A stretch of 33,208 nucleotides of DNA from an uncultured bacterium (GTDB lineage: Bacteria; Zixibacteria; MSB-5A5; CAIYYT01): contig CAIYYT010000066.1 in assembly GCA_903930455.1 (NCBI GenBank), positions 1 to 33,208 on the forward strand, written 5' to 3'. Below the pieces are notes generated by a model. The model did no database searches. It was given only the letters and a program-made list of their open reading frames with translations, and had not been told where the DNA came from. Each line of letters opens with the position of its first letter. Positions within the stretch are counted from its first letter, which is position 1. This document shows, piece by piece, positions 1-33,208 of the stretch. Position numbers and translations under genes: made by a program.

Positions 1-726
1 GGTACAGAACGGGTGGGCGGTAGTGTCGAGGCGACCGGCGTTGAAGTCATAACCGATCATCGCTGCGGCCAGCTCTCCGAAAAGACGCTGCTTTTCGACG
101 GGGTAGTCCCGCTCGATAATCGAGATGTTCGGTTTCTTGGGAGAGCCGGTGATTTTGGCGACAAACGGCACCAACTCCTCGCGGAACTTGCCGAGCACTT
201 TGGTGACCGACTTGGTTGACGCATACGGTTCGTAATCATCCAGCAGCGCATCGTAAACGATGTCTTCATAGCCAACGGCCTCGGCATATTGCTTTTTGAG
301 GTCGATCATTTTTTCCAGCGACGGATAAAACATCTTGAAATCGGACTTCTTGCGGGCTTCCACCCAAACGCCTTGGCCGGTGGTTTCAGCATGCGCGATT
401 GCCTCTACCAGCTTCTTGGGAACCTTGGTTTGTTTGTCGTAGAAGCGTCTCAATTCGCGGATGTTGACGGCATTGACCGAAAGAGGATCTCCGACGAGCG
501 GCGAGCCCTCGATCGCGCCGATCAATTCGCCGACACGTGGTGAAGTGGCTTTGTCATGCACCATGCCAGCTAACAACGCCAGTTGATTGGCGCGGTGTGC
601 CGAACCGCCGTGTGGCATGTAGGTGCGCTCATCCCAACCGAGCAGCGCCGCGGCTGATCCGAGAAGCGCGGCTTCATTGATGATCTGTTCGAGTTCTTTT
701 AGTGCCTGTTCCGGTTTCTGTGGCAT
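1..726 (-). CDS. Carboxypeptidase Taq (M32 family), N-terminal part
   Basis: Metallocarboxypeptidase that would remove C-terminal residues from peptides in the cytoplasm. I translated the open minus-strand frame from the ATG at 726 to the window edge: 242 codons with no stop, so the C-terminal half, which should carry the HEXXH zinc site, lies outside. Family features visible are an early LLGWDERTYMP segment (about residues 27-37), a long helical middle, and a DTTAHPF motif close to the edge. The HPF motif is characteristic of M32 enzymes, whose usual length is about 500 residues. A strong ribosome binding site (AAGGAG, 735-740) and a promoter at 784-812 support the start. It is read in the same direction as the YceI gene but is separated from it by a hairpin and its own promoter, so it is probably a separate transcript. 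Confidence 0.85.
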   Translation of the reverse strand, partial: MPQKPEQALKELEQIINEAALLGSAAALLGWDERTYMPHGGSAHRANQLALLAGMVHDKATSPRVGELIGAIEGSPLVGDPLSVNAVNIRELRRFYDKQTKVPKKLVEAIAHAETTGQGVWVEARKKSDFKMFYPSLEKMIDLKKQYAEAVGYEDIVYDALLDDYEPYASTKSVTKVLGKFREELVPFVAKITGSPKKPNISIIERDYPVEKQRLFGELAAAMIGYDFNAGRLDTTAHPFCT

Positions 727-783
727 CGTGAGTACTCCTTATGTATCTGGTATAGCAAACGTGTATTCTTACCTACGCGAGCA

Positions 784-812
784 AGTATAATCAGGTTGCC
801 TCCCCGAAGCAA
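784..812 (-). promoter_or_regulatory. Sigma70-type promoter of the M32 carboxypeptidase
   Basis: On the minus strand TTGCTT (807-812) and TATACT (784-789) are separated by exactly 17 bases. The -10 box lies about 57 bases upstream of the ATG at 726. This is a good match to housekeeping promoter geometry; it is a sequence call only. Confidence 0.55.
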
Positions 813-844
813 CGCGGATTACCACGCCGGATTACTCAAGTGAA

Positions 845-874
845 GCGCCGTCAGGAGACAGTTCCTGACGGCGC
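845..874 (-). terminator. Hairpin after the YceI gene, possible terminator
   Basis: Perfect 12-bp inverted repeat (GCGCCGTCAGGA and its complement) with a 6-base loop. It lies between the stop of the YceI gene (923) and the promoter of the carboxypeptidase. No good T-run follows on either strand, so it may be a Rho-assisted or mRNA-stabilising hairpin rather than a classic intrinsic terminator. Confidence 0.5.
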
Positions 875-922
875 ATGCATCAATTCTGTTATGAAGGTAC
901 GGTGATTCGAGTTCTTCCTTAC

Positions 923-1510
923 CTATTGTTTTTGGACGGCTTCGACTTCCAAGGCGATCTTAACATCGTTGCTTACAACCAGTCCACCGGCATCGAGCGT
1001 CTTGTTCCAGGAAACACCCCAGTCCTGTCGGTTGATCGTGATAGTCGCAGAAAATCCGGCGCGAATGTCACCTTGCATGCCCTTCACGGTTCCGTTGAAA
1101 ACGGCGTTCAAGGTGACTTCCTTGGTCACGCCACGCATGGTCAAGTCGCCCACGACCTGGAAGGCACCGTCTTTGCCAGGGATGACTTTCTTGGACTTGA
1201 AACCCATCTGTGGAAGCGAGTCGGCCGCGAAAAAGTCCGGGGATTTGAGGTGTTTGTCACGAAAATCGTTGCCAGTGTTAATGCTTGCCGGATTGATGGA
1301 GACGACCACCGTCGCGGCAGCGAAATCCTTACCATCGAAGTTGACAGTTCCGCTGAAGTCGTCGAATTTTCCGTTAACATTGCTGATTACCATATGCTTG
1401 ACGGTGAAGCCGACACTAGAATGTGCCTTATCGATTTCCCAGGTGGCCGCCGACAATGACGGTACGGCGAAGGCGATAGCCACGATCATGGCGATTAGGT
1501 TCTTGATCAC
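923..1510 (-). CDS. YceI-family periplasmic lipid-binding-like protein
   Basis: 195 residues with a signal peptide at 1-21 (hydrophobic core IAMIVAIAFAVPS, cleavage after SLSA). The mature part begins TWEIDKAHSSVGFTVKHM, the classical start of the YceI lipocalin-like beta-barrel, and retains the SGTVNFDG, GDLTMRGVTKEV and TINRQDWG segments of the family. YceI-like proteins bind isoprenoid or other amphipathic lipids in the periplasm; the ligand here is unknown. The start codon is GTG at 1510, with AGGAGG five bases upstream, which settles the start. It is divergent from mgtA across 245 bases and ends before a strong hairpin. Full length, no defects seen. Confidence 0.9.
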   Translation of the reverse strand: MIKNLIAMIVAIAFAVPSLSAATWEIDKAHSSVGFTVKHMVISNVNGKFDDFSGTVNFDGKDFAAATVVVSINPASINTGNDFRDKHLKSPDFFAADSLPQMGFKSKKVIPGKDGAFQVVGDLTMRGVTKEVTLNAVFNGTVKGMQGDIRAGFSATITINRQDWGVSWNKTLDAGGLVVSNDVKIALEVEAVQKQ

Positions 1511-1755
1511 GATTCCTCCTTGGCGTAAACGATTTGAGATTATTGTCTTTGTCTAATTTCCAATTCCATAAACGTACTCAGATTAACAATTCGTGGATAA
1601 AAAAGTTTCCAGAAAGATCGCAGCTGATACGTCGTAAAGGACGATTTATACCAATCAAACTTGACAACAGCTCGATTGACAGCCAACTTTGAACGAACGG
1701 ACATCGCTGGGCCGAGTATAGGCATGACCGGCGCATGTCCGGTTGAAGGGACGAA

Positions 1756-4278
1756 ATGAGCACAAAATCCGACACCTTCTGGAACTGTGACGGAGAGACG
1801 CTGCTTGAAGATCTCCAGTCAGCGGCGACAGGTCTAACTACCCTCGAAGCGGTGGAGCGGTTGAAGCGTTACGGCGCCAATCTGCTTAGACCGGGAAAAA
1901 GGACCGACATTCTCACCCTATTGATTGCCCAATTTAAGAGCCCGATCATTCTGATCCTGCTGGCTGCGGCAATTTTGTCATACTTTCTCCACGATAACAC
2001 CGATGCGGTAATCATCATCGCAATCGTTCTGATCAGCGGCTTGCTGGGTCTGTGGCAGGAAAAGGGTGCGGCGAATTTGGTAGGCAAGCTGCTGTCGATC
2101 GTGCAGACTAAAGCGACGGTAGTTCGCGACGGGTCGGCAAAGGAAATCGCAGTCGCGGATGTGGTCCCCGGCGACATTGTGGTCTTATCAGCCGGCAGCG
2201 TAGTTCCCGGAGACTGTCTGCTTCTGGAACTGAACGACTTGTTTGTCGACGAGGCGGCGCTGACTGGCGAAAGCTACCCTGTGGACAAAGTAATCGGTCC
2301 GGTACCCGTCGATGCATCGTTGGCCAAGCGCGTTAATACCCTATTCATGGGTACGCATGTCATCAGCGGTTCGGGTAGAGCCGTAGTCGTCAACACCGGC
2401 CGGCAGACTGAATTCGGCAGGATTTCGGAGCAGTTGCGACTTCGGCCACCGGAAACAGATTTCGAACGCGGTATTCGTCGCTTTGGCTATCTACTGATGG
2501 AAGTAACGCTATTGCTCGTGATCATCATCTTCGCGTTTAACGTTTACTTCCGCCGCCCGATTCTGGATTCCTTCATGTTCGCTCTGGCACTGGCTGTCGG
2601 TCTCACGCCGCAATTACTGCCGGCGATTATTACTATCAATCTCGCGCGAGGCTCCAAAAAACTCGCCGACAAAAAGGTGATTGTCAGGCGATTGGCATCG
2701 TTAGAGAACTTCGGCAGTATGAACGTGCTTTGCGCCGACAAAACCGGCACGCTGACCGAGGGTGTGGTAAAAGTCCTTTCCGCCGTTGATGCTTACGGGG
2801 ACCCCAGCGACAAGGCGATGCTCTATGCGTACGTCAACGCTGCCATGGAAAGCGGTTTCACCAACCCGATTGACAGCGCAATCAAAAGTCTGGGACAATT
2901 CGACATCCAGCGTTTCGAGAAACTTGATGAGATCCCATATGACTTCATTCGCAAGCGGCTGAGCGTGATGGTTGCCGACGGAGGCGTCAACCTGCTGCTG
3001 ACCAAAGGCGCCTTGAATAGCGTGCTCTCAGTCTGCACCAAAGTCGAAAGCCGCGATCGGGAATCTATCGACTTGAACATGATGCGCGCCAGTATCGACA
3101 AGCTGTATCAGGACTACAGCGCTCAGGGGTATCGGACAATCGGCATTGCATATCGCAATCTGGGTGAGGCCTCAAAGATCGATAAAGCGGACGAGGCAGA
3201 GATGACATTTCTCGGCATACTCGTTCTCCACGACCCACCGAAGGCGGGAGTAGCCGGCACGCTCAAGGAGTTACGTAATCTGGGGGTGGATGTTAAGATC
3301 ATTACCGGTGACAATGAACTGGTGGCAGGCAATGTGAGTCGCCAAGCCGGAATGGAAAATCCAGAGATTGTTACGGGCGCCGATTTGCGAGCTATGACTG
3401 ACGAAGCGCTCACATTGCTGGTTCACGATATCGACGTCTTCGCTGAAGTTGAACCGAACCAGAAGGAGCGGATCATTCTGGCGTTGAAGAAATCAGGTCG
3501 GGTAGTTGGCTTCTTGGGCGATGGCATCAATGACGCATCGGCGCTGCATGCCGCTGACGTCGGCATTTCTGTCAATACCGCCGTCGATGTCGCCAAAGCC
3601 GCCGCGGATATTGTACTGCTGGAAACCGGGCTGGAAGTCTTGATACAGGGAGTACGCGAAGGAAGGCGAACATTCGCCAATACCATGAAGTATGTTTTTA
3701 TGGCGACCAGCGCCAACTTCGGCAACATGTTCAGCATGGCGGGCGCCTCGCTTTTTATGTCGTTCCTACCGTTGCTGCCGAAACAGATATTGCTGACAAA
3801 TCTGCTCACCGATTTTCCCGAGATGACGGTTGCGACTGACAATGTCGATCCGGAGATGGTTGAACGACCGCAGCGTTGGAACCTGCGCTTCATTCGCAAT
3901 TTCATGCTTACCTTTGGTCTGCTAAGCTCGATATTCGACTATCTGACCTTCGGTGTCCTGCTGCTCGTATTGCACGCAGGAACTGATCAATTTCGCGCGG
4001 GCTGGTTTATGGAGTCGGTAGTGTCGGCTGCAATTATCGTCTTGGTAGTGCGAACTCGTCGCGGTTTTCTGCGCAGTCGACCGGGCAAATACCTCCTGAT
4101 AACGACATTGGTGCTGGTGGCGATAACGATCGCTTTTCCCTATACATATCTCGGCAAGATCTTCGGTTTTGCCCCGCTGCCGGTACCCTTTCTCCTGATG
4201 ATGGGTGGAATAGTGTTGCTTTACATTGTCAGCGCTGAAGTCACCAAAGCAGCGTTCTACAGAAAGATGCGCGACTGA
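1756..4278 (+). CDS. mgtA: Magnesium-translocating P-type ATPase (P3B, MgtA-like)
   Basis: Inner-membrane P-type ATPase of 840 residues. Catalytic signatures are intact: actuator TGES at 170-173, phosphorylation DKTGT with Asp328, hinge GDGIND at 588-593. The segment before the phosphorylation site (GLTPQLLPAIITINLARG, then KKVIVRRLASLENFGSM) and the C-terminal LLTNLLTDFPEMTVATDNVD and RPQRWN segments are those of MgtA/MgtB rather than calcium or heavy-metal pumps. Hydrophobic segments are visible near residues 60-110, 240-300 and 650-835. The family imports Mg2+ under limitation; substrate here is inferred by family. Start ATG has GAAGGGA upstream. No MgtC or separate regulator gene is adjacent. 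A shared hairpin at 4307-4334 separates it from the converging sigma operon. Confidence 0.88.
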   Translation: MSTKSDTFWNCDGETLLEDLQSAATGLTTLEAVERLKRYGANLLRPGKRTDILTLLIAQFKSPIILILLAAAILSYFLHDNTDAVIIIAIVLISGLLGLWQEKGAANLVGKLLSIVQTKATVVRDGSAKEIAVADVVPGDIVVLSAGSVVPGDCLLLELNDLFVDEAALTGESYPVDKVIGPVPVDASLAKRVNTLFMGTHVISGSGRAVVVNTGRQTEFGRISEQLRLRPPETDFERGIRRFGYLLMEVTLLLVIIIFAFNVYFRRPILDSFMFALALAVGLTPQLLPAIITINLARGSKKLADKKVIVRRLASLENFGSMNVLCADKTGTLTEGVVKVLSAVDAYGDPSDKAMLYAYVNAAMESGFTNPIDSAIKSLGQFDIQRFEKLDEIPYDFIRKRLSVMVADGGVNLLLTKGALNSVLSVCTKVESRDRESIDLNMMRASIDKLYQDYSAQGYRTIGIAYRNLGEASKIDKADEAEMTFLGILVLHDPPKAGVAGTLKELRNLGVDVKIITGDNELVAGNVSRQAGMENPEIVTGADLRAMTDEALTLLVHDIDVFAEVEPNQKERIILALKKSGRVVGFLGDGINDASALHAADVGISVNTAVDVAKAAADIVLLETGLEVLIQGVREGRRTFANTMKYVFMATSANFGNMFSMAGASLFMSFLPLLPKQILLTNLLTDFPEMTVATDNVDPEMVERPQRWNLRFIRNFMLTFGLLSSIFDYLTFGVLLLVLHAGTDQFRAGWFMESVVSAAIIVLVVRTRRGFLRSRPGKYLLITTLVLVAITIAFPYTYLGKIFGFAPLPVPFLLMMGGIVLLYIVSAEVTKAAFYRKMRD

Positions 4279-4306
4279 CCCCCAGGACCGAGTTGCTGGA
4301 AACGAA

Positions 4307-4334
4307 AAGGGAGCGCAGCAATCTGCGCTCCCTT
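4307..4334. terminator. Bidirectional terminator between mgtA and the sigma operon
   Basis: Perfect 12-bp inverted repeat AAGGGAGCGCAG / CTGCGCTCCCTT with a 4-base loop, placed 28 bases after mgtA and 37 bases after the end of the converging Spy-like gene. The minus-strand transcript gains a TTTT run directly after the stem; the plus-strand side ends in CTT and is weaker. Confidence 0.75.
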
Positions 4335-4371
4335 GCTAACAGGGAGGAATCCCAGTGTCAGTGCAAGATTG

Positions 4372-4989
4372 CTAAAGTCCCTTGCCTCTGCCACCACGGT
4401 CTTTCGTCTTTTCGTTTGTGACGTCCTTTGTCCCCTGCCCCATGCCCTTGCCCATCATATGAGGACGAGTATCCCACTTGTCTCGCTGTTCCGGCGTCAG
4501 CACACCACGCATGGCCAGTCGCAAACCGACAGATTTCTTTTGAACGTCGGTGCGGAGCTTGCCGATCTGATCGATCTTGGCATCAATCTCCGTCTGCTTG
4601 GCATCCGACCGAATCAACTGCTGCAGATCAATGTTCAATACCTGCACCTGCGCACGCATCGGGATGATTTCCTTGCGGAAATTGACACTGAGGTCTTCAA
4701 GCTGCTTGCGCTGATCTTTAGTCAGTTCGAGTTCGTCTGCCATCTTTGCACAGCCTCCGCCCGGACCACGCATGCCCATCTCCATTCCGGGTCCCATTCC
4801 ACGTCCCATGTGACCGGCAAACATCATTTCTTGATCAATGCCGCCTTCACCCGGACCAGGTCCCATGTCACCTGCGACAATGGCTTCCTCATCGATGTTA
4901 CCATCGTCCGGTGCTTGTGCAAAAGCCGGCGTATAGGCAATCACCAGCAAGCCCAGCAGTGCCAAGGTGAGTAATAATCTCCGTTTCAT
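4372..4989 (-). CDS. Met-rich Spy/CpxP-like periplasmic protein (LTxxQ type)
   Basis: 205 residues with a signal peptide (MKRRLLLTLALLGLLVIAYTP, cleavage near AFA|Q). The core is helical with two family-type motifs: LTKDQRKQL about residues 94-102 and LTPEQRDKW about 161-169, typical of Spy/CpxP periplasmic chaperones and heavy-metal resistance proteins. Ahead of the core is a Gly/Met-rich tract (MMFAGHMGRGMGPGMEMGM), and the C-terminus has another short one (MMGKGMGQG). Clustered Met with His is a common Cu(I)/Ag(I) ligand pattern, so metal binding is inferred. It is the last gene of the ECF sigma operon, 81 bases after the CnrX-like gene, with an SD-like AGGAGC before the ATG, and could be an effector or decoy metal binder. 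Confidence 0.8.
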   Translation of the reverse strand: MKRRLLLTLALLGLLVIAYTPAFAQAPDDGNIDEEAIVAGDMGPGPGEGGIDQEMMFAGHMGRGMGPGMEMGMRGPGGGCAKMADELELTKDQRKQLEDLSVNFRKEIIPMRAQVQVLNIDLQQLIRSDAKQTEIDAKIDQIGKLRTDVQKKSVGLRLAMRGVLTPEQRDKWDTRPHMMGKGMGQGTKDVTNEKTKDRGGRGKGL

Positions 4990-5070
4990 TTTATGCTCCT
5001 TTCGTTTGTCATCTTTTTGCTCGCACCTGTGTTTGCGCGCTGATCACAGGCGTTCTCATTTCTTACCATT

Positions 5071-5604
5071 TCACTCGCCGCCACGGTCGCCATCAGGGCC
5101 AAATCCCTGTCCCGGGGTCTGTTCCGGACCCTGTCTCGGACCCGTCATCGGCTTGTCCTGCCACTTGGCGCGTTGCCTGATTTTCCTGAGGAACCATTCG
5201 CGCTGTTCAGGAGAGAAGCTCTTACTGTCCTCGATGAAGTTATGGACCATCGTTTTCTCGATCTGAACCTGCAAAACACCAATCTCGGTGACAAGCTGAT
5301 CAATCTTGATCGTGTCGGGTCGATTACTGTCCATCTCACTCATCAATTCCAGTCGTTTCTTGCCAATTTCTGCTTGAATTGGAGTCATGAGGCTATCCAT
5401 TCTATGGCGAGAATCTCTCAAGAACTGACGTTGCTCCGGCCGCAAACTGAGGTTTCCCGGTACGTCTTGAGGAGACATCATGTCATCGCCCCGATCCGGT
5501 CTCCAAAACGGACCAGAAACGCGCTGGTAGATTATTGTTCCGAGCGCTGCGACATTGATAACTACCAACACAATGACCAGATATGTCAGGGTGCGTTCTT
5601 TCAT
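5071..5604 (-). CDS. CnrX/Spy-like membrane-anchored periplasmic sensor
   Basis: 177 residues. An N-terminal hydrophobic segment (about residues 7-27, LTYLVIVLVVINVAALGTIIY) is a membrane anchor or uncleaved signal. The rest is a helical hairpin-type domain with LSLRPEQRQFLRDSRHRMD (about 52-70), a long charged middle and FSPEQREWFLRKI (about 130-143), the pattern of the CnrX/NccX/Spy heavy-metal-resistance superfamily. The tail is Pro/Gly/Gln-rich. It overlaps the anti-sigma gene by 4 bases (5601-5604), indicating translational coupling. In known CnrYXH systems the X protein senses metal in the periplasm and releases the sigma factor through the anti-sigma factor; that role is inferred here from gene order and fold. 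The inducing signal cannot be read from sequence. Confidence 0.75.
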   Translation of the reverse strand: MKERTLTYLVIVLVVINVAALGTIIYQRVSGPFWRPDRGDDMMSPQDVPGNLSLRPEQRQFLRDSRHRMDSLMTPIQAEIGKKRLELMSEMDSNRPDTIKIDQLVTEIGVLQVQIEKTMVHNFIEDSKSFSPEQREWFLRKIRQRAKWQDKPMTGPRQGPEQTPGQGFGPDGDRGGE

Positions 5605-6098
5605 TGTCCGTTCCCTCCGGTCGCGTCGATCTGGTAGACGGCATCAACGGCCGAGCTAACTGACGATTGTGTCAGCGAGGATGCATAGTAGTCGACGATT
5701 TCAGTCTCAGCCAGTTTCTGGGAGCCTGTCGGAGCGTTTCCCAGAAAGATGCCGGCGGCGACCGCAACAACCAACCCAAATGATTTCATCGACAAGGAGA
5801 TAACCGGCCGCCATTGCACGGGCAGGCGGAGTCGGGACGGCCGGTTTTCTTCCATGCGGTTAATCTTGTCTTGCAGTTTGTACCAGAGTTCGCGCGGCAG
5901 CTCAACCGCGGCACGATCCATTGACTCGTCAAACAGAGGTTGATAGGTGGCAAGCAATTGCCGGCACGTCGGGCAGCCTTCCAAATGCGACTCAAAATCC
6001 ACCCGGCGTTCACCGTCAATCGACCCGTCCAGCAGGTCAATCAGATTTCGTTCAATGTCAATACACTTAATCACTTGCTTTTTCCAACCTTCGCTCAT
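5601..6098 (-). CDS. Zinc-finger anti-sigma factor (zf-HC2 type)
   Basis: 165 residues. An N-terminal anti-sigma domain holds the HX3CX2C zinc motif at His38, Cys42 and Cys45 (HLEGCPTC). A single hydrophobic segment near residues 104-123 (LVVAVAAGIFLG) would place the C-terminus in the periplasm. This is the usual architecture of inner-membrane anti-sigma factors that hold an ECF sigma factor inactive. Its start overlaps the sigma gene stop by 4 bases and its end overlaps the CnrX-like gene by 4 bases, so the three are translationally coupled. Confidence 0.87.
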   Translation of the reverse strand: MSEGWKKQVIKCIDIERNLIDLLDGSIDGERRVDFESHLEGCPTCRQLLATYQPLFDESMDRAAVELPRELWYKLQDKINRMEENRPSRLRLPVQWRPVISLSMKSFGLVVAVAAGIFLGNAPTGSQKLAETEIVDYYASSLTQSSVSSAVDAVYQIDATGGNGQ

Positions 6099-6733
6099 TG
6101 TGACAGAGGTGATCTATTCTTACTTGCGGATTTTCTGACCTTTTTGAGCATCACTTTCTGCAGGTTCTCCTTGGCTCGGTGCATCAGGGATTCGATTGTG
6201 CCCAGCGTTACGTGCAATTCTTCAGCTATCTCATTGTAACTCAATCCCTCAAGCTTGTGAAGCAAATAGACTTCCCGCTGGCGATGCGGCAAAGTACCCA
6301 ACAAATCGGCTAACTGGATCTGCGCTTCCCGCATCTCAAGCTGTCGGTCGGGGCTGTCGGCAGCCGCAGCCGGGAGTCGGTCGATGATCGATTCGTCGTC
6401 CCCCTCCAGAGAGAAGAGCTGCTTAATCTGAAAGAGCAACCCACCGCGCTTCTTGAAGTTGATTGCCTTATTAACAGCAACACGATACAGCCAGGTCGAC
6501 AACTTGCTTTCACCACGCAGCGATTCGGCGTGCTTCCAAAGCGACAGAAAGACGTCCTGGGTCAATTCCTCGGCGTCATCGCGGTTGCCGACCAGCCGCA
6601 GAAGCAGGTTATGAACGCGGGGAGAATGACTGTCAAACAACTGCTTGAAGGCAAGGCGCTCGCCGCCAGCGACCTTGTGGATCAGCTCCCGTTCCTGTAT
6701 GTCGACTTCGCTGTGCACAGTGGTGTCCAACAT
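6095..6733 (-). CDS. ECF-family RNA polymerase sigma factor
   Basis: 212 residues with sigma region 2 (about residues 15-85: LFDSHSPRVHNLLLRLVG, DAEELTQDVFLSLW, STWLYRVAVNKAI) and region 4 (about 140-200: LPHRQREVYLLHKLEGLSYNEIAEELHV, then GTIESLMHRAKENL). No sigma region 1.1 or 3, as expected for the ECF group. The linker between regions 2 and 4 is rather long. First gene of a four-gene operon with its anti-sigma factor. No clear Shine-Dalgarno precedes the ATG at 6733; instead a 7-bp inverted repeat spans the start, which could matter for its control. Confidence 0.92.
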   Translation of the reverse strand: MLDTTVHSEVDIQERELIHKVAGGERLAFKQLFDSHSPRVHNLLLRLVGNRDDAEELTQDVFLSLWKHAESLRGESKLSTWLYRVAVNKAINFKKRGGLLFQIKQLFSLEGDDESIIDRLPAAAADSPDRQLEMREAQIQLADLLGTLPHRQREVYLLHKLEGLSYNEIAEELHVTLGTIESLMHRAKENLQKVMLKKVRKSASKNRSPLSQ

Positions 6734-6747
6734 AATACGAGTTGGAC
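6725..6747 (-). promoter_or_regulatory. Inverted repeat across the ECF sigma start codon
   Basis: GTCCAAC (6725-6731) and GTTGGAC (6741-6747) form a perfect 7-bp inverted repeat with a 9-base spacer. On the coding strand one arm lies just upstream of the ATG and the other covers the G of the ATG and codons 2-3. It could be an RNA hairpin limiting translation or a protein operator; this is inference. Confidence 0.4.
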
Positions 6748-6815
6748 AGCAGGTGGAAGGAAAAACTTGCGAGGGTGATTCCCGGCTATTGGTGATGGAG
6801 TCCCTTTGCGGCCGT

Positions 6816-7742
6816 TCAGACGTTGTAAGGACAGAAATGGTAGTCGGCCACGCCTTTGGTGCAGTAAAGCAGCCGGCGCGGTGACGAGCGACCGTCGCTC
6901 TGGCTGGAGTCGATTAGGAGGCCGTGAGGACAGCGCAGGCATTTGGCGGGTTGGCCGTCAATGACAGTGCCGGTGAACTTGGCCTGCTTGAGTTGACTTG
7001 AGGGAATCGTCTCGCCGTTCTCAGTACGGACGATGTCGATATTGCCGACCTTGCCGAACACGAATCGCCCACGGTCGATTTCCAGTTGCCCCATCATATC
7101 GATTTCATCTCCCACCGCCAATTTCGCCCGGTCATAGACATCAAAGGATAATCGCGCATAAAACGGGTCTCGAAAGAGGTCATAGCCAAAGATGCCATCG
7201 ACCATATACAGCAATGCGCCCCGGCAGGCAATTCGTAATGAGCCATTACTGCCATGGTTCGTCAGGAGCGGATTTACCGACTTGATCTTCCCGCGCACCT
7301 CAATTCGCTTGCCGGACATTTCCCGCACCCACTCCTCGAATTCCGCAAAATCCTTCCGGAAGCGATCATACTCTGCCGATTCGGCCTTGAGTTCCGGAGA
7401 ATAAGCCAGCTTCAGATCATAGAAAAAAGAACAGGAGGAACAGTCCTTGCCGACATGCTTCTTGCTGCGAGGGCATTTGTGGCCGTCATCAAATTTGCGG
7501 CATTTCCAAGCGAATGATACGCAGCCATTAGGATAGCACTCCTTGTACTTTACCACATGCCACACCGATGTGCCTGATTCATGATGCTTATGGAGCCGGT
7601 GTGGGCAGAAGAAGAGGTCAGAGACCTTATAGAGGTTGCGCCAAGACTGCTGCATCGCACTGAATATACGACCTATCTGAATGATACTAAAGGGGATTGT
7701 CCGACTGGTGTAGGACGATTCCCATAGTTTCGTGCGCTCCAT
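6816..7742 (-). CDS. Cys-rich protein with OB-fold-like middle, function unknown
   Basis: Not recognised as a named family. As translated from 7742 it has 308 residues with an N-terminal Cys/His-rich half (Cys46, 69, 74, 81, 90, 101, 104, with CSSC at 101-104) and a C-terminal cluster (CLRC at 268-271, Cys294, Cys304), suggesting two or more zinc sites. The segment around 145-240 (KRIEVRGKIKSV ... GDEIDMMGQLEIDRGRFVFGKVGNIDIV) reads like an OB-fold of the nucleic-acid-binding kind; that is inference from strand pattern only. The true start may be the ATG at 7655 (residue 30), because the first 29 residues look unrelated and neither ATG has a good Shine-Dalgarno. It stands alone, divergent from the small-gene cluster at 7888. 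Confidence 0.65.
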   Translation of the reverse strand: MERTKLWESSYTSRTIPFSIIQIGRIFSAMQQSWRNLYKVSDLFFCPHRLHKHHESGTSVWHVVKYKECYPNGCVSFAWKCRKFDDGHKCPRSKKHVGKDCSSCSFFYDLKLAYSPELKAESAEYDRFRKDFAEFEEWVREMSGKRIEVRGKIKSVNPLLTNHGSNGSLRIACRGALLYMVDGIFGYDLFRDPFYARLSFDVYDRAKLAVGDEIDMMGQLEIDRGRFVFGKVGNIDIVRTENGETIPSSQLKQAKFTGTVIDGQPAKCLRCPHGLLIDSSQSDGRSSPRRLLYCTKGVADYHFCPYNV

Positions 7743-7887
7743 CGGCCATTTAGGCCTGTTTCACTTCGCATCACCAACATTATCCTCTTGTCAGGCAACG
7801 CCCTATCCCGCGCCAAAATGTTTGCCCGTACTTGGCAAACAGCATGCAAGAACAAGCCCCAGAAGCATGAAGTAGGAGGGAGCTGCG

Positions 7888-8115
7888 ATGAAAGTGAAGT
7901 TTACGCTGACGATGGATGACCTGACGGTTGACGATGATCACTACGACTCCGTGGTGATCGATTGGATTTCCGAAGTCCAGCAGGAGGAAGTGCTGGAGAT
8001 GTCACAGAGGTGGATCACATCGCAAAACTTCCTTACGCGCAGGATGATCGGTTTGCAGCGGGTCGGGGAATCCTCGCTGACTATTGAGCCGATCGACGAA
8101 AACATCACGACCTGA
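7888..8115 (+). CDS. Small acidic protein, function unknown
   Basis: 75 residues, rich in Asp/Glu with few basic residues and no Cys, signal peptide or membrane segment. It is preceded by a very strong ribosome binding site (AGGAGGGAG, 7873-7881), which argues that it is translated. First of four closely spaced genes; the next begins 11 bases after its stop. No family recognised. Likely cytoplasmic. Confidence 0.65.
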   Translation: MKVKFTLTMDDLTVDDDHYDSVVIDWISEVQQEEVLEMSQRWITSQNFLTRRMIGLQRVGESSLTIEPIDENITT

Positions 8116-8126
8116 GAGGAAGCGCA

Positions 8127-8447
8127 ATGCTGATGGGGTGGAAAACGCTGGAGGTGGGGCTGCAATCCTTGACAGGGGGATTGACGGAGAAGGTTGTCAG
8201 TGTCCATGGCGAACTGGTTACGGGATTGGGCATGACCGGCGCGCTGGCGCTATACCTGACACTGGGGATTCTGGTTGTGTTGGCGCTGTGGCGCATGGTC
8301 AAACTGTCGTTTGATGTCATCCGCTGCGTGGTCGTACCGGCCCTGGCGGTGGCATTCGTCGGTGCCTGGCTGATGCCATTTTCGTTCTATCACATCCTAC
8401 CGGTCACAGCGGCTCTCTTTTCGGGAATACTCTTGCTCAAGGGATAA
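8127..8447 (+). CDS. Small integral membrane protein, function unknown
   Basis: 106 residues. The first 30 or so are soluble and amphipathic, followed by three hydrophobic stretches near residues 33-56 (MTGALALYLTLGILVVLALW), 66-82 (VVVPALAVAFVGAWLM) and 86-104 (YHILPVTAALFSGILLL). The start is supported by GAGAGGAAG upstream. Its stop overlaps the next start by one base (TAATG), so the two are probably translationally coupled. No named family recognised. Confidence 0.65.
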   Translation: MLMGWKTLEVGLQSLTGGLTEKVVSVHGELVTGLGMTGALALYLTLGILVVLALWRMVKLSFDVIRCVVVPALAVAFVGAWLMPFSFYHILPVTAALFSGILLLKG

Positions 8448-8683
8448 TGCGGTCGGCTGACCGACCAAGGCAGATGGCCATTTGGCAGAAATCATGGGGT
8501 GGAAATATGCGACCGTGGCGAAGAAACAGAAAAACACATTGCCCGCTCTGCGGCAGTCGACTGATCAAAGACATCGGCAAGTTGAATTGCCCGACCTGCA
8601 GAATCGTGCTGGTCGGTGACAGTTGCCGGTTTATCGACCTACCGCAGTTCATCCTCAGCAGAAACGACACCAAGAGCAAGTGA
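8447..8683 (+). CDS. Small zinc-ribbon protein
   Basis: 78 residues with two CX2C knuckles, CPLC (Cys32, Cys35) and CPTC (Cys48, Cys51), the spacing of a compact zinc ribbon. The N-terminal 20-30 residues are basic. A later start at 8507 (residue 21, preceded by GGGGTGG) would still keep the ribbon and is a real alternative. It sits between the membrane protein and a second zinc-ribbon gene with essentially no gaps. Function unknown; nucleic-acid or protein binding is the usual role of such ribbons. Confidence 0.6.
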   Translation: MRSADRPRQMAIWQKSWGGNMRPWRRNRKTHCPLCGSRLIKDIGKLNCPTCRIVLVGDSCRFIDLPQFILSRNDTKSK

Positions 8684-8689
8684 GTGATA

Positions 8690-9157
8690 ATGCTGGCGAA
8701 TGCGGAACGATGCCATATTTGCGGGAAGACCATGCGAGAATTCAAAGGGGTCTTCCTGTGTCTTCCCTGTAACGAGAAGTATGGCGACTACTACAACTTC
8801 TTCACTTCCGCCTCCAAGGAGTACCAAGATTCCAACGACCACGTTGTGATCGAATGTCCGGGCGCCACGATTTATGACGAAAGCAACAGCCGCGTAGTAC
8901 AGGGTGTCAAGTGGCACAATGACAAGGATCACTCGCAGGGATATGAAATAGTCGGCAAACAGGTACTTTCACCTAACCACAAGCGAACGCGCCGCGTACC
9001 CAAAGACAAGGCGCACAACATCAGCCGGTGCCAGGCCTGTCAGGATTTCACCGTCCGCATGCGCATCTATAACCAGCAGAAAGACAAGCAGGACTATCAG
9101 CAGAACTCTCCAATGATGCCGCGCAGCAAAGATTCATTTGACAGAATGCAATTCTAA
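8690..9157 (+). CDS. Zinc-ribbon protein with second Cys pair, function unknown
   Basis: 155 residues from the ATG at 8690; a GTG at 8684 in frame would add two residues. The N-terminal ribbon is CX2C-X12-CX2C (CHIC then CLPC). After it come a polar middle with CPGA, a basic stretch (KRTRRVPKDK), another Cys pair (CQAC) and a Gln/Lys/Asp-rich, probably disordered tail. It ends the four-gene small-protein cluster. No family recognised. Confidence 0.6.
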   Translation: MLANAERCHICGKTMREFKGVFLCLPCNEKYGDYYNFFTSASKEYQDSNDHVVIECPGATIYDESNSRVVQGVKWHNDKDHSQGYEIVGKQVLSPNHKRTRRVPKDKAHNISRCQACQDFTVRMRIYNQQKDKQDYQQNSPMMPRSKDSFDRMQF

Positions 9158-9277
9158 CTCTCTGCCTCCTTTCTTGTCGGATTTATCAGGGTGGACGGCG
9201 TGCGCCCAGTCGAGCATGCTCGTGATGTTCGGACAACGCCTGAGTGCACAGAACATCGTCCGACCAGCCAGATTGTC

Positions 9278-9306
9278 TTGACAAAGCCGACCAGATTTGC
9301 TATCTT
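9278..9306 (+). promoter_or_regulatory. Near-consensus sigma70 promoter of the SBBP/dockerin gene
   Basis: TTGACA (9278-9283), a 17-base spacer, then TATCTT (9301-9306). It lies about 54 bases upstream of the ATG at 9360. The -35 box is a perfect consensus match. Confidence 0.65.
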
Positions 9307-9359
9307 AATACCTGAGAATTCTACCCAACGTCTCACCTGTGCACCTTTGGGAGTCCGAC

Positions 9360-11738
9360 ATGTTCTGCAAAAAAGCTCTGATCCTTACAGTCCTTTCGTT
9401 GCTTATGGCTTCTACCTTGACGGCAACGACAAATCCAAATTCATCCACAACTATTCAGAAGATGAACCAGATGCCACTGTCATTCACCAAGAATATGGGG
9501 CAGTGGGATGACCGCGTCTTGTTCCGCGCCAACGCCGGTGGGGCGACAATGTGGTTCACGAAAGACGGCGTGACATACCAGTTCACGCGACGTATTGAAA
9601 CACGTAGCGGCGCGGTCCCCGCGCCGGGCCTGGATTCCCGACTGCGCGGGAATGACAAGGAGAGCGGGAATGGCATTGAAAAGGACAGCATTGAGCAATT
9701 GGTGTTGACCGCCAAATTTCTCGGCGCCAATCCCAATCCCGTAGTTTTCGCCGACGGCCAAATGGAATACAAATGCAACTACTTCCTCGGCAACGACCCG
9801 ACCAAATGGCATAAAGACGTTCCCAACTACGAAGCTATCACTCTCAAAGACATCTATCCCGGCATCGACCTGAAATACTCCGGCGACGGCACTGGTCAGG
9901 CGGCGTACGAGTTCATAGCCGCTCCGGGTGTCGATATTGCCCAGATCAAAGTAGCCTACGAAGGCGCAGAAGAGACTTCCCTTGACGCCGACGGCAGACT
10001 CATCCTGAAAACCAAATGGGGAGATATGATCGCCGCAATAGACTCCCCTCGCCCTGTGGGAGAGGGGGCGGGGGTGAGGGCAGTTCTCTCCGGCAATACA
10101 AGCTGTGCGTGGCGGACGTCCTCGTCTACCACATCGTCGTCCGACTTGGCGCACGGGGACGTACGCCAAGCAATGGCAGGAAATTCCGGGACACTTACGC
10201 TGGCCTACAGCACCTACCTCGGCGGGGGGAGTTATGAGTATGGATGGGGCATCGCGGTTGACGGCAGCGACAATGCCTATGTGACTGGCCAGACCTACTC
10301 CTCCAATTTCCCGACTCAGAATCCCTATCAGACGGATCAGGACGGCTGGGATGTCTTTGTGACCAAACTCTCCAGTTCCGGCAGTGGCCTGATCTACAGC
10401 ACCTACCTCGGCGGGGGAGGCTACGATTATGGATACGACATTGCGGTCGACGACAGCGGCAATGCCTATATGACGGGCTGGACTTCTTCTACCAACTTCC
10501 CGACCTTGAATCCCTATCAGACGTATCAAGGCGCGGGTGATGTTTTTGTGACTAAGCTCTCCAGTTCCGGCGCCAGCCTGATCTACAGCACCTACCTCGG
10601 CGGGGGAAGCACCGATCAGGGTCGTGCCATCGCGGTCGATAGCGGCGGTTATGCTTATGTGACGGGCAATACTTATTCTACCAACTTCCCGACTTTGAAT
10701 GCCTATCAGGCGACGTATCAAGGCGGTGACAAGGATGCCTTTGTGAGCAAGTTGTCAAATTCTGGCAACAGCCTGATCTACAGCACCTACCTCGGCGGGG
10801 GAGGCGTAGATGATGGTGAAGACATCGCAATCGATAGCGGCGGTTATGCCTATGTGACGGGCTATACTTATTCTACTAACTTCCCGACTTTGAATCCATT
10901 CCAGTCGTATCGCAAAAGCGACTATGATGCCTTTGTGACCAAGCTCTCCAGTTCCGGCGCCAGCCTGATCTACAGTACCTACCTCGGCGGGGAAGACAGC
11001 GATGGTGGATGTGGCATCACGGTCGATGGTGGCGGTTATGCCTATGTGACGGGCGGGACTTCTTCTTCCGACTTCCCGATCTCGAATCCCTATCAGACGT
11101 ATCAAGGCAACGGTGACGTTTTTGTGACCAAGCTCTCGAATTCCGGCAACAGCCTGATTTTCAGCACCTACCTTGGCGGGGGAAGCGAGGATGAAGGATA
11201 CGGCATCGCGGTTGATGGCGGCGGTTATGCCTATGTGACGGGCTATACTGATTCTCCCGACTTCCCTGCTTTGAATCCCTATCAGGCTTATCAAGGCAGC
11301 TATGATGTTTTTGTGACGAAGCTCTCCAGCTCCGGCAACAGCCTGATCTACAGCACCTACCTCGGCGGGTCAGGCGGTGACTATGTGACTGGGATCGCGA
11401 TCGATGGTGGGGGCAATACCTATATGACGGGCTATACTTATTCTACCAGCTTCCCGACTGTGAATCCCTATCAGGAGTATCAAGGTAGCGGTGATGCCTT
11501 TGTGACCAAGTTGAGCTGGGCGCCTGACTACCTCTGCGGTGATGCCGATGGCGAAGGGACAATCAACATTGCCGACGCGGTCTACTTGATCAGCTATATT
11601 TTCTCCCACGGGTCAGCGCCATCGCCATTGGCAGCAGGTGATGCAGACTGCGACGGCGTAATCACTATTGCTGATGTCGTTTATCTGATAGGGTACATCT
11701 TTTCCCACGGACCTGCGCCGTGTGCGGGGTGTAAGTAG
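9360..11738 (+). CDS. Secreted SBBP-repeat propeller protein with dockerin-like C-terminus
   Basis: 792 residues from the ATG at 9360, chosen because GGGAG lies six bases upstream and a signal peptide follows at once (MFCKKALILTVLSLLMASTLTA); an in-frame GTG at 9339 is less likely. After an N-terminal domain of the type that precedes SBBP repeats (FTKNMGQWDDRVLFRANAGG), seven repeats of about 62-65 residues run from about residue 280 to 718, each opening with STYLGG and carrying G.AIAVD..G.AYVTG and D.FVTKL; these are SBBP beta-propeller blades. The C-terminus has two Ca-binding dockerin-type loops (GDADGEGTINIADAVYLI, GDADCDGVITIADVVYLI). Probably a cell-surface or secreted protein. The frame contains palindromic repeat DNA at 9609-9653 and 10041-10168 without being broken. 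Confidence 0.85.
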   Translation: MFCKKALILTVLSLLMASTLTATTNPNSSTTIQKMNQMPLSFTKNMGQWDDRVLFRANAGGATMWFTKDGVTYQFTRRIETRSGAVPAPGLDSRLRGNDKESGNGIEKDSIEQLVLTAKFLGANPNPVVFADGQMEYKCNYFLGNDPTKWHKDVPNYEAITLKDIYPGIDLKYSGDGTGQAAYEFIAAPGVDIAQIKVAYEGAEETSLDADGRLILKTKWGDMIAAIDSPRPVGEGAGVRAVLSGNTSCAWRTSSSTTSSSDLAHGDVRQAMAGNSGTLTLAYSTYLGGGSYEYGWGIAVDGSDNAYVTGQTYSSNFPTQNPYQTDQDGWDVFVTKLSSSGSGLIYSTYLGGGGYDYGYDIAVDDSGNAYMTGWTSSTNFPTLNPYQTYQGAGDVFVTKLSSSGASLIYSTYLGGGSTDQGRAIAVDSGGYAYVTGNTYSTNFPTLNAYQATYQGGDKDAFVSKLSNSGNSLIYSTYLGGGGVDDGEDIAIDSGGYAYVTGYTYSTNFPTLNPFQSYRKSDYDAFVTKLSSSGASLIYSTYLGGEDSDGGCGITVDGGGYAYVTGGTSSSDFPISNPYQTYQGNGDVFVTKLSNSGNSLIFSTYLGGGSEDEGYGIAVDGGGYAYVTGYTDSPDFPALNPYQAYQGSYDVFVTKLSSSGNSLIYSTYLGGSGGDYVTGIAIDGGGNTYMTGYTYSTSFPTVNPYQEYQGSGDAFVTKLSWAPDYLCGDADGEGTINIADAVYLISYIFSHGSAPSPLAAGDADCDGVITIADVVYLIGYIFSHGPAPCAGCK
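9609..9653. repeat. Palindromic interspersed repeat inside the SBBP gene, dRS3-like
   Basis: Two adjacent palindromes: GGCGCGG-TCC-CCGCGCC (9609-9625) and ATTCCC-N8-GGGAAT (9634-9653). The second has the form of the Neisseria dRS3 element. Its translation in this frame, LDSRLRGND, is a peptide I know as a frequent by-product of such repeats in coding sequence. The insertion keeps the reading frame. Confidence 0.6.
10041..10168. repeat. Cluster of palindromic repeats inside the SBBP gene
   Basis: A GC-rich element at 10041-10081 reads PHPRPLSHRARG on the opposite strand, a well-known translation of an interspersed bacterial repeat. It is followed by two imperfect palindromes, 10109-10132 (GTGGCGGACG ... 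CGTCTACCAC) and 10147-10168 (TGGCGCAC ... GTACGCCA). In the gene's frame the region encodes a low-complexity Ser/Thr linker between the N-terminal domain and the first propeller blade. Confidence 0.55.
10200..11515 (+). repeat. Seven tandem SBBP-coding repeats
   Basis: DNA repeats of about 185-196 bp marked by near-identical copies of AGCACCTACCTCGGCGGGG at each unit start. Similarity is high at DNA level between units, indicating recent internal duplication or gene conversion. They code for the propeller blades of the surrounding gene. Confidence 0.8.
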
Positions 11739-11755
11739 GGTTGCAAGAAGCACAG

Positions 11756-11773
11756 CCCACAGCAAGCTGTGGG
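11756..11773. terminator. Hairpin after the SBBP gene, possible terminator
   Basis: Perfect inverted repeat CCCACAGC-AA-GCTGTGGG, 17 bases after the stop codon and between two convergent genes. No T-run follows on the plus strand, so termination activity is uncertain. Confidence 0.4.
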
Positions 11774-11877
11774 GTACCGAAAAAAGAGCATAACTCGACA
11801 GGGGAGACGACTGCCGCGCCCACCGTTGAAGGTCGGAAGCTCTTTTCACTATGCGTCGTACCCACGATTCCGTGGCA

Positions 11878-13035
11878 TCAGGTCAATATCAGCGGAATTA
11901 CTTCGTGCTCTGTCAATTGCTGAAGTGCAACCGCTTCCCGGCAGGTGTAGGTGATCAGCTTAATTCCGTCGGCTGGCAGACTCAGCAGGTCGATGTCGCC
12001 CAGATGCCGCCACTCTGCCTCGGGACGCCAATCGGAGACTTCCGAGCCGCGACTCTGGAAAAAGGGCCAGTCGCTGTCAGCAAGTTGGGAATACAGGTTG
12101 TCATCACCGTAGACAACCGGGCGCAAACCTGCCGCGATAGCGGTATCCGTCCGGATTGCCACTCCATAAGGTTCGAAACTGTAACTAACATACCGCCGCC
12201 GCCAACGCATCAATTTGACAGCTTCACGCGGTTCGAGCGCCGAGAACGACACGACTTGGTGGCCGCCACGGATAAACCTGTTGGTGCTTCGGATTGTCCT
12301 GTCGGTGGCGATTCGCAGTAGTGTGTGGTAAGCCGACCGACAGTAGTTGTCTAATGCGAGAATGTCGCGGTAGTATTCGAATCTGGTCTCCGCGGGGTAG
12401 GGTCCGTGCGATGACCGGGTCCAATGGATGACGTACCGCCAGTTCGGATCATCAATGGCTGGATTAAGGGTACAACCTTCGAAATCGTATCGCACCCGAT
12501 CAACTGGACGGCGGTAATCGACACGGAAATCGTTGCAGATTTCCTTTCCCGCTGTCGCGGCTTGATTTTGAAGTCGGTCGAAATTGCCACCGGGGCGAAT
12601 CGACAGAGGTAAAACCACATCAGCAAGTTCAACAGCCAGAAGATCACGCTCTGGCCAGAAATCTTTCGCGCTCTTGCCGGGTACGGTGTCTGAACTCGGC
12701 GCGACGAATAGGCAGCGCGCCGGGTCGAGCTTGAAATCGTCAATGGTTTGAGCGATCACCGACGGTATCGATTCCTCCTCCATCGAGGGAAGGACAATAA
12801 TCTGTCGACCTCTTTCGATGTTCACCAAATGAGCAGTCAGTTCCCAAGTGTTCAGTCCGGTAGAGGTAATGACGGTTAACTCCTGTCGGATGACGCCGTC
12901 GACGGCCCGTGACGTTGCCGTCACCCAGTCGTCGTGGTTACACGGGCGTTTCGACTGTCGCGAGTTGAGGATGACGCATTTGCGGTCGGGTGGAAGCAAT
13001 TCTATCTGTCGGCATTGACTGTCAAATATGAGCAT
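11878..13035 (-). CDS. DprA-like Rossmann region plus AbiGi-like C-terminal region, function unknown
   Basis: 385 residues, no signal peptide or membrane segment. Residues about 52-165 follow the DprA/SMF pattern in order: a strand VITSTG, a TAHLV helix then GRQIIVLP (78-83), FWPERDLLAVELADVVLPL (126-144, compare the FPxRNRIIxGL segment of DprA) and GGNFDRLQNQAATAGKEI (149-166). The C-terminal half carries HWTR (204-207), a VVSFSAL segment (261-267), EPYGVAIR (288-295), a VVYGD strand (307-311) and EWRHLGDIDL (341-350), an arrangement reminiscent of AbiGi/DUF2971-type proteins with H...YG...EWR positions. Both assignments are pattern-based inference. The start at 13035 has only a distant GAGGG upstream. 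It stands alone between the SBBP gene and the basic-peptide ORF. Confidence 0.6.
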   Translation of the reverse strand: MLIFDSQCRQIELLPPDRKCVILNSRQSKRPCNHDDWVTATSRAVDGVIRQELTVITSTGLNTWELTAHLVNIERGRQIIVLPSMEEESIPSVIAQTIDDFKLDPARCLFVAPSSDTVPGKSAKDFWPERDLLAVELADVVLPLSIRPGGNFDRLQNQAATAGKEICNDFRVDYRRPVDRVRYDFEGCTLNPAIDDPNWRYVIHWTRSSHGPYPAETRFEYYRDILALDNYCRSAYHTLLRIATDRTIRSTNRFIRGGHQVVSFSALEPREAVKLMRWRRRYVSYSFEPYGVAIRTDTAIAAGLRPVVYGDDNLYSQLADSDWPFFQSRGSEVSDWRPEAEWRHLGDIDLLSLPADGIKLITYTCREAVALQQLTEHEVIPLILT

Positions 13036-13138
13036 GGATTCTGGTCGCCCTCATGCTTGTGCAGGGTGACGTATGGTATGACAAGGGCGAAATTCGGTCA
13101 AGTGGTGATTCGCGAGGCTGCTTCTGCCCTCAAAGCAG

Positions 13139-13166
13139 CGACCCGTGTCAAGTTTGATACGGGTCG
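13139..13166. terminator. Hairpin between the basic-peptide ORF and the DprA-like gene
   Basis: Near-perfect 13-bp inverted repeat (CGACCCGTGTCAA with TTGATACGGGTCG, one G.T pairing) with a 2-base centre. It lies 122 bases downstream of the 25-codon ORF and 103 bases upstream of the next minus-strand gene. A second 7-bp hairpin (GCTGCTT/AAGCAGC) overlaps its left edge. No T-run is seen. Confidence 0.45.
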
Positions 13167-13288
13167 TTGGAAAGTTCGCAGACCGGAGACTGTAGAAATC
13201 AATTTGTGATGTCCTGGTTCAGTGACGATCATTCCCTGATCAAGCCGACTGACACATTCACAGTCCCCACAAGATTTGAACCGCTACG

Positions 13289-13366
13289 TTATTTCTTCTT
13301 GGCGGTCTTCTTGGCTGGCTTCTTGGCGGCCGGCTTCTTCGCTGCTGGTTTCTTCTTAGCTGGCAT
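13289..13366 (-). CDS. 25-residue Lys/Ala/Pro-rich basic peptide (histone H1-tail-like)
   Basis: Short ORF read by hand: a Met followed by repeats of the PAAKK type, 25 residues made of Lys, Ala and Pro with a single Thr, ending in KKK. Support for translation is the AAGGAG ribosome binding site seven bases before the ATG (13374-13379), better than that of many larger genes here. Lys/Ala/Pro repeats of this kind occur in the tails of bacterial histone H1-like DNA-binding proteins; here there is no attached domain and no frame extension upstream. DNA or polyanion binding is inferred from charge. Its upstream DNA is AT-rich and motif-rich (13480-13790). Confidence 0.55.
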   Translation of the reverse strand: MPAKKKPAAKKPAAKKPAKKTAKKK

Positions 13367-13373
13367 GACCAAC

Positions 13374-13379
13374 TCCTTT
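13374..13379 (-). promoter_or_regulatory. Strong ribosome binding site of the basic-peptide ORF
   Basis: AAGGAG on the minus strand with a 7-base gap to the ATG at 13366. It is the main evidence that the 25-codon ORF is a real gene. Confidence 0.6.
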
Positions 13380-13995
13380 GGAATGTGTTTAGGGTTTATG
13401 AGGTACTCAACTATTGTCGCGTACATCCCTGATGGTGAGAAGAACTAAGCAACACGTCAGTGTTTGTTTTTCTTGCATCGCAAGCTCTCGTCATCATCGT
13501 TTGCCAGAACATATCTACAGAAACAGAGATCATCTTTTGTAAAAATAAAATCAACAAAAAACTTTTAGTCATGCTCAAGAATGTAACATTTTTTTTGCGA
13601 TGACCTCCTCATCGAGATCAACTCGTCATTAGTTTTATCGACTGCGCATCGTACGACGTTAGGTTCTGAGATGAAAAAAGTGCATCGATCGACCGTCATC
13701 GACACTTATTCATCGATGACCTCTCGCCATCGTGAAGATATCAAGACATGCATGTTCACATTGATGTCATCACTGTGAATGTCAGAGCAGAAGTCGTCGA
13801 GGGGAATTGATCGCGCTATCACTCGAGGGTGGAATGATCCTTCCGCACTTCCGTCCGATCGATATCGTCGCACTGGTGGTCAGACAGGAACGTCCAACCC
13901 GCCGTTAGACTGGAATTGTCCTTATGCCTGCTGCTGGGCGAAGTATTTCTCTTTCGCCAAGTCCCCAGATTCGGACTTTTGAAATGCCCAGACCG
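13380..13995. other. Gene-poor AT-rich stretch with repeated CGATGACCTC / TCATCG motifs
   Basis: No convincing gene. From about 13500 to 13790 the DNA is clearly more AT-rich than its surroundings. CGATGACCTC occurs at 13598-13607 and 13714-13723, each followed by CATCG so that a short inverted repeat forms; TCATCGATGA (13710-13719) is a perfect palindrome, and further TCATCG/CGTCAT copies lie between. TTCACA (13755-13760) and TGTGAA (13774-13779) form another inverted pair. The stretch lies upstream of the basic-peptide ORF on the minus strand, so it may hold its control region. Short ORFs between 13779 and 13990 have no coding character. Confidence 0.45.
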
Positions 13996-14143
13996 TGTCA
14001 TTGCGAGGAATGCGGAGAGGTGAGGTAGGGTGTGGAGCACGACCAAGCAATCTCGATTTACGCTTTCCAAGTGCAGGCGCGCAGATTGCTTCGTCGTCAT
14101 TGCCCCTCCCCTTTCTCACCCACACTGACTCCTCGTAATGACA
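13996..14143. repeat. MITE-like palindromic interspersed repeat
   Basis: Terminal inverted repeats TGTCATTGCGAGGA (13996-14009) and TCCTCGTAATGACA (14130-14143), 13 of 14 bases complementary. Inside is a second inverted pair AAGCAATCT / AGATTGCTT. The motif set GTCATTGCGAGGA with GAAGCAATCT is a well-known non-coding interspersed repeat in many bacterial genomes, usually seen as a palindromic unit of 100-200 bp. No transposase is present. The ORFs that cross it are artefacts of the repeat. Confidence 0.7.
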
Positions 14144-14334
14144 ATTCCGAGGTCATCAACACCCCCAAAACTCGCGGCGTCACCACCGTCAGCCAACCGA
14201 TTGGCTGCGCCGTTGCATTTCTGCAACAATCTTGAGAATGTCCCTTTCTTTTCTCGAACGCGGTGCCGCTATTTGCGTACTACAGTTGGAGAGACCAAGA
14301 AACTTCCAGACAGGACAAGAGAAAGGTGGTCGAG

Positions 14335-14541
14335 ATGTTGTTCTTGCACCTTAAGCCGGGTTCACACTGGCGCATCGTCGCCTACGAAGACCGCGGGATG
14401 CATTCTGTCGACGAACCCCATATCCCGCTGGTAGTCGTTCAAGACGAGAGTGACGGCACACTGATGCGGAGCGCGAAACTTCGCGAGCGAGCGATTTTGG
14501 GCTGGGAGGAATCGCCACAGCCGACCGAACTACCCAATTGA
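14335..14541 (+). CDS. Small hypothetical protein
   Basis: 69 residues from the ATG at 14335, chosen because AAAGGTGG lies five bases upstream; the same frame extends to a GTG at 14263 with no ribosome binding site. Mixed sequence with no Cys, signal peptide or membrane segment (HWRIVAYEDRGMHSVD, IPLVVVQDESDG). Amino-acid composition is protein-like but no family is recognised. It lies directly upstream of the tRNA-Arg promoter. It could be a chance ORF. Confidence 0.4.
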   Translation: MLFLHLKPGSHWRIVAYEDRGMHSVDEPHIPLVVVQDESDGTLMRSAKLRERAILGWEESPQPTELPN

Positions 14542-14576
14542 CCGGTCAAGCCGACATTGCGGCATCGAAAAATCGC

Positions 14577-14606
14577 TTGACAATTTCCGGCAGCGCCCTG
14601 TATAGT
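14577..14606 (+). promoter_or_regulatory. Promoter of the tRNA-Arg gene
   Basis: TTGACA (14577-14582), 18-base spacer, TATAGT (14601-14606); the expected start point is a few bases before the mature tRNA at 14620. A GC-rich discriminator (GCGG) follows, as common for stable-RNA promoters. Confidence 0.65.
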
Positions 14607-14619
14607 GCGGTTGTGTAAT

Positions 14620-14693
<74 letters not shown>

Positions 14694-14835
14694 TTTTCTT
14701 ATGACGACGCCACAAACCCTTCACATCTAAGCCAGAGAAGCCAGAACCAGCCCCACTCAAGGGATAAGCCCCATATTCGTACTTCCTTGCCCGAATTTCG
14801 GTAGACACGATTTCTGATCGTCCTATCTTAGCAAC

Positions 14836-15378
14836 ATGAAACAGTTGTCGACTCAGGAGATGGTGCGTGCGACGATGAATCGGGATACCCGTTATGACGG
14901 GACTTTTTTCGTCTGCGTACTGACGACGATGATTTACTGTCTGCCATCCTGCAAGGCCAAAAAGCCGATGTTGAAGAATATCATGTTCATTCCGACGCGC
15001 GCTGAGGCTCTGCAGATGGGATTTCGCGGCTGCAAGCGGTGTCGCGCCGCTGATTTTCCCAAGATCGCCCCGAAGTGGTTGGATGCAGTGATCGAGCAGA
15101 TGAAGTCGAAAACGTCGCAGCATCTCAGCGAAACGGCCCTTACCAATGCCGCCGGTGTCGATATCTCCACGATCCGCCGCTACTTCAAGTCGCAATTCGG
15201 TACGACACCGACCGCATTCCACCGCAAGATGCGTCTTCAACACGCCCGACAGTTGATTGAGAAAGGCGTAAACTACCTGGAGGCGGCATTCGAGAGTGGT
15301 TTCGAGTCATCCAGTGGTTTCCGTGACGCCTTCAAGAAGGAATTTGGCTCAACACCAGGGAGGAATCATGACGTCTGA
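14836..15378 (+). CDS. adaA: Ada-type regulator: phosphotriester-sensing Ada-N domain plus AraC HTH
   Basis: 180 residues. The Ada N-terminal zinc domain has its four cysteines at 35, 39 (CLPSC), 66 and 69 (CKRC), and Cys35 matches the methyl-accepting Cys38 of E. coli Ada with a constant offset of three. Residues about 90-175 form an AraC-type double helix-turn-helix (DISTIRRYFKSQFG, SSGFRDAFKKEFG). The methyltransferase half is absent and is encoded by the next gene, so this is the split AdaA form that senses methyl phosphotriesters and activates the adaptive response. No clear Shine-Dalgarno at 14836; in-frame ATGs at 14860 and 14875 are alternatives. It overlaps adaB by 11 bases. Confidence 0.88.
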   Translation: MKQLSTQEMVRATMNRDTRYDGTFFVCVLTTMIYCLPSCKAKKPMLKNIMFIPTRAEALQMGFRGCKRCRAADFPKIAPKWLDAVIEQMKSKTSQHLSETALTNAAGVDISTIRRYFKSQFGTTPTAFHRKMRLQHARQLIEKGVNYLEAAFESGFESSSGFRDAFKKEFGSTPGRNHDV

Positions 15379-15910
15379 GCAGGTCATCTGTACTGATATG
15401 GAAACGCCCATCGGAATGATGATTGTCGGCTCAACCGACAAGGGATGCTGTTTGCTGGAGTTCCATGATCGCGGCGGTGTCGAGAAAATCCGTCTGGTGA
15501 TCGAAAAGCGTTATCGAAAGTACGTAGTGACCGGAAAGTGCAGCCTCAATAACATGGCCATCGAGCAGTTGTCAGGATATTTCGCGGGGACGCGCACCGA
15601 CTTCGACCTGACGTTAGATATCGTCGGCACACCGTTCGAAAAGGGCGTGTGGAAGGAGCTATTGGTGACGGCATTTGGAGAGACGCGATCGTATGGCGAA
15701 GTCGCCACAGCTGTCGGCAATCCGCAGGCTTCACGCGCCGTCGGACGCGCCAACGGCGCCAATAGGATATCAATCATTGTCCCGTGTCATCGGATTATTG
15801 AAGCTAACGGCAACCTGCGCGGTTATGGAGGAGGACTCTGGCGCAAGCGATGGCTACTTGACCACGAACAGAAGGTGTTGTCTGGGACGGCGGTTTCGCT
15901 CTTTGAATAG
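15368..15910 (+). CDS. adaB: Methylated-DNA-[protein]-cysteine S-methyltransferase
   Basis: 180 residues from the ATG at 15368, which has GGGAGG four bases upstream; the frame is open further upstream but that would run deep into adaA. The acceptor motif is PCHRII with Cys140, preceded by SYGEVATAVGNPQASRAVGRANG, the DNA-binding and Arg-finger region, and followed by NLRGYGGGLWRKRWLLDHE. It repairs O6-alkylguanine by suicidal alkyl transfer. Overlap with adaA by 11 bases shows translational coupling and a shared adaptive response to alkylation. Confidence 0.92.
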   Translation: MTSEQVICTDMETPIGMMIVGSTDKGCCLLEFHDRGGVEKIRLVIEKRYRKYVVTGKCSLNNMAIEQLSGYFAGTRTDFDLTLDIVGTPFEKGVWKELLVTAFGETRSYGEVATAVGNPQASRAVGRANGANRISIIVPCHRIIEANGNLRGYGGGLWRKRWLLDHEQKVLSGTAVSLFE

Positions 15911-15973
15911 GCATTTTCGAACTCCGTACAGCCGGATGATTAGGCACGTCCCCAAAGAAGCTGAAGGAACCTC

Positions 15974-16627
15974 ATGAAAAGGGTTTTCGCCCCTGGCTGT
16001 GCATTGAAGATCTACAAGCCGCAATTGGCGGAGAAGATGCTTGAGTTTCTGAACGAGAGTTTGGGCAATGTCGACGAGCATCTAATCTGTTGTAGACATG
16101 AACCGCACCTCCCTGCTGGAACCCTGGTCATCAATACCTGTGCAGGATGCGACAAACGATATCGGGAGTTGTATGCGGGCGTCACAACCGTTTCCTTATG
16201 GGAGGTCTTGATGGACAGCAAGTCCTTTCCATTTCCAGACTATAAGGGACAGAAAATGACTATCCTCGACGCTTGCCCAACCCGCAACCAAGAGAGGATT
16301 CACGCCGCGATTCGTTCCTTGCTGACGAAAATGAACATCAAGATTGTGGAACCAGCCAAGACAAGAACGAAGGGTACCTGCTGCGGCGACAGTTTCTATG
16401 GTGCACTGGAGCTCGAGCAGGTTAAGAAGCAAATGACACGACGTGCCGAGGAAATGCCGACTGATGATGTAGTGGTGTATTGCGTATCCTGCTGCAAGGC
16501 CATGCAGATCGGCGGCAAGCGGCCCCGCTATATGGTCGACCTCCTGCTTGGAGAGGATACAGACAGGTGGACTTCAGACTTGGATGAGTGGCACGCCCAA
16601 CTCGATAGCTTCATTGAGGAACACTAG
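15974..16627 (+). CDS. Two-CCG-domain Fe-S protein (HdrB/GlpC-type cysteine-rich domain)
   Basis: 217 residues with two cysteine-rich CCG units. The first is Cys9, the CC pair at 39-40 and CAGC at 56-59; the second is a lone Cys in DACPTRN, a CCGDS motif and CVSC. This is the C-Xn-CC-Xn-CxxC pattern of HdrB, GlpC and LldE-type proteins, which bind a [4Fe-4S] or non-cubane cluster and handle electron transfer or disulfide reduction. No partner HdrA/HdrC or flavoprotein gene is nearby, so the redox partner is unknown. It lies 63 bases after adaB on the same strand and may be co-transcribed. Confidence 0.8.
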   Translation: MKRVFAPGCALKIYKPQLAEKMLEFLNESLGNVDEHLICCRHEPHLPAGTLVINTCAGCDKRYRELYAGVTTVSLWEVLMDSKSFPFPDYKGQKMTILDACPTRNQERIHAAIRSLLTKMNIKIVEPAKTRTKGTCCGDSFYGALELEQVKKQMTRRAEEMPTDDVVVYCVSCCKAMQIGGKRPRYMVDLLLGEDTDRWTSDLDEWHAQLDSFIEEH

Positions 16628-16668
16628 GCTGTCAGAATTTGGTGTCTCTGCCCACGACAGCGAATAAT

Positions 16669-17670
16669 CTAGGTCAACGGCAAATAGGGCGTCGCCGTCA
16701 GATCGTAACTGGATTGTTGGCCTTTTTGTAGCCGGAAGCACCCCGCGGACGCAATCATCGCGGCATTGTCGGTGCAGTAGCGGAATTCCGGAAAGAAAAC
16801 CTTGATATCATACTGTGATGCTCGTTGTTGAAACGCCTGTCGCAGGCGGGAATTGGCAGCGACCCCTCCACCGACGGCTATCATTTTGAGTCCGTGGTCA
16901 AGCGCAGCATTTAAGGTCGGCGTGATCAACATCTCCACCACACATTCCTGAAAGGAAGCGCAGATATCGCCGAGGTATTGCTGCTTGAAGGCATCGTCTT
17001 TGTCTTTGAGATAAAGCGCCACCGATGTCTTTACTCCGGAAAAGGAGAACTGATATTCGCCCCCCTTGAAACGGGCAATCGGGAAGCGATGGAAGTCTCG
17101 CCTGCCAGCTTTCGCGAGCTGGTCGATTTTATGCCCCCCCGGATAGCCGAGACCGAGCAGCTTGGCAACCTTGTCAAACGCCTCACCGGCGGCATCATCA
17201 CGGGTCGATCCCAGCACGGTGTAGTCACACCAATCATCGACTCTGACCAACAGCGTGTGCCCGCCTGAGACGATCAGGCAAATAAACGGCGGATGAACCG
17301 AATTATCGGAAAGCAGATTGGCGAGGATATGTCCCTCAAGATGATTGATTCCGATCAATGGCAACTGCCAGCCATAGGCTAGCGCCTTGGCGAAATTCAA
17401 TCCGACCAGCAGTGACCCGATCAGCCCCGGGCCATACGTAACCGCGACTCCGTCGATAGTCTCACGTGACAGCGGATAAGCAGCTTTGCACGCCTCGAAC
17501 AAGGGAACAATCTTGCGCAGTTGCTGGCGCGAAGCGATTTCCGGTACGATCCCGCCGAATTCGGCATGTTCCACTTGCGAATAGACAAATTCCGCCAGCA
17601 CTTGATTGCCGTTTTCGACAACTGCGACAGCGGTTTCATCGCAGGATGTCTCGATACCGAGTATTCTCAT
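16669..17670 (-). CDS. tsaD: tRNA N6-adenosine threonylcarbamoyltransferase TsaD
   Basis: 333 residues, standard bacterial length. Family signatures: GIETSCDETAVAV (5-17), iron/zinc ligands in HLEGH (His110, His114), VSGGHTLL, the glycine-rich GGGVAANSRLR, and YCTDNAAMIA with the ligand Asp301. It transfers the threonylcarbamoyl group to A37 of ANN-decoding tRNAs together with TsaB and TsaE, which are not in this window. Its start overlaps the YbbR gene by 4 bases, so it is the last gene of that operon. Convergent with the CCG gene across 41 bases. Confidence 0.96.
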   Translation of the reverse strand: MRILGIETSCDETAVAVVENGNQVLAEFVYSQVEHAEFGGIVPEIASRQQLRKIVPLFEACKAAYPLSRETIDGVAVTYGPGLIGSLLVGLNFAKALAYGWQLPLIGINHLEGHILANLLSDNSVHPPFICLIVSGGHTLLVRVDDWCDYTVLGSTRDDAAGEAFDKVAKLLGLGYPGGHKIDQLAKAGRRDFHRFPIARFKGGEYQFSFSGVKTSVALYLKDKDDAFKQQYLGDICASFQECVVEMLITPTLNAALDHGLKMIAVGGGVAANSRLRQAFQQRASQYDIKVFFPEFRYCTDNAAMIASAGCFRLQKGQQSSYDLTATPYLPLT

Positions 17671-18602
17671 TGCTTTTTGATTAAAGTTACCGAGTCGACG
17701 CGGACGCCGGCGATTTGGACCCCCGGTGGCAGCGTGTACTCGATCGCTGCACGGACAGTGTCGCCAACCAACAGCGGTCGCCGGAAAGACACGCCAATGT
17801 TGTCGGTCGTAACCAAGCCGTACTTCGACTGCGGGATATCGACGACGAATGTCAGATGTGATGGAACGATATCATAGTGGCCGGAAGGAAATCCGACAGG
17901 AGGGATAATTGCCAGGTTGGAGAAGGCTTTTTGCCGAGCTCCTTCGATTTCCACACGCACCGTAATCGCCGAATCATGCACGCTCAGTCGAAGCGACTCC
18001 GGGAGAGCCAGGCTGACCTTTTGATTCGTGGATGCGATCAAGCCAACCAACGGTAGTGAGATCGTCTCCAAGTATTTGAGCTGATGCATAACTGATGCGG
18101 GGCCGGCCGCAGTGATAGTGTCGGGCTCGATACGAGGCGCCGACACCAGCGCGAACCCCGGGCCTGCTTCAGCCCGGATTGCCGAGCGGATGGTCAGTTT
18201 CTTCTCCACTTCCTTTTCGAGCCTGAGCGTCAAAGAACGGGGAAACAAAGCCTCGGCATTTTCGAACGAGCGTCCCAGCGCTTCAAGTAGTTCGCTGGCG
18301 CCAATGATCTTCTCTATGGTTCCCGGTTTGCAATCCGCTGCACTGATGGCGATCACGGGATCGGAGTTTGATAGCAGCAAGAGTTGCTTGCCGGTGGCGC
18401 GAACTTTGATAGCGACTATAGACGGAGTTTCGGATACTAGCAACAGTCCCTTCGGAATGTTGACAACCTTGAGCGGCAGGTTTAGCTGATATTCGTAGGT
18501 CTTGTTGGTGGCGACATGCACCCATAATAGGAGCGCCAGAGCAATGGCGCTCGCTTTTAGTACTATATTATGAAGGGGATTAACTCTCAACTGGCCCCTC
18601 AC
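17667..18602 (-). CDS. YbbR-domain membrane-anchored protein (CdaR-like)
   Basis: 311 residues with one N-terminal membrane segment (about 12-31, NIVLKASAIALALLLWVHVA) and an extracytoplasmic part built of YbbR-like repeats (YEYQLNLPLKVVNIPKGL..., VAIKVRATGK, LRLEKEVEKKLTIR, further units near 160-310). CdaR in Firmicutes regulates the diadenylate cyclase CdaA, but no cdaA gene is adjacent here. The start is GTG at 18602 with a poor ribosome binding site; a TTG at 18590 preceded by GAGGGG is an alternative that keeps the membrane segment. It overlaps tsaD by 4 bases. Confidence 0.8.
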   Translation of the reverse strand: MRGQLRVNPLHNIVLKASAIALALLLWVHVATNKTYEYQLNLPLKVVNIPKGLLLVSETPSIVAIKVRATGKQLLLLSNSDPVIAISAADCKPGTIEKIIGASELLEALGRSFENAEALFPRSLTLRLEKEVEKKLTIRSAIRAEAGPGFALVSAPRIEPDTITAAGPASVMHQLKYLETISLPLVGLIASTNQKVSLALPESLRLSVHDSAITVRVEIEGARQKAFSNLAIIPPVGFPSGHYDIVPSHLTFVVDIPQSKYGLVTTDNIGVSFRRPLLVGDTVRAAIEYTLPPGVQIAGVRVDSVTLIKKQ

Positions 18603-18616
18603 CCAGGGTTAAGCGA

Positions 18617-18808
18617 CTACTTATTCGACTGCAGGATGGTCTTACCGAACGAGATCTCACCGTTGTCGATGCGCAAATTGAATCCGCAATCAGGATTTGA
18701 ACAAGCCCAGGCTTTGTACTTAATTGTGGCTCCTTCACGACCGTAATCGGACAGCGGTAACAATTTGCCGGTCTTACATTTGAGACAATCGGGGAACAAC
18801 AACTCCAT
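18617..18808 (-). CDS. Small zinc-ribbon protein
   Basis: 63 residues with Cys8-X2-Cys11 and Cys36-X4-Cys41 (CLKC, CSNPDC), a rubredoxin/topoisomerase-type zinc ribbon. The ATG has GGAAG at suitable distance. It lies 14 bases before the YbbR gene and is probably in its operon. The C-knuckle phrase (WACSNPDCGFNLRI) resembles the zinc ribbon at topoisomerase I C-termini; function of the isolated ribbon is unknown. Confidence 0.72.
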   Translation of the reverse strand: MELLFPDCLKCKTGKLLPLSDYGREGATIKYKAWACSNPDCGFNLRIDNGEISFGKTILQSNK

Positions 18809-18894
18809 AATACTTCTTCCTTTTCGGTTGCTTTAACTCCTCACAAACCACTTGGGAAGTTATGTCGAAACGCCCCTGATGTCAAATAGTTTGA

Positions 18895-20403
18895 TTATTT
18901 CGTCATGAGCAGAGTGACGATGTCGCGACCGTCCTCATCACGGCCAAGAAGGATAAGATCAGCCTTGGCATCGTGGTTTAGGTCGGCTGTTTCGAGCGCA
19001 ACAACGCCACGGGTCTTGCGCACAATTGATGGCTTGTCAGCAAAGATCATTTTCTTGCTTCCCGGAAAAACCTGTAGTTCGTTATCGTCCGTGATGACCA
19101 CGAGATCGCACTTGTTGTCAGAATCAAGGTCGCCCGTGAGCGCACCAACGTAGCGCACCGGACAGGCATTCTTGAAGAAGTTTAGTCCACACGAAACTCG
19201 TTTTGTCATTACCGGCTGGTCGCCAAAGACGCCACCATCGCTTTCATAGACATGCAGGTCAAGTGGCATCCCTTTGACCAACAAGGCTTTAACCAGACTT
19301 GTGGGCGTTACCGGGATCGTAGCAACGATAACAGAAGAAACACCGTCTCCGTCGAGATCAAGTAAAGAGAGTCCGACTCCGTACTCATCAAGCACGATTC
19401 TCTTGGACGGACGCGACGAGTAACCTTCCTGCATGTTCCCCAAGAAAATCTCGATCACGGTCTTGTAGTCTGTGCCCGAACTCTGGGTGAAGACACGACA
19501 ATAGTCAAGCAGGCGATCGTTGTTAAGGTCAGCCAAGCCGCCCGACCTGAAGTAAAGATCTTCCAGGTAACTCGACTTGATATCAAGCATGCGATTGGGG
19601 CGCTCAGCAAACTGCAGATTCCCTGTCTGGTAAAAGACGGCCAATCCGGAGGATGTCTCCACCAACAGGTCGTTGCTCTTATCAGTGTTGAGATCGTGAG
19701 TGGTGATCGTTGGCAGATGGAAGCCCAGATCACCTGAACATGTCCCGTTTAGCAAATTGATGTCCTTGACTCCATCCGCTCCGTAGGTAAGCGACAATTG
19801 TCTGAGCAGCGTGTAGCCGTTTTCCTTCTTCTGGAAGATGCGCACGCCGTTCCAAGCCGGCAGCACCAATTCACTCACACCGTCGGCATTCAGGTCGAAG
19901 ACAAAGCGGTATGATGTGACAAAATCCGGATTGGGTATGGCAAACAACCGCTCAAACGTGGCAATCGTCTTCGGGGCGGAGGCAAACCGATCTTTCTCAA
20001 ACTGCAATTGATAGACGGCATCGAGTCCCAGAAGCAGAAGCTCATCACGCCGGTCGGCATTGATGTCGGCGACCTGATAGCCAAAAACAGCTGCGGGCAG
20101 CTCCAAATCGGCTTTGGGGATCGTGTCATAGAGACCTGCCGCGTCGGGTGAATAGACTCTCAGATGTCGAGTTCCAAGATTGTCGACCGTGAAAACAAAC
20201 AGTTCAGCGCCACGCGCATCGTCAAAGTCAGCCGGTACCGTCGCCAATGTTTTGCCGTTCTGCGGCAGAGTCTGCTCGAAGAAATTGTCCGTGTCGGCGG
20301 CCAAAACGGTACAGGATGTCGCCAGCATCAGCAACAGTGCGATCAGACGAAAGCGCCAGGCGACGAGCATTCTGATGGATATTATGATGCGAGTGTGGGA
20401 CAT
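18895..20403 (-). CDS. Secreted FG-GAP/VCBS-repeat beta-propeller protein
   Basis: 502 residues from the ATG at 20403; ATG 20421 and GTG 20445 are in-frame alternatives. A signal peptide with core LIALLLMLATSCTVLA follows. Seven short Asp-rich loops (DINADRRDE, DLNADGVSE, DLNTDKSND, DLNNDRLLD, DLDGDGVSS, DLDSDNKCD, DLNHDAKAD) recur along the chain, the calcium-binding-type loops of FG-GAP/VCBS propeller blades. Periplasmic or surface location is likely. It lies between the Reg_prop propeller gene and the zinc-ribbon gene on the same strand. Ligand unknown. Confidence 0.78.
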   Translation of the reverse strand: MSHTRIIISIRMLVAWRFRLIALLLMLATSCTVLAADTDNFFEQTLPQNGKTLATVPADFDDARGAELFVFTVDNLGTRHLRVYSPDAAGLYDTIPKADLELPAAVFGYQVADINADRRDELLLLGLDAVYQLQFEKDRFASAPKTIATFERLFAIPNPDFVTSYRFVFDLNADGVSELVLPAWNGVRIFQKKENGYTLLRQLSLTYGADGVKDINLLNGTCSGDLGFHLPTITTHDLNTDKSNDLLVETSSGLAVFYQTGNLQFAERPNRMLDIKSSYLEDLYFRSGGLADLNNDRLLDYCRVFTQSSGTDYKTVIEIFLGNMQEGYSSRPSKRIVLDEYGVGLSLLDLDGDGVSSVIVATIPVTPTSLVKALLVKGMPLDLHVYESDGGVFGDQPVMTKRVSCGLNFFKNACPVRYVGALTGDLDSDNKCDLVVITDDNELQVFPGSKKMIFADKPSIVRKTRGVVALETADLNHDAKADLILLGRDEDGRDIVTLLMTK

Positions 20404-20499
20404 CGGTGCTTTCTCTTGCATAGTTCTGTCAAGTGCCACTACCAACGTAGTGACAAACTACGCTATATTTACTACTTTTTGGCCCCCAGAGTTGCCTTT

Positions 20500-21987
20500 T
20501 TATTCGAGCCAGTCACTGCGATTGAATACCTTCCAGAAGAAACGAGTGACCCCCTGATCGGTACCGATCCAAACGTAGTCCCCATCCCCGGCCAGCGCCG
20601 AAATTCGCTGACTGACTAGCCCGTCGTTGGTAGTATAGCGATACCAATTGCCGGTACGTTTGTTGAGCCGAAACAACCCGCCGCTGCCTCCAACCCAAAT
20701 GACGCCTTGATGAACAAGCAGCGTTTTCAGTTCGGCGTTGTGAAATGTGGTGTTGCGGTCATATAGCTTATCGCTGTTGTCATTAAGATTGACAACGACT
20801 ACGCCATCATCGCCGGCCGTGTACAACAGGGAATCGACGATCTGCATGCCGTATATTGCGCCTCTGAGGTCGGGTGATGTCGGCGCCAGTCTGCGCCATT
20901 GGCTGGCGCCCAATTCCAAGGTGAACACGCCATACGGTGTGCCGGCATAGATGATGCGGTCGCGGAAGGCAAAGGCATAGACCGGACGCCCACGCATATT
21001 GGGGCTGTTAGCGGCGTAGATTGAGTCGTGCGCCAGATCAAAGACACTGACTCCCTGATCGGTGCCGATCAGCAGGTTGTTTTTGATCGGCAGCAGCGCG
21101 TTGACCTGCTCACCGTAGATTCCTTCGAACTGCGTGTATGAGCGGAACGACCCGTTGCGTTTGTCCAACCGTACCAGACCCATGTCGGTGCCGATCCAGA
21201 CGCTCTTGTCGTCATGCGCTATAGCTGAGAAGCGATCGGAGACTATACCGGATTCGCGCATCGGCTCGAAATACTCCCAGTGGTCGGCGCTACGATCGAA
21301 GTGCGTGATCGTGCCGGGCAAACCGGCGCTGCCGCCGAGAAACCAGAAGTCCTCGCCATCGCGGTCGAGAAACGCGATATCGGCATCGTATAGGCCAAAA
21401 CGCAGCATCTTCAGGTCATCACGCCGCAAGTCAGCTTTGGCTGCGCCGAGTCCCCAGAGTCCCATCCATACCACTTCGTTGTCGTCGCGCAGCATCTGCG
21501 TGATCGGGTATTCCATCAGATTGCGATCGACCAGTGTTCCGCCGGGCATAAAAGAAAAATTGTCCGAGGGGAAGAGCATGGGCAGATCGTTGGGTTGGAT
21601 GTTGGATTGCTGCACCTTTTCCGTGGGGAAAGTCTGGTTGTCGCGCCACTCATCCCAGGTTGGGTTGAAGTAGCTGCCGCCACTCGCTGTCTCAACCCAG
21701 ATTTCATCCGTCATTCGATCGACGGCCAGATGCCTAATTCGGTTATCGGGAAGACCGTCAGAGACAGTCAAAGGAGCAAGCCATTTTTCGGCGTTTATGT
21801 CGTAGCGAAGAATACCGCCGTTGGTTCCGAAGTACACGGTGAAAAAGCCTCTGGCGATACTGGTGACGTAGCGAGTATTCGTGTATGTAACCCAATCGCC
21901 CGGATCATAAAAGCGATAGAGACGCTGGCCAGACAGACTAGTGGCGGTCAGCATCAGAATCAGTAGTATCGCCAGTAGTCTATTCAT
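20500..21987 (-). CDS. Exported Reg_prop (two-component-sensor-type) propeller protein
   Basis: 495 residues with a signal peptide (MNRLLAILLILMLTATSLSG). The mature chain carries propeller units of the Reg_prop kind, e.g. GTNGGILRYD...SDGLPDNRIRHL, IGTDMGLVRLDKRNG, IGTDQGVSVFD, VGGSGGLFRLNKRTGNWYRYTTNDGL and IGTDQGVTRF. Such blades normally form the periplasmic sensor of hybrid two-component kinases, but no kinase or membrane segment follows, so this is a stand-alone periplasmic or surface propeller. Its start overlaps the end of the M20 gene by 8 bases. Confidence 0.8.
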   Translation of the reverse strand: MNRLLAILLILMLTATSLSGQRLYRFYDPGDWVTYTNTRYVTSIARGFFTVYFGTNGGILRYDINAEKWLAPLTVSDGLPDNRIRHLAVDRMTDEIWVETASGGSYFNPTWDEWRDNQTFPTEKVQQSNIQPNDLPMLFPSDNFSFMPGGTLVDRNLMEYPITQMLRDDNEVVWMGLWGLGAAKADLRRDDLKMLRFGLYDADIAFLDRDGEDFWFLGGSAGLPGTITHFDRSADHWEYFEPMRESGIVSDRFSAIAHDDKSVWIGTDMGLVRLDKRNGSFRSYTQFEGIYGEQVNALLPIKNNLLIGTDQGVSVFDLAHDSIYAANSPNMRGRPVYAFAFRDRIIYAGTPYGVFTLELGASQWRRLAPTSPDLRGAIYGMQIVDSLLYTAGDDGVVVVNLNDNSDKLYDRNTTFHNAELKTLLVHQGVIWVGGSGGLFRLNKRTGNWYRYTTNDGLVSQRISALAGDGDYVWIGTDQGVTRFFWKVFNRSDWLE

Positions 21988-23170
21988 TGAGAAAATCTAT
22001 CACGGCCTTCGTTAGCACAGCAGCGCCGATGGTAATGGCTTTTTCATCGGCTTTGAACTTCGGATGATGCAAGCCATGTATGGCGCCAATCTTGGGATTG
22101 CGTGTTCCCAGTAGGAACATCGCACCCGGCACATGTTCGAGGAAGTGGGCAAAGTCTTCTCCACCCATTGATGGATGCGGCGGTGAAACCAGCGCCTTCT
22201 TTCCGTACAAATCGAAGCAGGCCTTGCTAAGGTACTTGTTGGCCTCCGGCACATTCACCAGAGGAGGATAACCTTTGAGATAGGTAAATTTCGCTTTGCA
22301 GCCGTGTCCCTTGGCAACATTAAGAACGACTCTCTCGATCTCGACTTGAAGCTGCTTCAGCATTTTCGTACTCTGCGCGCGCGCCGTGCCTGACAGTCTG
22401 CAGGTTGGCGGAATCACGTTGCGAGTGGTGCCACCATCAATTCTACCAATCGTAACTACCGCAGGTTCAAAAGGATTGATGCTGCGAGAAACAATTGTTT
22501 GCAGCGATGAGACAACCTGCGCGGCGCAGACAATCGGGTCGATAGTGTCCTGTGGATAGGCGCCGTGACCTCCTTTGCCGAGTATCTCGACATCAAAATC
22601 GAGCACACCGGCGCAGAGAGCGCCGTCCTTTATACCTATCTGACCAGCATTGATAGTCGGCCAGGCATGCAGACTGAAGATCATATCGACCTGCGGCTTT
22701 TCCAACACACCAGACTTGACCATCGCGATCGCGCCTCCGGGGGGATTTTCTTCCGATGGTTGATACAGCAGTTTTACAGCACCCTTAAATTCACTCCGCA
22801 TCTGCATCAACAGGAGGCCGGCTGTGGAGATAGTCGCCATGTGAATATCATGACCGCAGGCATGCATTCGCCCAGGATGAATGGACTTGAAGGCATAGTC
22901 GGTCTCTTCGGTGACAGGCAATGCATCGATATCGGTGCGAATGGCGACACATTTCCCTTTGCCCGATTTGATCTCGACGACGATACCGGTGTCAACCACA
23001 GATGTGAACGGAATCCTGTGCGTCTTGAGGAAGTCCTTCAGGATAGCTGAAGTTTTCTTTTCTTCCCAAGCAGTTTCCGGTATCTGATGAAGCCGGCGGC
23101 GCAGAGCCACGGAGAGGTCTGTGACCTTGCGGGCGGAAGCAAGTATCTTCTCGGACAGAGGATTAGCCAT
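21980..23170 (-). CDS. M20-family metallo-amidohydrolase (N-acyl-amino-acid hydrolase type)
   Basis: 396 residues from the ATG at 23170. The frame is open to 23446, but the extra 92 residues have no family character and would cross the divergent promoter region. M20D features: LRRRLHQIPETAWEE (23-37), AIRTDIDALPVTEET, HACGHDIHM with Cys105 and His107 as likely metal ligands, QPSEENPPGG, and the C-terminal HPSMGGEDFAHFLEHVPGA. Members cleave N-acyl or N-acetyl amino acids, amino-acid conjugates or hippurate; specificity cannot be told. No signal peptide, so cytoplasmic. First gene of the minus-strand run towards tsaD. Confidence 0.88.
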   Translation of the reverse strand: MANPLSEKILASARKVTDLSVALRRRLHQIPETAWEEKKTSAILKDFLKTHRIPFTSVVDTGIVVEIKSGKGKCVAIRTDIDALPVTEETDYAFKSIHPGRMHACGHDIHMATISTAGLLLMQMRSEFKGAVKLLYQPSEENPPGGAIAMVKSGVLEKPQVDMIFSLHAWPTINAGQIGIKDGALCAGVLDFDVEILGKGGHGAYPQDTIDPIVCAAQVVSSLQTIVSRSINPFEPAVVTIGRIDGGTTRNVIPPTCRLSGTARAQSTKMLKQLQVEIERVVLNVAKGHGCKAKFTYLKGYPPLVNVPEANKYLSKACFDLYGKKALVSPPHPSMGGEDFAHFLEHVPGAMFLLGTRNPKIGAIHGLHHPKFKADEKAITIGAAVLTKAVIDFLNE

Positions 23171-23376
23171 ACGATAGTGGGAATATAGCCGGATTCCGGG
23201 TATTGGCAATTGATTATTTCCCGGTTGGGTGAGGTCGCGATAAGTTTCGCCTAAGCTGTAGCCGATACTTGAATTATGAACGATTTTGCTACCGGTACGT
23301 GTAATATATACTGATGCCTGGCTCGACGGTTGGGTAGGAGCCGGACCTAGTCGAGACCTGCGTCGGCGGAGGAACC

Positions 23377-24027
23377 TTGAGAATTTTCTGCTCAGCAGTA
23401 TTTCTAATTGTCCTGATAATGGCGTGGGGGTGCAGCAACAAGGCAACCAACCCTCAGGCGGTTACGATAAGAGACGGCATGCGGTATTTCCCCGTTCAGC
23501 AGGGTAACAAATGGTTCTACAACAACGGCCAATACAGCCGTGTCCTGAGCGGTGACACTACGATCGCCGGCATTCTCTGCCAGCGGTTGCTGGAGAACGG
23601 CGAGACCGAGGAAGCTTGGACTCTGACATCGGCGCGATTTGCACAGCACCTGCTTGCCGGGTTCCTCTGGTTTGATCCACCGCTGCAAATACCGCTCAAC
23701 CTTGAAAAGGACAAACCATATCAGACTTCGGCCTTGGGGAGAGTCGCTCCGGGTTGGGAAAGTCCAATCGACTCCGTACGCTTCAAGGGGACAGTCACAT
23801 TTACCGGGTATTTTCAGAAGGAAGTTGCGGACATTGCGACTGATAGTTGTATCGGTCTGCACTATATCATCAAATCGACGATCTATAATCACTCGGCCGC
23901 AACCGACACTTCGACAAGCATCTACGATGAATACTATGCTCGAGGCATCGGGCTGGTACTACTGACCGACCCCAATGACACTCGCTATCTCGACAGCGCG
24001 ATAATTAATGGCACCAAGGTGCCATAG
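23377..24027 (+). CDS. Lipoprotein, function unknown
   Basis: 216 residues from a TTG codon at 23377, supported by GGAGG just upstream; the only ATG nearby would remove the signal peptide. Type II signal peptide with hydrophobic core AVFLIVLIMAWG and lipobox cysteine at residue 19 (GC|SNKATN). The mature part begins with a segment common in such lipoproteins of this group (YFPVQQGNKWFYNN) and has no other known domain. Probably outer-membrane-anchored. Divergent from the M20 gene. Confidence 0.72.
   Translation: MRIFCSAVFLIVLIMAWGCSNKATNPQAVTIRDGMRYFPVQQGNKWFYNNGQYSRVLSGDTTIAGILCQRLLENGETEEAWTLTSARFAQHLLAGFLWFDPPLQIPLNLEKDKPYQTSALGRVAPGWESPIDSVRFKGTVTFTGYFQKEVADIATDSCIGLHYIIKSTIYNHSAATDTSTSIYDEYYARGIGLVLLTDPNDTRYLDSAIINGTKVP
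24009..24024. terminator. Palindrome over the stop of the first lipoprotein gene
   Basis: TGGCACC-AA-GGTGCCA is a perfect inverted repeat ending within the final codon region of the gene. The loop is very short, and the nearest T-rich stretch (TTTTG) comes about 12 bases later, so termination is only possible. Confidence 0.3.
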
Positions 24028-24131
24028 AGTCACGATTTTGTATTGAATTGAATGTCCTTGTCAGCGTTATATTTGTAGGAAATGCAAAAACAATCGTAGC
24101 CAACCGTGGAAAACACTGAGGTGAATACTAC

Positions 24132-24947
24132 ATGAAACAAACATGCAGAATCTTTTTCGCAACCGCAGCGCTCTTGGCGCTGATGACAACCGCTTTGGTC
24201 ATCTCGTGCGGAGATACCGGTACCAACGGTGATGTGAAGATCAAGTGGACACTAAATGCTCTGCTGTCGCACGACGCTAACACTGGTGAGGCGAATGCTT
24301 ATCTCGCTCTAACACGCGACGGAGCGGCATACTCCGCGGCTCTGGTGACTCTCCAAGCCCCGTCTGCCGACAGCGCTGACACCATCAGCCTTGCCGGTGC
24401 AGGGGATGGTACATATCGAGCGACATTTTTGCCGGGGACGCTACGCGATACCACATACATCAAGGTAGAATCGCTTCTCGACCAGTTTCAGTTCAGCTAC
24501 ACGCTTAACCTACCCGAGAGTCTTGGAATCGAAGTGGTTGATCTTCCCAATAACCTCGTCTTGGCCTCTACGCAGCAGGTTCAAGTACGCTGGAAGGCGC
24601 CGAAATATGCCAAAGGCTACATTCTTGTCGTCAAACCAGAACTTCCATCCAACATTGCCGTCGGCTTTAAGAAGATACTGGGGTCGAGTGACTATACCCA
24701 AGATCCACCCTATCTGACGACGTTGATACCACGCGAAGCATTCCGGAGTACACAAAGTGAGTTTCAGCCGGGGGCGTTTGACGTTTGGATAGCTGCTTAT
24801 GCCGACAGCCCGATCAACACTAGCAAGTTGCCGTTTGTGCTGCCCGTTGGTTTTGCGCCCAACCTCGACCGTGCAGGTGTAACCGGACAGGTTGGCGGGC
24901 TTTTCATCGGCAAGAAGGTCGTGTTGACGGCGGTTGCACCAACCTGA
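24132..24947 (+). CDS. Lipoprotein upstream of murQ, function unknown
   Basis: 271 residues. Type II signal peptide MKQTCRIFFATAALLALMTT with lipobox LVISC (Cys26) and a Gly/Asp/Thr-rich linker. The mature part looks like a beta-sandwich protein: alternating short strands, an IG-like or CARDB-like feel around 120-190 (VDLPNNLVLASTQQVQVRWKAPKYAKGYILVV). No named domain is recognised with confidence. GAGGTG lies eight bases before the ATG. Its stop overlaps the murQ start by one base (TGATG), so the two are translationally coupled, suggesting a cell-wall link. Confidence 0.7.
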   Translation: MKQTCRIFFATAALLALMTTALVISCGDTGTNGDVKIKWTLNALLSHDANTGEANAYLALTRDGAAYSAALVTLQAPSADSADTISLAGAGDGTYRATFLPGTLRDTTYIKVESLLDQFQFSYTLNLPESLGIEVVDLPNNLVLASTQQVQVRWKAPKYAKGYILVVKPELPSNIAVGFKKILGSSDYTQDPPYLTTLIPREAFRSTQSEFQPGAFDVWIAAYADSPINTSKLPFVLPVGFAPNLDRAGVTGQVGGLFIGKKVVLTAVAPT

Positions 24948-25879
24948 TGAGCAGGCAGCTCTACGAGCACCTCAAGTCCCTGACCACCGAGCAGCGTAAC
25001 CGGCGGTCGGTCAATCTTGACCGGCTCGATGTCCCCGCGATTCTCAAATTGATCAACAGCGAGGACAATCGCGTGCCTGCGGCGGTGGCAAAGGTGCTGC
25101 CACAAATCGCGGCGGCAGCGGAGATGATCATCCGTTCATTTCGCTCTGGAGGACGGCTGATATACGCCGGCGCCGGTACCTCCGGCCGCCTTGGCGTGCT
25201 GGATGCTGCCGAGTGTCCGCCCACATTCGGTGTGCCTGCCGGCATGGTTTGCGGTATTATCGCCGGCGGGCGCCGTACGCTTGTGCGATCGCGTGAAGGC
25301 GTGGAGGATGACACGGTAGCCGCAGTGCGGGATATTGAGAAGCTGAAGCCCCGGCGGATCGACACCGTCATTGGAATTGCTGCTTCCGGCAGGACCCCAT
25401 ATCCGTTGGCAGTGCTCAGACGCACCAAGCGGAGCGGCGCTGCAACAGTATTTCTGGCATGCAACGAATTGCCGGAAATTCCCGCCTTCATTGATCTCGT
25501 AATCAATCCCATACTCGGCCCGGAGGTGTTGACCGGATCGACGCGCATGAAGGCCGGAACCGCCTGCAAAATGATTCTCAATATGCTTTCGACAACGTCG
25601 ATGGTGCAGATTGGCAAATGCTACGGCAATCTGATGGTTGACCTGCGTGCTACCTCGGAAAAGCTGGCGGAACGATCCAAGGGAATTCTCGTTGAGACCA
25701 TCGGTGTGTCGTATCAGCAGGCGAACAGGCTGCTGAAACAGTCTCATGGTGAGGTTAAGACGGCGATCATCATGCAGCTAACTGCAGTCGACTATTTCAA
25801 AGCGAAACAGTTGCTCGCTGAAGCAAGCGGCAGGCTGAACGCAATCCTGCAAAGGCAAAGAACACCTCGATCCCACTAG
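24947..25879 (+). CDS. murQ: N-acetylmuramic acid 6-phosphate etherase MurQ
   Basis: 310 residues, close to the usual 300. The SIS-domain signature AGAGTSGRLGVLDAAECPPTFG (about 74-95) is intact, including Glu89, which matches the catalytic Glu83 of E. coli MurQ. The GSTRMKAGTACKMILNMLST segment and the C-terminal helical part are also typical. The enzyme cleaves the lactyl ether of MurNAc-6P to give GlcNAc-6P during peptidoglycan recycling. No MurP transporter or AnmK kinase is in the window, so the source of MurNAc-6P is unknown. Start overlaps the lipoprotein stop by one base. Confidence 0.94.
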   Translation: MSRQLYEHLKSLTTEQRNRRSVNLDRLDVPAILKLINSEDNRVPAAVAKVLPQIAAAAEMIIRSFRSGGRLIYAGAGTSGRLGVLDAAECPPTFGVPAGMVCGIIAGGRRTLVRSREGVEDDTVAAVRDIEKLKPRRIDTVIGIAASGRTPYPLAVLRRTKRSGAATVFLACNELPEIPAFIDLVINPILGPEVLTGSTRMKAGTACKMILNMLSTTSMVQIGKCYGNLMVDLRATSEKLAERSKGILVETIGVSYQQANRLLKQSHGEVKTAIIMQLTAVDYFKAKQLLAEASGRLNAILQRQRTPRSH

Positions 25880-25981
25880 CACCGGTTTTTCTCCACCCTC
25901 CGCTTTATTCCGACGAGTTCCCAGGGCATGCCTAAAGGATGCCTATCTAATTGCCGATCAACAGAATAACACTGGTAGCTG

Positions 25982-27706
25982 ATGACACAAAGAATAAGTC
26001 CATTATATAAAGGCCTTGGCTATAGTCAGGGCGAAATCGCCGCTTTGCGTGATCTTTTCCTGAGTCTGAGCAAGGGCGTCAGGGCTTCACGTCAGTATCC
26101 GTCTCAGCACCCGATTCCAACCCAGTTCAAGACCCTGTTCTTCCGGAAACTGAGGAATTTTTTCGAAAGCACCGAAGTCCTTGCTGTGAAAGTAACGCAC
26201 GATACCCTGTTCGTCGAAGACGAAGCGATCTTCAAAGGGACGACAGCTTCGGAAAACATCGCCGGTCTTCTGCACCGTGACGGTGTACGCTATCTTGAGA
26301 TTACATCCGGCATCACCGAACAAGAAGCCTCGTCGCTCTTCGAGGCATTTGTCACCTGCTCTGGACGCGACGAAGGCGCGGAAGACATCGTCAACCTCTT
26401 CTGGCAAGTCGGTTTTGAGCACGTCACCTACGACGTTGTCGATGTATTTGAAGTCTCCGAGATGCAAGAGTTGCGTGAGGAGTTTGACTCAACTCGGGAA
26501 CCGGCCATTGCGGATGATATTCCTCCGATCGACAATGAGAGTGAGCCACTCGAGTTGCCGAAGACGTTAGCCGAACGATTCACCGACTTGGCGGTCTATT
26601 CCCCCGAGGAAACGGCCACCCTGCGGGAAATGGCCGAAAGCGACCGTACTGTAGATGCCAAGAGCCAGGTCGTTGAGCTACTCCTGTTGATGTGCGAGTC
26701 GTCCGACTCACCTCAGGACATTTCGCAGATTGTTGAGGCGCTGCAATCGATTTTCGACAAGACCATACAGGCTGCTAGTTTCCCAAGAATGACTATCATT
26801 CTGCACAAAATCCGAGACTTGCTGGATTCAGGAGATATCGAATCGCCAACGGCCAAGAAACGCCTGAACGACTTCGTTTATCGATGCGGCGATAGCCTGC
26901 GGATAAAAATGATTGTCGAAGCACTAAACCGCCACGAGGATCTCGATCTTCACCCGGCGAGACAGTATCTATCGGAACTCGGCTGGGAGTCCTTCAATCA
27001 TCTCCTCTGGATGCTCGGCGAATTGGCGTTCTATCCGGCCCGCAAGATGGTGTGCGATCTATTGGTTGAAAAGGGGATCGATAAGATAGATCTCCTCGGC
27101 AGCGCTGTCTTTGATAGCCGGTGGTATCTCGTACGCAACGTCGTCTGGGTACTCGGCGAAACGGGGCACGCTCGCGCGCTCGGCTTTTTGCGCCGCGTCG
27201 CCGCACATCCCGATCTGCGGGTACGAATCGAGGTCGTCAAAGCGCTGGGGAAAATCTCCGATCCGGCCAGGATCGAGTTGTTGTTGGCATTAACTCAGGA
27301 TGAAGACGAAAAAATCAGGACGATGGTCGCCGAAGAACTGGGGCGGACTAGATCGGAATCGGCATACGTCGGTCTTCGAAAAATCGTGCTATCTAAGGAT
27401 TTCGTCGATGCACCGCCAACGGAAATGCGCAAGCTGATCGACGCCATGGTGGCATCGGGTGGTGTGGCTGCGGTTGAGACTGTCAGAGAAGTACTTGATC
27501 GTTCACCCTTGTTTAACAGAGCGCCCATACGCCGTCTTCAGGACGCGGCGCTTCCGGCTCTGAAGCGCTCGGATACGCCGGAAGCCCTCAAGCTACTGAC
27601 CAAGCTGGCAAATGACACGAAGTCGCGTTACAGCGTGACGGCCAAAAGACTTCTTGCACAACGGCAATTCAAGCAGGAGAAGCGAGTCGATGACGAATCC
27701 GCTTGA
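25982..27706 (+). CDS. HEAT-repeat protein of a c-di-GMP/two-component operon
   Basis: 574 residues, soluble, no signal peptide. The N-terminal 150 residues are of an unrecognised fold (LFLSLSKGVRASRQYPSQHP, VLAVKVTHDTLFVEDEAIFKG), much like the N-terminal region of the HD-GYP protein encoded next. A helical linker follows, and residues about 320-475 form HEAT-type repeats (WYLVRNVVWVLGETG, VRIEVVKALGKISD, KIRTMVAEELGRT). HEAT repeats are protein-binding scaffolds, so it may tie the phosphodiesterase and kinase together. The start has no strong ribosome binding site. Its end overlaps the HD-GYP gene by 17 bases. Confidence 0.75.
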   Translation: MTQRISPLYKGLGYSQGEIAALRDLFLSLSKGVRASRQYPSQHPIPTQFKTLFFRKLRNFFESTEVLAVKVTHDTLFVEDEAIFKGTTASENIAGLLHRDGVRYLEITSGITEQEASSLFEAFVTCSGRDEGAEDIVNLFWQVGFEHVTYDVVDVFEVSEMQELREEFDSTREPAIADDIPPIDNESEPLELPKTLAERFTDLAVYSPEETATLREMAESDRTVDAKSQVVELLLLMCESSDSPQDISQIVEALQSIFDKTIQAASFPRMTIILHKIRDLLDSGDIESPTAKKRLNDFVYRCGDSLRIKMIVEALNRHEDLDLHPARQYLSELGWESFNHLLWMLGELAFYPARKMVCDLLVEKGIDKIDLLGSAVFDSRWYLVRNVVWVLGETGHARALGFLRRVAAHPDLRVRIEVVKALGKISDPARIELLLALTQDEDEKIRTMVAEELGRTRSESAYVGLRKIVLSKDFVDAPPTEMRKLIDAMVASGGVAAVETVREVLDRSPLFNRAPIRRLQDAALPALKRSDTPEALKLLTKLANDTKSRYSVTAKRLLAQRQFKQEKRVDDESA

Positions 27707-29159
27707 TTATCAGACGTCTCGGCGGTTGAGTGGTACCGAAGAGGCCACTTACTCACAGCGCGGGAAAGCAATTATAAACCAACTGAGTATCCTGCTAAAG
27801 ACGGCGCGCGTTCACTCTCCGGATAATGACTCGTTCAAGGCCCAACTGGAGCAAAGCTATCAACTCTATAGAGACTGCCTGGACGAGTACGGTGAAACCG
27901 TCGTGCAAGTGCAGTCGGACTACCTCTTTTTCTGCGGCGCTCGCGTTCGTTACGACAACGAGGGTCTTGCCGCGCCCGATCATCTGCGCGACTTGTTTCA
28001 GCGCGCGGGCATTTCCGGATTTCTTACGACCTCGGACTTGACGAAGGCGGAGTTGGAACAAACAGCGCTTCTACTCAATGAGGCCGATCGGCAAGGGGAT
28101 CTCGATTTCGAGGGGCTACAGCGCCGCTTTGATTTGGCCAACATTGGCGCCGTCGCGCTCCTGCCGCCGATGGATGAAAAATCGAGTGACGAAAATCGCG
28201 ACCGCGAGGAAAGACAATTTGCGCGTCGGACGTTCTTCTATGCGATGAACAATCTCAAAATGGTTTCCAACACCATGAACGCCGATCGGCCGGTTGACCT
28301 GGCGCGCACCAAGCGGGTGATTCATTCGCTGGTTGATCAGATTGTCTCGGACGATGGCAGCCTGCTAGAATTGACGGCGCTGAAATCGCATGATCAGTAT
28401 ACCTTCCTGCATAGTACCAACGTCTGCATCTATTCGATTTGTCTCGGAGCCCGATTCGGTCTGACCAAGTCAGAGCTATCCACCCTCGGTTTCGCCGCAT
28501 TGTTCCATGATATCGGAAAAACGCGGCTGCCTCTGCAGGTACTCAATAAGCCATCCGATTTTAATGAATCTGAGTGGGAACTGATGCGCAAACACCCGGC
28601 TCTCGGTGTCTTCACTTTGGCCAAAACAATGCCTTTCGAAGAACGGTGTTGCCGTGCGATGATTGTCGCTTCTGAGCATCACTACAACCTCGATGGCTCC
28701 GGCTATCCCGCCCTCAAACGCAGGCGTTCACTCAATCTCTATAGCAAGATCGTAACCATTTGCGATGTCTTTGACGCGATGACCTCGGGACGAGTCTATC
28801 GTAAGGTACCGGCATCACCCGAGCAAGTGTTGCGAGGCATGATACCTCAGGCAGGCTATAAGTTCGATCCTTGTCTGCTTAAGGTCTTTCTTAATACGGT
28901 TTCTCTCTATCCGCCGGGTACGCTGCTGCTACTTGATCGGCACGAACTGGCGCTGGTGGTTGGCAAGAACGCTGACGACCTACTGCGACCGAAGGTCAAG
29001 ATCGTCGGCACCACGCAACGGCTTTACGATCGGGGGATCAGGATGAACCTCGCCGACCGCAATCCTCAGACCGGCGCGTACTACCGATCGATCGTCCGGG
29101 TTGCGGAACCTCAGGAATTTAAGATCAATACGGCTCGATACCTCCTGGATGAGGAGTAA
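27690..29159 (+). CDS. HD-GYP-domain protein (probable c-di-GMP phosphodiesterase)
   Basis: 489 residues from the ATG at 27690, preceded by AGGAG; an upstream TTG at 27654 is less likely. The N-terminal half resembles the N-terminal part of the HEAT protein before it (LFFCGARVRYDNEG). The C-terminal HD-GYP domain has HDIGK (His273, Asp274), KPSDFNESEWELMRKHP, and HHYNLDGSGYP (His330, His331, GYP at 338-340). The third position of the usual HHE triplet is Tyr rather than Glu; the metal-ligand histidines and the GYP loop are kept, so activity is plausible. HD-GYP enzymes hydrolyse c-di-GMP. It overlaps the HEAT gene by 17 bases and lies 12 bases before the kinase. Confidence 0.88.
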   Translation: MTNPLDYQTSRRLSGTEEATYSQRGKAIINQLSILLKTARVHSPDNDSFKAQLEQSYQLYRDCLDEYGETVVQVQSDYLFFCGARVRYDNEGLAAPDHLRDLFQRAGISGFLTTSDLTKAELEQTALLLNEADRQGDLDFEGLQRRFDLANIGAVALLPPMDEKSSDENRDREERQFARRTFFYAMNNLKMVSNTMNADRPVDLARTKRVIHSLVDQIVSDDGSLLELTALKSHDQYTFLHSTNVCIYSICLGARFGLTKSELSTLGFAALFHDIGKTRLPLQVLNKPSDFNESEWELMRKHPALGVFTLAKTMPFEERCCRAMIVASEHHYNLDGSGYPALKRRRSLNLYSKIVTICDVFDAMTSGRVYRKVPASPEQVLRGMIPQAGYKFDPCLLKVFLNTVSLYPPGTLLLLDRHELALVVGKNADDLLRPKVKIVGTTQRLYDRGIRMNLADRNPQTGAYYRSIVRVAEPQEFKINTARYLLDEE

Positions 29160-29171
29160 ACCGGGGGCAAC

Positions 29172-32100
29172 ATGCGATCGAACCAGATAATCGATAAGCT
29201 CAAAGACTACGATTTCCTTCGCGCAATACTAACTAATTTGCCTGCTGTTGCCTTTGTGATAGCGCCTGACGGCACTGTTCTCTTTGCAGAAGGCAAAGGT
29301 ATCGTTCTCGCAGGCCTCAAGAGAGAGGACGTTCTTGGAACCAACGTTTCGAACTACTTCTCTTGTTATCCAGGGTTCGACGAACGACTGCATCGGGTTT
29401 TGGAAGGTGAGGAAATTGCCTCCACAGTCATCGCGCCGAACGGACGTAGTCTTGAAGTCACCTACTCGCCAATGCGAGATGATCAGGGCTCAATTTGCGG
29501 CGTCATCGGCGTTGCTCAAGATATTACGGAGAGGGAGAAGACCGAACAAGAGTTGCGCGATAGTGAGGAGAAGTTTCGCTGCATCACCTCGGCAGCGACC
29601 GACGCCATCATCATGATGGATCAGAGAGGCAGAATCTCCCTCTGGAATGATTCTGCACAAATGATGTTCGGTTACACCGAGCAGGAAGCAATCGGACAGG
29701 ATCTCCATTTTCTGGTCGCTCCGCAAAGGTATCACGATCAGACCATGATGGAGAGCTTCACGTCGCGGGGAGAAAGCCCTCTACCTGGGAAAGTCCTTGA
29801 ACTGACTGCAAAACGCAAGTCAGGTGAGGAGTTTTCGCTTGAATTGTCGCTGTCTACCTTCCGGCTCCATGACCAATGGCACGCTGTCGGTACTGCCCGC
29901 GACATCACGGCGCGCAAAGAAGCGGAGAGACAATTGCGTGAAAGTGAGGAGAAGTTCTCCAGAGCTTTCCAATCGAACGCCGCGCTCATGGCAATCACGG
30001 ACATCCGGACCAAGAGGTTCATAGATGTAAACGAAACCTTTGTCAAGGTCCTAGGATTTACCAGGGATGAGGCCGTCGGCAAAACGGCCGCGGAATTACA
30101 GCTTTTCGTAGACATAGGAAGACGTCAGACAGCAGCGAACGAAGTCGAGAAGGGAAGATCAGTACGAAATTTCGAGGCCACCGTTCGCGCCAAATCAGGC
30201 GAATTGCGGTACGGTATTTTCTCGGCGGAGAAGATAATTCTGCAAGGCGCAGACTGCATGATGACGGTGATGGTGGATATCACGGAGCGTAAACAGGCCG
30301 AGGAGGCTCTGCGGGAATCGCAAGAAGTTCTTCAGGCAGTTCTCAACTCTATACCGGTACGGGTATTTTGGAAGGACAAGAACTCAAGGTTTCTCGGCTG
30401 TAACACGCCGTTTGCCCGAGACGCCGGGTTCGAGAAACCCGAGGACATCATCGGCAAGGACGACCGCGCTATGGGTTGGCGGGAACAGGCCGAACTCTAC
30501 CGGGCCGATGACCGTGGAGTGATCGAGAGTGGAAATGCCAAACTCCATATCGAGGAGCCGCAAACGACGCCGTCGGGTGAGCAGATTCATCTACTGACAA
30601 GCAAAGTCCCGCTTCGTGATGTTGGCGGAGCAATCGTCGGCGTGCTGGGAACCTATCAGGATATCACCGAGCGCAAGCGCGCAGAACAGGCATTGCGCGA
30701 ATCCGAAAATGCCTATCGCGCCATATTCGAAAACACGGGTAGCGCCACTGTTATTATCGAGGCAGACACCATCATCTCTTTGGTCAATTCGGAGTTCGAG
30801 AGGCTAGCAGGTTATGCCAGGGAGGAAATCGAAGGCAAGATGAGCTGGACCCAGTTCGTCGTGCCGGAAGATCTTGACATGATGGCAGCCCGGCATCGCC
30901 TTCGACGCGAAAGACCGAATGCAACTCCGACAGCCTACGAATTTCGCTTGCGTGACAGGAGCGGAGCAATCAAGCACATATTGCTGAATGTCGTCATGAT
31001 CGCGGGTACCGGTAAAAGTGTCGCTTCCTTGACCAATATCACGGAACGAAAGCGTATTGAAGAAGCGCTGCGCACTTCCGAAAGCGCTTATCGTGCTATT
31101 TTTAAGAACACGGGCACCGCGACCATGATTGTGGAAGAAGACACGACAATCACATTAGTCAATTCGGAGTTTGAGAAGCTGACCGGCTACACTAAGATGG
31201 AAGTCGAAGGCAAGATGTGCTGGACGGAGTTTACGGTGAAGGAAGAGGTCGATCGCATGCTCGACCAGCATCGGCTCAGGCGGATTGATCCGAATGCCGC
31301 CTTGAAAAGTTATGAATTCCAGTTGCTCGGCAAGGACGGCGTTGCCACAGATGTTCTAATGACCGTCGACATCATTCCGGGTACCGGGCAAAGCGTAGCC
31401 TCCTGCTTGGACATCACCGAACGCAAAGAAGCGGAGCGAGAGTTACGCGAAAGTGAAGAGAAATTCTCGCGTGCCTTCCAGTCCGGCGCAGCTCTGATGT
31501 CAATTACGGAAGTCGACACAGATATCTTCATTGATGTCAACAACGCCTTTCTTAAGACTATGGGATTCACAAGAGATGAAGTTATCGGCAAGACAGTACG
31601 GGAGACGGGGACAATTGCAGAGCCAGCCCGCTTTGCGGATGCCAAGCAGGAGTTTGCTGACAACAAATACTTGCGAGATCACGAAATGACAGTTCGCACT
31701 AAGTCAGGTGATCTGCTTTACGGGATATTTTCATCGGATAAGATCGTTATTGGAGGCAAGAACTGTCTCCTGACGGTCATGACCGATATCACAAAGCGAA
31801 GGTTGGCTGAGCAGGCCTTGTGTGAGTCTGAAAACACCTACCGCGCTATCTTCGAAAATACCGGTAACGCGACAATGATCATTGAGGGAGACACGACGAT
31901 CTCATTGGTCAATTCGGAGTTTGAGAAGCTTACCGGTTACACCAAGGAGGAGACCGAAGGCAAGATGCGCTGGACGAAGCTTGTGGTGGAGGAAGATATC
32001 GATCGCATGCTTGACCAGCATCGCCTCAGGCGAACTGATTCGAGTGCCGCCTTGAAAAGCTATGAATTTCGGATGCGCATCAAGAATGGCATGGTTAAGG

Positions 32101-33208
32101 ACATTCTTCTGAGTATCGACCTCATACCGGGAACGGCAAGAAGCATAGCTTCCTTTACAGACATCACCGAAAGGAAACGGGCAGAGGCGGAAAGGGAACA
32201 ACTACAACGGCAGTTGCAGCAGTCGCAGAAACTGGAGGCTATCGGTACGATGGCCGGAGGCATCGCCCATGATTTCAATAACATCCTGACCGGCATTCTG
32301 GGATTCACCGAATTGGTGTGTTCGGAAGTTCCGGAAGACAGTGAAATCTACGAGAACTTGGCTGAAGTAATGAAAGCCGGACGCCGTGCGCGTGATTTGG
32401 TCAGGCAGATACTATCATTCAGCAGAAGGGCGGAGACGGAGAAGTCCCTGATTAGCCTCGTGACGATTGTGAAGGATGCGCTTAAGCTGATCCGCAGCGT
32501 TACGCCATCACACATCTCAATCAAGCAGAACCTCACTGCCTCGCCGGCACGAGCGATTCTCGCTGACCCGACACAAATGCACCAGGTGGTGCTAAATCTC
32601 TGCATTAACGCAGCCGATGCCATGCCGGACGGCGGGGTATTGGAGATCTCCGTGGAAGAGGTGCGGGTAGAGACCGAGAGCCGACCGGAACGGACACAAC
32701 TCCCTTCGGGTTGCTATCTCAAGCTTACAGTGCGTGACAACGGTACCGGTATGCCCGCAGAGGTTCAGGAACGCATTTTCGAGCCTTACTTCACGACCAA
32801 GCAGGTCGGCAAAGGTACAGGTATGGGCTTGGCAGTTGTGCATGGCGTCATCAAAGACCATGGCGGTAGTATCGCCGTTTCCAGCGACCCCGGAAAAGGC
32901 ACTGTCTTCGAGATTTGTCTGCCGGTTGTCGAGGCATCGCTGGATTCCGAGATCGAGTCGGCACCGGTCGTCGCCGCAGGTTGCGAGTCCATTCTTTTCG
33001 TCGACGACGAGACCATGATCACCAATCTGCAGCGGTCGCAACTGGGCAAGTGGGGTTATCGTGTTACCGCCACTGAAAACAGCGCAACCGCGCTCGGCAT
33101 TTTCCGCGGCAGTCCGCGGGACTTTGATCTTGTGATTACCGATCAGTCTATGCCCGGTCTGACCGGTGTCAAACTTGCCCAAGCGATTCACGAGATTAGT
33201 CCAAGTAC
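29172..33208 (+). CDS. Hybrid sensor histidine kinase with eight PAS domains, 3' end missing
   Basis: Read by hand as one open frame of 1345 codons from the ATG at 29172 to the window edge, without a stop. Eight PAS domains with PAC-type linkers (DITERK) start near residues 15, 130, 260, 385, 512, 638, 764 and 887. They are followed by HisKA (KLEAIGTMAGGIAHDFNNI, phospho-accepting His1033), an HATPase domain (NLCINAADAM, DNGTGMP, FTTKQVGKGTGMGLAVV) and a receiver domain (FVDDE, VITDQSMPG with Asp1324) cut by the edge. No membrane segment is seen, so it is cytoplasmic. PAS 5, 6 and 8 are near copies of each other, as are 3 and 7. It follows the HD-GYP gene by 12 bases. Signal unknown. Confidence 0.9.
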   Translation, partial: MRSNQIIDKLKDYDFLRAILTNLPAVAFVIAPDGTVLFAEGKGIVLAGLKREDVLGTNVSNYFSCYPGFDERLHRVLEGEEIASTVIAPNGRSLEVTYSPMRDDQGSICGVIGVAQDITEREKTEQELRDSEEKFRCITSAATDAIIMMDQRGRISLWNDSAQMMFGYTEQEAIGQDLHFLVAPQRYHDQTMMESFTSRGESPLPGKVLELTAKRKSGEEFSLELSLSTFRLHDQWHAVGTARDITARKEAERQLRESEEKFSRAFQSNAALMAITDIRTKRFIDVNETFVKVLGFTRDEAVGKTAAELQLFVDIGRRQTAANEVEKGRSVRNFEATVRAKSGELRYGIFSAEKIILQGADCMMTVMVDITERKQAEEALRESQEVLQAVLNSIPVRVFWKDKNSRFLGCNTPFARDAGFEKPEDIIGKDDRAMGWREQAELYRADDRGVIESGNAKLHIEEPQTTPSGEQIHLLTSKVPLRDVGGAIVGVLGTYQDITERKRAEQALRESENAYRAIFENTGSATVIIEADTIISLVNSEFERLAGYAREEIEGKMSWTQFVVPEDLDMMAARHRLRRERPNATPTAYEFRLRDRSGAIKHILLNVVMIAGTGKSVASLTNITERKRIEEALRTSESAYRAIFKNTGTATMIVEEDTTITLVNSEFEKLTGYTKMEVEGKMCWTEFTVKEEVDRMLDQHRLRRIDPNAALKSYEFQLLGKDGVATDVLMTVDIIPGTGQSVASCLDITERKEAERELRESEEKFSRAFQSGAALMSITEVDTDIFIDVNNAFLKTMGFTRDEVIGKTVRETGTIAEPARFADAKQEFADNKYLRDHEMTVRTKSGDLLYGIFSSDKIVIGGKNCLLTVMTDITKRRLAEQALCESENTYRAIFENTGNATMIIEGDTTISLVNSEFEKLTGYTKEETEGKMRWTKLVVEEDIDRMLDQHRLRRTDSSAALKSYEFRMRIKNGMVKDILLSIDLIPGTARSIASFTDITERKRAEAEREQLQRQLQQSQKLEAIGTMAGGIAHDFNNILTGILGFTELVCSEVPEDSEIYENLAEVMKAGRRARDLVRQILSFSRRAETEKSLISLVTIVKDALKLIRSVTPSHISIKQNLTASPARAILADPTQMHQVVLNLCINAADAMPDGGVLEISVEEVRVETESRPERTQLPSGCYLKLTVRDNGTGMPAEVQERIFEPYFTTKQVGKGTGMGLAVVHGVIKDHGGSIAVSSDPGKGTVFEICLPVVEASLDSEIESAPVVAAGCESILFVDDETMITNLQRSQLGKWGYRVTATENSATALGIFRGSPRDFDLVITDQSMPGLTGVKLAQAIHEISPS
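30706..32180 (+). repeat. Tandemly duplicated PAS-coding segments in the hybrid kinase
   Basis: The block GTCAATTCGGAGTT(T/C)GAGA recurs at 30783, 31158 and 31908: steps of 375 and 750 bases, i.e. exactly one and two units of 125 codons. The intervening unit (PAS 7) resembles PAS 3 instead. This marks recent duplication and reshuffling of sensor domains. Confidence 0.75.

Follow-up and report, generated by a model that had tools for sequence, protein, structure and literature searches.

The window, namely the whole stretch of 33,208 nucleotides that was analysed, is contig C66 of genome G000 (3.77 Mb, 266 contigs), and it harbours a short open reading frame (ORF) located alone in an intergenic region, with a divergent tRNA-Arg gene on one side and a same-strand gene of 385 amino acids (aa) on the other. 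The following features were recognized at this locus:

13289..13366, minus strand: microgene for a 25-aa domainless peptide, MPAKKKPAAKKPAAKKPAKKTAKKK, with its stop codon (ORF reading, chance control and relatives)
13373..13379, minus strand: Shine-Dalgarno sequence AAAGGAG, with a 6-base gap to the ATG
13367..13680, minus strand: 5' leader and promoter region, unusually conserved between two congeners (alignment)
13551..13564, minus strand: promoter-like motif AAGTTTTTTGTTGA, about 200 nt before the ATG
13139..13166, minus strand: inverted repeat, a possible terminator without a T run, about 120 nt 3' of the stop codon and a hairpin in the folded structure
11878..13035, minus strand: conserved downstream neighbour gene, 385 aa, with an orthologue in 5/5 genomes of the family
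14619..14694, plus strand: tRNA-Arg(acg), divergent neighbour, with a similar sequence at the corresponding G002 position (by eye)

The start codon of the microgene lies at positions 13366-13364 and its stop codon at 13291-13289. The encoded peptide is composed of 12 K, 7 A, 4 P, 1 T and 1 M, has a side-chain charge of +12, and contains no acidic, aromatic or large aliphatic residues. An earlier note on this DNA had described a basic K/A/P peptide of 25 residues preceded by a strong ribosome-binding site, leaving the strand unstated; both elements are confirmed and belong to the minus strand, the plus strand of the 13289-13379 interval being translated as LFLLGGLL.... An alternative in-frame ATG further upstream, at 13426, would yield a 45-aa version, and a good Shine-Dalgarno is absent from the bases preceding it (AGTTCTTCTCACCATCAGGG). 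As a chance control, 300 random windows were generated with a first-order Markov model; of their 175,355 ORFs with 25 aa or more, none reached the K/A/P/T richness set by our rule, which a single ORF of the real window does; a K/A/P-rich frame accompanied by an ideal Shine-Dalgarno is unexpected by chance, which counts against an incidental ORF. The 25-mer retrieved no Pfam or NCBIfam family at E ≤ 10 and all of its residues are tail. A free histone-H1-type tail without a folded domain, as the same note had proposed, is the best reading of the product. A search of solved structures with the peptide returned 0 hits.

The 385-aa neighbour lies about 250 nt from the stop codon of the tail, and its label as a glycosyltransferase was dropped because neither Pfam nor NCBIfam gives a match. 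Further downstream, a 799-aa ORF (9339-11738) contains repeated STYLGG...AVD units and, by eye, a dockerin-like C-terminal end; it is less conserved in the congener, with mostly 70-90% DNA identity. Regarding the leader, the RNA of positions 13367-13560 folds no better than its shuffles (z -0.48) and gave no Rfam family at gathering score, with one chance-level match (SNORD109A, E 3), and on these grounds a structured leader RNA was rejected. A tRNA-like T-arm perceived by eye directly after the stop codon was likewise discarded: it is changed between the congeners, and ARAGORN reports the tRNA-Arg alone. CGATGA-type motifs were counted in the leader. A motif like AAGTTTTTTGTTGA is found about 181 nt ahead of the G002 tail, and the form AAGTTTTT(T)GTTGA occurs at 7 places in the window's genome, including 13564-13551 and a position before an enolase-like ORF; as it also precedes other genes, it was rejected as a tail-specific signal and probably belongs to promoters in general. 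For the tail gene itself, the sigma70 scan yielded no promoter (best -35/-10 reading at the motif, 7/12), and the terminator scan neither called the inverted repeat at 13139..13166 nor reported a T-run terminator after the tail. Evidence on promoter and terminator is weak for the tail of the window.

Conservation within the genus and family was assessed in genomes G000 to G004. The congener G001 carries a 25-aa tail ORF with 74 of 75 coding bases identical and the same AAAGGAG, two features that the note had proposed to seek in relatives. The sole change (K15E, from the alignment with G000) is non-synonymous, and conservation extends into non-coding DNA, both of which depart from its expectation of synonymous changes. 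The best 300-bp window of the G000/G001 comparison reaches 98.3% identity and starts at 13273, against a mean of about 88% (88.4%) over the aligned parts of the contig; the best 400-bp window reaches 97.3% from about 13284, with window means of 88-89%. The best 300-bp window takes in the ORF and part of its leader; ORF and leader are thus conserved jointly, and more strongly than the genes next to them. The approximately 300 nt of non-coding leader (13380-13680) are unusually constrained, being conserved about as strongly as the ORF.

In G002, which belongs to another genus, a 28-aa domainless tail, MKKTAAKKTAKKTAKKPAKKATKKSTKK, occupies the same locus upstream of the 385-aa orthologue (48% identity), with the gene order relative to this neighbour and, further upstream, to TsaD as in the window; the tail begins otherwise than MPAKKK. 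Sensitive blastn of the region against G002 gave strong alignments from the K-rich coding stretch, whereas the leader gave only short common motifs, chiefly AAAAGTTTTTTGTTGATTT. A terminator hairpin with a T run follows the G002 tail (z -2.52); terminators after the other tails were judged by eye and are unscored. The frameshifts or stops that the note had named as evidence against the gene did not appear, the frame being open in all three family genomes with sequence (G000, G001, G002); in G003 and G004 the contig begins 222 and 48 bases, respectively, ahead of where the neighbour matches, which leaves no data on the tail. When used as a query against 57 relatives, the 25-mer matched strongly only in G001 (remainder E ≥ 0.12), as expected for so short a query, and the G002 tail was missed both by this search and by an alignment-based one. 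A TsaD search of named genomes matched two Candidatus Zixiibacteriota MAGs, one of them with 97% identity over 65 residues, and the window's genome itself appears to be a Zixiibacteriota MAG; of the two loci obtained, L010 has no such tail, and L011 ends inside TsaD and gives no data. A second free K-rich microgene, MAAKGKKDIKRETKKPAKKTKKK, is present in the window's genome on contig C19 (L264, about 3.5 kb), at a locus that matches a G002 locus with a 22-aa K-rich ORF, next to an M1-peptidase/dockerin protein.

Beyond the family, a DNA pattern consisting of a Shine-Dalgarno plus MP[AV]KKK was found in 36 of 132 genomes of the class (56 listed sites), with zeros across the listed rows for the reversed-pattern control. 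From these 56 sites, 54 distinct gene sequences were classified: 19 display a SWIB-like C-terminus, 22 are of other kinds, and 13 (10 of them ≤64 aa) are domainless, a label that denotes a composition rule, without a fold test. SWIB (PF02201) was matched in 36 of 58 relatives searched and in none of the five genomes of the window's family, the window's own included. Domainless tails occur alongside a separate SWIB gene in, for example, G013, G020, G027, G043 and G048. Among the tabulated tails, sequence and length drift across genera and the K+R fraction stays at 0.48-0.64; with length and sequence varying at constant charge density, composition, rather than a fold, seems to be under selection. 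In close pairs, tail coding bases are identical at 45 of 45 positions in three f13 pairs and at 158 of 159 in G028/G044, where the change is synonymous, and the flanks are 92-97% identical upstream and 63-92% downstream; G020/G048 was left out of this count due to differing lengths. Common descent of tails at different loci cannot be proved from sequences of such low complexity.

Similar K-rich leaders and tails are also fused to SWIB, zinc and enzyme domains in the class, and the K-rich tail is, as far as sequence can tell, a charge module spread over unrelated proteins. Long K/A/P-rich C-terminal tails were observed on succinyl-CoA ligase alpha-type proteins (CoA_binding, Ligase_CoA; L043 in G035, L050 in G049, L247 in G004), and K-rich tails on MmgE/PrpD-type, inositol-1-phosphate-synthase-type, carbamoyltransferase and S1-domain proteins (L058 in G002, L246 in G003, L214 in G021, L180 in G013). 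Proteins of 54-65 aa combine an MP[AV]KKK tail with a CVPCG...CC(G/S) motif (L145, L146, L147, L148, L171, L172, L205), L145 resembling desulfoferrodoxin models below cut-off. In others, 41-60 aa long, a basic tail is linked with a C(A/V)GKTK(E/D)GKRC...C..H motif (L193, on contig C46 of G000, and L211, L213, L176); in the window's genome, the 43-aa protein of this type (L193) stands behind the promoter-like motif AAGTTTTTGTTGA. Three tandem K-rich tail ORFs are found in L047 (G014) at 3.9-4.3 kb.

A GAF / sigma54-interaction AAA+ gene precedes several domainless tails of sister families, as determined with Pfam in G020, G043, G014 and G021; a PD-(D/E)XK-type gene stands between activator and tail in f10 and f8, and a VanZ-like gene follows the tail in f10 and G043. 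So that loci were not chosen by tail, the activator was searched in 38 genomes, 17 of which have a match at E ≤ 1e-95; five genomes have a second activator match, and the best match per genome was examined; for 5 of these 17 best matches, the search reported one stop inside the alignment. A K/R-rich domainless ORF (15-116 aa) follows the activator at 12 of these 17 loci, measuring 21 aa in G043, 116 in G057, 47 in G013, 49 in G020, 27 in G048, 22 in G027, 25 in G011 and 31 in G047. Three species (G025, G037, G056) share an identical 15-aa tail, MPAKKKAKAKKGKKK, with AAGGAGGTGA, and the G009 tail, which starts MAVAKKR, is 104 aa long. No such tail was found at the activator loci of G129, G130, G131 and G042 (f16), 4 of the 17, and the G032 locus ends inside the activator gene and provides no data. 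Between activator and tail, the pattern TGGC[AC][CT]N5TTGC, which we take to be the sigma54 -24/-12 promoter form, is present in 11 of the 12 loci, G009 being the exception. Throughout 669 kb of related loci, on both strands, it has 11 matches, 7 before domainless tails and 4 elsewhere, and it lies ≤700 nt upstream of 7 of the 54 MP[AV]KKK genes, all 7 domainless. From this arrangement, the tails of several sister families look as if they were switched by the adjacent sigma54 activator, which would point to a dose set by growth state. No activator match at E ≤ 1e-95 was obtained in the window's family (best 6.5e-88, with the top matches confined to the AAA+/HTH part), and no sigma54 pattern occurs within 1300 nt upstream of the window's tail; sigma54 control of the window's own gene was rejected, as the pattern was not found upstream. 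Class-wide domainless tails together with a recurrent sigma54 arrangement are, at the level of predicted genes, the surprising extension of the earlier note.

Regarding function, the AT-rich motif about 200 nt ahead of the ATG would drive transcription of the single-gene unit, the promoter in the window's family seeming to be of the housekeeping type, and the ORF would be translated into a free, unfolded and strongly basic tail. Such a peptide may act as a genome-encoded polycation, a counterpart of polyamines lying along DNA, which would neutralise phosphate charge and help to condense or shield the nucleoid beside HU, whose genes are present in 5/5 family genomes. DNA binding in vitro is reported for KPAA-repeat peptides, as is a resemblance of the AlgP KPAA tail to the histone H1 tail (PMC9239181). 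For SWIB proteins, an action on chromatin is presumed (PMC6426960). DNA is the first candidate partner, because KPAA peptides are reported to bind it and because SWIB proteins are the commonest identified carriers of the leader. On balance, we lean towards a genuine microgene whose product is a free H1-type tail, acting most likely as a DNA-neutralising polycation. The peptide most likely exists in this free form and owes its binding of polyanions to charge; from charge alone, one cannot tell whether the partner is DNA or instead RNA, ribosomes or polyphosphate. As a broader and clearly more tentative proposal, Zixiibacteriota may encode "protein polyamines", i.e., domainless lysine tails of 15 to about 116 residues under sigma54 or housekeeping-type promoters, whose dose would adjust how far the nucleoid is neutralised and compacted; the same tail would serve as a mobile charge module on SWIB, zinc, S1 and metabolic-enzyme domains.

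The alternative that comes nearest to this DNA-neutralising tail, a real peptide whose partner is another polyanion (polyphosphate granules, RNA or ribosomes), so that it would be a charge buffer, a condensate former or a granule organiser, is less likely in our estimation, though a serious candidate, and draws on the same physics as DNA binding. AlgP, with its KPAA tail, is reported to associate with polyphosphate granules and to be needed for their even spacing, and polyphosphate and polycationic peptides to form condensates together (PMC9239181); the chlamydial protein Hc2 is described as binding RNA with higher affinity (PMC2848022), and the class carries K-rich stretches on an S1-domain protein and on enzymes. 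A role at DNA is nevertheless favoured by the SWIB proteins, which presumably bind chromatin and are the commonest identified MP[AV]KKK carriers (19/54). We consider it improbable that the conserved element is the 300-nt leader itself, as a promoter, regulatory region or small RNA, with an incidental ORF: about equal conservation of leader and ORF between G000 and G001, and an ORF change that is non-synonymous, would suit this explanation, but in the comparison with G002 it is the K-rich coding stretch that aligned. The fold score and the Rfam search given above also speak against it, as do the K/A/P-rich frame with its ideal Shine-Dalgarno, beyond chance expectation, and the recurrence of domainless tails at other loci.

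Decay of a longer gene, which the note itself had named as a possible refutation, was not borne out. The ORF would then be the surviving N-terminal tail of a protein that once had a SWIB or other domain, an origin suggested by the fusion of the MPAKKK leader to SWIB in relatives and by the lack of a SWIB gene in 5/5 family genomes; it is hardly probable given the strong conservation between congeners, the clean stop and Shine-Dalgarno that have been kept, and the negative SWIB search of the window's genome. Moreover, intact SWIB genes coexist with domainless tails at other loci, and with both present in the same genomes (the five named above being examples), domain loss is not needed as an explanation. 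Attenuation, in which translation of a lysine-rich leader peptide controls the downstream 385-aa gene, is very unlikely: the short ORF does lie upstream of that gene on the same strand, with an inverted repeat in between, but approximately 250 nt separate the stop codon from the neighbour, a strong terminator follows the G002 tail, and elsewhere the genes that follow the tails vary (VanZ-like and others), with tail lengths of up to 116 aa that would be long for a leader peptide.

Short low-complexity genes are easily missed by gene finders and low-complexity filters. H1-like tails known from bacteria belong to larger proteins, as in AlgP and Hc1, or make up long repeat proteins such as Hc2 and BpH1, and a conserved gene that consists of the tail only isolates the question of what a disordered basic tail does alone. 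It also offers a small, synthesisable test object, along with comparable loci whose tails naturally span 15 to 116 residues, and a candidate for a sigma54 switch. Should our reading be true, the 25-residue peptide would be among the smallest candidate chromosome-coating proteins, and the 15-residue version among the smallest architectural chromosome proteins proposed.

No paper dealing with such free tails turned up in a limited search of the open-access literature, the sole match for PAAKK-type strings, as far as the indexed text goes, being a paper on a neurogenesis peptide; under the terms searched, Hc1 and SWIB are unmentioned in the text seen of a review of nucleoid-associated proteins (PMC11894785). 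Compared with known systems, the peptide shares with Hc2 (chlamydial histone H1-like, PF07382) and BpH1 the lysine/alanine-rich short repeats whose number is reported to set the length (PMC2848022), having PAAKK-type repeats and 12 K among 25 residues. Hc2, however, is described as 165-237 aa long (PMC2848022), and against the PF07382 model (cut-off 40 bits) the 25-mer gave no match at E ≤ 10, 3 of 8 other tails matching weakly (best 19.7 bits). In Pseudomonas, the C-terminal K/P/A repeats of AlgP/PhaF have been likened to the H1 tail (PMC9239181), but theirs is a tail on a larger protein and the window's is the whole gene product; an N-terminal domain of that type is absent, as even from the upstream ATG at most 20 residues precede the tail, and the 45-aa version has no Pfam match. 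Hc1, the chlamydial H1 homologue, also has a lysine-rich DNA-binding tail (PMC2848022), whereas its conserved N-terminal dimerisation domain is missing from the window's peptide. The SWIB proteins of the class resemble it in the MP[AV]KKK start and strong Shine-Dalgarno (19/54 genes) and differ by the SWIB domain, and for the HU fold (PF00216), again, the peptide has no Pfam match. By the features compared, the peptide is thus expected to work like an H1-type tail and falls outside Hc2, Hc1, AlgP/PhaF, SWIB and HU. It resembles in kind the sigma54-linked tails of other Zixiibacteriota families, which are domainless, K-rich, mostly start with MPAKKK and follow an AAGGAGG-type Shine-Dalgarno; the window's gene, a domainless K-rich ORF with a strong Shine-Dalgarno as well, stands at a different locus, without the sigma54 pattern or a GAF/sigma54-activator neighbour.
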